A stretch of 64,000 nt of DNA from positions 62,001 through 126,000 of the forward strand of contig NZ_JABURY010000018.1 in the NCBI RefSeq assembly GCF_014489845.1, given 5' to 3'. The notes below the pieces were generated by a model. The model did not search any database. It was not told the DNA's origin and saw only the letters and a program-made list of their open reading frames with translations. The stretch's first letter is position 1, and each line of letters opens with the position of its first letter. This stretch comes from Frischella japonica (lineage in GTDB: Bacteria > Pseudomonadota > Gammaproteobacteria > Enterobacterales > Orbaceae). Shown here in pieces: positions 1-64,000 of the stretch. Both the position numbers and the translations under genes were made by a program.

Positions 1-164
1 AACAATGGCTAACAATCACTCTCCCAAATTATCAATCAAATTTTTAAAACAATTTTATATAACTACCGAGAAACATATTTTTTGGTAATTATATAAAAAT
101 AAACGGCTATGCATCTGAAGTTTATTAAAAACAGAAATTACTCAGGTAATTTTTTAATCAACAA
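1..164. repeat. Direct repeat, copy 1 (duplicated leader region)
   Basis: This stretch recurs nearly unchanged at 302-465, an offset of 301 bp, with only scattered substitutions and one small indel. Both copies begin with AACAATGGCTAACAATCACT and end near TTTTTTAATCAACAA. Copy 2 runs directly into the ribosome-binding site of the lipase gene, so the repeat is a duplicated 5' leader. No coding sequence follows copy 1. It may extend left of the window. Confidence 0.85.
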
Positions 165-244
165 TTTATTCGATTTTTTAAAGTTCCGTTTGCTGCTTCT
201 ATACAATGAATACATATAGGGTTTCGCTACTATATAATGCTATT

Positions 245-270
245 AAGCCACTGTATTGTGGCTTTTTTTA
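245..270 (+). terminator. Rho-independent terminator between the two leader repeats
   Basis: A stem AAGCCAC / GTGGCTT with a six-base loop is followed by a T run. No gene lies between the window start and this hairpin, so it either ends a transcript entering from the left or ends a short leader RNA started inside repeat copy 1. Confidence 0.75.
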
Positions 271-301
271 TTTAAAAACAGCAGGCTTCGATTTAAGCCA
301 T

Positions 302-465
302 AACAATGGCTAACAATCACTCCCCCAAATTATCAATCAAATTTTTAAAACAATTTTATATAACTACCGAGAAACATTTTTTTGGTAATTACATAAAAAT
401 AAACGGCTGTGTCATCAGAAGTTTATTAAAAACAGAAATTACTCAGGTAATTTTTTAATCAACAA
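302..465. repeat. Direct repeat, copy 2 (lipase leader)
   Basis: Near-identical copy of bases 1-164. It ends about 20 bp before the lipase start codon and presumably carries that gene's promoter and 5' untranslated region. I did not find one convincing -35/-10 pair in it. Confidence 0.85.
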
Positions 466-486
466 AAATCACATAAGGAATATATT

Positions 487-1371
487 ATGAAAGAAACTGC
501 TAAAACTAAATATCCACTCGTTCTTGTACACGGTCTTTTTGGTTTTGATAAAATTATGGGCTATCCTTATTTTTTCAACATTGCCAAAAGATTACAAGAA
601 GAAGGTGCTGTCGTTTTCACTCCTGCTATTTCAGCAACTAATTCAACCGAGGAGCGAGGAAAACAACTTTTAAAAGAGGTTAAGGATATTTTGAATGAAA
701 CTGGCGCAGAGAAAGTGAATTTAATTGGCCACAGCCAAGGTGCCCCGACTTCTCGTTATGTGGCAGCTGAAGCACCTAATTTAGTTGCTTCTGTAACATC
801 AGTTAATGGCGTTAATTTTGGTTTAGAAATTGCCGATCTATTGCTTGATGTTTATGAAGGGCGAATCGTTGGCGAAGCTGCTTCGGTTATTGTCAATGCT
901 TTCATGGCATTTATTAGTTTATTTAGTACTAAACCACTTTTACCACAAGATTTCTATTCGGCAGTCAAAAGTTTATCAACTAAAGGCACTGCTGAATTTA
1001 ATAAAAAATATCCACAAGGGCTGCCAACGACTTGGGGTGGTGAAGGTAAAGAACTTGAAAGTAATGGTATTTATTATTACTCTTGGAGTGGAATTATTAA
1101 ACAAAGAGATATCTTAAATGAAGGCTTGAATAACCTTGACCCATCCCACGCTATCTTAATTGAATTAGGCAAATTATTTACTAAAGAAAAAGATCAAAAT
1201 GATGGAGTAGTTGGACGATTCAGTACTCATTTGGGTAAAGTGATCAAATCAGACTATCATATGGATCACCTTGATGCGATTAACCAAATTGGCGGAATGC
1301 ACCCAATCAATCCACATCCAGTCAATATCTATCTGGAACATGCTGCACGTTTAAAAGCAAAAGGTTTATAA
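487..1371 (+). CDS. Triacylglycerol lipase, bacterial family I.1 (Proteus/Pseudomonas type)
   Basis: Alpha/beta-hydrolase expected to cleave long-chain triacylglycerols. The oxyanion-hole segment HGLFG is at residues 15-19 and the nucleophile elbow GHSQG puts the catalytic serine at 83. An Asp in NDGVV (about 239) and a His in DHLDAINQ (about 261) complete the triad, matching the spacing in family I.1. The protein is 294 aa and starts directly with the catalytic domain. It has no signal peptide, and no foldase gene is adjacent, which resembles the foldase-independent Proteus subgroup. AAGGAATATATT before ATG supports the start. The gene stands alone between a duplicated leader and a strong terminator. 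Substrate range is inferred from family only. Confidence 0.9.
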   Translation: MKETAKTKYPLVLVHGLFGFDKIMGYPYFFNIAKRLQEEGAVVFTPAISATNSTEERGKQLLKEVKDILNETGAEKVNLIGHSQGAPTSRYVAAEAPNLVASVTSVNGVNFGLEIADLLLDVYEGRIVGEAASVIVNAFMAFISLFSTKPLLPQDFYSAVKSLSTKGTAEFNKKYPQGLPTTWGGEGKELESNGIYYYSWSGIIKQRDILNEGLNNLDPSHAILIELGKLFTKEKDQNDGVVGRFSTHLGKVIKSDYHMDHLDAINQIGGMHPINPHPVNIYLEHAARLKAKGL

Positions 1372-1395
1372 TACTTTTGTTAATATTCGTAATTT

Positions 1396-1420
1396 AAAAC
1401 CACCGTTTGGTGGTTTTTTA
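1396..1420 (+). terminator. Rho-independent terminator of the lipase gene
   Basis: Stem AAAACCACC / GGTGGTTTT with a GTTT loop, followed by T residues, 25 bp after the lipase stop codon. Confidence 0.9.
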
Positions 1421-1490
1421 TTACAACATTTTTACTTTATAAGAATCAGATTATTTTTTACTTCATCTCACTTTTAGTAAGAATTCATAC

Positions 1491-2312
1491 TTATTTTGGC
1501 GAATAATCAGCATTGAAATAATGATAGCTTATTTCAGCCAACTTTCCATTGTGAATAATGTTTTTTATTCCTTGATTTAGATCTTGGGTTAACTGTTCAC
1601 CTTGCCCACTCTTACTCACTAATAAATAGCTATAGGGTAAACCTATACGCGCACTATCCTCAGCACTTAATTCAATACTCTTTAATTTTAATTGATGTTG
1701 ATCGATAAATTGTTGTAACATCGCACGATCGACTAATTGAAAATCATATTTACCACTTTCGACATGTTGTAATAATGCCAACAGATCGGCTTCACTATAA
1801 TCAATGTTGACAGGGTTATTAGGGTTTTGCTGGTTATATTGTTCTAAAGCTGTTGAATAATTTAATCCAGGCGTTGTTTCTGTTGATTTACCATGCAAAT
1901 CTTTAAAACTATTAATACGGTTATCATCAGATTTTACAGCGATAACATATTGGTTAAGAAAAATTGGATCAGTATAAAAATATTTTTCTTTACGCTGTTC
2001 ATTCATCGCAAAATTATTTGCGCCAACTTGATAACGATCGGCATCAAGTCCTGCTAAAACTGAGGTAAATTCCGTTATTTCAAATGAAATTTGATATTGT
2101 GGTAATTCGGCAAAAATGGCCTTAACTACATCGATATCATAGCCTATCAATTCCCCTTTACTGTTAACCGTAGTAAAAGGACTCGGCTCACCTGAAGTGG
2201 CAATTACAATTTTCTTTTTGCTAATTTGCTCGGAAGAATTTTGTTTATTATCACAACCCGATAATAGCAACAAACCTGAAAAGAAAAGCAGATAACATTG
2301 AATATATTTCAT
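1491..2312 (-). CDS. Amino-acid ABC transporter substrate-binding lipoprotein (family 3)
   Basis: Periplasmic solute receptor of a polar amino-acid importer. The N-terminus has a short charged start, a hydrophobic core and a lipobox LLSGC with the lipidated Cys at residue 20. The mature part begins KKKIVIATSGEPSPFT and carries GYDIDVVKAI, typical of family 3 (SBP_bac_3) receptors. At 273 aa it is full length. It is the last gene of a minus-strand set that includes the matching permease, ATPase and a GNAT protein. The ligand cannot be read from sequence; cystine-like or other sulfur amino acids are possible because similar operons with acetyltransferases handle them in other bacteria. Confidence 0.87.
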   Translation of the reverse strand: MKYIQCYLLFFSGLLLLSGCDNKQNSSEQISKKKIVIATSGEPSPFTTVNSKGELIGYDIDVVKAIFAELPQYQISFEITEFTSVLAGLDADRYQVGANNFAMNEQRKEKYFYTDPIFLNQYVIAVKSDDNRINSFKDLHGKSTETTPGLNYSTALEQYNQQNPNNPVNIDYSEADLLALLQHVESGKYDFQLVDRAMLQQFIDQHQLKLKSIELSAEDSARIGLPYSYLLVSKSGQGEQLTQDLNQGIKNIIHNGKLAEISYHYFNADYSPK

Positions 2313-2371
2313 AACCTCTATCTCCTTAATTAACTGACGGATAAACGCATTACTAATGGCTTTAATATTAA

Positions 2372-2797
2372 TTAGATAAATCCCATGTTTTTCATTTCAA
2401 TTACATGATCAGGTTGATAACGTGCCATTCCTGTTTTCATTAAATCAAATCCTAACTGTTGGTAAAACTTAACCGTCTGCGGATGCGTATATAATATAAT
2501 GTTACACTGCTTAACCTGTGCTACTAGCGTTTCAACAATGACTTTACCATATCCTTTGCCATGCAAATGTTTAGCTAACGCTATGTTATAAATTGCTGCC
2601 TGACAAATCCCATCTGATAATGCTCTTCCTACCCCAACTACATGTTGATTTTCTAATAAAAAAACTACTGCGTAGCTTCTTTCAAATACTTGCCTTTGCG
2701 TAACGGCATCTAATTCACTTAGTCCATAAAATCGCAATAAATCCGCGACTTGCTGCCAATTGATATTTTGACAATGTTGTTGGATAACAATTCCCAT
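2372..2797 (-). CDS. GNAT family N-acetyltransferase
   Basis: Single-domain, 141-aa acetyltransferase that would use acetyl-CoA to acylate a small molecule or protein amine. The central strand YNIALAKHLHGKGYGK contains the acetyl-CoA pyrophosphate loop (HGKGYG). The C-terminal YTHPQTVKFYQQLGF segment is the usual GNAT motif B region. It sits between the ATPase gene and the receptor gene of the ABC importer with about 24 and 59 bp gaps, so co-transcription is likely. The context suggests it modifies the imported compound. The substrate is unknown. Confidence 0.82.
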   Translation of the reverse strand: MGIVIQQHCQNINWQQVADLLRFYGLSELDAVTQRQVFERSYAVVFLLENQHVVGVGRALSDGICQAAIYNIALAKHLHGKGYGKVIVETLVAQVKQCNIILYTHPQTVKFYQQLGFDLMKTGMARYQPDHVIEMKNMGFI

Positions 2798-2821
2798 AGA
2801 TTTCCCTGCTATGACTCATCA

Positions 2822-3580
2822 CTAAATTTGATAATCTGACGATAAAGTTGCAAAATAACGTGATAAAAATACTTTAGTTCGGGGATGTACCGGACAATGA
2901 AAGACTTGCTCTGGTGTGCCATCCTCAATGATTTGTCCTTGATCTAAGAATAATACCCTCGTAGCAATTTCGTAAACAAATTGCATCTCGTGAGACACTA
3001 AAATCATCGTGTTTCCGGCTTTAGCTGCCTGTTGAATACTCATGAGTACCTCACCAACTAACTCGGGATCGAGCGCTGATGTAGGTTCATCAAACAATAA
3101 TACTTTTGGATTCATTGCTAATGCCCTGGCTATAGCTACCCGTTGTTGTTGCCCGCCTGATAATTGTTTGGGATAATGATAGACCCGTCCGCTTAAACCC
3201 ACTTCCACTAATTTTTCTAAGGCAATCGCTTTTGCTTGTTGAGGAGAATACTTCTTGACCACCACTAATCCTTCCATGACATTTTCTAGGGCATTTTTCT
3301 GTTGGAAAAGATTAAATTGCTGAAAAACCATGGCACTTTGTTGCCGGAATTGTACTATTTCATTACGTTTTACATGAGCTAAATCAATTTCTTGATTACC
3401 AATACGAATCCTACCCTGCTGAGGCTTTTCTAATAAATTTAAGCACCGCAATAACGATGATTTACCCGCCCCAGATGCACCAATTATTGCAATAATTTCA
3501 TTTTTCTGTATATCAAAACTGAGGTTATTTAAAATACAATGCTGATTAAAATAAAGCGTAAGGTTACGAACACTTATCAT
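2822..3580 (-). CDS. Amino-acid ABC transporter ATP-binding protein
   Basis: Cytoplasmic ATPase of the importer, 252 aa, of the GlnQ/HisP class. Walker A GASGAGKSS is at residues 34-42, the Q-loop region reads VFQQFNLF, the signature is LSGGQQQR, Walker B plus catalytic Glu is VLLFDEPTSALD, and the switch His lies in LVSHEMQF. Its start overlaps the end of the upstream permease gene by 4 bp, the mark of translational coupling. All motifs are intact. Confidence 0.93.
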   Translation of the reverse strand: MISVRNLTLYFNQHCILNNLSFDIQKNEIIAIIGASGAGKSSLLRCLNLLEKPQQGRIRIGNQEIDLAHVKRNEIVQFRQQSAMVFQQFNLFQQKNALENVMEGLVVVKKYSPQQAKAIALEKLVEVGLSGRVYHYPKQLSGGQQQRVAIARALAMNPKVLLFDEPTSALDPELVGEVLMSIQQAAKAGNTMILVSHEMQFVYEIATRVLFLDQGQIIEDGTPEQVFHCPVHPRTKVFLSRYFATLSSDYQI

Positions 3581-4317
3581 AGTAACTTACCTCTTCGATA
3601 ATTTGGTATCTGATCGTTATCAGGTATCGTTAATCGTTTTTCAGCCATTTTAATTAATTGTTCGATAATGATAGTTAATGCCCAATAAATTAATGCTAGT
3701 GAGATGTACACTTCAAAATAGCGATAATGAAAACCGGCCAGAATTTTACCTCGGGCGGTCATTTCCACAACCGAGCATACAAAAGCCAATGAGGTACCTT
3801 TTAATAACCCAATTAAAGTGTTACCAAAATTTGGTAATGCAACAATAAACGCCTCTGGAATTATAATACGTTGTAGAACCTGGCGATATGTCATACCGAG
3901 GGATTGAGCAGCTTCAATTTGACCTTTATTGACTGATTGCAAAGCGGCGCGAATAGTTTCCGAATTATATGCTGCTTCATTAAAGGAAAAGGCAATTAAT
4001 ACAAATAACATTGATGGAATATTATTAACATTATAATCAGTATCATAAAAATAATTGATATAACGTAACATTACTGGAATCCCATAAAAACTTAAATACA
4101 ATTGTACTAATAACGGGGTACCACGAATAAACGAGACAAAAACGGTTGCCATCGGTGATAATATACGAATTTGATTTAATTTAATCAGTGCAATGATTAA
4201 ACCAATTAATACCCCAAATATCATCGAAAAAAACGTTATAAATAAGGTCATCGGCAAATAGGCTAATAACGTCGGAATTAGTCTAATAATCAGTGGAAAA
4301 TCTACTATATTTGGCAT
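3577..4317 (-). CDS. Amino-acid ABC transporter permease (HisM/TcyL class)
   Basis: Integral membrane subunit, 246 aa, with about five predicted transmembrane helices. The cytoplasmic coupling loop EAAQSLGMTYRQVLQRIIIPEA matches the conserved EAA motif of polar amino-acid permeases; upstream it shows FIRGTPLLVQL, also typical. The gene overlaps the ATPase gene by 4 bp and follows the glutathione transferase gene by about 50 bp. Only one permease is present, so it probably acts as a homodimer. Confidence 0.9.
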   Translation of the reverse strand: MPNIVDFPLIIRLIPTLLAYLPMTLFITFFSMIFGVLIGLIIALIKLNQIRILSPMATVFVSFIRGTPLLVQLYLSFYGIPVMLRYINYFYDTDYNVNNIPSMLFVLIAFSFNEAAYNSETIRAALQSVNKGQIEAAQSLGMTYRQVLQRIIIPEAFIVALPNFGNTLIGLLKGTSLAFVCSVVEMTARGKILAGFHYRYFEVYISLALIYWALTIIIEQLIKMAEKRLTIPDNDQIPNYRRGKLL

Positions 4318-4366
4318 AATACTTTATCCTGATGATCTTTACATAGCGAGTTAATTGATGAGATCG

Positions 4367-5311
4367 TTATCGATTGTTTGATGTATACCAAATACTTACG
4401 TCAGGTCCTAGCGGCAAAATATCATAAGGATTTTTTGCGTGATCCCCTAAATAATAACCTTGTTTAATTGCCTGAAAATCGGTAGTAGAACCAAATGCAG
4501 GAATTTGATAAAGCCTTCTGGAATAAGCCCATAAATGCGGAAAATCAACTAAACGATTGCGATTGGTGTTAAATACCGAATAATAAGCTACATCAAAGCG
4601 TGCTAATGTGACATACAAGCGAATATCTGAGTCAGTGATATGATCACCAAACAAATAACGCGAATGACTTAACCGTTTCTCTAATTCATCTAATCGGTTA
4701 AATACCAAATTATAAGCATCTTCATAAGCTTGTTGCGATTGAGCGAACCCAGCTTTATAGACACCATTATTTAACTCATGAAATAATGTTTGATTAAGTT
4801 CTTCAATATCAGCTCGCAGATGTTCAGGATATAAATCAGGGGCATCAGCTTTGTGAAAGGGTTTAAAGACGGTTTCCCAATAATAAGTTAGATTAAAATA
4901 ATCATTATTTACAACTTTACCGGTTTTGACATCAACCACGGTAGGGACTGTAGCCCGTCCACTATAATCAGGATCAGTTTTAGCATAAATTTCTGGTAAA
5001 TAACGAATTCCTAATACAGGATCTACACCATTTGGATCCAAAGAAAACTCCCACCCTTGTTTAGTTCTGACAGGACTAGCTTTACCTATACTAATCACAT
5101 TTTCCAGACCTAATAATTTAATGGCAATGATGGAACGATGTGCCCACGGGCATACCGCAGCCCATAATAAACGATAACGCCCTGCTTCGACTGGTAACAT
5201 GCCAGCTTGGTCACCAAAAGGCGCCGTAAAATGATTGTGTTGACGAACAAATTTACCATTCTTATCAATCTCTTTAACCTTTTCAGAAGTGACGATTTTA
5301 CCTATAGTCAT
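4367..5311 (-). CDS. Xi-class glutathione transferase / glutathionyl-hydroquinone reductase-like protein
   Basis: Omega/Xi-type GST related to YqjG/Ecm4, which use glutathione to reduce glutathionyl-hydroquinones. The active-site motif is CPWAHR with the catalytic Cys in the thioredoxin-like domain, followed by ATVPTVVD and a helical C-terminal domain containing YLFGDHITDSDIRLYVTLARFD. The canonical NNES stretch after the first domain is replaced by NNDYFN, so it belongs to a divergent branch and the substrate may differ. I chose the ATG at 5311 because AAGGA precedes it by 9 bases; an ATG seven codons upstream lacks such a site. It is first in an apparent operon with an amino-acid importer, which hints at handling a glutathione or cysteine conjugate. 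Confidence 0.82.
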   Translation of the reverse strand: MTIGKIVTSEKVKEIDKNGKFVRQHNHFTAPFGDQAGMLPVEAGRYRLLWAAVCPWAHRSIIAIKLLGLENVISIGKASPVRTKQGWEFSLDPNGVDPVLGIRYLPEIYAKTDPDYSGRATVPTVVDVKTGKVVNNDYFNLTYYWETVFKPFHKADAPDLYPEHLRADIEELNQTLFHELNNGVYKAGFAQSQQAYEDAYNLVFNRLDELEKRLSHSRYLFGDHITDSDIRLYVTLARFDVAYYSVFNTNRNRLVDFPHLWAYSRRLYQIPAFGSTTDFQAIKQGYYLGDHAKNPYDILPLGPDVSIWYTSNNR

Positions 5312-5547
5312 AGCAGAATTCCTTATTATCAATTGCGAGAATTAATGTCATTTCAAATCTATTTCTGCAATCTAACATCAAATATTTTTTGGATAAAATA
5401 ACCAATAAATATATGGTTATAATAATCAATTATATCCAACCTCCTTCTTCAATGAGCAAAATATAAGCAGCTTCACAGTTTATATGTACCTTTCGCTTTA
5501 TTTTTGCTATGATTTTAGACTCGTTTTATGTTATTGGATAAACTGCG

Positions 5548-6327
5548 ATGTTCTATGATTTAGTGCCAGCAGAGCTACAAAATGACTTTGATGCACTACT
5601 TAATGATTTGTCATATTTACCGGAACAGGTTAAAGAATGTTGTCCATTTTGTCACCAAATCAATTTTCGTAAAATTCGTGAAAAACCGCTCACATTCCGA
5701 TGTAAAAGTTGCCAAAAATATTTCAATCCTCTAACAAAAACACCATTTAATCGATTGGTACCAACAATTTGGTTAGGTATGATTCTAACGCGTCGAATTG
5801 AAAAAGCGACACATCATACTCTTGCTTATGAATTAGATTGTACGATTGATATGGTTAAACGTCGCGAACATGCATTAATAGATTATATGCAACAACACTA
5901 TCCTCACTTTCATTATTGGTATACACAAATTCGAGTGACCCAAAATGATATGTTGCCGACAATGATCGAAGAACAATATACTGCTTTATCTAAATTAATT
6001 AAACAATTGTTAACTATAGAAAAATTTCCATGTCATCATTGTCAATCTGATAATACAGTTAAAATAGGACATCGAACTGGCTTTCGCTGTCGACAATGTC
6101 GTAAAACGTTTAATTTACTAAGTAAAACGCCATTAAATAAAATCCCACACCCCGAACAATGGCAACCTTTTATTGCATTGCTGGTCGCAAATAATACCAA
6201 TAAAACGATTGCAACTTCACTTAATTTGAGTCTAAGCACTGTGAGTAAATGGCGCCAAATTTGGTGTGAGACTATGAACAATTGGGGTTATGCTGAGTTG
6301 GCGGTCTGGTGTAATAAAAAACAATAA
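5548..6327 (+). CDS. Twin zinc-ribbon, HTH protein (DUF746-like, transposase-related)
   Basis: This 259-aa protein has two tandem copies of a transposase-type zinc ribbon. The first is CPFC...CKSC at about 32-55, the second CHHC...CRQC at about 161-182. Each is followed by a near-identical linker (FNPLTKTPFNRL and FNLLSKTPLNKI) and then a helix-turn-helix-like segment; the second reads NKTIATSLNLSLSTVSKWRQ. The layout matches DUF746 proteins and the N-terminal ribbons of IS1/IS1595-type transposases. No catalytic DDE domain and no flanking inverted repeats are visible, so a DNA-binding regulator derived from a transposase is more likely than an active element. The function is unknown. Confidence 0.75.
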   Translation: MFYDLVPAELQNDFDALLNDLSYLPEQVKECCPFCHQINFRKIREKPLTFRCKSCQKYFNPLTKTPFNRLVPTIWLGMILTRRIEKATHHTLAYELDCTIDMVKRREHALIDYMQQHYPHFHYWYTQIRVTQNDMLPTMIEEQYTALSKLIKQLLTIEKFPCHHCQSDNTVKIGHRTGFRCRQCRKTFNLLSKTPLNKIPHPEQWQPFIALLVANNTNKTIATSLNLSLSTVSKWRQIWCETMNNWGYAELAVWCNKKQ

Positions 6328-6539
6328 TAGAAGCTCAATGATGAGCGCGTCTATCTCCAAAAGTTATTGGTAATAACCTAACTGAATTAGTTAACACTAG
6401 CAAACACACTAATTAGCTCAGGTGTGATTTTTTAAGAAAAATTAAATATCGTTATTTAGATCAATTCATTTGGTTAGTAAATAAAATTGTTTATAAGCCT
6501 TATTTTACCGATATAAACTGCCAAAGCGACTAAAACTAA

Positions 6540-7230
6540 TTATTTGATACTATCGACTGGGTTTAAGGTTTTGAAATCGATTGTTTCAACATAATCAGTT
6601 TTAGCTAATGGTTGTTGCGCAATATTTTTCTCCAATAGCATGATGCAATTATGACAATCTTCTTTGCCATGTTTAATCAAAATTTGTGCAACTTTCATCG
6701 CTTGATAAAAGCATAACGTGGCACTTTGCTCTTGCTGTTACAAATAACTATTGCGAGAACTTTTCGCTAAACAATCAGCCTCACGCACGATAGAGTAACT
6801 GATTACGGCAATATTAAAAGTTTAAATCATTAACCATTTGTTTAATCGCTGCCAGTTGCTGGGGATCTTTTTGCCGGAGATAAGCGCGATCTAACTGAGT
6901 AATATCAAATAACTTAGTTATAATAGTACAAACAGCTTTAAAATGGCCTGGCCGCCTTTTACCACAGAGTGCTTCAGTTCTCCCATTAACATCAACATAA
7001 GAACAAAATACGGATCGTAGAGTTCGTCCACTGTTAGGCAACATAGTAAATTGCCCCCTTTTTTGGCCAGCCAGTATTTCACGCTTAAGGCCAAGAGGGT
7101 AACTGACTAAATCTTCAAGTGGTCCAAATTGAATTGGATTGACAAAAATCGATACAATCACTTTATCATGTTGTTGTTTAATTTGTTGCATACTAGATTG
7201 ACATAATGTCTGTGCATTTCCGATAAATAA
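6540..7230 (-). pseudogene. panC: Decayed pantothenate synthetase (panC)
   Basis: PanC joins pantoate and beta-alanine. Conceptual minus-strand translation gives clear PanC pieces. An N-terminal part has KVIVSIFVNPIQFGPLEDL, SYVDVNGRTEALCGKRRPGHFKAVCTIITKLFD and DPQQLAAIKQMVNDLNF (coding 6814-7191). The C-terminal part continues in another frame as READCLAKSSRNSYL, then LCFYQAMKVAQILI and KTDYVETIDFKTLNPV, ending at 6540. Between them lie a frameshift and an in-frame TAA at 6738-6740. The KDFQQL motif is altered to KDPQQL, and the N-terminal PTMG/HxGH region is deleted or unrecognisable. The organism therefore cannot make pantothenate with this gene. No panB or panD is nearby. Confidence 0.88.
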
Positions 7231-7462
7231 CTGATGCCAATATTGTTGAAAGTTTGTACTATACTTATCATTAAATTGTATGATTTTAGTGCATTTAAAA
7301 TAATCTACATGACTATTTAATAACTTTCTGCTCGTTATTAATGATTTAAATATCTAAAATATAGCATAAAAAATGTCATCTCTAATTCACCAATAAATCC
7401 TTATTGTAGAACTATTTCATCGGCAGTTTGATAATATTGGTTGTACTATTTTTCGCCATAAA

Positions 7463-7509
7463 ACACAATATATAGTACTTTATTTATTAATAGACACTAC
7501 ATATTGTAT
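7463..7509 (+). promoter_or_regulatory. Tandem NrdR boxes upstream of nrdA
   Basis: Two sites fit the NrdR-box consensus (ACAC-A-TATA-T-GTGT type): ACACAATATATAGTAC at 7463-7478 and ACACTACATATTGTAT at 7494-7509. They are 31 bp apart start to start, about three helical turns, the spacing typical of paired NrdR sites. They lie about 70-115 bp before the nrdA start, so the ATP/dATP-sensing repressor NrdR probably controls nrdA here. Confidence 0.85.
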
Positions 7510-7575
7510 TTTTTGATCATTATCAATTATTATATGTTTTATTAGTTTTTTGTAATTTATTATATGGATGAGAGT

Positions 7576-9858
7576 ATGAACAAATCGATGTTAGTCACTA
7601 AACGCAATGGTCAAAAAGAGCCAATTGATCTTGATAAAATTCACCGGGTGATAAACTGGGCAGCCGAAGGATTAAATAATGTTTCAGTATCCCAAGTGGA
7701 ACTTCGATCTCATATTCAATTTTATGATGGTATTCGTACTGAGGACATTCACGAAACAATTATTCGTGCGGCTGCTGATTTAATATCACAAGAAGCACCT
7801 GATTATCAATATTTATCAGCTCGTTTAGCAATTTTTCATCTGCGTAAAAAAGCCTTTGGTCAATTCGAACCCCCAAAACTTTATGATCATGTTAAAAAAT
7901 TAGTAGCCGATGGTCGTTATGATAAACATTTATTAACTGACTATACAGAATCTGAATTTAATCAAATGGATGGGTTTTTAGATCATTGGCGTGATATGAC
8001 GTTTTCTTATGCAGCGGTAAAACAACTTGAAGGTAAATATTTAGTCCAAAACCGAGTAACTGGACAAATTTATGAAAGTGCGCAATTCTTATATATTTTA
8101 GTTGCAGCCTGCTTATTTGCTAATTATCCTAAAGCAACTCGCCTCGATTACGTAAAAGGTTTTTATGATGCGATTTCAACATTTAAAATTTCATTACCCA
8201 CACCGATTATGGCAGGAGTACGCACCCCGACTCGTCAGTTTAGTTCATGCGTATTAATTGAATGTGATGATAGCTTAGATTCAATCAACGCCACCGCAAG
8301 TGCAATTGTCAAATATGTTTCTCAACGTGCTGGAATAGGGGTTAATGCCGGCCGCATTCGTGCGTTAGGTAGCCCTATTCGGGGCGGTGAAGCTTTTCAT
8401 ACTGGTTGTATACCATTTTATAAATATTTCCAAACTGCAGTAAAATCATGCTCACAGGGAGGAGTACGTGGTGGAGCGGCAACGGTATTTTATCCATTAT
8501 GGCACTTAGAAGTAGAAAGTTTATTAGTGTTACGTAACAATCGCGGTGTAGAAGAAAACCGAGTCCGTCATTTAGATTATGGGGTACAAATTAATAAACT
8601 CATGTATCAGCGTTTAATTAACGGTGAAAATATTACGTTATTTAGTCCGTCAGATGTTCCAGGCTTATATGATGCCTTTTTTTCAAATCAAGATGAATTT
8701 GAACAGTTATATCAACAATATGAAGCTGATGAATCGATTCGCAAACGTTCCGTTAAAGCTGTAGAATTATTTGCACTTCTTATGCAAGAACGTGCTTCGA
8801 CCGGACGTATTTATATTCAAAACGTCGATCATTGTAATACCCATAGTCCGTTTAATGCCGAGGTAGCGCCGATACGTCAGTCCAATTTATGTATGGAAAT
8901 CGCTTTACCAACAAAACCGCTAAATAATATTAATGATGCAACGGGTGAAATTGCTCTCTGTACCTTATCTGCTTTTAATTTAGGGATGATTGAATCATTA
9001 GACGAATTTGAAGAACTAGCGCGTTTGGCAGTACGCGCTCTTGATGGATTATTAGATTATCAAGATTATCCGGTACCGGCCGCAAAAACATCCACTATGA
9101 ACCGCCGTACACTAGGTATTGGAGTGATTAACTATGCTTATTATTTAGCTAAACATGGTGTGAAATATTCTGACGGGAGTGCCAATAATCTTACTCATCG
9201 TACTTTTGAAGCAATACAATACTATTTGTTAAAAGCATCTAATGAATTAGCTATAGAAAAAGGTGCTTGTCCACTATTCCATGAAACAACTTATGCACAA
9301 GGTATTTTACCGATTGACACGTATAAACGTGATTTGGACGATATTGTTAAAACAAAATTGAATTATGATTGGGAAGGATTACGTCAATCGATTAAACAAT
9401 ATGGTTTACGTAATTCAACACTATCAGCGTTAATGCCATCGGAAACCTCATCGCAAATTTCTAATGCAACTAATGGCATCGAACCACCTAGAGGCTATGT
9501 GAGTGTGAAAGCATCTAAAGATGGCATTTTAAAACAAGTGGTGCCTGAGTATGAGACGTTGAAGCATTTTTATGAGTTACTCTGGCAAATCCCGAATAAT
9601 ACCGGTTACTTACAATTGGTCGGCATTATGCAAAAATTTGTTGATCAATCAATTTCAGCGAATACTAATTATGATCCAACTAAATTCGCTAATGACAAAG
9701 TACCAATGAAACAATTACTTGCTGATCTGTTGATCGCATACAAATATGGTGTCAAAACACTTTATTACCATAATACGCGTGATGGAGCAGAAGATATTCA
9801 GGAAGATATCATTACTGTAACTGATGACGGGTGTGAAGGTGGTGCTTGTAAAATTTAA
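7576..9858 (+). CDS. nrdA: Ribonucleoside-diphosphate reductase class Ia, alpha subunit
   Basis: Catalytic subunit that reduces ribonucleoside diphosphates to deoxy forms; works with NrdB. Residues 1-95 form the ATP cone (allosteric activity site). With the start at 7576 the three active-site cysteines fall at 225, 439 and 462, exactly the E. coli numbering, which is why I prefer this ATG over one four codons upstream. The C-terminal tail CEGGACKI carries the shuttle cysteines that pass electrons from thioredoxin or glutaredoxin. The protein is 760 aa, one residue shorter than the E. coli enzyme. nrdB follows after about 150 bp. Tandem NrdR boxes lie upstream. Confidence 0.97.
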   Translation: MNKSMLVTKRNGQKEPIDLDKIHRVINWAAEGLNNVSVSQVELRSHIQFYDGIRTEDIHETIIRAAADLISQEAPDYQYLSARLAIFHLRKKAFGQFEPPKLYDHVKKLVADGRYDKHLLTDYTESEFNQMDGFLDHWRDMTFSYAAVKQLEGKYLVQNRVTGQIYESAQFLYILVAACLFANYPKATRLDYVKGFYDAISTFKISLPTPIMAGVRTPTRQFSSCVLIECDDSLDSINATASAIVKYVSQRAGIGVNAGRIRALGSPIRGGEAFHTGCIPFYKYFQTAVKSCSQGGVRGGAATVFYPLWHLEVESLLVLRNNRGVEENRVRHLDYGVQINKLMYQRLINGENITLFSPSDVPGLYDAFFSNQDEFEQLYQQYEADESIRKRSVKAVELFALLMQERASTGRIYIQNVDHCNTHSPFNAEVAPIRQSNLCMEIALPTKPLNNINDATGEIALCTLSAFNLGMIESLDEFEELARLAVRALDGLLDYQDYPVPAAKTSTMNRRTLGIGVINYAYYLAKHGVKYSDGSANNLTHRTFEAIQYYLLKASNELAIEKGACPLFHETTYAQGILPIDTYKRDLDDIVKTKLNYDWEGLRQSIKQYGLRNSTLSALMPSETSSQISNATNGIEPPRGYVSVKASKDGILKQVVPEYETLKHFYELLWQIPNNTGYLQLVGIMQKFVDQSISANTNYDPTKFANDKVPMKQLLADLLIAYKYGVKTLYYHNTRDGAEDIQEDIITVTDDGCEGGACKI

Positions 9859-9918
9859 ACATAGATAAACGTTTATAGCATAGGAAATCATTATCCCTAT
9901 CGTTTTGGTATATATAAT

Positions 9919-9940
9919 GTGGTAGTTAATTATCTACCAC
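9919..9940. other. Hairpin in the nrdA-nrdB gap
   Basis: GTGGTAG and CTACCAC pair across an 8-base loop, followed by TATGTTTTTATGG. This could be a weak intercistronic terminator or an RNA-processing site that sets the NrdA:NrdB ratio. nrdB lacks an obvious separate promoter. Confidence 0.5.
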
Positions 9941-10010
9941 TATGTTTTTATGGTTAAATCAGCTTAATATTTAACCATAATTAGCTATTTAATCATTGAG
10001 GAATCTTACT

Positions 10011-11141
10011 ATGAGTTATACCATTTTCTGCCAAACACACAATGATCAGCTCAAAGAACCAATGTTTCTTGGTCAACCCGTTAACGTTGCACGTTATGAT
10101 CAACAAAAATATGAAATGTTTGAAAAACTGATTGAAAAACAATTATCCTTTTTCTGGCGCCCAGAAGAAGTAGATGTTTCCCAAGATCGGATTGACTACG
10201 CTGCTTTACCTGAACATGAAAAACATATTTTTATTAGTAACTTAAAATATCAGACGTTATTAGATTCTATTCAGGGTCGTAGCCCTAATATTGCCTTATT
10301 ACCACTCATTTCTATTCCAGAATTAGAAACTTGGGTGGAAACATGGTCATTTTCCGAAACGATCCATTCTCGTTCCTATACTCATATCATTCGTAACATT
10401 GTGAATAATCCCTCAATTGTATTTGATGATATTGTTACCAATGAAGAAATAAAAAAACGCGCAACTGACATTGCTCAATACTATGATGATTTAATTGAAT
10501 ATTCCAGTTATTACAGTTTATTAGGGGCTGGTAAACATGAAGTGAATGGTAAAACAATAAATATTGACATGCGTGAGCTTAAGAAAAAACTCTATTTATG
10601 CTTAATGAGTGTGAACGCATTAGAGGCAATTCGTTTTTATGTCAGCTTTGCTTGTTCATTCGCTTTTGCTGAACGCGAGCTAATGGAAGGTAATGCTAAA
10701 ATTATTAAACTAATTGCTCGCGATGAAGCATTACATTTAACAGGTACTCAATTTATGATTAATACCTTACGCAGTGGTGAAGATGACCCAGAAATGGCTG
10801 AAATCGCTCAAGAATGTGAAGGAGAGTGCTACGAATTATTTTTAAAAGCTGCGAATCAGGAAAAAGAGTGGGCAGGATATCTTTTTTCCGGTGGTTCAAT
10901 GATTGGATTAAATAAAGAAATTTTATGTCAATATATTGAATATATCACCAATATTCGTATGCAAGCCGTAGGACTTAAATTACCTTTTGAAACAAAATCC
11001 AATCCAATTCCTTGGATCAATAACTGGTTAGTATCTGATAATGTACAAGTTGCACCTCAAGAAGCTGAAATTAGTTCTTACTTAGTTGGGCAAATTGATT
11101 CAGAAATTAATGAAGATGATTTAAGTGATTTCACATTATAA
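10011..11141 (+). CDS. nrdB: Ribonucleoside-diphosphate reductase class Ia, beta subunit
   Basis: Diiron-tyrosyl radical subunit that generates the thiyl radical in NrdA. The segment [16 protein letters not shown] holds iron ligands Glu and His and the radical Tyr at residue 123 counting Met (Y122 in the literature numbering of E. coli). The second ligand set is in [13 protein letters not shown]. The C-terminus [13 protein letters not shown] is the peptide that docks on NrdA. The start at 10011 is preceded by GAGGAATCTTACT; with it the protein is 376 aa, as in E. coli. An ATG five codons upstream has no matching family residues. No yfaE-type ferredoxin gene follows. Confidence 0.97.
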
Positions 11142-11237
11142 ATCCTCACCTATTGATTAAATAACCTAATTTTATTGTACTTTTTTCGTTCTTTGTTAAA
11201 AATAACTCAATGATATATTAGCGTTACAAAAACATAT

Positions 11238-11261
11238 CAGTCGATCACATGTGGTCGACTG
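11238..11261. other. 24-bp near-perfect palindrome after nrdB
   Basis: The arms CAGTCGATCACA / TGTGGTCGACTG are self-complementary apart from two positions that form G-U pairs in RNA. It lies about 100 bp after nrdB and is not followed by a T run, so it may be a protein-binding site or an mRNA 3'-end hairpin rather than a classic terminator. Confidence 0.6.
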
Positions 11262-11662
11262 AGCTATATTTGCGTAATAGAATTTTTATATGAATTGATG
11301 AAAGATTTTACTTTATCAGTGAACAATTAAAGCGATAACCTAGCTTGTTAAACTTCAATCACCATAAGTCTTTTTGTTGCCTTAATATTAACCACGATAT
11401 CTTTAATAAAAGATAACACAAAATACTTGATTAAGTTGAAAACTTACAAACCGATTAACTTATTTTTTTTCACTTTCCGCCTATTTGTAAATAAAATGTA
11501 ATTTTAATGTAAATAAAAATATTTAAAATGTTAACTTTAAAAAGTGAATAAATTTCATTTAATCAAAAGCATAAATAAATCAAAATATTAAAAGTAAATA
11601 TTTATTAATTTTTATTTACAAAAAGTATTGCGTAAATCAAATTATAGTGTTATTCTTAAACC

Positions 11663-11773
11663 TGCTTAGAAATTGAATGAAAAGATGTGTAAATATTTTT
11701 TCTGAAGATTTTGAAGCTATATTTCCTTTCTGTTAATAGTTATTTGGGGCTTATGTACTAGCCCCCTTTTTTT
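11663..11773 (+). ncRNA. Candidate intergenic small RNA
   Basis: The 800-bp gap between nrdB and glnD contains no convincing ORF but has a promoter-like pair, TTGCGT (11628-11633) and TATTCT (11651-11656) with a 17-bp spacer. About 110 bp downstream is a strong terminator (GGGGCT/AGCCCC plus T run). Together they predict a free transcript of roughly 110 nt ending in a GC-rich stem and U tail, the form of Hfq-dependent small RNAs. I do not recognise it as a known sRNA family. A tiny coding sequence is not excluded. Confidence 0.4.
11746..11773 (+). terminator. Strong Rho-independent terminator
   Basis: Stem GGGGCT / AGCCCC with an 8-base loop followed by CTTTTTTT. It is more than 600 bp past nrdB, with no ORF in between, so it most likely ends the candidate small RNA. 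Confidence 0.85.
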
Positions 11774-11956
11774 ATTTACTGAGTCATGCTATTAGTAGTG
11801 TAATCACTTTTTTTAGATTTTTTTCAATGTGTATTAGTAATACTTTGATGCTAGGGCAATTATTGGTTGATCATTTAAAATAATGTTATCATTGACAACT
11901 TAATATTTTAGGGTAACGATATTAAATAATAATTGACGGTCGATGATAAATGCTTA

Positions 11957-14629
11957 ATGAAAACTGAAATCTACTCAACGCTCAATTTACCATTTTCTCC
12001 GCTCGATATTGATAATGAGCAGTTATCGATAAATAATCTTAAATCGTTATTAGATAAATTTTATCAATGGTCTGTGACAGAATTTGAAGCAAAAACCGAT
12101 ATCGATACACTGATTTATATGCGTTCCAAATTTATTGATCAATTACTTATCCGCTTATGGCAATATTTCCAATTACCTGAACAAATTTCTTCGTTATTTC
12201 AAATTAATCGAATATCACTCATTGCTGTTGGCGGTTATGGACGTGGTGAGCTTCATCCATTATCTGATGTAGATATTCTTATCCTTAGTGATAAACCATT
12301 GACAAAATCAATTGAAGATAAAATAGGTCAACTCGTTCGCTTATTGTGGGATTTACACTTAGATGTCGGTCATAGCGTGCGAACCTTAAAAGTATGTTTA
12401 CAAGAAGCTAAAAACGATATAACTATTATGACCAATCTACTCGAAGCTAGATTGATTGTTGGTAATAATAAACTCTTTAATGAATTACTACATCAGATAC
12501 TTAACAACACCATCTGGCCATCGCGAGAATTTTATCAAGCCAAAATTAATGAACAATTGCAGCGTCACCGACAATATCACAGTACCAGTTATAACCTTGA
12601 ACCTGATATAAAAAATAGTCCTGGTGGTTTACGTGATATTCAAATAATACAATGGATTGCATTAAGACATTTTGGTAGCAATTTTTTACAGGAACAAAAT
12701 CATTTTAACTACCTTACGCCAGAAGAAATCGAAGAAATCAATAATTGCCAACGATTTTTGTGGCGTATACGTTTTGCCCTCCATATCGTAATTAATCGTT
12801 ATGACAATCGATTGCTATTTGATCGGCAGTTGAGTATCGCCAGATTACTGGGATATCAAGGGGAAGGAAATCAACCGGTTGAAAAAATGATGCGCGATTA
12901 TTACCGTGTCGTACATAATATAACTGAATTAAATCAAATGTTATTGCAACTGTTTGAAGAATCAATACTCACACTTAAACCAGAAAACAGGCCCTATGAT
13001 ATTGATCAATATTTTCAAATACGTGATAAATTAATTGATGTTAAAGATAATAATTTGTTTATTGATAACCCAGTAATGATTTTAAAGCTATTTCATACCA
13101 TGCTTTTAAATCGACAAATCATTGGTATCTATTCTAATACAATTCGGCAATTGCGTTCAGCGCGTCGCAAAATGAATGGTTTATTGTGTGAGTATCCGCA
13201 AGCACGCCAACAATTTATGCAAATAATCAAACATCCAGATGTAATAAAGAAAGCCTTATTACCTATGCATCGATATGGTATTTTAGCGATTTATATTCCA
13301 GGTTGGAAACGCATAGTCGGCATGATGCAATTTGATTTATTTCATCAATATACCGTAGATGAACATACCATCCGTCTGTTACTGGAATTAGCCGACTTTA
13401 CCACTCCAGATGGGCAAAAAAAACATCCTAATAGTTCGCAAGTCTATGCCAAATTAGCTAAACCTGAATTATTAGTGATTACAGCTCTATTTCACGATAT
13501 CGCCAAAGGTCGCTCTGGTGATCACTCCGAATTAGGCGCAGATTTGGTGGAACAATTTTGCCAATTACACAATGTCAACGAAAAAGATAGCAAATTAATC
13601 GTTTGGTTAGTTCGCTATCATTTATTAATGTCGATTACTGCCCAAAGCCGCGATTTGCAAGATCCAGCTGTCATTCGTGAATTTGCTCAGCAAGTTAAGA
13701 ATAAAACCTATTTACAATATTTACTCTGCCTGACTGTTGCTGATGTCTGTGCAACTAATGAAACCTTATGGAATAGTTGGAAACAAAGTTTAATGCGCGA
13801 ACTTTACTGCCAAACTGATCGCTTGTTTAATTTAGGCATTCACCAAATTCCAGAGCATCGTAGTATTGCCAGAGAACATAAACAATCTGCCTTAACATTA
13901 CTTAAGCTAGATGGTTATGATGAAACTACGATTAAAGTATTTTGGCAAAATTATCAATTTGATTATTTTTGGCGTTATACAACAGAACAAATTGTTTGGC
14001 ATGTTAAACATTTACTTTATCATAATCTAACAGAACCATTGGTGGTCATTAATGAAAAACCGTTTCATGGTGGTACTGAAGTTTTCATTTACTCGCCGGA
14101 TAGACCATATCTATTTGCTACAGTAAGTAATGAATTAAATAAACGTAACTTGAATATCCATGACGCATTAATCACCACCAATAAAAAAGAGTATGCTTTA
14201 GACACATTTATTGTACTTGACCCAAATGGTCAACTAATTAGCCATGATCGTCATGAAGAGATTAAAACAAGTTTAGAAAAAGCCTTACGGCAAACTGATT
14301 ATAAACGTGCCAAAATTAAGCGGCCATTATCAAAATTGCGCCATTTTACGGTACCAACAGAAATTAATTTCTTATCCAGCCTTAATGATCGTAAAACATA
14401 CGTTGAATTAATTACGAAAGATAGGCCTGGTTTACTCGCCTATTTAGGTGAGATTTTTTCTAATTTAGACTTATCACTGCGTAGTGCAAAAATCGTCACC
14501 ATTGGCGAACATATAGAAGATTTATTTGTCTTAACCAATAAAAATAATCAAGCACTTAATGAACAAAGCTGCCAGCTACTACGACAGGCTATTTTGGATG
14601 TGATTGATGAAATGGATAATGAATCTTAA
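11957..14629 (+). CDS. glnD: Bifunctional PII uridylyltransferase / uridylyl-removing enzyme
   Basis: Nitrogen sensor that uridylylates PII when glutamine is low and removes UMP when it is high. The nucleotidyltransferase motif GGYGRGELHPLSDVDILIL is near residue 95, the HD hydrolase motif HDIAKGRSGDHSELG is in the middle, and two C-terminal ACT domains begin at about FHGGTEVFIYSPDRP and KTYVELITKDRPG. The ATG at 11957 gives 890 aa, the usual length; a TTG eight codons upstream (11933) is an alternative start, and neither has a clear Shine-Dalgarno. The usual neighbours map and dapD are absent. No PII or amt gene is in the window. Confidence 0.95.
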   Translation: MKTEIYSTLNLPFSPLDIDNEQLSINNLKSLLDKFYQWSVTEFEAKTDIDTLIYMRSKFIDQLLIRLWQYFQLPEQISSLFQINRISLIAVGGYGRGELHPLSDVDILILSDKPLTKSIEDKIGQLVRLLWDLHLDVGHSVRTLKVCLQEAKNDITIMTNLLEARLIVGNNKLFNELLHQILNNTIWPSREFYQAKINEQLQRHRQYHSTSYNLEPDIKNSPGGLRDIQIIQWIALRHFGSNFLQEQNHFNYLTPEEIEEINNCQRFLWRIRFALHIVINRYDNRLLFDRQLSIARLLGYQGEGNQPVEKMMRDYYRVVHNITELNQMLLQLFEESILTLKPENRPYDIDQYFQIRDKLIDVKDNNLFIDNPVMILKLFHTMLLNRQIIGIYSNTIRQLRSARRKMNGLLCEYPQARQQFMQIIKHPDVIKKALLPMHRYGILAIYIPGWKRIVGMMQFDLFHQYTVDEHTIRLLLELADFTTPDGQKKHPNSSQVYAKLAKPELLVITALFHDIAKGRSGDHSELGADLVEQFCQLHNVNEKDSKLIVWLVRYHLLMSITAQSRDLQDPAVIREFAQQVKNKTYLQYLLCLTVADVCATNETLWNSWKQSLMRELYCQTDRLFNLGIHQIPEHRSIAREHKQSALTLLKLDGYDETTIKVFWQNYQFDYFWRYTTEQIVWHVKHLLYHNLTEPLVVINEKPFHGGTEVFIYSPDRPYLFATVSNELNKRNLNIHDALITTNKKEYALDTFIVLDPNGQLISHDRHEEIKTSLEKALRQTDYKRAKIKRPLSKLRHFTVPTEINFLSSLNDRKTYVELITKDRPGLLAYLGEIFSNLDLSLRSAKIVTIGEHIEDLFVLTNKNNQALNEQSCQLLRQAILDVIDEMDNES

Positions 14630-14783
14630 GCACGATACCCTTATATTAACAGATGTTATTACGAACTTTGCTATTTATTATCAATAGATGAAAACTAATT
14701 ATTAAGTGATGGGCAAAATACTACATATAAACCGATATGCGGTATATAATATTGGTAATATGCGCAAAAGTTAAAAAATTATT

Positions 14784-15707
14784 ATGCAATTCTTCCTAAT
14801 TTTGTTTCCAATTTTTTGTATTTTTATTGTCGGTTTCATCGCTCAAAAAACGCTTAAATTTGATATTGCTAACCTATCGAAAATGTCACTTTATGTGTTG
14901 TCTCCTTTTTTGGCTTTCAAAACATTTTACACACATACTTTGACGGTTAATTATCTTTTTTATACTGTTTATCTTTTTTCACTGTGTTTTATTTTAGTTG
15001 GTATCGTTTACTTATGTGGTTTATTGATGAAATGGCGAGCCAAAGAATCTTGTGCGATGGTACTAAGTTCATGTTTTATGAATAATGGTAATTATGGAAC
15101 CCCCGTTATTTTGACTTTTTTTGGGGAAATTGGTTTTGATCTAGCTGTGATTATCATGGTATTACAACAGTTTGTTATGAGTACTGTTGGTATTTACTAT
15201 GCCGCAAAAGGTAGTAATTATCCTGATATGGTAAGCCAAAAGGCAGTATTGAAAAAAGTGATTCGCATGCCTATTGCTTATGGAGCATTACTTGGCATTA
15301 TATTTCAGGTTTGTCAAATTCCATTATCAACCGCCGTACTAAATTCAATAGCTATGATTGGCGATGCATCTATTGTGGTAATCATGATTATATTAGGAAT
15401 GCAATTAGCTACTTTAACTATTAAACAAATAGAGTATGCTAAGATTAGCATTGCATTAACAATTAGAATGATAATTTCACCATTGATTTCAGTAGCATTA
15501 GTTTATTTTTTACCGATTGATCATATGTCGAAACAGATTTTGATTATTCTTTCTGCGATGCCTAGTGCAGCTAATACAACACTGATGTCGGTACAATTTA
15601 ATACTAAACCCGAGCTCGTTTCAAGTTCAACGTTTATCAGTACCCTATTAAGTTTAATTACCTTACCAATCGTACTTTGGTTAGTCGGCACACCTGTTCC
15701 ATTTTAA
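14784..15707 (+). CDS. AEC (auxin efflux carrier) family transporter
   Basis: Integral inner-membrane protein, 307 aa, with about ten hydrophobic helices in two five-helix halves. The CFMNNGNYGTPVILTFFGE segment in helix 4 and the ILSAMPSAANTTLMSVQFN segment in helix 9 are characteristic of the AEC/PF03547 family, members of which export malate, malonate or other small anions. The substrate is not predictable. It is monocistronic: 150 bp after glnD and followed by a hairpin and a large repeat array. Confidence 0.85.
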   Translation: MQFFLILFPIFCIFIVGFIAQKTLKFDIANLSKMSLYVLSPFLAFKTFYTHTLTVNYLFYTVYLFSLCFILVGIVYLCGLLMKWRAKESCAMVLSSCFMNNGNYGTPVILTFFGEIGFDLAVIIMVLQQFVMSTVGIYYAAKGSNYPDMVSQKAVLKKVIRMPIAYGALLGIIFQVCQIPLSTAVLNSIAMIGDASIVVIMIILGMQLATLTIKQIEYAKISIALTIRMIISPLISVALVYFLPIDHMSKQILIILSAMPSAANTTLMSVQFNTKPELVSSSTFISTLLSLITLPIVLWLVGTPVPF

Positions 15708-15725
15708 ACTGAAATGCGCAGGAAC

Positions 15726-15753
15726 TGCTAATGATTAGCATGCTAATCTAGCA
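15726..15753. other. Interrupted palindrome after the AEC gene
   Basis: TGCTA-AT-GATTAGCA pairs with TGCTAATC-TAGCA around a central GCATGC, leaving a two-base bulge. It is 18 bp past the stop codon and may act as a transcript 3'-end hairpin; there is no T run. Confidence 0.5.
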
Positions 15754-15767
15754 AGTTTGCGCTACTG

Positions 15768-16640
15768 TAATGAAAGTTTTTTCTAATCAGATTATACCGT
15801 TTAGTTAAGTAACAGTTTATTAATGATAAGTTATCAGTTAAAGGTAAAAACGGGTATGTAGTAAACATAAAAGGCTGTGGGGCATCGCCCCATTTAATCG
15901 ATTAAGTTTTTAGTTCGATAATGATAGTTCTTCTAATCAGATTATGCCCTTTTAGCTAAATAACAGTTTATTAATAATTTATCAGCTAAAGGTAAAAACG
16001 GGTATGTACTAAACATAAAAGGCTGTGGGGCATCGCCCCACTTAACCGATTAAGTTTTCAATTCGATAATGATAGTTTTCATCTAATCAGATTATGCCCT
16101 TTTAGTTAAATAACAGTTTATTAATAATTTATCAACTAAAGGTAAAAACGGGTATGTAGTAAACATAAAAGGCTGTGGGGCATCGCCCCATTTAATCGAT
16201 TAAGTTTTTAGTTCGATAATGATAGTTCATCTAATCAGATTATGCCCTTTTAGTTAAATAACAGTTTATTAATAATTTATCAGCTAAAGGTAAAAACGGG
16301 TATGTAGTAAACATAAAGGGCTGTGGGGCATCGCCCCATTTAACCGATTGAGTTTTCAGTTCGATAATGATAGTTCTTCTAATCAGATTATGCCCTTTTA
16401 GTTAAATAACAGTTTATTAATAATTTATCAGCTAAAGGTAAAAACGGGTATGTACTAAACATAAAAGGCTGTGGGGCATCGCCCCATTTAACCGATTAAG
16501 TTTTCAATTCGATAATGATAGTTTTCATCTAATCAGATTATGCCCTTTTAGTTAAATAACAGTTTATTAATAATTTATCAGCTAAAGGTAAAAACGGGTA
16601 TGTAGTAAACATAAAAGGCTGTGGGGCATCAACCTACTTT
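15768..16640 (+). repeat. Left array: six tandem ~148-150-bp repeats
   Basis: Units carry the hairpin GGGGCATCGCCCC, whose first bases lie at 15879, 16027, 16177, 16325 and 16473; a sixth unit at 16623 keeps GGGGCATC but loses the second arm. The period alternates between 148 and 150 bp because of a GTTCTTCT versus GTTTTCATCT difference. Each unit also contains TAAAGGTAAAAACGGGTATG and ATTAATAATTTATCAG. The first unit is the most diverged. No ORF runs through the array. The same unit appears inverted on the far side of the gst gene. Confidence 0.93.
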
Positions 16641-16780
16641 AAGTATTTTAGTGTTTCATCACTTAACTTATTAGTTAAAGATTGCTGACTATTGAGAATC
16701 CTTTGTTTATATTCAAGAACCGCGCTATGATAGATTAAATAAATTTATAAAGTTTTTCACCCACTATGGAGAAATGAATA

Positions 16781-17377
16781 ATGAAACTATACTATAGCCC
16801 TTTTGCCTGTTCACTTACCCAGCATATTTTACTCTGCATGTCTGGTCTTAATTATAGCGTAGAAAAAGTTGACCTAAAGACTAAAAAAACCGAACATGGT
16901 GCTAATTTTTATGATATTAATCCAGAAGGGCAAGTACCGACACTTGAACTTGATGATGGTACCATTTTGACAGAAAATATTGCGATTGCACAATATATTG
17001 CCGATAAAGCAACAGATGCTAAATTAATTGCGCCTGTCGGAAAGATTGAACGCTATCAAACGCTTTCATGGCTTAGTTTTGTCGGCACCGAATTACATCC
17101 TGCATTTTTACCATTATTTAAATCAGATTCAGAATCTGTCAAAAACGCAGCATTGATCGTTTTAGAAAAAAAATTAGCCCATGTTGAACAGCATTTAACT
17201 CATCGTCAATTTATTGCAACCAATTCCTTTACTATTGCTGATGCATATCTTTATGTGGTGCTAAACTGGCTTAAATATTTTAAATTAACTCAGGTTTATC
17301 CAGCTATTGAGCAATATGTAAAACATATTGAAACAATACCGGCGGTACAACAAGCTGTAGCACTTGAAAGTAAATAA
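16781..17377 (+). CDS. Beta-class glutathione S-transferase (GstA-like)
   Basis: A 198-aa cytosolic GST similar to E. coli GstA, conjugating glutathione to electrophiles or reducing peroxides. The thioredoxin-like half begins MKLYYSPFAC with the beta-class Cys at residue 10; GQVPTLELDDGTILTE contains the cis-Pro and glutathione-binding Ser/Thr-Glu region. The C-terminal helical half includes the N-capping motif TIADAYLYVVLNWLKY. GGAGAAATGAATA precedes ATG. The gene is flanked by two oppositely oriented arrays of a ~150-bp repeat, with the first right-hand repeat hairpin only 9 bp after its stop, where it may stop transcription. Confidence 0.92.
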   Translation: MKLYYSPFACSLTQHILLCMSGLNYSVEKVDLKTKKTEHGANFYDINPEGQVPTLELDDGTILTENIAIAQYIADKATDAKLIAPVGKIERYQTLSWLSFVGTELHPAFLPLFKSDSESVKNAALIVLEKKLAHVEQHLTHRQFIATNSFTIADAYLYVVLNWLKYFKLTQVYPAIEQYVKHIETIPAVQQAVALESK

Positions 17378-17385
17378 GTTTTAGT

Positions 17386-18005
17386 GGGGCGATGCCCCAC
17401 ATCCCTTTGTATTTATTAAATACCTGTTTTTACCTTTAGCTGATAAATTATTATTAATAAACTGTCACTTAACTAAACGGTATAATCTGATTGGATAAAA
17501 ACTATCATTACCATACTGGGAACTTAATCGGTTAAATGGGGCGATGCCCCACAGCCTTTTATGTTTACTACATACCCGTTTTTACCTTTAGCTGATAAAT
17601 TATTATTAATAAACTGTTAGTTAACTAAACGGTATAATCTAATTAGATGAAAACTATCATTACCATACTGGGAACTTAATCGGTTAAATGGGCGATGCCC
17701 CACAGCCTTTTATGTTTAGTACATACCCGTTTTTACCTTTAGCTGATAAATTATTATTAATAAACTGTCACTTAACTAAACGGTATAATCTAATTAGATG
17801 AAAACTATCATTACCATACTGGGAACTTAATCGGTTAAATGGGGCGATGCCCCACAGCCTTTTATGTTTACTACATACCCGTTTTTACCTTTAGCTGATA
17901 AATTATTATTAATAAACTGTTAGTTAACTAAACGGTATAATCTAATTAGATGAAAACTATCATTACCATACTGGAAACTTAATCGGTTAAATGGGGCGAT
18001 GCCCC
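17386..18005 (-). repeat. Right array: five tandem ~152-bp repeats, inverted relative to the left array
   Basis: The reverse-complement hairpin GGGGCGATGCCCC occurs at 17386, 17538, 17690 (one G missing), 17841 and 17993, with a period near 152 bp. Units read as the reverse complement of the left array, including CATACCCGTTTTTACCTTTA and TATCATTA, with small differences such as GGTATAATCT in place of the left-array pattern. Together the two arrays form a large imperfect inverted repeat around the gst gene. Confidence 0.93.
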
Positions 18006-18172
18006 CCTTATATTTATAAACTTCAGCATTTTTCTATGACTGATGCCCTACCTGTAAAACGCTATCAATCGACCATACAGAAAATAACTAGATTGAAAAT
18101 AATAGCTTTGCTTAAGATTTGAAAAAGCAATTTCGTGAACACTAGTGGCTGTGCGACCACCTTCTACAAATA

Positions 18173-19048
18173 TTAACTTTTACATTTTGCTATAGGTTTT
18201 ATCTTCGGTTGACGTTTAATCGATAACACTGTACCAATAGATGACATGATAATTAAACTAATTGAAAACCACTGATTGGTTGATAGTTTTTCTTGTAAAA
18301 ATAAAAAACCAGATAAAGCGCCGAGTACCGGTGATAAACTCATCAAAGTGCTGAACGTTAAAGCGGGTACTTTAGGTAGAGCAATCACATCTAAAGCGTA
18401 TGGTATTGCCGATGCTAACACTGCCACAATAAATGCTAAAGGCAAAACATCGAGCGAAAACATTGCCATCCCGTTATGCCAAACACCAATTGGGAAAATA
18501 ATACAGCAGACTAGACCTGAAGCTAGAGCAACACTTGAACTACCTTGCAATTGTCCTGCTTTACGTCCAGTAAGGATATATAATGCCCAGCAAGTCCCTG
18601 CACATAATGCCAAAATTATACCGTAAATATCTAAGCTGGTATTAGCCTGATGCAGTGGTAATAATAAGACTAATCCTACAATGGCGATAGCTAACCAAAC
18701 AAAATCCAGAAGTTTACGCGCTGAGAACATCGCGACCACAATAGGTCCGGTTAATTCAATTGCAACAGCAATCCCTATCGGGATTCGAGCAATTGCTGAA
18801 TAAAAACTTAAGTTCATAAAACCAAGAGATAGTCCGTATAAAATAATATACTTCCAAGCTTGTTTACTGATTGGTTTACGCCATGGTTTGAAAATGAAAA
18901 TTAACATAATTGACGAAAAAAATAGTCGCCATGCTGTCATGCCTTCTGGTCCGAGGATAGGAAACAGATGTTTAGCTAGTGATGAGCTACCTTGTACTGA
19001 AGCCATGGAAATTAAAATAATAAAAATGGGGGTAAAACGTCTTAACAT
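18173..19048 (-). CDS. rhtA: RhtA-like threonine/homoserine exporter (EamA/DMT family)
   Basis: Inner-membrane drug/metabolite transporter, 291 aa, with about ten helices in two EamA repeats. It shares the RhtA hallmarks ASVQGSSSLAKHLFP near the N-terminus, FKPWR, LGFMNLSFYSAI and IPIGIAVAIELTGPIVVAMFS. RhtA exports threonine and homoserine. The gene begins 3 bp after truB on the same strand, so it is probably the last cistron of the nusA operon; in E. coli that place holds rpsO-pnp. Between its stop and the right repeat array (18006-18172) I see no further feature. Confidence 0.85.
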   Translation of the reverse strand: MLRRFTPIFIILISMASVQGSSSLAKHLFPILGPEGMTAWRLFFSSIMLIFIFKPWRKPISKQAWKYIILYGLSLGFMNLSFYSAIARIPIGIAVAIELTGPIVVAMFSARKLLDFVWLAIAIVGLVLLLPLHQANTSLDIYGIILALCAGTCWALYILTGRKAGQLQGSSSVALASGLVCCIIFPIGVWHNGMAMFSLDVLPLAFIVAVLASAIPYALDVIALPKVPALTFSTLMSLSPVLGALSGFLFLQEKLSTNQWFSISLIIMSSIGTVLSIKRQPKIKPIAKCKS

Positions 19049-19051
19049 TTT

Positions 19052-19963
19052 TTATTGTTCCGTATGAATTAATCGCTTAGGAAACAAAGTTTGACCAATA
19101 ACTTCGCCCATCCCAATAAAGGTTTGGTGTTGATAAATTCTTACCAATGATGTTCTTCCCTGATAGGGTTCATCAAAGTGGATTTGCTGACCTAATAAAA
19201 TCGCCTTAGCTTGCTGAGCATTAAGTTCAATATGATCATAATCAAATACTGGACTATCAACAGGCAATAAAAGTGCATCTAATAATGATTGATTCACACT
19301 ATGTTGATGCAAAAAATCCAAAGAAACCATTTTTTCTGAAGGATAGGTGGAAACTTGTAAGCGCCTCAAATAAATTACATGCGCGCCACAACCGAGTTGT
19401 TCCCCCAAATCATCAATAATCGTCCGAATATAAGTTCCTTTAGAACAGTGAATTTCAAGTTCTAATTGATTATTGTTCAAACTAATAAAACGATTTTCAT
19501 AAATGGTAATAGGTCTTGCTTCTCGGGTGACAGTTATGCCTTGTCGAGCATACTCATATAATGGTCGCCCTTGATATTTCAATGCTGAAAACATGGTGGG
19601 TATTTGCATTACATCGCCACGAAAATGAGGTAACACGGCCAAAATATCTGCTTCATTAATTTTGACAGTTTTTTCAGCGACTACTTGACCATCAGCATCC
19701 GAGGTATCTGTCCTTATACCTAATTGTGCAATAACCCGATATCGTTTATCGGAATCCAAAAGATATTGCGAAAACTTGGTCGATTCACCAAAACATATAG
19801 GTAACATTCCTGTTGCGAGTGGATCTAATGCCCCAGTATGTCCAGCTTTTTGAGCATTAAAGACATTTTTAACTTTTTGTAATACATCATTAGAAGTCAT
19901 ACCTTGTGGCTTATCTAATAATAAAACACCATTTAGGTTACGACCTTTTTTTCTTCTTGCCAT
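19052..19963 (-). CDS. truB: tRNA pseudouridine-55 synthase
   Basis: Forms pseudouridine 55 in the T loop of tRNAs. The catalytic motif [17 protein letters not shown] places the nucleophilic Asp at residue 47. [20 protein letters not shown] follows and the C-terminal PUA-like region is present; 303 aa is the expected size. It lies about 200 bp after rbfA, separated by a hairpin, and 3 bp before rhtA. Confidence 0.96.
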
Positions 19964-20096
19964 ATATTAACGACCTGAACAAATATAAAAACACACATCC
20001 ACAGTAAATTTATCGCGCTAAAACAAAACATATTCTCGCTAAAATAAGTTTACAAACCGATGAATGAGTAAATAAATTTTATGTTTATCACTAAAA

Positions 20097-20135
20097 CAAA
20101 TAAATCCCTTGTTAGCACAGTAACAAAGGATTTAA
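20097..20135 (-). terminator. Terminator-like hairpin between rbfA and truB
   Basis: AAATCC-C-TTGTTA (20102-20114) and TAACAA-A-GGATTT (20121-20133) form a long stem with one mismatch. On the minus strand it is followed by TATTTGTTTTAG. It could partially terminate the rimP-nusA-infB-rbfA transcript before truB. Confidence 0.7.
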
Positions 20136-20163
20136 TGATGAATAAACTTAACCAACATAAAAG

Positions 20164-20541
20164 TTAATCTTGATGTCGATTTTTGTCCTTTTGAACCACT
20201 TGGCTGACTAAATTAGACATGCGCATCCCTTCTACTAACGATTCATCATAAAAGAATTTTAGTTCGGGAATAATTCGCAGTTGCATTGCCTTCCCGACTA
20301 ATGAACGAATATACCCTGTGGCATCGTTCAATACTTTTAATCCTTGAGTGACAACCTCTGGATCGCTATCATTAAGAAAAGTAACAAACACTTTCCCATA
20401 AGACAAATCTCTGGATAGTTCAACACCTGAAACAGTTACCATACCAAGACGAGGATCTTTGATCTCTCTTTGCAAGATAATGGCAATTTCTTTTTGTAAT
20501 TCATGACCAACACGTTGTGGACGAGTAAATGATTTCGCCAT
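20164..20541 (-). CDS. rbfA: 30S ribosome-binding factor A
   Basis: Late 30S assembly factor that acts on the 16S 5' helix and in cold adaptation. The single KH-type domain shows [27 protein letters not shown], then [11 protein letters not shown] and [17 protein letters not shown]. The start at 20541 (MAKSFTR) matches the family N-terminus and is preceded by AAGAGGATTCAACCAT; an upstream ATG in the same frame would add 20 residues that read through a palindromic intergenic hairpin. It is 125 aa and follows infB by about 92 bp. Confidence 0.96.
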
Positions 20542-20567
20542 ATGGTTGAATCCTCTTATTTGATGTC

Positions 20568-20591
20568 GTTTTGTGCCAATTGGCACAAAAC
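20568..20591. other. Perfect 24-bp palindrome between infB and rbfA
   Basis: GTTTTGTGCCAA and TTGGCACAAAAC are exact reverse complements with no loop. On either strand it forms a stem ending in T residues. It lies 27 bp upstream of rbfA in the intercistronic gap and may attenuate or stabilise mRNA, or bind a protein. Confidence 0.7.
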
Positions 20592-20633
20592 CGAATAACA
20601 TTACGTGAAAGACGAATCTTTCTCAAAAGTAAA

Positions 20634-23318
20634 TTAGATAGTACGTTTAATTTCGATGGTTTCAAACACCTCAATCGAATCACCAACACGAACATCATTG
20701 TAGTTACGAACACCGATACCACATTCCATTCCATTGCGTACTTCATTAACATCATCTTTGAAACGACGTAATGACTCTAACTCACCTTCGTAAATGACCA
20801 CATTGTCACGTAATACACGGATTGGATTGTGTCGTTTTACAACACCTTCAACCACCATACAACCTGCGATAGCACCAAATTTAGGAGATTTAAACACATC
20901 GCGTACCTCAGCCAAACCAATGATCTCTTGTTTATATTCAGGGGAAAGCATTCCACTCATCGCCTGTTTTACTTCATCGATCAGGTCATAAATAACCGAA
21001 TAGTAACGTAAATCTAGATTTTCTGATTCAATTACTTTGCGAGCTGATGCATCAGCTCGAACGTTGAAGCCAAGAATAATTGCATTAGATGCGGCAGCTA
21101 ATGATGCATCGGTTTCTGTAATACCACCAACACCTGAACCGACGATTTTAACTTTCACCTCATCAGTTGACAACTTAAGCAACGCATCAGAAATAGCTTC
21201 TACTGAACCTTGTACATCAGCTTTTAGTACAATATTTAATTCAGATACATCCCCTTCAGTCATGTTAGTGAACATGTTTTCCAGTTTAGCTTTTTGCTGA
21301 CGAGCAAGTTTAACATCACGGAATTTACCTTGACGATAAAGTGCTACTTCACGTGCTTTCTTCTCATCTCGAACAACCGTTGCTTCATCACCAGCAGCTG
21401 GCACACCGGATAACCCTAAAATCTCAACAGGCATAGATGGACCAGCTTCAACCACTTCTTTACCTAGTTCATTACGCATAGCTCGAATACGTCCATATTC
21501 AAAACCACAAAGAACGATATCACCTTTACGTAAAGTACCGGATTGTACTAACACTGTCGCCACTGGACCACGACCTTTATCAAGGAATGATTCAATAACC
21601 ACTCCACTTGCCATACCCGTTTGGATTGCCGTTAGCTCTAATACTTCAGCTTGTAATAAAATGGCTTCAAGTAACTGATCAATCCCAGTACCCACTTTTG
21701 CTGATACATGGACAAATTGAGCATCACCACCCCAATCTTCAGACATTACGCCATATTGAGCTAATTCACCTTTAATTCGATCTGGATCGGCCTCTGGTTT
21801 ATCAATTTTATTCACTGCCACCACGATTGGCACATTAGCCGCTTTGGCATGCTGAATTGCCTCAATAGTTTGTGGCATAACACCATCATCGGCTGCAACC
21901 ACGAGTACCACGATATCAGTCGCTTTTGCACCACGTGCACGCATTGAGGTAAATGCCGCATGACCTGGAGTATCTAAAAATGTGATGTCACCGTTTGGTG
22001 TACTTACATGGTAAGCACCAATATGCTGCGTAATCCCACCCGCTTCACCAGATGCCACTTTCGCTTTACGAATATAGTCAAGTAATGAAGTTTTACCATG
22101 GTCAACGTGGCCCATAATCGTTACCACTGGGGCACGAGATACCTTTTCAGCTCCGGTATCACGATCGCTCATTAGGGATTCTTCCAATTCATTTTCGCGA
22201 CGAAGTACTACTTTGTGACCCATCTCTTCAGCAACAAGTTGTGCTGTTTCTTGATCTATCACTTGATTAATGGTTGCCATTGCCCCCATTTTCATCATAG
22301 TTTTAATTACTTCTGAACCCTTAACCGCCATTTTATTAGCCAGTTCTGCAACGGTAATAGTTTCTCCAATGACAACATCACGGTTAACCGCTTGTACTGG
22401 TTTATTAAAACCTTGTTGAATAGTACTTTTACCTTTCTTTTTATGACCACTACGAGTGATCGCACGCGCTTCTTCACGTTCGGCTTTACTTTCAGAAAGT
22501 TTGCTGCCTTTCTTCTGTTTCGTGATCTTGCTACCACGTCCGCGACCACGACCACTTTCTACTTCACGATCATTATCATCTTCTGCAGCGCGAGCATAAG
22601 CTGAAGTTGTCATATGATAATCTTCATTATCTTCCGTGCGTTCTTCAGCATTATCGTTATATTGCGCTGCTAGCTTACGAGCTTCTTCAGCCATTCGCTT
22701 CGCTTCTTCTTCAAGTTTACGTCGATTTTCTTCTTCGGCTTTACGTTTTATTTCGTTGGCTTCAGCTTCCAAACGAGCTTTTTCATCATGCGCTTTTTTA
22801 GCTTTTGAATCCAAATTAACTGCTTTTTCTTCTTTCTGTTGCTTTTCAGCATTAGCTTTTGCTAATTCAGCTTGTTTAGCTTGTTCCGCTTGCAATTCTT
22901 GCTCTTTACGTAATCTTTCGGCTTCTTCTTGTTCTTGTTTAGCTTTTTCTTCTGCTAATAAACGTGCCTTCTCAATAGCGGCTTTTTGTTCAGCTTCCTG
23001 ACGCGCTTTTTCCTGCTCGGCAGCAATCTGAGCTGCGTCATGTTTTACAAACGTTCGCTTTTTACGGACTTCTATTTTAACTTCTTTACTTTTACCACCT
23101 GAACCCTGAACATTTAAGGTTGAATGCGTTTTACGTTGCAAAGTTAATTTTGTCGGTGCTTGTTGGGGATTAAAGTGCGCCAATAACGCCTCTTTTTCCG
23201 CTTGAGTCACGGCATCCGTTTCCGTTTTATTAATACCTGCCTCGGCAAATTTTTGCAACAGGGTTTCCACTGGAGTATTAATCTCTTGCGCCAGTGTTTT
23301 TATCGATACTTTTGTCAT
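20634..23318 (-). CDS. infB: Translation initiation factor IF-2
   Basis: GTPase that places fMet-tRNA in the ribosomal P site. The N-terminus ([16 protein letters not shown]) is the conserved IF2N domain. It is followed by a long charged, Ala/Glu/Lys-rich coiled segment to about residue 215 and a second IF2N domain. The G domain has GHVDHGKTS at about 400, DTPGHAAF and NKID, then domains II-IV with the fMet-tRNA-binding C-terminus ([16 protein letters not shown]). It is 894 aa, close to the E. coli length. In-frame internal starts may give a short isoform, as in enterics; I did not assign one. It follows nusA by 30 bp. Confidence 0.97.
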
Positions 23319-23348
23319 AGGTAATTGTCTCTTCCTGTTACGTTTAAA

Positions 23349-24824
23349 CTATTCGTTGGCAAACCAACAGATGTTACGGGCTTTCATGATCAATTCACCG
23401 GCTTGCTCACTTGTCAAACCTTCGATATCCGCCAATTCATCTATACCTTGTTCAGCTAACTCTTCCAATGTTGTAACACCATTAGCTGCTAATTTGTAGG
23501 CTAATTCTTGTGTTACACCGGGTAAATTGAGTAAGTCAGGAGCTGGCTGCTTCTCACCACTATGGGCTAATGCTAGATTGGTTAACGCATCTTTTGCACG
23601 ACTTCTTAATGCTGTCACTAACTCTTCATCTAACCCTTCAATTTCTAACAATTCATCAACAGGAATATAAGCAAGCTCATCTAAACTACTAAAACCTTCT
23701 TCAACTAATAAAGTAGCAAGATCTTCCTCAATATCAAGATGCTTCATAAAGTTTTTTATAGCAGCAAATGATTCTTGATGATGTTTTTCCTGCAATTGAT
23801 CGGTGGTCATGACGTTTAAAGTCCAACCTGTTAATTGGGATGCTAAACGAATATTCTGCCCATTGCGCCCGATCGCTTGTGGTAAGTTTTCTTCATGTAC
23901 CGCAATATCCATCGTATGTTTATCTTCATCAACAACAATTGAAACAACATCTGCTGGAGCCATTGCATTGATAACATACTGTGCAGGATTATCATCCCAT
24001 AATACGATATCGATACGTTCACCACCAAATTCGTTAGAAACCGCTTGTACACGTGCACCGCGCATACCAACACAAGCGCCGACGGGATCAATTCGACGAT
24101 CATTACTTTTCACCGCAATTTTAGCTCTTGAACCAGGATCACGCGCCACACCTTTGATGTCGATCATCTCTTCACCAATTTCAGGCACTTCTATACGGAA
24201 TAATTCTTCCATCATTTGCGGATTAGAACGACTTACAAATAATTGTGCAGGCTTATTTGGATGCTCAATTAAATATAAAATACCGCGTACACGATCACCA
24301 ATACGGAAATTTTCTCGTGGTAACATATCATCACGCATCATCATCGCATCGGCATTATTACCCAAATCAAGGATTACACTATCACGATTAGTTTTCTTAA
24401 CGATACCGGTTACGATCTCACCAATACGATTACGGAACATATCAATGACCATCGCACGTTCCGCTTCGCGAACTTTTTGTACAATCACTTGTTTCGCTGT
24501 TTGTGTAGTGATACGGTCAAATGCAATCGAATCGATCTGCTCATCAACGTAATCACCAATCTTCTTAGACGGATCTTCATATTGCGCCGCTTCTAAGGTG
24601 ATTTCTCGCAATGGCTGGGCAACCTGCTCAACGACAGTCCAAAGACGGAAAGTATCATAATCCCCTGTTTTACGGTCAATCTTTACAACGACATCAATGT
24701 CTTGTCCATTTTTCTTTTTTGTTGCGGTTGCCAGTGCTGATTCTAAAGCTTCAAAAATCTTCTCTCTTGATAACGCTTTTTCATTAGACACGGCTTCAAC
24801 AACCGCTAAAATCTCTTTATTCAT
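23349..24824 (-). CDS. nusA: Transcription termination/antitermination factor NusA
   Basis: RNA-polymerase-associated factor that modulates pausing, termination and antitermination. The order is an N-terminal polymerase-binding domain ([24 protein letters not shown]), S1 domain around 135-200, KH1 and KH2 ([25 protein letters not shown] and [18 protein letters not shown]), and two acidic C-terminal helical repeats. At 491 aa it is full length. It sits between rimP (39 bp) and infB. Confidence 0.97.
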
Positions 24825-24863
24825 CCTGTTCTACCTACTTATCTATAATTTGTTAAATTAGGT

Positions 24864-25319
24864 TCAAAATTTAGGAACGATATTGGCTTTTTGAATATTG
24901 CTTAAAGCGAAAACTTCATCTTTACCGTCAATAGTTAAGGTAATCATTTCATTATCTGCCACTGATTTAATCGTTCCTTTCCAATTACGTCTGTTAGCCA
25001 CGGCAATACGTAATGACACACTTATCTCTTCACCTATAAAACGACGATAGTGCTCAATAGTAAATAGTGGGCGATCCATTCCCGGTGACGAAACTTCTAA
25101 GTTATAAGCTGTTGTGATCGGATCTTCAACATCTAAAACAGCACTAATTTGGCGGCTCGCATCAGCGCAATCATCAACCGTTATGCCATTTTCGCTATCG
25201 ATATAAACGCGTAAAATTGGTAAACGGCTACGTATGTATTCAACGCCAACCAATTCAAAACCTAAAGCCATTACTGGCCCTTGAATAATATTTATTAATT
25301 GTTGTTCTAAATTAGTCAA
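24864..25319 (-). CDS. rimP: Ribosome maturation factor RimP
   Basis: Needed for 30S maturation; binds S12-region proteins. Recognised by [45 protein letters not shown] and [15 protein letters not shown], with the SH3-like C-terminal domain ending [11 protein letters not shown] place the start at a TTG (25319): GGAGG lies 5 bases before it, and translation then reads MTNLEQQL, aligning with enteric MSTLEQKL. A GTG four codons upstream would sit inside that Shine-Dalgarno. This gives 151 aa. It is the first protein gene after the initiator tRNA gene and two terminators. Confidence 0.94.
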
Positions 25320-25347
25320 TGAGACCTCCACAACACCATTACAAAAT

Positions 25348-25366
25348 AAAAAAGGGCATAAAGCCC
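25348..25366 (-). terminator. Terminator in the rimP leader (second of two)
   Basis: On the minus strand GGGC-TTTAT-GCCC is followed by TTTTTT. It lies about 30 bp upstream of the rimP start and would truncate tRNA-derived readthrough transcripts; with the hairpin at 25417-25437 it forms a double terminator in the operon leader. Confidence 0.8.
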
Positions 25367-25416
25367 AACTTAATCAATAATCCATTAAATTCAGTAATAA
25401 TACTCCACCAGACATT

Positions 25417-25437
25417 AAAAAACCTCGACAAGCGAGG
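25417..25437 (-). terminator. Terminator after initiator tRNA-Met (first of two)
   Basis: Minus-strand stem CCTCG-CTTGT-CGAGG followed directly by TTTTTT. It is about 75 bp past the tRNA 3' end, ending the tRNA transcript while allowing some readthrough into rimP-nusA. Confidence 0.85.
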
Positions 25438-25512
25438 CTACATTTAAGATTCTGCAATGAAGCCACTTTACTGTAAAAACATTAAATAACTTTGTTATTT
25501 AATAAATTCAAG

Positions 25513-25589
<77 letters not shown>

Positions 25590-25603
25590 ATAGATGTGCT
25601 AAA

Positions 25604-25631
25604 ATTATACGCTTTTCCGCTAAAAATGCAA
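25604..25631 (-). promoter_or_regulatory. Sigma-70 promoter of metY-rimP-nusA operon
   Basis: On the minus strand, TTGCAT and TATAAT are separated by 16 bp, with the -10 about 14 bp before the mature tRNA 5' end. This is the best promoter in the region and probably drives the tRNA and, by readthrough, the operon. Confidence 0.75.
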
Positions 25632-25814
25632 ATATAAATTTACCCCAATTTTAAACGTGAGTTTTGATTGTTTTCGACCAAATTATCATTTAAATTAATA
25701 ACCAATATACAACTTTTTACTAATCAAAATACGATAGAGGTAGTGTTCATAGCTTTATGGCAATATTTTCAAGCTAAATTTAACCTAATATCCCAATAAA
25801 TATCATTCACTATT

Positions 25815-26609
25815 TTACCAATATTCAATTTCTCTGGTTATTGTTACCTTAGGTTCTACCGATATTTGATCTTTAGAATATTTTAGCGCTTTAATCCAAT
25901 CCCCATACTGGTTATATTCAGTATAAAATATTTCATAAACATTTGAAATATTTTCTGAATTTATTATATCATGTTCTTCTTTGATCAATTGTCCTTTATG
26001 ATTATAGAAAAAATAGTTAATCATCCTTACTATTATTTTTCCATTTACTGTCACTTTGGTCTCTTCCTTAGTTGGTAAATCACCATCCCAAGTAATATTC
26101 GCCTCCCAAATGGCTTTATTACCTACGCTTACAGTACGGATTATTTTACCGTTTTGTATGAAATAAGTACTTCCATATTGATATTTATTATCAAAAATTG
26201 TCTGGTCATTAACGCCAATTAATCTAACAATCTCATTATTTTCATCTCTTATAATTGTTCCGCCAGTGATTTTAATTTGCAAAATGGGGAGTAAAAGATT
26301 AAATTTATTGTTATCCAGATCAAATTCTTGACTGGTATTTAATATTTCGAATTGAGGATCAAGATAATTCAACTGACTCTTTAAATAATCACCAGTGTTA
26401 CTATTCTCAAAAACATTTACACTTAAACGCTTACCCTGCTCTTCTGTAATAATTTTTTGTTTTTTTATATAACGTGCATAAGGGGTGAGGTCTACTGAAT
26501 TATTATTAAATGCTTTAATGCGGTCAAATTTTGATTGCGGGGATTTAGCACATCCAATCATAATTAAAGCAAGGATTAAATATAATCCACAACTGAAAAA
26601 CTTCTTCAT
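25815..26609 (-). CDS. Hypothetical lipoprotein
   Basis: I do not recognise a family. The N-terminus MKKFFSCGLYLILALIMIGC is a lipoprotein signal with lipobox IMIGC and the lipidated Cys at 20, so it is membrane anchored, probably in the periplasm or outer membrane. The 264-aa mature part has repeated beta-hairpin-like stretches (NGKIIRTVSVGNKAIWEA, NGKIIVRMINYFFYNHKGQLIKEE), loosely like YwqK/toxin_YwqK repeat proteins. It faces away from the zinc-ribbon/SPFH set across a 338-bp divergent spacer. Lineage-restricted, AT-rich accessory gene. Confidence 0.7.
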   Translation of the reverse strand: MKKFFSCGLYLILALIMIGCAKSPQSKFDRIKAFNNNSVDLTPYARYIKKQKIITEEQGKRLSVNVFENSNTGDYLKSQLNYLDPQFEILNTSQEFDLDNNKFNLLLPILQIKITGGTIIRDENNEIVRLIGVNDQTIFDNKYQYGSTYFIQNGKIIRTVSVGNKAIWEANITWDGDLPTKEETKVTVNGKIIVRMINYFFYNHKGQLIKEEHDIINSENISNVYEIFYTEYNQYGDWIKALKYSKDQISVEPKVTITREIEYW

Positions 26610-26947
26610 TTATTACCTTTTTATTTTTTTAATTCGGCTTAGTTGTATTTCGTTAAAAATTTTATCATAATGAAATTGTGTTGTTAATAGCAATCATTTT
26701 TAAATGGTTTATTCATAATATTGATCACAGATTGATTCAATTAAAACATATAATGCTATCATATTAAATTAAATAATAATTTCACTTACAATGTTGGGAT
26801 GTCACAATAGGCTTACTTTATGATCGTATGATTATATCTGTATTCTCGCCTTAATTTTAACCGAAAATAATTATTTTGTAATTTTATAAAAAGCTTATAA
26901 TATCTCTTCCTTACACCTCACTTATAATTATAACTTATATTTAACAT
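26610..26947 (+). promoter_or_regulatory. Divergent promoter region
   Basis: This 338-bp gene-free, very AT-rich stretch separates the lipoprotein gene from the zinc-ribbon gene. A TATAAT at 26896-26901 with TTTTGT about 16 bp upstream could be the rightward promoter. I see no clear operator. Confidence 0.4.
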
Positions 26948-28318
26948 ATGGCTTCTAATATACTAACCATCAAATGCCCACAGTGCGGGTGCATTAAACA
27001 TAGTTCGCTTGGGAATGATAAATACCATTGTGACGGATGTGGTGCAATCTATTTTATTGATAAAAATGATATGCATATTTTTCATCACCAACAAAACGGA
27101 CCACAAAATACCATTAAATCGAATAAACTTTTAATCATCGGATTAATTATTTTCTTCTCTGCATTATTCCTGATTCGATTTTTTGTAATTCAAATCAAAA
27201 ATACCGAAACAACTCAACCCAAGGTAGTTGAATACAGGAGCTATGTTACATCAAATGAAAATCGTATAAAACCAACTCAACCAACGAAAAAAGAGTTATG
27301 GAAACATAAAAATATTGCTATGTTTATCACTAATGACACTCCTTATTTAATTATGGAAAGTCATTTATCAATATCAGAATCCATGAAACCAACCCAAGAT
27401 CAATATTTCATCAAAATATTTAATACCAAAACCCAGCGTTTTGAGAGTGAATTCAATTTGATTGATGAGCATAATAATAAATTCCCCTATGTTATAAAAA
27501 CATGGGATGATGGTGAAATATTATTGTTAATCAATAATCTAAAACTATTTCAACTAAATAAAAAAGAAAAAATTTTTAAAAATGTCAATGACTCTTTCTT
27601 TTCCGAACATCCAGAATTTTCGCAAGGTTTAGCAAAAATTGAATTTGTTAGAGACGATTGGGGAAGTGGCCTATATGTTTACACGAATGAAGGTAAACAT
27701 TTTTATTTTTATCCAACTATCAATAAACTTTATGATAAAGATGCTTTTTTTGACGCCAATTCTGGTTTCAAATCCTTACCGGAAAATACAGCTACTAGCA
27801 CGGGCTTTGCATTTAATATCTATAGCTATGAATATCCTGACGAAGATTCGCTGCTGATAAAATTTGATTACAAATATCAACCAAATTATCCAAGAGAACA
27901 GCCTTCGTTTAGTTGGCGAAAATTTTATGGTACAGAAGATGGTTTTTTTACTGATGAAACCCCTTATCAAAAAGTACTTATGAATGAATGGATGATGAAT
28001 AGAACTCGTACCATAAAATATCAGAATTTTACTCCAGATCGTGTCTACTTCTTCCCTAAATTATTGGATTTTAATGAAGAATTTATTTTAATTGCTTTTA
28101 CAACCTCTCCAGTAAAAGCCGAAAATTATATCGTACAATTATTAAATGCAAAAAGTGCTGAAATAATTTGGAGTTACGATTTCCCATTAAACTTCAAGAA
28201 TACTCGAGGAAAAATATTAGGGGATCGTATTTTATTAATGACAGATGATCATTTAATTGAATTAAATGAAAAAGGAAAACAAACATTAAGTCTCGATATC
28301 ACTTCGTTAAACAATTAG
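26948..28318 (+). CDS. Zinc-ribbon, single-pass membrane protein with predicted beta-rich C-terminal domain
   Basis: Not assignable to a named family. Residues 10-35 form a zinc ribbon (CPQCGC...CDGCG). A lysine-bounded hydrophobic helix KLLIIGLIIFFSALFLIRFF at about 58-77 crosses the membrane. The remaining ~370 residues are rich in short beta strands with repeated patterns such as FNTKTQRFESEFNL and LLNAKSAEIIWSYDF, which suggest a WD/PQQ-like propeller; this is inference. The stop codon is 15 bp before the SPFH gene, so the two are co-transcribed. No strong ribosome-binding site is visible at the chosen ATG. Confidence 0.72.
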   Translation: MASNILTIKCPQCGCIKHSSLGNDKYHCDGCGAIYFIDKNDMHIFHHQQNGPQNTIKSNKLLIIGLIIFFSALFLIRFFVIQIKNTETTQPKVVEYRSYVTSNENRIKPTQPTKKELWKHKNIAMFITNDTPYLIMESHLSISESMKPTQDQYFIKIFNTKTQRFESEFNLIDEHNNKFPYVIKTWDDGEILLLINNLKLFQLNKKEKIFKNVNDSFFSEHPEFSQGLAKIEFVRDDWGSGLYVYTNEGKHFYFYPTINKLYDKDAFFDANSGFKSLPENTATSTGFAFNIYSYEYPDEDSLLIKFDYKYQPNYPREQPSFSWRKFYGTEDGFFTDETPYQKVLMNEWMMNRTRTIKYQNFTPDRVYFFPKLLDFNEEFILIAFTTSPVKAENYIVQLLNAKSAEIIWSYDFPLNFKNTRGKILGDRILLMTDDHLIELNEKGKQTLSLDITSLNN

Positions 28319-28332
28319 GAATAAATATAACT

Positions 28333-29358
28333 ATGTTTGGAATTTTTAAAAAACAATTTGCTTCCGTAATTGAATGGGCTGATAATTCGGCAAATATTTT
28401 ATGGTATCAATGCCCAAATATAAACAATAATGAAATCAAAAATGCATCTAAACTTATCGTTGCCCCTGGACAAGGATGCGTTTTGGTTTATGAAGGTAAA
28501 ATTGTTGATATTATTGAAGAGGCTGGTATTTATAATTTAAAAACTGATAATCATCCTTTTATCACAACGTTATTAAAAATTAGACAATCATTTGAAAGTG
28601 AACATAAACTGTATATATACTTTTTCAAAACAACAACTACGGTAAACCAAGGCTGGGGAACTTCGTCACCAATTAAGTATTTAGATCCTGACTACCAATT
28701 CCCTATTCAACTAAAAATGAATGGTAATTATTCTTATTGTATCAGTGATATTCGCCATTTTTATCAACAAATTATTGGTCAACAAAAACAATACACCGTA
28801 AATGATGCCAAAGAGTTAATTACAAGCCGAATCATTCAGGTAATAACATCTATATTAGCATCGGGTAAATATGCTTTTCTACAAATTGATTCAGAATTTA
28901 ATCAAATATCAGAAAATGTTAAGAAACAACTAACCGATGAGTTTACGAAATTAGGCCTTAGTCTTACTGATTTTCGGATTATTGCTTCACAGTTTGATCA
29001 AGAAACTGAAAACCGAATAGCCAAAATAGCTAATATTTCAGTAGATGTCATTGCTGCCGGTAAAGCTAACTTAAGTTATGCTGAAATGGAAAAACTACAA
29101 GCTATACGTGATGCGGCTAGAAATGAAGGTGGTGTAGCTGCTTTAGGTGCACAATTTATGGCAGGTGCGGAATTGTCTAAAACTTTTACACAAAATGCTA
29201 TAAACACAGAACATACTCAAGGCGTTTTGGATAAGCAAACAGCAGAAACCAATGATGTTTTTAATAAACTCACTAAATTAAAACAATTGTTAGAGCTGGG
29301 TGTTATTACACAAACAGAATTCGAAGCCAAGAAAAAAGAGTATATTGATAAGCTTTAA
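28333..29358 (+). CDS. SPFH/Band-7 domain protein with C-terminal SHOCT motif
   Basis: A 341-aa protein of the YdjI/virion-core-like SPFH group. The beginning of the SPFH domain is seen in SKLIVAPGQGCVLVYEGKIVDII and AGIYNLKTDNHPFITTLLKI. The coiled-coil half includes DEFTKLGLSLTDFRIIASQFDQET. The C-terminus NDVFNKLTKLKQLLELGVIT...EFEAKKKEYIDKL is a SHOCT domain, a short oligomerisation helix pair. Unlike classical flotillins it has no N-terminal membrane anchor. It may organise a complex on the adjacent membrane protein. AGGA precedes the start; genes on both sides are within 15 bp. Confidence 0.83.
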   Translation: MFGIFKKQFASVIEWADNSANILWYQCPNINNNEIKNASKLIVAPGQGCVLVYEGKIVDIIEEAGIYNLKTDNHPFITTLLKIRQSFESEHKLYIYFFKTTTTVNQGWGTSSPIKYLDPDYQFPIQLKMNGNYSYCISDIRHFYQQIIGQQKQYTVNDAKELITSRIIQVITSILASGKYAFLQIDSEFNQISENVKKQLTDEFTKLGLSLTDFRIIASQFDQETENRIAKIANISVDVIAAGKANLSYAEMEKLQAIRDAARNEGGVAALGAQFMAGAELSKTFTQNAINTEHTQGVLDKQTAETNDVFNKLTKLKQLLELGVITQTEFEAKKKEYIDKL

Positions 29359-29372
29359 TAAAGGGTCAAAAA

Positions 29373-29615
29373 ATGAGAACAATTTTAGCCAGTCTTTGCA
29401 TAGCTTTTATTTTTATGCTTTCACTATGGGTGATACTACTAATATGGGATATTAATTTATTACAACACATTGATATAATAAAAATCGCCTTAACAATAGC
29501 AGCCATTATAATAAGTTGCATTTTATTATGTTTGGTGTCAGCAATGTTTTTTAATAAAAGTGAACATCGATATGATAAAACAGCTGGTAAGGTTGCCCAA
29601 CCAAAAAAAACATAA
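29373..29615 (+). CDS. Small two-helix membrane protein
   Basis: An 80-aa protein with two strong transmembrane helices (about 5-27 and 33-58) and a basic tail ending KTAGKVAQPKKT. AGGG lies 6 bases before the ATG. It follows the SPFH gene by 14 bp, so it is the third gene of that set and likely a partner of it. No named family recognised. Confidence 0.7.
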   Translation: MRTILASLCIAFIFMLSLWVILLIWDINLLQHIDIIKIALTIAAIIISCILLCLVSAMFFNKSEHRYDKTAGKVAQPKKT

Positions 29616-29931
29616 CTTTTGCTGAAATTTTATGGGGATGCTCAGCGCATAACAAAATAACTATTCTTTTAATGCTAATTAAATAATTTATATTTAGCTG
29701 AAAAATCCAAATTGATTTTAAATTTAGATTTTTTTATAACAACAGTGATTTTTTATAATTTGATGAATCAATCTGTTTTTATTCTTGCTCGTTTATTATT
29801 TTTTTGTCTTAAGAGTGGTTATATCTTTCAGTTGCTAAATATAGTGTTTTTCATTTATTATTAGAAACACACTTTCAAAAATCAATAAATATATAATCAT
29901 TATCGATTAATTATTTATGTGGCGAAAAATA
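29616..29931 (+). other. Gene-free AT-rich spacer before the WGR-ankyrin gene
   Basis: About 316 bp without a credible ORF. T-rich, with several TATA-like patches but no clear terminator or operator. It probably holds the promoter of the next three-gene set. Confidence 0.4.
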
Positions 29932-32900
29932 ATGATAACAAGCTATTTTGAATTCTCTGATGGTTTATCTAATAAATATTGGTATATCTGCACTCAAAAA
30001 ACCACTCAATTAACCGTTACCGGTAAATTAAAGAAAGAAGGTAAAGTGCTTACTAAGCAGTTTGCAACAGAAGAATTGTGTCATGCTAATAGTTTAAAAG
30101 AAATAGAAGCTAAATTAAATAAAGGTTATATTGAAAAAAAAATTCCTGATTGGTTTAATTGTCTAAACATTACTGATACTGTTGCTATAGAGGAAAAACG
30201 AGTAGCTAAAGAGTCAATACTTGTTTCTACTGAAAAAGGGATTCAACCTCAGGATATTAGAAGATTTTTTCGTGCCATTAGAAACAATGATATCAATTCA
30301 GTTATTCAATATCTGTCTGTAGGATTACGGCCCGATATACCCAATTATTGCGATAATGGATATGAGATTGCATTAATGAATCATCATAAGGAAATGCTCA
30401 AATTACTTACGCCTTATATTAATACTGCTGAGAATAATAAGTTATCCTATTTAAGGACTATTGTTATCCACTATCGCTATAGTGAAAAAATAGATGATAT
30501 TACCCAAACTTTACTTAGCGTTAATTATGATTTCGCTAATGATGAAGGCTTTGAAGCTTTATTACCTTATTTGAAAGTTAATTTAGTAAAACAATTACTT
30601 GAATTGGTCAAAATCAATGTACGAGATTTAGATCGTCAAGTTCTTTTTGATAGTTTGGTGCACAAAAATAAACCGGTTATTATTTATCTCGTTGACAATG
30701 GCATTTCGATGGATGGCGTAGATCCCAACTCAGGTTTATCACTAATGCATCTTGCATTTTATCACTTTGGTGATGATTTACCTTTGATTAAAAAGCTACT
30801 TTCAGCAGGCGCTGATCCCTATATTTATAGTACAGGAGAGATTATACGCCCAGGATTAAAATTTGGAGGTGGTGAAAACGCGTTTGACTATGCCATTAGA
30901 GAAATGAGCCCAAATGTTATTCATTATGTTGAAAAACTCTATGTTGATTTTGAAGATAATCTACCAATTAAAACAGTTTTAACATCGGCTATGTTAAGTT
31001 TTTCACCGGCCATAAAACGTTTTTTATCGAAACCCGATCGTCCTATTTATGATGAACATGGCAATTCATTGATCCATTATGTTTGTTGCGCTACCCACGA
31101 ATCAACTGCGATAGAAAATATCGTTTATATGCTAAAAAATAATATCAAAATTAATATTGTAAATAATATTCATCGTAACGGATTGTTTTATTTTTGGTTT
31201 AATGGCTCTGGGGTGCCTTGGCAGTTAGGCGATGAACTTAATGAGTTGTTAGGCGTTAATAATTTTTTTAATGCCGTTCTTAGTAAGACTAGTTCAATGT
31301 TTTGGTCTCAATTACGTGCAGAATATGGTATTAAAGATCCTGATTCCAAAGGGGATTTTTTAGTTAAGTGGTTTTCTGGTGTGATTGGCGACCGAGATTT
31401 TTTAGCTTTATTACTGCAAAAAGCAGGCGCCGATATTGAATGTACTGATATCTACGGTATGACGCCAATTATGTTCTATGCTAGGTATAGCTTAAAAGAT
31501 GATCCGGGAAAATTAGCCCATCCATTATTACAGATACCAGCTAATAATTCAGCAAAACCTGAAGATGATAACCTATATGATGAATCATCAAGTGAAGATA
31601 GGCGGTATTACGCTTTAATTTCTTTATTGCGCTGCCGACCTAATGTAACACGACGCTATCAAGATGATGGTGCCACCATATTACATCATATCCAACGTCA
31701 TAAAATCTATGAAAAAGCGGAAATTTTAAGCTTATTATATTTTCTAGGTGCGGATGTTAATGCTAAGGATAATAAAGGGCGCACACCACTTCACTACATT
31801 ACTTTAGCTGATAGCTCGGCATCATTTATGGATATAGAATTAGAAGATGCCATTATTCATTTAATTGCTAAAGGTAAGGCGAACCCGAATATCCAGGATC
31901 ACGAAGGCAATACTCCGTTACATTTAGCGCTTGCAGATAGTGATAAATATAATTTGGTAGAAACACTATTAGAATATGGTGCCAATCCCCTTATTGCGAA
32001 TAGTTTGGGCGAAACAGCTGAAGATTTAATTGAAAAATTAGCATTACAAAGAAAATTTGCTGAAAATATTGCTATCAATCAACATAAGCAAGCCAATAGC
32101 CATGCGGTTGAATTAAATTGGCAACCACTCAACACACCTAATAAAGCAGTTAATTCAAATTTACATCTTTATGCTAGTTTAGCATTGCCGCGATATTCTT
32201 TAGATCATCTAATGATAACCAGCTCTTACTTGTATGTAACAGAAAAGGGAATAGACCGAACTTACTGCATAGATAAAATAACAGGTAAGACACTATTTGG
32301 TCGTTATGGCATTAGTTATCCCTATTCTTATAACGGACATCTTTATGCTGGCGTAGAAAACCGTTTTGCTGAAATAGATCAGCAATCTGGCAAAGTTTTA
32401 TGGTCAGTCGGTTTAGGTCAAGATATGAGTGGACCTATCTATATTCACAATGATCGCGCTGTTTGTGTTGTGCAAAAAAATTTAGTAGGGATATGTTTAA
32501 AACAACGCAAGCAACAATGGAAAGTCAGTTTATATGGTAGATTGACCGCAAAAGGGTATATTGTTGATAATCATTTAGTAATTTTAACTCAAGAGGCTCG
32601 TTGTACTAAAGTTAATATTATTGATTTTTTATCGGGTTCTATTGTTGAAAACGCAGAACTCTATACTCTAAATGGTTTTATTGATAGTTTTCAAATGACC
32701 GACCAATTGTGGGTTTATACTCGAGATAATATCATTCAGACATTGAATTTTAGCTCTATGAAAATTGATCATATTGTATGTGAGTTTGATGATGATGAGT
32801 ATTGGCAATCATTTAGTATTATGGGACTATGTAACGGACATAATCAAGTCTATGGTTTATTTAAATTAATATCAAAAAATGAACAACAAAACCCCATCTA

Positions 32901-33189
32901 TCGTTTATGTTATTTAGATGGTGCAAATGCCCATACAGTAGTTGATGTACCTGTAGGTGGACCAATTCATTATCATAACGATATGCTTATAATATTAGAT
33001 CCCCATCAAAAAGCCGTAGGAACATTTAATCTAAAAAATCAAGATTGGCAAATGTGGCAATTTCCGAGTTTCCATGGTGATGATGGTGTACGTCAGCTCT
33101 TCATAGCAAATGATGGTTATATTTTTGTGGCACAAGGTGGTGGAGCATCCTATCCAGATCAAGATTTGTTGTATGTATTAAAAAACTAA
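29932..33189 (+). CDS. WGR-ankyrin repeat-propeller fusion protein
   Basis: A 1,085-aa cytoplasmic multidomain protein (no signal peptide or membrane helix). Residues 1-70 (YFEFSDGLSNKYWYI ... LKKEGKVLTKQFATEE ... LNKGYIEK) resemble a WGR domain, a nucleic-acid- or PARP-associated module. Ankyrin-like repeats follow in at least three blocks: about 110-160, 265-300, and 495-705, the best being DVNAKDNKGRTPLHYI and NPNIQDHEGNTPLHLA. From about 745 to the end, repeats like YCIDKITGKTLFGRYG and AEIDQQSGKVLWSVGLG suggest a PQQ-type beta-propeller. I chose the ATG at 29932 because the WGR domain begins there; an ATG five codons earlier has no ribosome-binding site. It heads a set with the two genes after it. 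Function unknown. Confidence 0.8.
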   Translation: MITSYFEFSDGLSNKYWYICTQKTTQLTVTGKLKKEGKVLTKQFATEELCHANSLKEIEAKLNKGYIEKKIPDWFNCLNITDTVAIEEKRVAKESILVSTEKGIQPQDIRRFFRAIRNNDINSVIQYLSVGLRPDIPNYCDNGYEIALMNHHKEMLKLLTPYINTAENNKLSYLRTIVIHYRYSEKIDDITQTLLSVNYDFANDEGFEALLPYLKVNLVKQLLELVKINVRDLDRQVLFDSLVHKNKPVIIYLVDNGISMDGVDPNSGLSLMHLAFYHFGDDLPLIKKLLSAGADPYIYSTGEIIRPGLKFGGGENAFDYAIREMSPNVIHYVEKLYVDFEDNLPIKTVLTSAMLSFSPAIKRFLSKPDRPIYDEHGNSLIHYVCCATHESTAIENIVYMLKNNIKINIVNNIHRNGLFYFWFNGSGVPWQLGDELNELLGVNNFFNAVLSKTSSMFWSQLRAEYGIKDPDSKGDFLVKWFSGVIGDRDFLALLLQKAGADIECTDIYGMTPIMFYARYSLKDDPGKLAHPLLQIPANNSAKPEDDNLYDESSSEDRRYYALISLLRCRPNVTRRYQDDGATILHHIQRHKIYEKAEILSLLYFLGADVNAKDNKGRTPLHYITLADSSASFMDIELEDAIIHLIAKGKANPNIQDHEGNTPLHLALADSDKYNLVETLLEYGANPLIANSLGETAEDLIEKLALQRKFAENIAINQHKQANSHAVELNWQPLNTPNKAVNSNLHLYASLALPRYSLDHLMITSSYLYVTEKGIDRTYCIDKITGKTLFGRYGISYPYSYNGHLYAGVENRFAEIDQQSGKVLWSVGLGQDMSGPIYIHNDRAVCVVQKNLVGICLKQRKQQWKVSLYGRLTAKGYIVDNHLVILTQEARCTKVNIIDFLSGSIVENAELYTLNGFIDSFQMTDQLWVYTRDNIIQTLNFSSMKIDHIVCEFDDDEYWQSFSIMGLCNGHNQVYGLFKLISKNEQQNPIYRLCYLDGANAHTVVDVPVGGPIHYHNDMLIILDPHQKAVGTFNLKNQDWQMWQFPSFHGDDGVRQLFIANDGYIFVAQGGGASYPDQDLLYVLKN

Positions 33190-33246
33190 TGAACATAAAT
33201 TGTTCAACTTCGAAAATCCCAATGTTAAAATTAAAAGAGGTCAAAT

Positions 33247-34635
33247 GTGTCAAAAGAATTAGACAAAAGCTTTCGTTTATTTAAAAAACCGTTTCATGTG
33301 GTATTGGTTGGAAGCGGGTTAGATGTTTTACTACCCAGTACTTATAATACAATATTTACTGATGCAAAAATGCGCTATCAACAAGTTGATGATGAGCACT
33401 ATCTATTTGTGAAATCAGCCACAGGATGCTTATCAACAAACCCACCAAATAATCTAGGATATCGAATAACAATCTCTTATGTGAAAAATTATAAGGCTAA
33501 TGACTACTTTCAGCAGTATAAAAATATCTATCAAGATGTAAGCGAACAATTATCAGAAGATGTTGAGTTGTGGTGTAAAGTGTTATCTATTCCGCAAACC
33601 CCTCCAGGAACAAAAACCTATGAATTAGTGCTAGAAGCCCAAAATGGATTGATGTTAATAACCGGCTCCGCCATTCCCCACGATGAATTAGATGAATTTT
33701 TAGTATTAGCGGAATATATTCAGCATTATGATGGGGACATACCTACGATTTCTGATAAAGATGGCTATAAAAATAATACTTATCATCCTGAAATTATTTT
33801 AATGAATATGGATGATGAAGAGCGCTTATTAGAACAAGAGCTTGAACAGTATGAAGCAGAAGATCACGATGAGTACGATGATGTCGATGATGATTGGGAA
33901 ATTTGTGTTAATTTAAATGATAAAGAGCAAATGCGACGAGTCCTTAATCGTTTAATCGACAATTTTGACGAAATCGAAGAATTTTTGAGTTTTGGCTCGA
34001 TAGTAAACGGTGAATTTCAAGAATATCAGCATGAAGAAGAAGACAATAAATTTTATCAAGTTGGATTGTGTAGTGAGTTATTCTTTTTTGAAGCTGCAGT
34101 GAAATTTCCAGCTTTACACAAGAAAATTATTGATTACATCAATCTTGCTATTGATGAAGAAGGACCTTGGATGGATGAAGAGACACCAAAAGCACTGCAT
34201 GCTGCATATGCCTTAGCGATGTATGACCAAAAATATATTCCTAAATATATTGAGTTATTGCGAGTGTTAGATATGGACCATGAAGTCTATCAATGTGGGC
34301 AAATAGCAAAACTGATAGAAAAATGGCAAAAATATGATAATGCTATTCGACTCATGGCAAGTCGTAGTTGTAGTGTCGCAGGTCAACACGGATTTGAAAA
34401 TTTAGATCCAGAAATTTTAGACAGTATTCAACGAAAAGAGACATTTTTAAAATATCTTTTACTTGATGCCAAAGAAAACCATTATGATTATCCAAATCAC
34501 TTGAAGAGTTTGATGAGTGTCTGTTTAGAACCAGTACTAGAAACAGTCGATATTGATTTTAATGAAGTTAAGCTAATTAATGCATTAAGATCTATACATG
34601 AAAATTCATCTATTAGTTTAGATGATATTGCATAA
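33247..34635 (+). CDS. Conserved hypothetical protein, acidic, partner of WGR-ankyrin gene
   Basis: I do not recognise a family in this 462-aa protein. The first ~170 residues look like a mixed alpha/beta domain (FHVVLVGSGLDVLLP ... LMLITGSAIPHDELDEF). Next is an acidic linker (LEQELEQYEAEDHDEYDDVDDDWE, about 194-220), and a helical C-terminal half with a HEAT/TPR-like feel (HAAYALAMYDQKYIPKYIELLRVL). The start is a GTG with AGAGG 6 bases upstream. It lies 57 bp after the WGR-ankyrin gene and overlaps nothing real at its end; the next start is 22 bp on. Confidence 0.72.
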   Translation: MSKELDKSFRLFKKPFHVVLVGSGLDVLLPSTYNTIFTDAKMRYQQVDDEHYLFVKSATGCLSTNPPNNLGYRITISYVKNYKANDYFQQYKNIYQDVSEQLSEDVELWCKVLSIPQTPPGTKTYELVLEAQNGLMLITGSAIPHDELDEFLVLAEYIQHYDGDIPTISDKDGYKNNTYHPEIILMNMDDEERLLEQELEQYEAEDHDEYDDVDDDWEICVNLNDKEQMRRVLNRLIDNFDEIEEFLSFGSIVNGEFQEYQHEEEDNKFYQVGLCSELFFFEAAVKFPALHKKIIDYINLAIDEEGPWMDEETPKALHAAYALAMYDQKYIPKYIELLRVLDMDHEVYQCGQIAKLIEKWQKYDNAIRLMASRSCSVAGQHGFENLDPEILDSIQRKETFLKYLLLDAKENHYDYPNHLKSLMSVCLEPVLETVDIDFNEVKLINALRSIHENSSISLDDIA

Positions 34636-34657
34636 TAAAATTAATTTGGAGAAAACA

Positions 34658-35872
34658 ATGATCACCCGTACATATTATAAAAATAAAAAAGGTCAAACCG
34701 GCTTTATAGAATTAAATGGTTTAACTTTGCGATCAGGATTAGACTCTGATATTCAGATCGAAACCTTTACCGATCAAAATGATATAGGCATTGCTTTTAA
34801 TGGTTTAATAATGAAAATGGTTCAAAATGGTTTTGAATTTGATCGTGTTGAAACAGAAGAAACTGCTGAAGATATTGCTGCAAAAACAGTGGATGGTGTA
34901 CTTTTGCAAGACAATCAATTTATTGTTGATTTTAATGATCCTAAGTCCCTACAAAATACTTTAGAAAATCACTATACAAATTTTTTCCAGTATATCGAAG
35001 CTATTGAAGGAAAAGGTATTTTTTATGGTCAAGTAAAAGATGGTAAATTTGTTCCTCATACAGTTGTGTCAGGTGATAATGAGCTAGACTTTTATCTAGC
35101 CGCTGTCAAACATGAGTCTTTACGACCTTTAATTAATGAATTGTTAACCAAGATCATTACCAATAACACTGATGAAAAGACGAATATGCGTGATGATAGT
35201 ATGCCAGTCGGTGCAGTTGCAGCATTTGTCAATGCTTATAACGATAAAAAATACTTAGTCACTTACCGTCGCTTGCAAGATAGTATAATCTACCTTAATC
35301 GCCATAAAGCTAGATTTGATTTCGATGGGCAAAAAGGAAATCATATACCTCAATTATTAACAAAATGGGGATTTGACGACAATGATGAATATGCATTCAC
35401 GTTTTTAGCAGCTCAGCTTATTAATATTGACAATCCGAATCAAGCCAAAGAAACGGCTTATATTCTTAATGAACTCGGATTAGCCGAAAAATTGAAAAGC
35501 AGAGAATATTTAGAAAAGCTTTATATAGCCATTGCAGAGCGAGCTGCTCATATTTTTAATCAAAATGATGTTGAAAAGAGAGCTGGTGGAGAATATTTAT
35601 ATGTCGCATTAAATGCATTGGGTATCACGTGTAATAAAAAAGATGCCTATATGGTTTGCTATTTAATGGATGATATTCGACATTATCCATCTCTTGCTCA
35701 GTTATTAGCTGGTAACATTAATGAAGATGATGATTTTACACCAATTGAAGGTGTGTATGATGAAGAAAATTGTGATGATGACGACGATGATTGGGCGGAT
35801 GATGGTTATGATGATGACGAAGAAGAAGATGAAAACGAGTGGGAAGACGATGACGATGAAGATGATAAATAA
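34658..35872 (+). CDS. Conserved hypothetical protein with extreme acidic tail
   Basis: A 404-aa protein of no recognised family. The body is alpha/beta (MITRTYYKNKKGQTGFIELNGLTL) followed by helices. The last ~35 residues are almost only Asp and Glu with a few Trp/Tyr/Asn (from EENCDDDDDDWADD onward), a DNA-mimic or charged-anchor type tail. I chose the ATG at 34658, preceded by GGAG at good distance; an ATG 12 codons upstream overlaps the previous gene and lacks a site. It is the last gene of the WGR-ankyrin set. The low-complexity GAT/GAA run also produces spurious antisense ORFs, which I ignored. Confidence 0.73.
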   Translation: MITRTYYKNKKGQTGFIELNGLTLRSGLDSDIQIETFTDQNDIGIAFNGLIMKMVQNGFEFDRVETEETAEDIAAKTVDGVLLQDNQFIVDFNDPKSLQNTLENHYTNFFQYIEAIEGKGIFYGQVKDGKFVPHTVVSGDNELDFYLAAVKHESLRPLINELLTKIITNNTDEKTNMRDDSMPVGAVAAFVNAYNDKKYLVTYRRLQDSIIYLNRHKARFDFDGQKGNHIPQLLTKWGFDDNDEYAFTFLAAQLINIDNPNQAKETAYILNELGLAEKLKSREYLEKLYIAIAERAAHIFNQNDVEKRAGGEYLYVALNALGITCNKKDAYMVCYLMDDIRHYPSLAQLLAGNINEDDDFTPIEGVYDEENCDDDDDDWADDGYDDDEEEDENEWEDDDDEDDK

Positions 35873-36533
35873 GTTATACTTTCTCAAATTAAGTGATAAA
35901 CTCAAAAAAGTTAAATTCGACTAAAATCGATTTTTAATTAATGTGTAATAGTCTTTATTCAATCTGATTCTGACATTATTTTATAGCGTATAAAAAAATG
36001 TCAGAAATAAATAAAAATAGCAAACTCATTAATTTTAAATTAGTGCTTTTTAGATGAATTAGCAACACATCTCGGTCATGTCAAAGCGGTAAAGTCATTG
36101 GATATGACCGAGTCAATTATTTTCGCTATAACTTTACGGGCTTAATACTATTGTATTAGAAACCGCATCAGGCAATATTAAAGCAAAAACTTTTATTAGT
36201 CTCTTTGGTCTTACTAAACATGTAAGTATAGATACGCTGTTTAAACGACAAAGCTTAAATTTTTTCAAGTTCTGTAATCAATTGTCTTTTAACTCCAAAG
36301 CTTTTTCTTATTTTTAAACCATAAGAAATCTATAATATTTTATCGCTAAAAAACTGCGCTAATTTATCAAACTGAAAAATTGTAGACTTTTACCTTATCT
36401 CCATAAAAATTAAATTTTATAAAAAATGTTTACATTATTTATTATTTCTTATAAGCCTTATTCTAAAAGGATTTAGACGGTAAACACTTTAGGATTAATT
36501 ATTTACTGGTGTTCACTTTACGTATTCACTAAA
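35873..36533. other. Gene-poor spacer with decayed coding fragments
   Basis: About 660 bp without an intact gene. Short conceptual peptides in shifting frames (for example ATHLGHVKAVKSL, GYDRVNYFRYNFTGL and KTFISLFGLTKHVSIDTLF, around 36060-36260) look like remains of a broken gene that I cannot identify. An inverted repeat CTCGGTCATGTC (36071-36082) / GATATGACCGAG (36101-36112) lies inside it, with one mismatch. Confidence 0.45.
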
Positions 36534-36558
36534 TAAAAAAACCGCTAAATAATAGCGG
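36534..36558 (-). terminator. Rho-independent terminator of the fic gene
   Basis: On the minus strand CCGCTA-TTATT-TAGCGG is followed by a run of T. It lies just past the fic stop codon. Confidence 0.88.
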
Positions 36559-36579
36559 CTCATAGTTATGATAATGAGA

Positions 36580-37914
36580 TTAATTATCTAATAAGTTATC
36601 CAACAAGTCAGATGGTGAAATATATGTTCTAACTTTGCTGTTTCCAATAAGCAATAATAGTCCATTATCTTCCAGCCCTTTTAAATCAGATCTTGCTGTA
36701 TTTTCAGACACACTGTATTCAATACTTATCGATTTTGCAATAAATTGCCTACCCGGTTCTTTAGCTGCTTTTTTTAGAATATCAATTTGTCTAAAATTTA
36801 ACTTTGATGCTATTTTAGAATTTTTAATTCTAGTTAAGAAATAGGCTAATTCTCGTTGCTTTCTATGTAGATAATTATTTAATTCGTCGATAGACCGCAT
36901 GATAATATCAATTTGGTGGTATAGAAAATAAGTAGTATCTAATTCATCATCTTCTACATATAAATAAGCTTTTGCATACTGTATTGGTGCGTTTTTAATT
37001 AATTTACTTATTGATGTATATTCAAATAACCAATAACCAGACTTCATCATAAACCAATAAAATAAGGCTCTTGCAGTTCTTCCATTTCCATCTCCGAAAG
37101 GATGAATAAAGCCAATAAAAAAATGTAACAATATTGCTTTAATTACTGGATGTATAAAAAACTCGCCTTCTTCACAATCATGACGAGTATTAACAAAATT
37201 ACATAAATCACTCATCAAATCATAAAGTTTATCTGCTTTAGGTGGCGTATAAATAACTTCTTGTAAATGGTTTCTAACATAAATATCATCTGTTTGTCTA
37301 AACTCACCACAGACAGCATTATTTTCTATTGCACCAGTTGTTGCTATTTCATGAAAACTGAGAATTAGCTCAATAGATAAACTTTCATTTTTCATTTCCA
37401 ATGCTTTCTTCATTAATAAATAATTATTTAAAATCATAATTTCAGATTTATTTTTTGGTTTCCTATCTAATTCAAGCATTTTTTTGGCTATTCTTCTTGT
37501 TGTTGAAGCGCCTTCAAGCTGAGCCGATGAAATAGCTTCTTCCATAATTAAAGAATGAACTAAATATTTATTATTAACTCCATCCATCGATTCAGGATTA
37601 TTCGTCCCTATATAACCACTGGATTTTTTATCTATTGTGTGGAGATCTCTTTGTAAAGAATCAGGAACACAAAAGCTAAATTGATATTCACCTATATTAA
37701 TTTTTTTACTTGACTGTAACCTAGAAATTTTAGTCGCAGCCCATGCTAAATCAATATCAATATCTTCATCATTTTTTTTATATTTAAAGTCATTCCAATG
37801 GAGATACCGACCTTTTACATCAGTTTCCTTAAATTTACCTAAAACCTTAATTAAATCTATAGAATGAATAACTTTAATCATTTCTTTTAATGATTTAGCG
37901 TGTGATATTCTCAT
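36580..37914 (-). CDS. Fic family protein (predicted AMP transferase) with winged-helix C-terminus
   Basis: Fic enzymes transfer AMP or related groups from nucleotides to target hydroxyls. The core motif HPFGDGNGRTAR is complete at about 267-278, so the catalytic His is present. An inhibitory helix motif of the (S/T)xxxE(G/N) type, SAQLEG, is at about 130, N-terminal to the core, making this a class II, self-inhibited Fic protein. The last ~70 residues (FRQIDILKKAAKEPGRQFIAKSISIEYSVSENTARSDLKGLEDNGLL) form a winged helix that may bind DNA. At 444 aa it is full length. The start codon abuts a 10-bp inverted repeat. It is isolated on the minus strand next to an integrase remnant. Confidence 0.9.
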   Translation of the reverse strand: MRISHAKSLKEMIKVIHSIDLIKVLGKFKETDVKGRYLHWNDFKYKKNDEDIDIDLAWAATKISRLQSSKKINIGEYQFSFCVPDSLQRDLHTIDKKSSGYIGTNNPESMDGVNNKYLVHSLIMEEAISSAQLEGASTTRRIAKKMLELDRKPKNKSEIMILNNYLLMKKALEMKNESLSIELILSFHEIATTGAIENNAVCGEFRQTDDIYVRNHLQEVIYTPPKADKLYDLMSDLCNFVNTRHDCEEGEFFIHPVIKAILLHFFIGFIHPFGDGNGRTARALFYWFMMKSGYWLFEYTSISKLIKNAPIQYAKAYLYVEDDELDTTYFLYHQIDIIMRSIDELNNYLHRKQRELAYFLTRIKNSKIASKLNFRQIDILKKAAKEPGRQFIAKSISIEYSVSENTARSDLKGLEDNGLLLLIGNSKVRTYISPSDLLDNLLDN

Positions 37915-37946
37915 ATTTAACTCATTTTTTAAAAATTGAGTTAAAT
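37915..37946 (-). promoter_or_regulatory. Inverted repeat abutting the fic start codon
   Basis: ATTTAACTCA (37915-37924) and TGAGTTAAAT (37937-37946) are perfect inverted arms around an AT-only 12-bp spacer. In the mRNA the downstream arm, GAGTTAAAT, contains the only Shine-Dalgarno-like GAG before ATG, so a hairpin would hide it. Alternatively it is an operator for the Fic winged helix. Confidence 0.55.
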
Positions 37947-38131
37947 GATATTATTTAATCACCATAAAGTAAAGGTTACATTTAATAAAGAATTTATCTT
38001 TACCGTAAAATGAAGGTTATTTTATAAAATCTTTAGTTCATGATAGCCAATCTTTATTCATGTCTCAATTTATTTGTAAATTTGATTCATCCCAGTATTA
38101 GTACGTTTTTTTAATATAAGACTTTTGGTTT

Positions 38132-38402
38132 TCATTTATAGCCTAATCTAATGATGTGCCAAAACCATTTAGTGAAAATGGGATTATTAAGCACTGAATT
38201 TCGGACATACTCAATATATGCATGATAAAGATATTTTTTGGAGTTTAAGGGTGTTATAGCTAAATTGCCATATTTTTGTACCTGTAGACTTGATAAGAAA
38301 AAGCAAACCACTACCATCATAAATAGGATAATCCTTACTTTGTGGCTTGGCGTTCTTAATTTGTGTATCAGTCATTGGAGCTTTTTTTAGGCATACTTTC
38401 AC
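38132..38402 (-). pseudogene. Tyrosine-recombinase integrase remnant (N-terminal fragment)
   Basis: The translated fragment TDTQIKNAKPQSKDYPIYDGSGLLFLI...KIWQFSY is the DUF4102-type arm-binding N-terminus of P4-like prophage/island integrases. After about 50 residues the frame breaks and the rest of the ~400-aa enzyme, including the catalytic R-H-R-Y part, is gone. It starts about 200 bp from the 3' end of tRNA-Leu and faces away from it, the usual arrangement for an island integrated at a tRNA gene. Between it and the fic gene I see only AT-rich sequence. Confidence 0.82.
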
Positions 38403-38570
38403 CTTTTGGTGGCTATGAAATTATGGGACTATGTCCGCGTAGTCCTTAATGTAGTCTCCCAAAATATCAATTCAAATATGTCTTACTGATACTTGCAGAA
38501 TAGTAAAATATATTCGTACTAGTTTTGATGTGGTTTAAAGGATTTTGAAGAATATTACTGATTATTGAAT

Positions 38571-38656
38571 TGGTGCCGTGGGCGGGACTTGAACCCGCAT
38601 GCCCTTAGAGCACTACCCCCTCAAGATAGCGTGTCTACCAATTTCACCACCACGGC
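38571..38656 (-). tRNA. leuU: tRNA-Leu (GAG)
   Basis: An 86-nt class II tRNA beginning GCCGTGGTGGTGAAATTGG and ending CCCACGGCACCA with encoded CCA. The anticodon loop reads CTTGAGG, giving anticodon GAG, and the long variable arm is present. It lies 9 bp after secG on the same strand, as leuU does in enterics. Confidence 0.95.
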
Positions 38657-38665
38657 ATCTAAAAT

Positions 38666-39037
38666 TTATTCAGGAATATCAGAAACTGGATTGACTTGTT
38701 CTTGATGAATAAGCGAATCAGTTGTGACAGGCTTCTGACCATCCTCAGTTTGTTGCGTTGCAACAGGTGTATCATCCCCAATATTATAAAAGGTTTTGCC
38801 AGCATCATTTTTACTATCAAGATTAGCTAATACAATACTAAGAATAAAAAATAAAATACCTAAAATCGTTGTCGTACGGGTCAGAAAATTCCCGGTGCCA
38901 GCTGAACCAAATAGTGTTGCAGATGCACCAGCGCCGAATGAAGCTCCCATATCCGCACCTTTACCTTTTTGGATTAGAACTAAGGCAACAATTGCGACTG
39001 CAATAACTAAATATACAACGATTAAAATTCCGTACAT
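38666..39037 (-). CDS. secG: Protein-export membrane protein SecG
   Basis: Accessory subunit of the SecYEG translocon. Two transmembrane helices (YGILIVVYLVIAVAIVALVLI and TTTILGILFFILSIVLA) flank the conserved GKGADMGASFGAGASATLFGSAGTGNFL segment. The hydrophilic tail is acidic and Gln-rich. 123 aa is typical. It is followed immediately by leuU. Confidence 0.95.
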   Translation of the reverse strand: MYGILIVVYLVIAVAIVALVLIQKGKGADMGASFGAGASATLFGSAGTGNFLTRTTTILGILFFILSIVLANLDSKNDAGKTFYNIGDDTPVATQQTEDGQKPVTTDSLIHQEQVNPVSDIPE

Positions 39038-39246
39038 ATTAACCCACAGCTAATTTGATTGTCCTTTTTTAAGCTTTAACAACTTTGATAAAAGGAAAAT
39101 AAAAATATTGATGCGAAATATTAGCGAAAGCTGACCAAACAAGCAAGCAAATTTTTATATTTTATTGTTATTTGCTTAATCTATAGTACGCATTTCTGTA
39201 ATAAATCGGTATAATGTCGCGAATTTTTTATGCAGTGGTAATACAA

Positions 39247-40692
39247 ATGAAATTTATTATTAAACTTTTTCCTGAAATCACCATTAAGAGTGATTCTGTC
39301 CGTTTACGATTTATTAAGATTTTAACCAGTAATATTCGTAATATTTTGACACATGACTTTGCGGTAGCTGTGGTTCGTCATTGGGACTATATCGAAGTCA
39401 GAGCAAAGAATACTCATGAAGAACCCGCTATTTTAGATGCGCTTTCACGTATTCCTGGAATTCATCATATTTTAGCTGTTGATGAATTACCTTTCACTGA
39501 TGTACATGATATTTATCTAAAATCGCGGGATTATTATGCCCCATTGATTGAAAATAAAACCTTCTGTGTTCGTGTCAAGCGTCGAGGTAAACACGATTTT
39601 AGTTCAATTGAAGTTGAACGTTATGTTGGTGGTGGTTTGAATCAGTCGGTTGAGAGCGCTAAAGTCAAATTAACTAAACCTGATGTGACTGTTCATTTAG
39701 AAATTGAAAACGATAAATTGCTATTAGTGAAAGGGCGGTACGCAGGCATTGGCGGATTTCCAATTGGCACTCAAGAAGATGTATTATCGCTAATTTCTGG
39801 AGGATTTGACTCAGGCGTATCAAGTTATATGTTAATCCGTCGAGGTTCAAGAGTACATTATTGTTTCTTTAACTTAGGTGGCGCCAGTCATGAGATTGGT
39901 GTAAAACAAATGGCACATTATCTGTGGCATCGTTTTGGTCGCTCTCATAAAGTACGTTTTATTGCTATAAATTTTGCGGATGTGGTGGGTGAGATTTTAG
40001 AAAAAATTGATGATGGGCAAATGGGTGTTATCTTAAAACGGATGATGGTTAGGGCGGCATCTAGCATTGCTGAAAAATATGGTGTACAGGCACTGGTAAC
40101 CGGCGAAGCATTAGGTCAGGTTTCAAGCCAAACGTTAACCAACCTACGTTTAATTGATAATGCAACCGATACTTTGATTCTACGACCATTAATTACTCAT
40201 GATAAAGAGCAAATTATCAAATTAGCGCGACAAATTGGTACCGAAGATATCGCAAAAACCATGCCTGAATTTTGTGGTGTCATTTCGAAAAATCCGACCG
40301 TTAAAGCGATTAAAGAAAAAATTGAAGCTGAGGAATCCCACTTTGACTTTGCGATTTTAGATAAAGCCATCAGTGAAGCGGAAAATATTGATATTCGTGA
40401 AATCGCTAAACAAACTGATAACACTATTCGATCTGTAGAAACGGTATCTGACTTTGATGAAAATAATATTATCATAGATATCCGTTCTCCCGATGAGCAG
40501 GAAGATAAACCGTTACAAATGGAAGGTGTTGATATTCAATCCATTCCTTTTTACAAATTATCAACCCAGTTTGGCAATTTAGACCATCATAAACAATATC
40601 TTTTATATTGTGAACGTGGCGTAATGAGTAAATTACAAGCACTGTATTTAATCGAACAAGGCTACACTAATGTAAAAGTATTTAGACAGTAA
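39247..40692 (+). CDS. thiI: tRNA 4-thiouridine synthetase / thiamine biosynthesis sulfurtransferase
   Basis: Transfers sulfur from IscS to U8 of tRNA and to ThiS for thiazole synthesis. It has a ferredoxin-like plus THUMP N-terminal half, a PP-loop ATPase motif SGGFDSG, and a C-terminal rhodanese domain whose persulfide-forming Cys is in LLYCERG (about 455). A second conserved Cys is in MPEFCGVIS. The start at 39247 ([15 protein letters not shown]) matches the family exactly; an ATG 11 codons upstream has no support. It is 481 aa, one shorter than the E. coli protein. Divergent from secG. Confidence 0.96.
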
Positions 40693-40738
40693 ATTCGACT
40701 TATAGCGCTATATTAAAAATAGATTAAGAAATAAATAA

Positions 40739-40762
40739 AACAGCTAACAAAAGTTAGCTGTT
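40739..40762. terminator. Bidirectional terminator between thiI and pqqL
   Basis: AACAGCTAAC and GTTAGCTGTT pair around AAAA. The minus strand continues TTATTTATTTC, and the plus strand TATAGCTTTA. It separates convergent thiI and the pqqL-like gene. Confidence 0.8.
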
Positions 40763-40777
40763 ATAGCTTTATGTAAG

Positions 40778-43549
40778 CTATTTAATTTCGGCACTTGGAA
40801 GTAGACGAAATTGTTTTATATTCTTGCCAATAAATTGATTCGCAAGTTGATTCACTTTTTCTAATTTAATTGACTTAATATACTCTGGCTGATTAACTAA
40901 TTGATCATAATCCTGATCATCTGTTGCTACCTGTGCGATCGCATTCACCCAATATTGTGCACTTTTAACCATTTGTTTATGGTTAACCAACCATGCTTGT
41001 TTAGCTTGAGCTAACTCTTCGCTACTTACACCATAATGCCGAATATTATCCATCGTTTTGTTGACTAATTCCGTTATCTGCGTTGCCCGTTTAGGATCGG
41101 TTGTGAAATTTAAACGTGCTAAATAATAAGCTGTAGGACGTTTAATTAACTGTTCTGAAAATACAATCGTATATACGCCAGAATGCTGTTCTCGTATAAT
41201 CGTTCTTAAGCGTACATTGATAATATTATCTAACAATGCTAAAGCTAGTTGATCAGACATTTGCCATTTTGCATCGGTCGAATAAAGCATACTAACCATG
41301 GTTTTATTACTAGTACCATAAGGATAATCAACTCGTAAAACATCATGAATTGGCGTAATATGATTATCATGCCATTTTGTAACCGCATTTGCCTGATCTA
41401 TTTGATGAATACCAGCTAACCAAGTTGTTATCAATTGTTTAACCTTATTACTATCAAAATTGCCAGCAATGACGACCGTCATCGCGGCAGGATTAGCATA
41501 CAACTGGTGATATTGTTTTTTCAATTGATCAAGATTGAAGTTTTGCCAAGAGCCTTTAGGATCAACCGTTAAACGTTCACTATGATGGAATGATTTTTGA
41601 TGAATAAAATCAAGAAAGTGCCGCTCAACAGGTTGATGAGCTCGACTTAACTGGGCATTTTGTTTTGCTGATATCAATTTATTTTCATCAAATTTAGCCG
41701 CCATTAATTTCATATATAATAGCTTAAATAAGGTTTCTAATTGATCTGCTGGCGCACTCCCCTCATAACCGTGATACAACAGTTCGGTATAAGGAGTTAA
41801 TTCAATTTGACGTTGTTTGAGCTGCATGACATTAACACTTTCATTAGTTGAAGAATTGGCAATAAGTTGTGACCATGCAACTAATCCAAGTTGATCTTTG
41901 CTGTCAATCGATTGTCCGCCTGGCACGCGCAACTTAATCTGCACATTATCACTCAGCTTATTATCAGAATGTAAAATGACCTGCATACCATTTGTTAACT
42001 GCAGGTGTTCACTATTTATTGCTCCTATCGTTTGCGAAGCAATTATTTTACCCGTAGAAATTGGTGTAATCGCCAATTGAATTGGCTTTTTCTGATAAGG
42101 GAAAACCGTTAAATTTTGGTTAGCCCGAATGGAATCCCATGCGGTAAGAACAGCTTGTTTTGTAATCACTTGTTTATCAGTTTCAGGCCCAATAATCGCT
42201 ACCCGAAGCTCACTGGTGGCTAATCTTTCTGCCACAATTTTTTGTAATTGTTGGGCACTAATACGATTAAATATATCATTAGTCATGCGCCATTGTTGTT
42301 TTTTACTGATGATTGGCAAATGATACTGTAATGCTGTAGCGATCTGATCAGCCTGATAAGTATTACTATAATTGATTTCGTTTAGTGCTTGCTGAGATAA
42401 CTGACTGGTTATTGCCTGCTTAGCTTCAAATAATTCCGCATCAGATACTGGTACAGCTGCTAGCCGTTGCAATTCTGTAAATAATAGCTGCGTTGCTTCT
42501 AAATAATCATCCTGTTTAGGAACAGCGAAAAAGGTATACTGTTGTCTTTGTTGATCTAGTAATACGCTTTTATCTTGTCCTTGCATTGCTTGAATTTTCT
42601 GCTGTTCAACTAGTAAACTAAAACGCTGATTTAATATATATAGCCATAGTTGATCAATCACATCGTCTTTAAAACCTGTTTGAGTATTTAAAGCTTGTGG
42701 CAAGTTTTTTTGTAACATCACTTGAATCATACGTTGCCCTTGCTCTTGATCGAAAATCGTTTCAATTAATGGGGCGCTTTGTGGCTTGTAATAACGTAAT
42801 GTTGGAATATCTTGGGGTGTATCACCTCTAGCTTGTTGACCAAATAATTTTTCAATCGCCTGTTTCATTGATTGTTGATCAAATGAACCCACAATAACTA
42901 AACTCATTCTTTGTGGTTGGTACCATTGTTGATAAAAACGTTTAGCCTGTTCTAAGGGGCCTGTTTTAATAATTGATAGTTTTCCTATTGGGTTACGATC
43001 TGCATAAAGGCTACCTTGATAACGCAAATTTTCCAACTGACTATTGATGCGGTAAGCAACGCCTTGACGTAACCGCCACTCTTCAATGATGACATCACGT
43101 TCACTATCAAAATCTTGTTGATTAAATGCAATATGATAAGCCCAATCAGACAAAACTCGCAAACCAAGATTGATTGCTTTACCATCATCCGGTAAAGATA
43201 ATTTATAAGTGGTTGCATTAAAACCAGTGACTGCATTAATATGCGAGCCTAAGGTAATACCATATTTTTCTAAACGTTTGAAACTACTTTTATCGGGAAA
43301 ATGTTGAGTACCTTTAAATGCCATATGTTCCACAAAATGCGCTAATCCAAGTTGTTGCTCATCTTCTTGTAATGATCCGCTATGAACCACTAAGCGCATT
43401 TCAAGCCCCTCTTTTTCACGTGGGAAAAACACCACATCTAATCCATTATCTAAGGTAAATTGTGAAACTTTTGGATTTTGTAGGTTTGTCTGCTGGTTTG
43501 TACACGCAACCAGTAATGTCATAATTAATAGAAAAGTGATTTTTCTCAT
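40778..43549 (-). CDS. pqqL: M16 zinc protease PqqL/FusC-like lipoprotein
   Basis: A periplasmic insulinase-family protease. The N-terminus MRKITFLLIMTLLVAC is a lipoprotein signal with the modified Cys at 16. The zinc motif HFVEH is at 71-75, with the distal Glu in the EEWR region about 75 residues later. The 923-aa length covers four M16 half-domains; the C-terminal pair is inactive, as usual. FusC/PqqL cleaves imported plant-type ferredoxin to release iron. It is last in a three-gene operon with a TonB-dependent receptor and a YddA-like ABC protein, and overlaps the ABC gene by 4 bp, the same set as yddA-yddB-pqqL in E. coli. Confidence 0.88.
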   Translation of the reverse strand: MRKITFLLIMTLLVACTNQQTNLQNPKVSQFTLDNGLDVVFFPREKEGLEMRLVVHSGSLQEDEQQLGLAHFVEHMAFKGTQHFPDKSSFKRLEKYGITLGSHINAVTGFNATTYKLSLPDDGKAINLGLRVLSDWAYHIAFNQQDFDSERDVIIEEWRLRQGVAYRINSQLENLRYQGSLYADRNPIGKLSIIKTGPLEQAKRFYQQWYQPQRMSLVIVGSFDQQSMKQAIEKLFGQQARGDTPQDIPTLRYYKPQSAPLIETIFDQEQGQRMIQVMLQKNLPQALNTQTGFKDDVIDQLWLYILNQRFSLLVEQQKIQAMQGQDKSVLLDQQRQQYTFFAVPKQDDYLEATQLLFTELQRLAAVPVSDAELFEAKQAITSQLSQQALNEINYSNTYQADQIATALQYHLPIISKKQQWRMTNDIFNRISAQQLQKIVAERLATSELRVAIIGPETDKQVITKQAVLTAWDSIRANQNLTVFPYQKKPIQLAITPISTGKIIASQTIGAINSEHLQLTNGMQVILHSDNKLSDNVQIKLRVPGGQSIDSKDQLGLVAWSQLIANSSTNESVNVMQLKQRQIELTPYTELLYHGYEGSAPADQLETLFKLLYMKLMAAKFDENKLISAKQNAQLSRAHQPVERHFLDFIHQKSFHHSERLTVDPKGSWQNFNLDQLKKQYHQLYANPAAMTVVIAGNFDSNKVKQLITTWLAGIHQIDQANAVTKWHDNHITPIHDVLRVDYPYGTSNKTMVSMLYSTDAKWQMSDQLALALLDNIINVRLRTIIREQHSGVYTIVFSEQLIKRPTAYYLARLNFTTDPKRATQITELVNKTMDNIRHYGVSSEELAQAKQAWLVNHKQMVKSAQYWVNAIAQVATDDQDYDQLVNQPEYIKSIKLEKVNQLANQFIGKNIKQFRLLPSAEIK

Positions 43550-45231
43550 TTCTGATTTCCTGTACTCGTATCTATATCAATAATGGTATCAGCCAATGTT
43601 TGTAATTCATTTTGGTGAGAGATAAAAACCATCGCACTGTTCGATAACTCAGTTTTTAATAACAAAATTAATTGTTTTGCACTTTCAATATCTAAACTGG
43701 CTGTAGTTTCATCAAGTAACATTAGGGCAGGTCTTTGCAGTAATAAACGTGCAAATAATAATCGTTGCTGTTCTCCGCCTGATAGAATTATTTGCCAGTC
43801 TGCTGTGCGTTGTAAATCTGATTTAAGTTGCGACAATCCCACCTGATCAAGTACTAAAGCGATTTGATCTTGCTGATACTTGATTGATGGTTGTGGGTAA
43901 CTCACTAAATCAGCTAATTTTCCTTCACCTATCCAAACTTTTTGCGGTAACCATATAAAATCAGAAGTACGAATAATCTCTCCCGTATAATCTTGCCAAA
44001 AACCGGCCAAACATTTTAACAATGTTGACTTTCCTATACCAGAGCGTCCTTTAATCATAACGATTTGCCCTGTTTTAACGGTAAAAGACGTAGTTAAAAT
44101 TGGCTGCTCTTTGCTAGCCACGCTGATAGCTAAATGATTAACCGCTAATTTGGTTGGTTGATTGTCTGTTGTCGGGTTAATTGAATTATCAATCGGTTCC
44201 TCTAATAACTGCATAAAATGATAAAGACGAGTAACAGTAGCTTGCCAAACCGCAATATTTTTATAACTAAAGATAAACCAGCTCAAGGCACTATTAAGTT
44301 GCATAAATGCAATCCGAATTTGCATCAAACCACCTAACTGTATGGCTCCGCTAATAAATTTCGGCAAAGCAAAAAAGATAGGCGCTAAGCTAGATATTTG
44401 ACTAAAGCCATTTATAAAAAACAGCAGATTACGCTCTTTACCAATCAAACGATGCCAGTTGCGTACGACTGCCGAAAACGTTATCTGTAAGCGTTCTTGT
44501 TCGACACTTTCGCCATGTTGTCCAGCAATACTATCACCATTATCACGACAGCGGATTAAATCACTACGAAAATTCGCTTCATTTTTTTGTTGTTCAATAT
44601 TGATGGGATGTAATTTGCGACCAATAAAATGGGTACATAATGATCCAACAAATACATAAACTATGCAAACAAAAAACATATAACCAGGTATCGAAATATC
44701 CGAAGAAAAAACGGTAAACTGTAATGCACCAGATAATTGCCATAAGATGGTCGCAAACGAAAAAAAAGTTAGCGTTGAAGTCAAAAAAGAGATTAATAAT
44801 TCTAAACTTTGACTAATTAATAAATTGACATCTTCAGCAATCCGCTGGTCAGGATTATCGGGCATTTTCCCTTGCAAGGTTAAATGATAATATTGTCCGT
44901 TATGAGCTAACCACTTGGCGGTGATAAATTGCGTCATGGCGTCACGCCATTTAATTTGTAGTTTTTTACGCAGAAAGTCAGCAAATACTACTAACAAAAT
45001 CAATGCCACAACTAATAGAGAAAATTGCCACAATAAATTGATTATAGTTTTACTATCTAACAATTGTAACGCGTTATAAAATTGACCATTCCAATCAGCC
45101 AATAAAACATTTAGCCATGTAGTACTTAAACTTAGTGCTAAAGTGGCAATCAGTAATACCCAAGCTATTATCGCTTGGGATGAAAACCAAAAAGGTTTAA
45201 TTAAATAAAGAAATTGTTTAAATTTTTGCAT
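43546..45231 (-). CDS. yddA: YddA-like ABC transporter (SbmA/BacA-type membrane domain fused to ATPase)
   Basis: Half-transporter, 561 aa: an N-terminal domain with about five or six helices of the ABC_membrane_2 type (PDQRIAEDVNLLISQSLELL is the conserved cytoplasmic element), then an ATPase with Walker A GRSGIGKST, signature LSGGEQQR and Walker B LMLLDETTASLD. It resembles E. coli YddA/FusD, proposed to take up peptide fragments or iron released by the protease. The gene sits between yddB (14 bp) and pqqL (4-bp overlap), so all three are co-transcribed. Whether it imports or exports is not established by sequence. Confidence 0.87.
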   Translation of the reverse strand: MQKFKQFLYLIKPFWFSSQAIIAWVLLIATLALSLSTTWLNVLLADWNGQFYNALQLLDSKTIINLLWQFSLLVVALILLVVFADFLRKKLQIKWRDAMTQFITAKWLAHNGQYYHLTLQGKMPDNPDQRIAEDVNLLISQSLELLISFLTSTLTFFSFATILWQLSGALQFTVFSSDISIPGYMFFVCIVYVFVGSLCTHFIGRKLHPINIEQQKNEANFRSDLIRCRDNGDSIAGQHGESVEQERLQITFSAVVRNWHRLIGKERNLLFFINGFSQISSLAPIFFALPKFISGAIQLGGLMQIRIAFMQLNSALSWFIFSYKNIAVWQATVTRLYHFMQLLEEPIDNSINPTTDNQPTKLAVNHLAISVASKEQPILTTSFTVKTGQIVMIKGRSGIGKSTLLKCLAGFWQDYTGEIIRTSDFIWLPQKVWIGEGKLADLVSYPQPSIKYQQDQIALVLDQVGLSQLKSDLQRTADWQIILSGGEQQRLLFARLLLQRPALMLLDETTASLDIESAKQLILLLKTELSNSAMVFISHQNELQTLADTIIDIDTSTGNQK

Positions 45232-45245
45232 GTTGATCTAGAAAA

Positions 45246-47783
45246 TTAAAAATCATAATTGAGTTGTAGCCAAAATTGTCTACCGACATCATAGGAATTA
45301 GCAATGATCATTTCTCTATTTGAGTTATAATATGCATAACGATCAGTTACATTTTTTTTATTCAAAACATTATCGATTTCAAGTGAAACGCTTCCACCAT
45401 AAGCAAATGAAGGTGCCCAAGAAACTTTCATATCCCAACGTAAAGTGCTAGCAAAATCTTCACGTTCATATCGTGCCATTTGACCATGTTCTCTATCATT
45501 ATAATATTTGTTGTCATAACGAACAGCTTGATAACGTCGTCCATGCCATTCTAATAAATTATAAACGGATAATCCCCAATCAGGAATCTGAGTTTTTAAT
45601 TCGACATTTAAACGTAATGGCAAATTAAAATCGGTTGCCGGCAACTTTGATGCTTTAATGACTTTACCATTGTAGTAAACATAATCTTTACTAACTCTTC
45701 CTGAAGGATCATAACTTGCATATCCATTTTTAGGTTTGTTACTTTCATTTTTTTCCCAAATAATTGAACTTGTCAGCGTGTTTTCTGTAGTTCCTAACAT
45801 CCACGGTTCAGGATTACTCATACTAATTGAAAAGCTATTGTGTGAACTTTCACCTGAATTATCAAAAATTTTCACCACTGAATTATCTATTTTTGGTCGG
45901 CTTATTACTTCATTACGTCCTTTACGATAGACATATTGGAATTTCCAAAGTGTATTAAGAACAACTTGTTCTAAGCCTAAACTGAACTCATCACTATATG
46001 GTGTTGATAATGAATTTAACCCTTCAAAATCACTTTGATGTTGCCAATTTTCATCTATTTCTGTTCCTGGTGCACAATCATCAATATCCATATAACCCGT
46101 ACAATTTTTTAGACCTGCATTTTGAGCACCATATAATGCATATATCAACATATTGCGTCCATAATAGCGATTATAACCAGCAATAATATTGGTTTTCCCA
46201 TCACCTAATACATCATAAGATGCTGTGATACGAGGTGCAAAATTAGCTTCTTTAACAAAATCATCATAATCCATGCGAATCCCTGGTCGTAAAGTCAAAC
46301 GATGATATTTGATCGTATCATCAACGTATGCTGCATAATTCGTATAACTAGCGGAATGGCGACCCGCTTCAAAAACGGATGTAGACCAGTAATCATTCAT
46401 CCACGGTCCCATGTTTAAATAATAAAAATTATAACGATAATAATCTTTATCCCGCTGATAAATTCCTTTAGTTTTACTATATTCTAGTCCTAGTTTTGGC
46501 TCATGAATTGTCCCAGATAGCTGTATTGGACGAAACTGTAGTTTAGTCTTTAAATTAGTGCTTTTTTGAGTTGTTTTTAAATCCCCTATTCCACCAGAAT
46601 TATAACTTGCACTTGGATATTGTGAATAATCATTAAATCCAATAAAGTAGTTTTGATCGCTGGTACGCTTATCTTGTAATTGCTGATAACCGGCATTTAT
46701 TGATAACTCTGCCATATCAAAATTACTGGTTAATTCAAACATCCCACCAATACCAGTATGATCTGTTTGGTTACCTGAGTGGTCTTCTTTAGGTGAAAAT
46801 GAATAATCTTTATGTTTCGAATAGTTAATTGATAAATCTGCATTGGTATTTTCAGTCATGTACCAGCTAAGCTTGCCAGAAAAATTATCGGCATCTCGAG
46901 TTTGATTTTTAAAGCCTTGATAAGGTTTATTTGTGATGACAATATTATTATTTTCATCTAGTTCTGGTGATAGCCCTTGAAACTTGACCGCCGAAATATC
47001 AGATTCACGATGGGAGGCAGAAAATACAATCCCTAATGTGTCGGTAATGCCAGACTCAAACCAGCCGCCGAAGCTATTTTTTTTATAATGAGGCTGAAAA
47101 CGACTAGGACGGCTATTATCATTGTTGGCAGTACTAAACTTGATTTGGTGATCATAATGCACTTGATTCCAACCCGAACGGGTAGTGCTATAGAAAACGC
47201 TTCCACCATTATGATAACGCCAACGTTTACTGGTGATATCAACAACACCGCCGGTAAAATTACCATATTCTACGGGAATGTTATTATCATATACTTTAAT
47301 ATTATCGATTAGTCGGCTATCGATATAATAACCCTGTTCACTTGATTCGATCGTTGTAGCAGTCACACCATTACCATCACTTGATGGATCAAAATCATTA
47401 TTAAAACTGATACCATCGAGCATAAAATTATTTTGGTAACTATTAGCTCCCCGAATTGTCATTTTGGTCGGTTTGATTTCCCCTTGTTGGTTACCACTCA
47501 TCCCACCATTTGACATTTGTACGGCAGGCAAGGTTCTTATCAAATCAGTAATATTACCATTGCCAATAGTATTGTTTTTGATGTCCTCAGACGTAATCAT
47601 TTCAGGTTTTACCACCTCATTAATTGAGGCATTAACAACCATTACATCCTTAATGTCCTCCTCTTTTTCTTTTTTCGATTGCTCTGCTACGTCTGCTTGC
47701 ATTTCTTCTTGTTCAGCCATGACTGGAGCAGATGCCAAGCCAAGGCTAATAACAAACAAAGAAAGTGAAGGGAATTTATTCAT
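45246..47783 (-). CDS. yddB: TonB-dependent receptor, YddB/FusA-like
   Basis: Outer-membrane iron-substrate receptor, 845 aa. A Sec signal ends near APVMA-EQ (about 23). The plug shows NGNITDLIRTLPAVQM, TKMTIRGANSYQNNFMLDGISFNND and YGNFTGGVVDITSKRW, all parallel to E. coli YddB. The C-terminus FWLQLNYDF is a barrel-sealing strand ending in Phe. In the Fus system the receptor binds plant ferredoxin; the pairing with a PqqL-like protease supports a protein-iron ligand here. No tonB gene is adjacent. A Fur box lies 41 bp upstream. Confidence 0.88.
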   Translation of the reverse strand: MNKFPSLSLFVISLGLASAPVMAEQEEMQADVAEQSKKEKEEDIKDVMVVNASINEVVKPEMITSEDIKNNTIGNGNITDLIRTLPAVQMSNGGMSGNQQGEIKPTKMTIRGANSYQNNFMLDGISFNNDFDPSSDGNGVTATTIESSEQGYYIDSRLIDNIKVYDNNIPVEYGNFTGGVVDITSKRWRYHNGGSVFYSTTRSGWNQVHYDHQIKFSTANNDNSRPSRFQPHYKKNSFGGWFESGITDTLGIVFSASHRESDISAVKFQGLSPELDENNNIVITNKPYQGFKNQTRDADNFSGKLSWYMTENTNADLSINYSKHKDYSFSPKEDHSGNQTDHTGIGGMFELTSNFDMAELSINAGYQQLQDKRTSDQNYFIGFNDYSQYPSASYNSGGIGDLKTTQKSTNLKTKLQFRPIQLSGTIHEPKLGLEYSKTKGIYQRDKDYYRYNFYYLNMGPWMNDYWSTSVFEAGRHSASYTNYAAYVDDTIKYHRLTLRPGIRMDYDDFVKEANFAPRITASYDVLGDGKTNIIAGYNRYYGRNMLIYALYGAQNAGLKNCTGYMDIDDCAPGTEIDENWQHQSDFEGLNSLSTPYSDEFSLGLEQVVLNTLWKFQYVYRKGRNEVISRPKIDNSVVKIFDNSGESSHNSFSISMSNPEPWMLGTTENTLTSSIIWEKNESNKPKNGYASYDPSGRVSKDYVYYNGKVIKASKLPATDFNLPLRLNVELKTQIPDWGLSVYNLLEWHGRRYQAVRYDNKYYNDREHGQMARYEREDFASTLRWDMKVSWAPSFAYGGSVSLEIDNVLNKKNVTDRYAYYNSNREMIIANSYDVGRQFWLQLNYDF

Positions 47784-47823
47784 TATGACACCAAATAAAA
47801 ATAAGTATTATTTATATAATAGA

Positions 47824-47842
47824 AACGAGAATTATTCTTGTT
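47824..47842 (-). promoter_or_regulatory. Fur box upstream of yddB
   Basis: AACGAGAATTATTCTTGTT is a near-perfect 19-bp palindrome of the GAGAAT-N-ATTCTC type recognised by Fur. It is 41 bp before the yddB start and predicts iron-repressed expression of yddB-yddA-pqqL. Confidence 0.82.
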
Positions 47843-47953
47843 TTTATTAATAAGTCAATAACGGTACAAGATATAAGAGGCAAAGATTATATAAATAATG
47901 ACAAACAAATAATGTGATGATATGGGTGAGTAAGATATGCAATAAGAACTGTA

Positions 47954-47971
47954 GTGGATCGTAAGATCCAC
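47954..47971. other. Hairpin after yajL
   Basis: GTGGATC and GATCCAC pair across GTAA. It lies just past the yajL stop on the minus strand, with no T run; it may be a transcript end or a spacer element before the Fur-box region. Confidence 0.5.
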
Positions 47972-47998
47972 AACACAATCGGCTAAAAATGTGTGAAA

Positions 47999-48577
47999 CT
48001 AATGAGTATAATCATTAATACCAATAGGAAGCACTAATTCAGTTGCTACTCTATGCGCTGTTGATTGACCTAATAGAACAGTGATAATTTTTAATGCAAA
48101 ATCAATCGATGTTGCAGGACCTTGGCTTGTTAAAATTCGATAGGTTTCGTCATAATAAACACGATCATCTCGCCAGTTTTTAAATGCAGCTTTAGTACTA
48201 GGATAGCCCGTCATAGCTGCTTTCGGAAATAAATTATGATGTTGTAAAACCATTGCCGGTGTAGCACAAATTGCCGCTATGATTTTGCCTAGCGCATGAG
48301 TTTGTTTTAATTTTTCGATTACAGTGGGGCTATCACGAAAATTCTCCGCACCTTTCAAACCACCCGGTAATACCAGCACATCAAACACTTGATCCTTAAT
48401 TTCGGAAAAGGTTTTTTGCGCTAAAATTACGACACCACGCGAACAACGTATTTCACGTTCGTCAGTAATGCTAGCATAGGTCACTTCAATACCTGCGCGG
48501 GTTAGTAAATCGATTGTTGTTACTGCTTCTGTCTCTTCACAACCTTGTGAGAGTAGGACTAATACATTTTTTTTCAT
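47999..48577 (-). CDS. yajL: DJ-1/PfpI family protein deglycase/chaperone YajL
   Basis: A 192-aa DJ-1 superfamily protein involved in oxidative and carbonyl stress defence. The conserved acidic residue is in CEETEAVTTIDLL (Glu15 region) and the nucleophile Cys104 is in AAICATPAMVL. CSRGVVILA and LTSQGPATSIDFALKII match YajL closely. In E. coli it neighbours thiI; here thiI is about 7 kb away with the yddB operon between them. Confidence 0.93.
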   Translation of the reverse strand: MKKNVLVLLSQGCEETEAVTTIDLLTRAGIEVTYASITDEREIRCSRGVVILAQKTFSEIKDQVFDVLVLPGGLKGAENFRDSPTVIEKLKQTHALGKIIAAICATPAMVLQHHNLFPKAAMTGYPSTKAAFKNWRDDRVYYDETYRILTSQGPATSIDFALKIITVLLGQSTAHRVATELVLPIGINDYTH

Positions 48578-48640
48578 GATTGATACTTTAACCTTAAAAT
48601 AGGATACAAAATCACTTTAACAATGAAATTGTCACACGTT

Positions 48641-50020
48641 TTAATATGCTGTTTTCCCTGTAAAACCTTTTATAATTGTGAGCAAAATTATTCTTATGTC
48701 TAAATTTAAACTCCAATTCTGAATATATTCTAAATCATATTTTATCCGTTTTTCCATTTTATCTAAAGTGTCTGTTTCACCACGGTAACCATTGATTTGA
48801 GCCCATCCAGTTATACCCGGTTTTACTTTATGTCTTAACATATAACCTAAAATTTCCGTACGATATTGTTCATTGTGAATAACAGCATGCGGCCTTGGTC
48901 CCACAATTGACATATCACCAAATAATACATTAAAGAATTGCGGTAACTCATCTAAAGAGGTTCGACGTAAAAAAGCACCAATTTTAGTTAATCTTGGATC
49001 ATTTTTCGTCGCTTGTTTAACTTGATGGTCATTCTCCATCACTTTCATTGACCGAAATTTCCATACTTTGATAATTCTTCCATTCACTCCATAGCGATCT
49101 TGCTTAAATAACACAGGACCTTTTGACGTCAACTTAACGAGAATTGCAATAATGAACAGAAGCGGCGAAATGATTGTTAATATGATAATAGACCCTATAA
49201 TATCTTCAATTCTTTTCAACAATACGTTAAATCCTTTAAGTGGAGTATCATAAATAGAGACAATTGGAATATTGTTAATAGTGTGAATTCTTGATCTTAA
49301 TAAATCAAAAGTAAAAATATCAGGTAAGAAAATAACAGTACAAGTTGTATCTGCCAGTTTTCTGACTAAATCGACGAAAATCTTGTGGTGTTCAATAGAA
49401 TCAGCTATAAAAATTTGATCAAATACGCCTTTTTTTGCATCTTGTAATAATTGTTGTAAATCACCTTTACAATTAGAATCATTACAAGAATATATATTTT
49501 CTTCATAATATCTCGTAATGTTATATTTGGTCCATGGTATTTTTTTTAAGTTTAAAGATAATAATCTTCTTTGTGCTCTACTACCAACAAAAGTTACATT
49601 TAATACTTTTTGATTAATTCTATTATTTAAATACAATTCAAATAAAAAATGAATAATATAATAAATGATGACGGCAATTAGGAACCAAATAATTAGAATT
49701 TCATACGATATAGAAAAAATAGTCACACTTTTATAAAAAACGAAAGCCCCCCAAAAACTAAAACACCATATTTTTAGTAAATCAATAAATAACTCTTTGA
49801 GTTTACTAGCGAATAATGAATAGTAAAAATCTCGCATATTAGCAATAACTAAAAAAAAGATAACAACCATTAAACAAAAATTGCCATCAATTTTTTGATC
49901 ATATTTATCGAATAAATAATTTGTTATAATAAAACTAATAATAATAACTGCTATGTCAAGTAACATTTTGAAAACCGCAAAAGTAGGCATAGCAAAACGT
50001 GAAACTTTATTTTTTAACAT
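48641..50020 (-). CDS. wcaJ: Undecaprenyl-phosphate glycosyl-1-phosphate transferase, WcaJ-like
   Basis: Starts a polysaccharide repeat by moving a sugar-1-phosphate (glucose or galactose in known members) to undecaprenyl phosphate. The N-terminal half has four or five membrane helices and a nucleotide-sugar-binding-like fold (NVTFVGSRAQRRLLSLNL). The catalytic C-terminal domain has KVWKFRSM, RRTSLDELPQFFNVLFGDMSIVGPRP and GITGWAQINGYRGETDT. At 459 aa it is full length. It is the last gene of the minus-strand polysaccharide cluster, 60 bp before yajL. Confidence 0.92.
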   Translation of the reverse strand: MLKNKVSRFAMPTFAVFKMLLDIAVIIISFIITNYLFDKYDQKIDGNFCLMVVIFFLVIANMRDFYYSLFASKLKELFIDLLKIWCFSFWGAFVFYKSVTIFSISYEILIIWFLIAVIIYYIIHFLFELYLNNRINQKVLNVTFVGSRAQRRLLSLNLKKIPWTKYNITRYYEENIYSCNDSNCKGDLQQLLQDAKKGVFDQIFIADSIEHHKIFVDLVRKLADTTCTVIFLPDIFTFDLLRSRIHTINNIPIVSIYDTPLKGFNVLLKRIEDIIGSIIILTIISPLLFIIAILVKLTSKGPVLFKQDRYGVNGRIIKVWKFRSMKVMENDHQVKQATKNDPRLTKIGAFLRRTSLDELPQFFNVLFGDMSIVGPRPHAVIHNEQYRTEILGYMLRHKVKPGITGWAQINGYRGETDTLDKMEKRIKYDLEYIQNWSLNLDIRIILLTIIKGFTGKTAY

Positions 50021-50078
50021 ATTATAACCTCAACACAGAGTTTTAATTTCAATACTTCTTAGCTACTAAAATGTTTAT

Positions 50079-50944
50079 TTACAGTGATAACATTAACATT
50101 GTAACGATTTTATTTAGCGTATTATCCAGTTTACCTGGTATATAATTATAGTTACTGATATTTTTTTATCTAACACTGAATATGCAGGTCTTTTAACTAG
50201 TGCTGGATATTCATACGAGCTTAAAGCAGATAATTTTGGTAATTTTGGAATCATATTCAACTCATAAGCTTTGGAAATGATTAGTTTTGCAAAATCAAAC
50301 CAACTCATTACCTCATCACCACAATAATGATAAATCCCAGGTATATTATTTTGTTTAATTAACTGAATAATGCAATATGCTAAATCACCGGCATAAGTAG
50401 GACAACCAATTTGATCATTAACAATTTTTAATTCACTTCGTTCTTTAGCCAGTCGAAGCATCGTTTTGACAAAATTGTTGCCATATTGGCTAAATACCCA
50501 CGCAGTACGGATTATGGTTACATTCGGATTAACTTTTAAACATAATTGTTCACCCTGCAACTTGGTTTTACCATACACACCAAGAGGATTTGTTTGGTCT
50601 GTGGTCAGATACGGCTTAGTTTTTTCACCATCAAAAACATAGTCAGTTGAAATATGATAAAAACGCGCATTATTTTTATTAGCAGCAACCGCAAGATTAT
50701 AAGGACCTTGTGCATTAATTTTTCTGGCAATTACCGCTTCTGATTCAGCTTTATCAACTGCTGTATAAGCAGCTGCATTAACAATAACATCAGGTTGATA
50801 TTGTTTCACAAAAGATTCAACGTGTTCTGTATTAGTAATATCTAATACGTCATGATCAGCTGCTATTAATTGCCATTCATTAGGAACTATATCCTGGAAA
50901 CAACGTCCTAATTGACCATTGGCACCAGTTAATAAAACTTTCAC
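50079..50944 (-). pseudogene. rfbD: dTDP-4-dehydrorhamnose reductase with frameshifted C-terminus
   Basis: RmlD makes dTDP-L-rhamnose. The reading from a GTG at 50944 has the NAD-binding TGANGQLGRCF, STDYVFDG and YGKTKLQGEQ motifs, normal up to residue ~255. There an A7 run (T7 on the plus strand, 50161-50167) puts it out of frame, ending at 50114 after a nonsense tail. Adding one A restores NYNYIPGKLDNTLNKIV and a stop at 50079, the expected C-terminus of a 288-aa protein. It shares one base with the rfbC stop. A C-terminal change may or may not abolish activity; homopolymer slippage or a sequencing error are alternatives. Confidence 0.82.
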
Positions 50945-51471
50945 TACAATTCTCCTAATAATTTTCCAAGTTTATCTTTATCCGATAATAATGGACTTAA
51001 CATCGGCCAGTTAATATTAACTGTTGGATCATTCCACAATAAACAACCTTCATCATGGGGATTATAGTAATCAGTACATTTATATTCAAAATCAGCAATA
51101 TCAGAAATAACGACAAACCCATGGCTAATCCTGGTGGAATCCAAAATTGCGTTTTATTATTTTCAAACAAATTTACTCCTATCAATGTGGCGTATGTTGG
51201 TTAATCTTTAAGAATATCGACAGCAACGCCGAAAACTTCACCTCTAACGACTTGAACTAATTTATCTTGAGGATTCTTTTTTGAAAATGCAATCCACTTA
51301 ATACATTTTTTCGTGATCGGGAATGATTGTCCTGAACAAAATCGTAATCTATATTCAACATTTTTTGATAGCGACGTTTTTCAAATGTTTCTAAAAAAAA
51401 CCTCGCTCATCACCAAAAACTTTTGGCTGAATTATCTTAACATCTGCAATTGCGGTATCTATAACTTGCAT
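50944..51471 (-). pseudogene. rfbC: dTDP-4-dehydrorhamnose 3,5-epimerase, broken
   Basis: RmlC translation begins MQVIDTAIADVKIIQPKVFG at 51471 and ends SDKDKLGKLLGEL at 50944, but the reading is broken four times. A T8 run (near 51393) needs one more T, an A6 run (near 51277) needs one more A, an in-frame TAA replaces a codon in DILKD-PTYA (near 51203), and GCCATGG (near 51120) lacks a C, converting LAHGF to LAMGL. All the expected segments (ETFEKRRYQ, KNPQDKLVQVVRGEVFGVAVDI, ENNKTQFWIPPGLA, DFEYKCTDYYNPHDEGCLLWND) are otherwise recognisable, so the loss is recent. Confidence 0.9.
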
Positions 51472-51476
51472 TAGTT

Positions 51477-52340
51477 TTATTCTCCTAACAATCTATATAG
51501 ATATTGACCATATTCAATTTTATTGAGTCTATTAGCTGCATCCCTTAGCTGATCTTGATTTAACCATTTATTATTAAATGCTATTTCTTCTAAACAGGCG
51601 ATTTTCATTCCCTGGCGTTTTTCAACTGTATGAATAAATTGGGACACTTCGATCAGGCTATCGTGTGTACCGGTGTCTAACCAAGCAAATCCTCGGTCTA
51701 GCATTTCAACATTTAATTGATCTTCCTCAAGATACATTTGATTTAGGGTGCTAATTTCTAGTTCGTCTCTGGCTGATGGTTTAACCTGTTTAGCTAAATC
51801 TACAACTTGATTATCATAGAAATATAATCCAGTAACAGCCCAGTTTGATTTTGGTTTTGCTGGTTTTTCCTCAATAGAAAGTGCCTTGAAATTTTTATCA
51901 AACTCAACTACCCCAAAACGTTGAGGATCGGTGACTTGATAGCCAAATATAGTCGCACCTTCTTTTCTATTAGCAGCTTGAAGAAGTTTTTTACCAAAAC
52001 TTTGCCCAAAATAAATATTATCATCTAATACCAAACTACAATTATCTCTATCGATAAATTCTTCCCCTAAGATGAAAGTTTGAGCTAAACCATCTGGGCT
52101 AGGTTAAACATAATTAAAATTAACCCCAAATTCACCACCATTACCTAAAAGGCGTTTAAAACCGTCAATATCATCGGGTGTAGAAATAATTAATATATCT
52201 CGGATTCCTGATAACATTAAAAATGATATTGGATAATATACTATCGGCTTATCATATATTGGCAGTAGTTGCTTAGAAGTACCTCTCGTTATCGGATGCA
52301 AGCGGGTTCCAGTACCACCGGCCGAAACTATCCCTTTCAT
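51477..52340 (-). pseudogene. rfbA: Glucose-1-phosphate thymidylyltransferase interrupted by one stop codon
   Basis: RmlA makes dTDP-glucose. The N-terminal part ([25 protein letters not shown]) and the C-terminal part ([10 protein letters not shown] ... [15 protein letters not shown]) lie in one frame, separated by a single TAA at 52104-52106 where relatives have Gln (NFNYV[25 protein letters not shown]). All other residues are intact, so this is a point nonsense mutation (CAA to TAA). Unless suppressed, the protein ends at residue 78 of ~287. It lies 5 bp before rfbC and 20 bp after rfbB. Confidence 0.9.
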
Positions 52341-52360
52341 TAAATACCTCCAATATTACT

Positions 52361-53416
52361 TTAATCTAATGTGATATTCCTATACGATCCATCTAAAATA
52401 GCCTGCCACCAATCTTGATTATTGAGAAACCATTCTACTGTTTTACGTAATCCGGTTTCGAAGGTTTCCTCTGGCATCCAATTTAATTCTTGATGAATCT
52501 TTGTGGCGTCAATAGCATAACGTGCATCGTGACCAGGTCTATCGGTGACGAATGTAATAAGCTCATGATAGCTGTTAATATTATTCGGATGTTTTGGACA
52601 TAATTCATCTAATAACGAACAAATTGATTTAACCACATCAATATTCTTTTGTTCATTATGACCACCAATATTGTAAGTTTCACCAATTTCTCCCTTAGTA
52701 ACAACCATATATAATGCACGAGCATGATCATCAACATATAACCAGTCGCGAATCTGTTGACCATCACCATAAACAGGTAAAGGTTTTCCTTGTAAAGCAT
52801 TTAGGATGGTCAACGGAATTAATTTTTCAGGAAAATGGTAAGGTCCGTAATTATTGGAACAATTTGTGACAATTGTCGGTAAACTATATGTACGTAACCA
52901 AGCACGCACTAAATGATCACCAGATGCTTTTGAAGCTGAATAAGGACTACTCGGTGCATAAGGCGTCGTTTCAGTAAATAAGTCTGTTGTACCATGTAAA
53001 TCACCATATACCTCGTCGGTGGATATGTGATGGAATCGAAATAACGCTTTTTTACTCGGATCCAAAGTGTGAAAATAGCTACGAGCTGCCTCAAGCATAT
53101 TATAAGTACCAATAATATTGGTTTGTATAAACGCATCTGGACCATCAATAGAGCGATCTACATGACTTTCTGCTGCTAAGTGCATAACAGCATCTGGCTG
53201 GAATTGTTCGAAAATCTTTTTTAACTGTTCAAGATGACAAATATCAACGTGTGCAAATTGAAAACGATCGTTACCTTGAAATTGCTTCAAAGAGGCTAAA
53301 TTGCCTGCATAAGTAAGCTTATCAACCACTACAACCTTATCATCTGTTTTTTGTAAAACATAACGTACGACGGCTGAACCAATGAAACCAGCACCACCAG
53401 TTATTAAGATTTTCAT
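52361..53416 (-). CDS. rfbB: dTDP-glucose 4,6-dehydratase
   Basis: RmlB, step two of dTDP-rhamnose synthesis. The NAD-binding [11 protein letters not shown] motif is at the N-terminus; the catalytic Thr-Asp-Glu (STDEVYGD, residues 133-135) and YSASK (Tyr159, Lys163) are intact. It is 351 aa, full length. It is the only undamaged gene of the rml set here. The orphan product could feed other dTDP-6-deoxyhexose pathways, but no such gene is in the window. Confidence 0.95.
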
Positions 53417-53438
53417 TTTAGTTACCTTGCGTTAAAAA

Positions 53439-54809
53439 TTACATTAACGATAAAAGTTGTTGGAGTTTTTCTTCCATTAATTGCTTATTTCCACGTGCTT
53501 CTACATTTAGTCGAACAACAGGTTCAGTATTGGAAACTCGAAGATTAAATCGCCAATCAGCAAAATCCATACTTAACCCATCAGTCATATCAATAGTATG
53601 AGGTACAGATAAAAATTGCTGTTTCACCAATTCAATGGCTTGATCTGGATTGGTTAAAACTCTATTGATTTCACCTGAAACAGGATAAGCTTTAATACGT
53701 TGATTAACTAACAAACTCAATGGTTGTTTTTTTACACATAATAATTCAGTTACTAATAACCAAGGGATCATACCACTATCACAGTAAGCAAAATCACGAA
53801 AATAGTGATGTGCGCTCATTTCTCCACCATAAATAGCATCTTCCGTGCGCATTCTTTCTTTTATAAAAGCATGGCCTGTTTTTGATTGAATGGGTATACC
53901 ACCATTTTTTTCAACAACTTCAATTGTATTCCATGTTAATCTTGGATCATGGATAATCTTTGCACCATGCTCTTTTAATAAAAATGATTCTGCTAATAAA
54001 CCAACTATGTAATAACCTTCAATAAACTGCCCTTTTTCGTCAAATAAGAAACATCTGTCAAAATCGCCGTCAAAAGCAATGCCCATATCTGCATTGTTAT
54101 TGATCACAGCTTGCCGAGTATCTTCGCGACATTCAGGTAATAATGGATTAGGAATACCATGAGGAAAATGCCCATTAGGTTCATGATGAACTTTTATAAA
54201 TTCAATAGGTATATTTTCTAGCTTAAAACGTTGTTCAATAGCATCGATCACATGGCCTGCTACACCATTCCCTGAATTGATAACTAATTTTAGCTTTTTA
54301 TTTAAATTATCTCGTTTAATATAACTCATCAAGTGATCGATATAAGGTTTAATAATATCAATTTTTTGATACTTTCCTCTTGTAACAACATTGATAAATC
54401 GCCCTTTTTCAGCTAATGCACGTATCTCATTTAATCCTGTATCACCACTAATAGGTTTAGCATTTTCGCGCACTAGTTTCATCCCATTATAATCAATTGG
54501 ATTATGACTTGCCGTTACTTCAATACCACCGTCAACCCCCAAATAAAAAGTTGCAAAGTAGACCTCTTCAGTACCAACTTGCCCAATATCAATAACATCG
54601 ACGCCTGCATCTTGTAGACCTTTCGCTAATGCCATTTTTAACGATTCACTAGTCAAACGTACATCACTACCAACTACAACTTTTTTGGCCTGTAAATATT
54701 CGCCATAAGCACGTCCAATGCGATAAGCAATATCTTCATTTAACTGTATACCCAACTTTCCTCGGATATCATATGCTTTAAAACAAGTTAGTTCCTCATG
54801 AGTATTCAT
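53439..54809 (-). CDS. manB: Phosphomannomutase
   Basis: Converts mannose-6-phosphate to mannose-1-phosphate for GDP-mannose. It resembles CpsG/Man[15 protein letters not shown] at the N-terminus, the phosphoserine loop [14 protein letters not shown], metal-binding DGDFDRC, and [12 protein letters not shown] in the sugar-binding domain. The ATG at 54809 gives 456 aa, as in the E. coli enzyme, and has GGA about 10 bases upstream; an ATG 30 codons earlier would overlap manC. It follows manC by 25 bp. Confidence 0.93.
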
Positions 54810-54834
54810 TTTTGACATTCCATATATAAACTTA

Positions 54835-56247
54835 TTAATAAAAATCTTCAAATCGAATGATATCATCATCACATAAATATCGACCGGATTGAATTTCAAT
54901 CAATTCAAGATCAATTTTACCGATATTTTCAATCGCATGTTTTTGCCCCAAAGGGATATAAACAGACTGATTTTCGATCAACAATTGAGATTTTCTACCA
55001 ATTGTGACTTTAGCAGTTCCCGACACTACGACCCAATGTTCAGAACGATGGTGATGCAACTGTAATGATATTTTACCACCAGGTTTAACTTTGGTATTTC
55101 TTACTTTATAAAATTTATCACTATCAATTAAATCTGTTTTACCCCATGGTCGGTAGGATTCGCGATTATCGCGATATTCGATACGATCACTCTGTTTTAA
55201 TTTTTCAATAACTTGTTTGACGTCTTGAGATTGCTCTTTATGCATGACCAATACCGCATCTTTGGTCTCAATAATAATTAAATTGTTAATCCCAACCGTA
55301 GCCACCAATTTATTTTCGGAGCGGATATAACTATCATTGGTATTTATAGCAATGACATCGCCTTGAATAACATTGTTGCTATCATCTTTTTTACTCATTT
55401 CCCATAGTGATAACCAACTTCCTACATCACTCCATTGTGCATCCATTGGCACTACAACAGCATCTTGTGTATGTTCCATCACAGCATAATCAATAGAATT
55501 AGAGGGACATTTTTCAAATTCTGTTTTATCCAAACGAATGAAATCCAAATCAATAGATTGATGGCATAATGCAAGTTTGCAATGTGTTAAGATTTCAGGA
55601 CAATATTTTTCTAACTCATCTAAATAACGCTGTGCTTTAAATATAAACATTCCGCTATTCCATAAAAATTGCCTTGATTGGAGGTAATCTTTAGCCGTTT
55701 CCAAATTAGGTTTTTCAACAAAATTTGCTACATCAAAGGTGGTTGCTGATACTTTTTTGCCCTTTTTGATATAACCATATCCTGTTTCAGGGTAAGTTGG
55801 TATGACACCAAACGTTACTAATTTATCATTACTTGCATGAACAACTGCATCTCGAATCGCGTTATAGAATGCCAATTCATTACGAATAACATGGTCAGCC
55901 GCTAATACCAATAAAATACCATTAGGATCTTTGCGCATAACTTCAAGTGCAGCTAAAGCTACAGCAGGTGCGGTATTGCGTCCACAAGGTTCTAAAATAA
56001 TATTATTCGCTAATTGATCAATTTCTCTTAGCTGTTCAGCAACAACAAAACGATGTTCCTCATTACAAATGATTAAAGGATTTGAGCGATTTTCTAATCC
56101 ATGTAAACGCTTAATTGTGGCCTGTAACATGGTATCTTCGCCAAACAATTGGATAAATTGCTTAGGATAAGATTCTCGTGATAATGGCCATAGCCTACTA
56201 CCGGTACCACCTGCCATTATGATAGGATATATTTTATTCATTATCAT
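54835..56247 (-). CDS. manC: Mannose-1-phosphate guanylyltransferase / phosphomannose isomerase-type
   Basis: Makes GDP-mannose. The nucleotidyltransferase signature [19 protein letters not shown] is at the start; [12 protein letters not shown] and [12 protein letters not shown] follow. The C-terminal cupin ([32 protein letters not shown]) is the isomerase-like domain of bifunctional ManC. It is 470 aa. Its start overlaps the end of the upstream glycosyltransferase by 4 bp. The E. coli cps/rfb orthologue is cpsB/manC. Confidence 0.94.
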
Positions 56248-57332
56248 TTACTCTTTGAAATTAATTCAATATATAAATCATCAACTAATTTATTCATCGT
56301 TAGCGCCGAAAAACGTGATGTAACAAAATCAATGCAATGCTTTTTCATCAAACGCCAATCATCTTCCGTTTTACTATTTAATAAGTTAATGATACTTAAC
56401 ATGTCACTTTCAAAATCAAATAAATATCCAGTGTTGCCATTATTAACCACTTCTGGTAGTGCACTACAGTTGTTTGCCAAAACCGGTAAACCAAAACTCT
56501 CAGCTTCTACTGCAACCAACCCAAATGATTCCCAACGACTTGGCATTACTAACACCATTGAATGCTGAAAATAAGGTATAATAGATTGATAATTCAGCCA
56601 ACCTAAGTAATTGACATTATCTGCCTTTAAACGTTCTACATTTTCGTGAACACTATCTCCGATAATCGTAAATTGAAATTGGTGCTTGTCTAACCTTTTA
56701 ATTAATTCAATTAAATAATCATAACCTTTTTGCCGGTCAAAACGACCAACAAATAATATTTTCTTTTTATGATTACAAGGGTCATATGGTGAAACCGTGT
56801 CACAACGAATAAAATCAATACCATTGTATATGACGCATAATTTGGCACGATTTATGCCATAATTAATAGCTTGCTGCTGTTCAAAATAGCTAGTACAGAT
56901 AATTCGATGGGTGATAAATTGTAAACAACGTTCAATAACAGCGTAACAACGGACTTTAAAACTGGTCGTCGCCATCAAAAATGAAAAAGCATGCGGACAA
57001 TAAATAACAATCGGTCGCTGAATGGGATATAAAAATATTAATGAAATTCGACAAATTAAGCCAGCAAAACTACTGTGGATATGAATGATAGCAGGTTTAT
57101 TTTTAAGTACTAAAACAATAAAATTTTTTAATAAAGATAGCAAGGATAAGCAATTTCGACCGGTGCGCTGAAACAAATATTTTTTTCCTTCCGGAACATG
57201 AGCCAATTCTTCTGCTTGACTATCAGGCACCAATACACTGACATCATATTTTTTTGCTTGATAAGCAACCAGTTGTTGCATGACTGAAGCAACTCCGCCC
57301 TTAATTGTTTCAGCAACATGTAGGATTTTCAT
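56244..57332 (-). CDS. Glycosyltransferase family 4
   Basis: A GT-B fold retaining glycosyltransferase, 362 aa. The N-terminal MKILHVAETIKGGVASVMQQL and VLVPDSQAEEL match acceptor-side GT4 domains. The donor domain has KKILFVGRFDRQKGYDYLIE and the EX7E motif PSRWESFGLVAVEAE. A hydrophobic patch near residues 90-110 may associate with the membrane. It lies between manC and another GT4 gene (3 bp gap), so it probably adds mannose or another sugar to the lipid-linked repeat; the donor is unproven. Confidence 0.85.
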   Translation of the reverse strand: MKILHVAETIKGGVASVMQQLVAYQAKKYDVSVLVPDSQAEELAHVPEGKKYLFQRTGRNCLSLLSLLKNFIVLVLKNKPAIIHIHSSFAGLICRISLIFLYPIQRPIVIYCPHAFSFLMATTSFKVRCYAVIERCLQFITHRIICTSYFEQQQAINYGINRAKLCVIYNGIDFIRCDTVSPYDPCNHKKKILFVGRFDRQKGYDYLIELIKRLDKHQFQFTIIGDSVHENVERLKADNVNYLGWLNYQSIIPYFQHSMVLVMPSRWESFGLVAVEAESFGLPVLANNCSALPEVVNNGNTGYLFDFESDMLSIINLLNSKTEDDWRLMKKHCIDFVTSRFSALTMNKLVDDLYIELISKSK

Positions 57333-57335
57333 TAC

Positions 57336-58385
57336 TTATTCCTGGCTCATTAGTTGGTTAATGGTATCATTTAAAATTTGAGCAGAATCAGCCCAAGAAA
57401 ATCTTGCCACATTCTGTAAACCTTTGGTTACTAATCCTTTGTATAATTGTTTATCTTGAAGTAAAAGATTTATTTTTTCTTTAATATCATTAACATCTTT
57501 TGGATTAAAATAAATCACACTGTCGCCTAATACTTCTGGCATGACTGACAAATTAGATGAGATAACTGGGCAACCACATGCCTGAGCTTCTAATGGTGGA
57601 ATACCAAATCCTTCATATAATGAAGGAAAAACGAAGGCATAAGCATTTTGATAAAGTTCGATCAACTGTTCATCTGAAACACGACCTAAAAAATTAATGT
57701 TTTTTTCATTTTGATATTGAATAGCAATCGAACCTTTATTTCCCACAATTTTCAATTTCAATGTAGGATGATTAAGCAATAAAAAAGCTTTTACTAACGA
57801 CTCGAAATTCTTATGTGAAAAATCAGAAGAAACCGCTAATAAATATAGTTCATTATGATGATTATCATAATGTGGTCTAAACTTTTTATCAACAGCATTG
57901 TAAATTACCTTAATATCACGATGATATTTTGGATAAAAATACAAAATCTCTTGCTTAGAAAATTGGCTAACAGTTAAAATTTTCTTTGCTCGTTTAATAA
58001 GGTTCGGCACCATTAATTTATAAAATAAACCAAATCCCAATGAAACAGTTTTAGGGTAACGTTTAAATATTACATCATGCAATACAATAATATTGTTTTT
58101 ATAAAAAATAGGTGCTCGATTACATAAATTAATTAATAGATGATTGCCCTGTTTCTTGAGGAATTTTGGTAGTTCAATTTGTTCCCAGTAAAAACCATTT
58201 TTTTTACCTACTACTTGTACAGGAAAAGATCTTTCTAAAATAGCAATGTTTTCCACATTCGGTACTAAAAATACAAGGTCATGACGTAGCTTTAATAACT
58301 CCTGACAAATCTCTAAAGCAAAGCGTTGTACGCCTGTCATATTTTGAGTTAAAAAACGAGCATTAACATATACTTTCATAGCCAT
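57336..58385 (-). CDS. Glycosyltransferase family 4
   Basis: A second GT4 enzyme, 349 aa. NARFLTQNMTGVQRFALEICQEL at the N-terminus is typical of mannosyltransferase-like GT4 proteins, and the EX7E motif is in PSLYEGFGIPPLEAQACGCPVI. The gene starts at an ATG with AGGA 9 bases upstream; a second ATG two codons later is possible. It is 16 bp after the polymerase gene. Confidence 0.85.
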   Translation of the reverse strand: MAMKVYVNARFLTQNMTGVQRFALEICQELLKLRHDLVFLVPNVENIAILERSFPVQVVGKKNGFYWEQIELPKFLKKQGNHLLINLCNRAPIFYKNNIIVLHDVIFKRYPKTVSLGFGLFYKLMVPNLIKRAKKILTVSQFSKQEILYFYPKYHRDIKVIYNAVDKKFRPHYDNHHNELYLLAVSSDFSHKNFESLVKAFLLLNHPTLKLKIVGNKGSIAIQYQNEKNINFLGRVSDEQLIELYQNAYAFVFPSLYEGFGIPPLEAQACGCPVISSNLSVMPEVLGDSVIYFNPKDVNDIKEKINLLLQDKQLYKGLVTKGLQNVARFSWADSAQILNDTINQLMSQE

Positions 58386-58401
58386 TATATTTTTTCCTAA
58401 T

Positions 58402-59586
58402 TCATTTTTCTTTAGAATCTAACATAATCAAATAATAATATAATAGGATAATAAAATTATCGACTGTCAGAATATAAACCGTAGAAGTGAATAGTACTAA
58501 GATAAAAAACTTAAAACTATCTAATTTAAGTATTACAACCGAAAAACAAATTAAAATTATACCAAACAAGCCAAAATCTAAAATTAAACCAATAAAACCA
58601 ATTGATGGATATAAATGACGTTCATTTACCAGATAATCAACTAATGCCATACTTTCAGAATTAAAACAATTAAAATCTACAGGACATCCTGAGAGCAAAT
58701 ATTTTTCTTGCATATTAAAGACCAGATAAGCAGCAGAGAAACGATGAGCAATAGATTCGTTATCATAAAAATAATTGGTCGATCCAATATTCAAATAAAC
58801 AGCGATATAACAATAAACTAAAAACAAAACTAAAAATGTCAGAAATACTGGAATCTTATTAATAAAATTTTTAAATAAAAATAAAATGGGTAACAATAAA
58901 CCTAAAATTGAAATTTTAGATAAACTAAATAGAAAACCGAGTAAAAAAATGACGTTTTCAACAAATGTCATTTTTCCATATTGTTTCCTTATTAAAAAAA
59001 CAATACATAGTAAAGAAACAAAAAAACCAGCTTCGCGAGACAAACCAGACATTCTTGGAAATAGAAACAAAACATACTGATTTGTAAAAGTAAGAGTTGC
59101 ATATTCCCCCCATAATGCCAAAGACATTTGCTCTGGACCTAACGAACTAGCTAGTACTGGCGAATAGAAATAAGTAACAAATTGAATAATACAAAATATT
59201 GCTGAAAATAAGAAACACGCATATATTTTTTTTATTATTGCCTCACCAATAAAGAAAATATAAGCAACACCTAAACTTATCGAAAAACATTTAATGGTTA
59301 AGTTAAATTTTAAAGATAACAAACAACCAGTTAACCATAAAAATAATAAAAGAACATATTTTAAATTAATTCTTTCTATTAATTTAAGCACAAATTCTTT
59401 ATCGCAACAGATCATTGGTAGCCAAAGATAAATTGTTGTGTCATCGATAGAAGGATTAAATGGCGTTGCTATAAAAAAGAAGGCGATTAACCATCTTAAA
59501 CAAGATAAACCTGTACCTTCTTTCGCTACGATGCGATTAAAATGATTGTTTACAGAAACATTATTTACTTTTAGCATAGGGGTCAC
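58402..59586 (-). CDS. O-antigen/exopolysaccharide polymerase (Wzy-like)
   Basis: A 394-aa protein with about ten transmembrane helices and a large periplasmic loop near the middle (about 210-310: LNIGSTNYFYDNESIAHRFSAA). Wzy proteins have little sequence identity, so the call rests on topology and position between glycosyltransferases and below a Wzx gene. Its start overlaps the end of the upstream glycosyltransferase by 4 bp. It would link repeat units on the periplasmic face. Confidence 0.72.
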   Translation of the reverse strand: MTPMLKVNNVSVNNHFNRIVAKEGTGLSCLRWLIAFFFIATPFNPSIDDTTIYLWLPMICCDKEFVLKLIERINLKYVLLLFLWLTGCLLSLKFNLTIKCFSISLGVAYIFFIGEAIIKKIYACFLFSAIFCIIQFVTYFYSPVLASSLGPEQMSLALWGEYATLTFTNQYVLFLFPRMSGLSREAGFFVSLLCIVFLIRKQYGKMTFVENVIFLLGFLFSLSKISILGLLLPILFLFKNFINKIPVFLTFLVLFLVYCYIAVYLNIGSTNYFYDNESIAHRFSAAYLVFNMQEKYLLSGCPVDFNCFNSESMALVDYLVNERHLYPSIGFIGLILDFGLFGIILICFSVVILKLDSFKFFILVLFTSTVYILTVDNFIILLYYYLIMLDSKEK

Positions 59587-60698
59587 AATTTAGTTGATGG
59601 ATTTATATTAATACGCCCACTTAAAAAACTTTTTAACAAAAGCGCTAAATTATTTATTCTTTCCTGATCATTTTTACCAGAAAACAAATGAGACTCAGGT
59701 AAATAATCCAACATACCATCTCTAGCTGATGATAAAACAGGAATATGATATTGTAAGGATTCCAACATAACTAAAGGAACACCTTCAAATCGTGAAGGCA
59801 TAATGACTAAATCAGGTAAAACGTCTAGCTCCCATACATTGTTAACCCAACCATAGAAGATAACCTTCGTTTTTTTTAATTCATTAGCTACCATTGACTT
59901 TAATTTTTCTAAATCAGGTCCATTACCCACAATATGAAGACTAATTGTTTTTCCCGAAGGAAAATCTGGTTCTATTCGTGATAAGGATTTCACTAAAATA
60001 TCATGACCTTTTTGGGAGAAAATGATACGGCCAATAATGAAAAGATTAATCGTTTGGGAATCATATTTAGTTAAAGAATGTGAATTTAAATCAACTTTTT
60101 TTAAAATAAAATTTTCAAGTATAAAAATATTTGCTTTGGGATTGTAGGCTTTTAATTTTTCCTTAAATACACGTGCAATGGTTATATAATTTTGGCATGA
60201 CCGATAGACCCAGGGACTAAGAAAATCTTTGATCATCCAAAATTTACTTCCCATTTCCCGAAATGAATGTGTATAAGGGATATATGAAATAACATTTATA
60301 TTTAATTTGTTAGCCATAAGAAGAAAAATACTACCTTGCTCAATATCTCCTTGAATGATAACTAATGAATTATATTGTTCATTCAATTCTAATAATAATT
60401 TTTCCGCTTTCTTACGATAAGAAAAATTAAAAAAAGATTGAACTATTTCCCCTTTTTTATGATTTACATTATGCAGTTGATAACTTAAATGATTCAATGC
60501 AAATGCTTTTTTCAAACTCTCATTTTTAGAAGGTATAAATGAATCGATAGTACAATTTTCATTAAATTTTTTTATAATATTGATTGCCATACTTTCATGG
60601 CCACCAATTATAGCTGTCACAAAAATAAATGCAGTTCGAGTACCTAGTTGATCCAATACTAATTGAGTATCATCGAATTTATGGTTAGCATAATTCAC
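59583..60698 (-). CDS. Glycosyltransferase family 4
   Basis: A 371-aa GT-B enzyme. The donor domain shows NLFIIGRIIFSQKGHDILVKSL and the EX7E motif PSRFEGVPLVMLESL. The N-terminal FVTAIIGGHESMAINIIKKF is an acceptor-domain motif. It sits between the flippase gene (158-bp gap) and wzy (overlap 4 bp). Linkage and donor not predictable. Confidence 0.83.
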   Translation of the reverse strand: MNYANHKFDDTQLVLDQLGTRTAFIFVTAIIGGHESMAINIIKKFNENCTIDSFIPSKNESLKKAFALNHLSYQLHNVNHKKGEIVQSFFNFSYRKKAEKLLLELNEQYNSLVIIQGDIEQGSIFLLMANKLNINVISYIPYTHSFREMGSKFWMIKDFLSPWVYRSCQNYITIARVFKEKLKAYNPKANIFILENFILKKVDLNSHSLTKYDSQTINLFIIGRIIFSQKGHDILVKSLSRIEPDFPSGKTISLHIVGNGPDLEKLKSMVANELKKTKVIFYGWVNNVWELDVLPDLVIMPSRFEGVPLVMLESLQYHIPVLSSARDGMLDYLPESHLFSGKNDQERINNLALLLKSFLSGRININPSTKL

Positions 60699-60856
60699 TT
60701 AATCAAACTCTCACTTATTAAAAAATTATACTATAATATCAAAATGTTGTATTAAAAAATACAATTTAAGTTTAATTCTTTTCTAACATAATTATAGGAA
60801 CTAACTAAATATAAATAAAATTTAAATTTTATAAAAATGATTATTAATAGATTATT

Positions 60857-62116
60857 TTATTTGAAGAATTTTTGTTTTTGGCAAAAATATAATCGATGAG
60901 TAATTTCAAATAAATATGTCAAAACAGCTATGATCGTAAATTGATAAACTGCGTTAAAACCAACTAAAATATAGGTACCAAATATTAGTAACAAATAAAA
61001 TATTGTTGTAAAAAAACAATTTTTAAGTACAAAATTATATAAACCAAAAACAATTAAACAATTACGCGCTAATGGAACACTAACAGCTAAAATAATTGGA
61101 GATAATAATAAAATTTCCGTTGGTAAAAGTGTCCCGGTTAATCCTTTTGATAAAAAATCAAGCATGAAAGGTAAAAAAGGTTGTATTAATATAATTAAAC
61201 TTATTACCCCTATAAGAGATAAGTATATAAATTGCCTTACAAATTGCATATTCTTTTGTTTTGCGACCTTGGGATAAATAGCATTATTAGCTACAACAAT
61301 CAATTGCATAAAGATATTCATAATTTTTGTTGCTAAATCGTAAATAGCCACATCAGTCATACCTAAAAAAGTACCAATGAATAGTATATTAAAACGATCC
61401 TTGACAGCAACAGCTATATTAGAAATAAAAATCGGCAATCCATCCTTTAAATAAAGGATTATTTGGCTTATTGGTTGGAATGAGAAATTATTTTTATGTT
61501 TAACTATCATAATAAACAATGCTATTAATCCACCAATGAAGATACCTATTGCATTCAATAAAGGTACATAAAGATAATCGTCAGGCTGATGAATAAATAA
61601 AAAAATCGCGATCAAAAATATACACTTAATCACTATGGTTAAATAAGTAATATATTTCATTTTTTCGATACCCTGAAAATACCAGATTGGTAAAAGCAGT
61701 TCATTAAATGTTAAGAAAAAAGTAAATATATAGAGCAGTTGGTATTGATGTAAAAAAGGAATAAAGTAAATCATTACTAGGAAGAAAAAAAAGAGTGTAA
61801 TCCATAAGAAAAATTTTGTGATCATTATAGTTGAGATGATCTGAGATAGCTTTTGTTTATCATTGCGATGAATTGATATTGCTTTAGTCCCTGTTGCTTC
61901 AAATCCCCAATCAATCATTAAAGAAAAAAAACTACACAGCGATTGAGCAAATACCACCGAACCAAACATAGTGGCGCCTAGTGTTTTAATTAAGTAAGGA
62001 TAAGTAATTAAAGGATATAAGAAATTAAATAACTGTGTTAAAGATAAAAATAAAAAATTTTCAAAAATCCCTTGATTTTCAGATAATTTGGTTTTAATAA
62101 CACTCAATTTAATCAT
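60857..62116 (-). CDS. Polysaccharide repeat-unit flippase (Wzx/MATE-like)
   Basis: A 419-aa membrane protein with about 12 helices of the PST/MOP superfamily. LFNFLYPLITYPYLIKTLGATMFG near the N-terminus is the classical Wzx signature, and KDRFNILFIGTFLGMTDVAIYDLATKI follows in the middle. It would move undecaprenyl-linked repeats across the inner membrane. It is the first gene of the cluster; no JUMPstart/ops element is visible upstream. Confidence 0.88.
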   Translation of the reverse strand: MIKLSVIKTKLSENQGIFENFLFLSLTQLFNFLYPLITYPYLIKTLGATMFGSVVFAQSLCSFFSLMIDWGFEATGTKAISIHRNDKQKLSQIISTIMITKFFLWITLFFFFLVMIYFIPFLHQYQLLYIFTFFLTFNELLLPIWYFQGIEKMKYITYLTIVIKCIFLIAIFLFIHQPDDYLYVPLLNAIGIFIGGLIALFIMIVKHKNNFSFQPISQIILYLKDGLPIFISNIAVAVKDRFNILFIGTFLGMTDVAIYDLATKIMNIFMQLIVVANNAIYPKVAKQKNMQFVRQFIYLSLIGVISLIILIQPFLPFMLDFLSKGLTGTLLPTEILLLSPIILAVSVPLARNCLIVFGLYNFVLKNCFFTTIFYLLLIFGTYILVGFNAVYQFTIIAVLTYLFEITHRLYFCQKQKFFK

Positions 62117-62224
62117 AAATTAATTAATCTCATCCAACACTTTATATTTTTCCCAATCCAAGGAGACAGTTAATTTAGTCACAAAATTTTATAAAAATTT
62201 GTTCCTTACAATTTCTGCAATTTT

Positions 62225-62249
62225 AAATCAGAAAAGTCTTTTATGATTT
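62225..62249 (-). terminator. Weak terminator-like hairpin after murA
   Basis: AAATCA-G-AAAAG and CTTTT-A-TGATTT form a stem with one mismatch just after the murA stop on the minus strand. No long T run follows, so termination may be partial and transcripts could enter the polysaccharide cluster. Confidence 0.45.
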
Positions 62250-62272
62250 AATTGTTAAGAATTTCTTCTATT

Positions 62273-63574
<1,302 letters not shown>

Positions 63575-63747
63575 TCATTATAAATGGAATAACAAAATCT
63601 GTAATTATTAATTTAATTAAAACATGAAAATGTATGTTTAATAATAAAAAATATATTTTTTCAATCGCATTTTTCAAAACGAAGCAAGTGATTAGATTTA
63701 AAAAAAATGTTAATATTCACCTCATGGCGATATAGAAGGAAAACAAA

Positions 63748-63945
63748 ATGTTTGATGATTTAGCTAAAGCAGGAAAATATCTCGGTCAAGCAGCTAAATT
63801 AATGATCGGTATTCCCGATTATGATAATTATGTACAACACATGAAATTAACTCATCCTGATCAAAAACCAATGACATATGAAGCGTTTTTTAAAGAACGT
63901 CAAGAAGCCAAATATAGTGGTAAAGGCGGCTTTAAATGTTGTTGA
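63748..63945 (+). CDS. ybdD: YbdD/YjiX small conserved protein
   Basis: A 65-aa DUF466 protein: [54 protein letters not shown] and GKGGFKCC. In enterics it is encoded after the pyruvate transporter genes cstA or btsT. Here the upstream neighbour is divergent murA, so it appears without its transporter. AAGGA lies before the ATG. Its function is unknown. Confidence 0.93.
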
Positions 63946-63980
63946 TTTAGTCATTTCAAACAAATTTAAAAAGGCCAATA

Positions 63981-64000
63981 ATGACAATAACAAATCACAT
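63981..64000 (+). CDS. Start of a further gene, cut by the window edge
   Basis: ATG at 63981 with AAGG 6 bases upstream begins MTITNH. It is 35 bp after ybdD. In enterics yjiX is followed by the GTPase gene yjiA, so that is a guess; six codons cannot identify it. Confidence 0.4.

What the first reader, a model, noticed from the sequence alone, without database searches (positions are those of the whole stretch)
29932..35872. Candidate undescribed system: WGR-ankyrin-propeller protein with two acidic partners
A 1,085-aa protein combines a WGR-like module, scattered ankyrin repeats and a C-terminal propeller. It is followed by two unfamiliar proteins, one with an acidic linker and helical repeats, one with a ~35-residue Asp/Glu tail. 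WGR modules bind nucleic acids in other proteins and extreme acidic tails can mimic DNA or anchor basic partners. The three genes are spaced 57 and 22 bp and appear to be one operon. I know of no described system with this make-up.
Basis: partly seen in the sequence, partly recalled or inferred. Interest (0 to 1): 0.65.

Follow-up and report, generated by a model that had tools for sequence, protein, structure and literature searches.

The report
Mobile WGR-ankyrin operon of unknown function
A rare three-gene bacterial operon, in which only binding modules were recognised and which has been moved or copied as one unit, is probably part of some molecular conflict or stress response, but what it does is unknown.

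Summary
Three same-strand genes lie at 29932-35872: a 1,085-aa WGR-ankyrin-propeller protein (P1) and two acidic proteins of 462 aa (P2) and 404 aa (P3), spaced 57 and 22 bp.

P2 and P3 are paralogues sharing a helical module distantly related to DUF6138; the same module lies inside tandem ~1,100-aa WGR-DUF6138 proteins of this genome and three relatives. And another contig of this genome carries a deletion relic of the operon: the 5' end, the P1/P2 junction and the 3' flank in order (78-86% identity), interiors gone. So about 29826-36371 behaves as one duplicable unit, without the upstream SPFH cassette.

No intact second copy was found (P2 in 98 relatives and 368 genomes of the class, P1 in 43 and its C-terminus in 397 of the phylum; plasmids, phages, viral contigs in part). 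No enzyme domain reaches a cut-off. The WGR signature reads T-G-K, which weakens the nucleic-acid reading. Both structure models were unusable.

Best guess, weakly supported: a binding-only complex in intracellular conflict, like polymorphic-toxin immunity loci. No paper found describes the combination. New variant of poorly characterised WGR/DUF6138 proteins.

The parts
29826..36371 (+). Unit shared in order with the deletion relic on contig C37 (outer limits of similarity)
   Evidence: Relic G000:C37 about 9113-9975 (-) matches window 29826-30076 (78%), 33111-33261 (86%) and 35902-36371 (85%)
29932..33189 (+). P1, 1,085-aa WGR-ankyrin-propeller protein (open frame from 29917)
29944..30138 (+). 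WGR domain of P1; signature reads T-G-K instead of W-G-R
   Evidence: Pfam PF05406 23.9 bits vs cut-off 22; alignments
30580..32028 (+). Ankyrin-repeat region of P1
   Evidence: Ank_2 2.6e-22 whole protein, several stretches
32320..32655 (+). Propeller-like (PQQ_2/BamB-like) part of the P1 C-terminus; the rest of 32050-33189 may belong to it
   Evidence: PQQ_2 E 1.1e-5, 25.6 bits, below cut-off 27.6
33247..34635 (+). P2, 462 aa, acidic (pI 4.5)
33808..33927 (+). Acidic linker of P2 (20 of 40 residues D/E)
33958..34503 (+). DUF6138-like helical module of P2
   Evidence: 28.7 bits to a profile made only from the WGR-DUF6138 arrays; DUF6138 16.9 bits, below cut-off
34658..35872 (+). P3, 404 aa, acidic (pI 4.3); open frame from 34622
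34910..35383 (+). DUF6138-like module of P3, homologous to P2
   Evidence: blastp 3e-5 in a set of 9 proteins; 24.8 bits to a module profile built without P3, best of 500 shuffles 8.5; only 5.0 bits to the arrays-only profile
35759..35863 (+). Asp/Glu tail of P3 (27 of 35 D/E)
35902..36371 (+). 3' flank: decayed sequence, partly like the HTH end of a transposase-like gene that is multi-copy in some relatives
   Evidence: at least 12, 12 and 8 query matches in G014, G024, G016; HTH_29 in the G014 copy

Best explanation
Shown: P1-P2-P3 lies in a unit that existed at least twice in this genome (one intact, one reduced to a relic), in a variable locus between tRNA-Met and tRNA-Leu. P2 and P3 are paralogues built on a DUF6138-like helical module, which in the same genome is also fused to WGR in tandem arrays. 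Inferred: the unit is a split version of the WGR-DUF6138 proteins. It would make a binding-only complex in which P1 (degenerate WGR, ankyrin repeats, propeller) is the recognition and scaffold subunit, and the acidic P2 and P3 dock on it and bind a basic partner. With no enzymatic domain recognised, the likeliest role is neutralising or sequestering a foreign protein inside the cell, as in the polyimmunity loci of polymorphic-toxin systems, which also use ankyrin and HEAT modules. The target is unknown.
For: Relic with conserved order. Different site content in the same-genus genome: window 25645-38519 is replaced by other genes in G001 (one 75-bp non-coding stretch is shared), and G003 has an integrase-like gene beside tRNA-Leu. 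P2/P3 homology and link to the arrays. Arrays are tandem, in 4 of 44 family genomes, own included, with a variable stretch (0.53-0.63 mean pairwise identity over residues 134-411) and a constant C-terminus (about 0.9) over 14 array proteins. No catalytic family reaches a cut-off in P1-P3 in Pfam or NCBIfam, and none is convincing in PADLOC or PHROGs. Ankyrin and HEAT immunity proteins and polyimmunity loci are described in PMC3482391 (passages).
Against: No toxin gene was recognised among the 8 island proteins scanned; the only candidate, the convergent Fic gene, looks like a self-inhibited class II Fic (motif recalled, read from the sequence). Weak sub-threshold hits touch the P3 N-terminus: AbiEii, a nucleotidyltransferase toxin (function recalled), E 0.0017 in PADLOC over 65 aa, and Nmad5, E 0.019-0.041 in Pfam; they could mean an unseen enzyme. 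The P2 N-terminus (about 180 aa) has no known homologue. WGR does not occur in the held part of PMC3482391. Structure models were too poor to test a complex.
Confidence: 0.3

Rival explanations
1. An anti-phage system: P1 senses a phage protein or DNA through ankyrin, propeller and WGR, and P2 or P3 carries an effector of a fold not yet recognised.
For: Rare, copied as a unit, in a variable tRNA-flanked locus; ankyrin part matches candidate defence models PDC-M72A 2.5e-13 and 'Ankyrin' 1.1e-5; P3 N-terminus AbiEii 0.0017; WGR occurs at the C-terminus of a PDC-S37/Hhe-like helicase-nuclease in G393.
Against: The P1 hits cover only the ankyrin part; the AbiEii hit is short and weak; P2 has no PADLOC hit. 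P1 not found in 50,697 phage records; P1 and the P2 alignment not found in viral contigs.
Confidence: 0.2
2. A DNA-damage or stress complex: WGR proteins respond to genotoxic stress and P1 recruits the acidic partners to nucleoprotein.
For: The WGR protein DR2173 of Deinococcus radiodurans is strongly up-regulated on DdrO depletion (PMC8533742, passages). WGR in eukaryotic PARPs takes part in DNA-break recognition (recalled; abstract starts in the listing).
Against: Signature residues of the P1 WGR are T-G-K; no LexA-like site near the operon: 12 hits in the window against 13.2 expected, the nearest at 36696 behind the operon (consensus recalled from E. coli).
Confidence: 0.15
3. A decaying accessory operon with no current selected role.
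For: One of two copies is already a relic, the 3' flank is decayed, and no intact copy was found in the 43 other family genomes (P1; P2).
Against: All three reading frames are intact over 5.9 kb with fitting ribosome-binding sites for P2 and P3.
Confidence: 0.15

Closest known systems
Tandem WGR-DUF6138 proteins (~1,100 aa) of the same genome and three relatives
   Same: WGR at the N-terminus and the same helical module as P2/P3
   Different: One chain, no ankyrin or propeller hit and no acidic tail in those scanned (3 proteins); a conserved C-terminal region with no counterpart found in P1-P3; a DUF6384 gene follows the array in G025 and a similar gene, by eye, in G012, but not in G018
MolR / WGR-DUF4132 proteins (E. 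coli yeh locus, Sinorhizobium ATPase-DUF5682-WGR/DUF4132-VWA-SWIM locus)
   Same: N-terminal WGR in a large multi-module protein
   Different: No DUF4132 in P1-P3; no ATPase, VWA or SWIM hit above cut-off among the 8 island proteins scanned
Polymorphic-toxin immunity (Imm-Ank, Imm-HEAT, polyimmunity loci)
   Same: Binding-only repeat modules; variable loci (PMC3482391, passages)
   Different: No toxin recognised beside it; WGR not mentioned in the held text; P1 is far larger than a typical immunity protein (recalled)
PDB 2ra8 (uncharacterised Bacteroides fragilis protein)
   Same: Closest solved WGR sequence (E 0.0086 for the P1 N-terminus, 8e-14 for an array WGR)
   Different: Only the WGR parts were compared; in the whole-P1 search the 60 of 346 hits shown are ankyrin-type matches

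Membership tests
WGR domain (PF05406) | Profile score above the curated cut-off | tested here: met
   23.9 bits vs 22; 29.2 bits in the whole-genome search
WGR domain (PF05406) | Trp-Gly-Arg signature | tested here: not met
   Reads T-G-K in P1; the array WGRs listed read F-G-K, Y-G-A or Y-G-E
Ankyrin-repeat proteins | Repeats above cut-off | tested here: met
   Ank_2 79.6 bits vs 27.3
DUF6138 (PF19635) | Score above the cut-off over the full length | tested here: not met
   P2 16.9 bits vs 25, profile positions 380-467 only; P3 none. Distant homology of the module is supported
WGR-DUF6138 single-chain proteins | WGR and DUF6138 in one chain | tested here: not met
   WGR in P1, module in P2 and P3; a WGR in the P3 N-terminus is not supported (2.2 bits, shuffles up to 8.7)
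MolR / WGR-DUF4132 systems | DUF4132 domain | tested here: not met
   No DUF4132 hit at E up to 1
Known anti-phage systems (PADLOC-DB 2.0) | System-specific models hit over most of each protein | tested here: not met
   Only ankyrin-region hits for P1; P2 none; P3 AbiEii 0.0017 over 65 aa
Polymorphic-toxin immunity loci | A cognate toxin or other immunity genes alongside | tested here: inconclusive
   No toxin family among the 8 island proteins except Fic; the rest of the genome was not searched for toxins
Polymorphic-toxin immunity loci | Neutralises a toxin | not testable with these tools
   Needs an experiment

The most novel reading that the evidence does not exclude
P1-P2-P3 is a self-contained, mobile conflict complex of a kind not described before: a degenerate-WGR/ankyrin/propeller scaffold with two paralogous acidic DUF6138-type subunits, the split and diversified cousin of a wider family of tandem WGR-DUF6138 proteins that together form an unrecognised immunity or defence superfamily.
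Probability: 0.25. Interest if true: 0.65.

Novelty: new variant of a known kind. Interest (0 to 1): 0.42.

Why it matters
If the unit is functional, it gives a first handle on proteins that combine WGR with DUF6138-type modules; no paper naming DUF6138 or DUF6384 is in the held library. The relic suggests that the three genes travel as one package, so they can be cloned and tested together. A phenotype would also suggest a role for the tandem WGR-DUF6138 arrays.

Tried and rejected
Structure prediction: P1 alone (mean pLDDT 36.5) and P2 with P3 as alignment (41.5) were unusable, so no fold search was run.

P3 N-terminus as a degenerate WGR: hinted at by hhalign (E 0.21), rejected by the shuffle control.

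P4-P6 (26948-29615) as part of the operon: rejected. P4 homologues are in 17 of 44 family genomes, own included, some of them partial or broken. In the 9 such loci read (L067-L074, L077), P4 and P5 lie together without any match to P1-P3 or the array proteins; P6 was detected in 6 of these 9. The relic also lacks them.

SOS control: no site. Second copies: plasmids none for P2 and P3, and for P1 two ankyrin-only matches; phages none for P1, the only one tried there; viral contigs none for P1 and the P2 alignment. First genome-contig scan with P1: none of 48 stretches; second with A2: 1 of 114, the G705 MAG itself. These contig scans start from exact short peptide patterns and reach close relatives only. 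P1 C-terminus in 398 genomes: own plus two weak hits, 2e-4 and 6.5e-4, not followed up.

WGR-ankyrin fusions elsewhere: 84 of 398 genomes have WGR, own included. From the long frames, 7 loci were read and 6 proteins scanned: three DUF4132, one helicase architecture, two without hits at 1e-4; none with ankyrin. A second WGR protein in L146 was seen and not scanned; L149 gave no WGR with my profile and was dropped; frames under about 400 codons were not read.

Array alignment: only frames over 1,000 aa with the KFWYI motif were kept (14); shorter or cut ones were dropped.

Direction of the operon/relic duplication: the apparent match to the end of the C37 hydrolase gene does not settle it, because the G013 homology ends at about the same point.

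Full report
Anatomy. The three genes are on the + strand: P1 29932-33189 (1,085 aa; the frame opens at 29917), P2 33247-34635 (462 aa, GTG) and P3 34658-35872 (404 aa; frame from 34622). P2 and P3 have good ribosome-binding sites, AGAGGT and GGAG; P1 has no clear one. P1 has a WGR domain (23.9 bits, cut-off 22), ankyrin repeats (Ank_2 2.6e-22) spread over about residues 220-704, and a C-terminal part with a sub-threshold PQQ_2 match (E 1.1e-5 for the piece alone). P2 (pI 4.5) has an acidic linker with 20 of 40 residues D/E; P3 (pI 4.3) ends in a tail with 27 of 35 D/E. No enzyme domain reaches a cut-off in Pfam or NCBIfam; PADLOC and PHROGs give no convincing one. Two weak hits to the P3 N-terminus should be kept in mind: AbiEii 0.0017 and Nmad5 0.019-0.041.

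P2 and P3 are related. BLASTP pairs P2 216-365 with P3 97-254 (E 3e-5 in a set of 9 proteins; P3 numbered from 34622). P2 also matches the helical part of tandem ~1,100-aa proteins of the same genome and of three relatives (4 of 99 genomes, own included); the three array proteins scanned carry WGR and DUF6138. A profile from 14 array proteins alone scores P2 28.7 bits but P3 only 5.0, G705 4.3 and G415 0.5. A wider module profile, built without P3, scores P3 24.8 bits; the best of 500 shuffles of P3 scores 8.5, and the best of the 42 other window ORFs 3.9. The scores of P2, G705, G415 and G308 against that wider profile are by construction. A WGR domain in the P3 N-terminus is not supported (2.2 bits; shuffles reach 8.7).

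The operon moved or was copied as one unit. On contig C37 of the same genome, about 9113-9975 (-) matches window 29826-30076 (78%), 33111-33261 (86%) and 35902-36371 (85%), in this order and with almost nothing in between. These are the start of P1, the end of P1 with the start of P2, and the flank behind P3. The relic has in-frame stops in P1. So a longer copy once stood there and lost its interiors; the middles of P1 and P2 and all of P3 are gone, so their presence in that copy is inferred from the outer ends. The upstream genes P4-P6 are not in it. The 3' flank looks decayed; similar sequence occurs many times in G014, G024 and G016 (at least 12, 12 and 8 matches to the query, which also spans a second repeat), with an HTH in one G014 copy that I read as a transposase end.

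Locus. Against the same-genus genome G001, similarity ends at window 25644 and resumes at 38520; different genes lie between tRNA-Met and tRNA-Leu there. One 75-bp non-coding stretch (window 36401-36474) does have a match inside the G001 locus. In G003 an integrase-like gene lies beside tRNA-Leu/secG (named from its sequence, no profile run). No integrase was seen among the 8 proteins of the window's island that were scanned.

Distribution. Outside this genome no full-length homologue of P1, P2 or P3 was found. P2: 4 of 99 genomes, own included, where the three others match only through array proteins, and 2 of 369 of the class (own and G705, a stand-alone 273-aa protein among transposase-like genes; a groundwater MAG). 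P1: 4 of 44 family genomes, own included, WGR-only in the others; its C-terminal part 3 of 398, own included, two of them weak. P3 was searched on its own only in plasmids, with no match. Plasmids: P1 2 of 72,556 records, ankyrin only; P2 none. Phages, P1 only: none of 50,697. Viral contigs, P1 and the P2 alignment: none. DUF6138 itself is rare: 4 of 398 genomes at E 0.001, own included, 3 over the cut-off; in G308 and G417 the gene stands among unrelated-looking genes without WGR.

Wider WGR picture. 84 of 398 genomes of the phylum have a WGR match, most in short frames of about 80-200 codons. Of the long-frame proteins, six were scanned: three WGR-DUF4132, one helicase/DUF4011/MTES_1575 nuclease with C-terminal WGR that matches PADLOC's PDC-S37 and Hhe models, and two without hits at 1e-4; none had ankyrin repeats. 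WGR therefore occurs in conflict-type proteins, but among the proteins examined the WGR-ankyrin-propeller combination was seen only here.

Arrays. In the 14 array proteins aligned (frames over 1,000 aa only), residues 134-411 have mean pairwise identity 0.53-0.63 in blocks of 50 columns, while the C-terminal ~165 residues have about 0.9. This would fit a variable recognition part on a constant base, but it was not tested against a model. A DUF6384 gene follows the array in G025 and a similar gene, by eye, in G012, not in G018.

Mechanism. What is shown is the package and its kinship. What it does is inferred. Every module that reaches a cut-off binds rather than cuts. The P1 WGR lacks the signature residues (T-G-K), which weakens but does not exclude nucleic-acid binding. 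The held literature describes ankyrin and HEAT proteins as immunity proteins and speaks of polyimmunity loci (PMC3482391, passages) and reports a WGR protein up-regulated on DdrO depletion in Deinococcus (PMC8533742, passages). PMC7824862 (one passage) calls WGR a DNA-binding domain of MolR-like factors, which speaks for the nucleic-acid reading. I favour a neutralising complex in intracellular conflict (0.3), ahead of phage defence (0.2), a damage response (0.15) and decay (0.15); about 0.2 is left for something else.

Limits. The structure models failed. Toxins elsewhere in the genome were not searched. Papers: 9 searches of the held library. For DUF6138 and DUF6384 the library has no paper; for WGR with ankyrin the 20 of 30 listed were mostly on eukaryotic PARPs. 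I read passages of PMC8285248, PMC4275035, PMC7824862, PMC7159879, PMC8533742 and PMC3482391, and only listings of the rest.

Noticed in passing
window 26948-29615: Conserved cassette: zinc-ribbon/TM protein, SPFH (Band_7_1) protein and a small TM protein. P4 homologues occur in 17 of 44 family genomes, own included, with P5 beside it in all 9 loci read.
   Followed up: partly
window 36580-37914 (-): Fic protein with HPFGDGNGR and an N-terminal SSAQLEG, which reads like the inhibitory motif of class II Fic (motif recalled); convergent with the operon.
   Followed up: no
G000:C36 and C15 (L018, L019); G025, G018, G012 (L078-L082): Tandem arrays of ~1,100-aa WGR-DUF6138 proteins; a large autotransporter-like gene (named from its sequence only) lies about 0.6 kb away in G025 and G012 and 6.7 kb away in G018.
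   Followed up: partly
L086 6644-9137 (contig C37) vs G013: 2.5 kb beside the relic is 96.6% identical to a genome of another genus: recent transfer is likely.
   Followed up: no
window 36373-36556: A non-coding stretch with about 73-91% matches in many family genomes, sometimes within a few kb of secG/tRNA-Leu (G025, G012, G034, G001) and sometimes in several copies; no Rfam match there.
   Followed up: no
L143 14-5356 (G393): Helicase-DUF4011-nuclease protein like PDC-S37/Hhe with a WGR domain at the C-terminus.
   Followed up: no
L093 8789-9610 (G705): Stand-alone 273-aa protein with the P2 module (shared W-DEETP and GQHGFE motifs) among transposase-like genes.
   Followed up: partly
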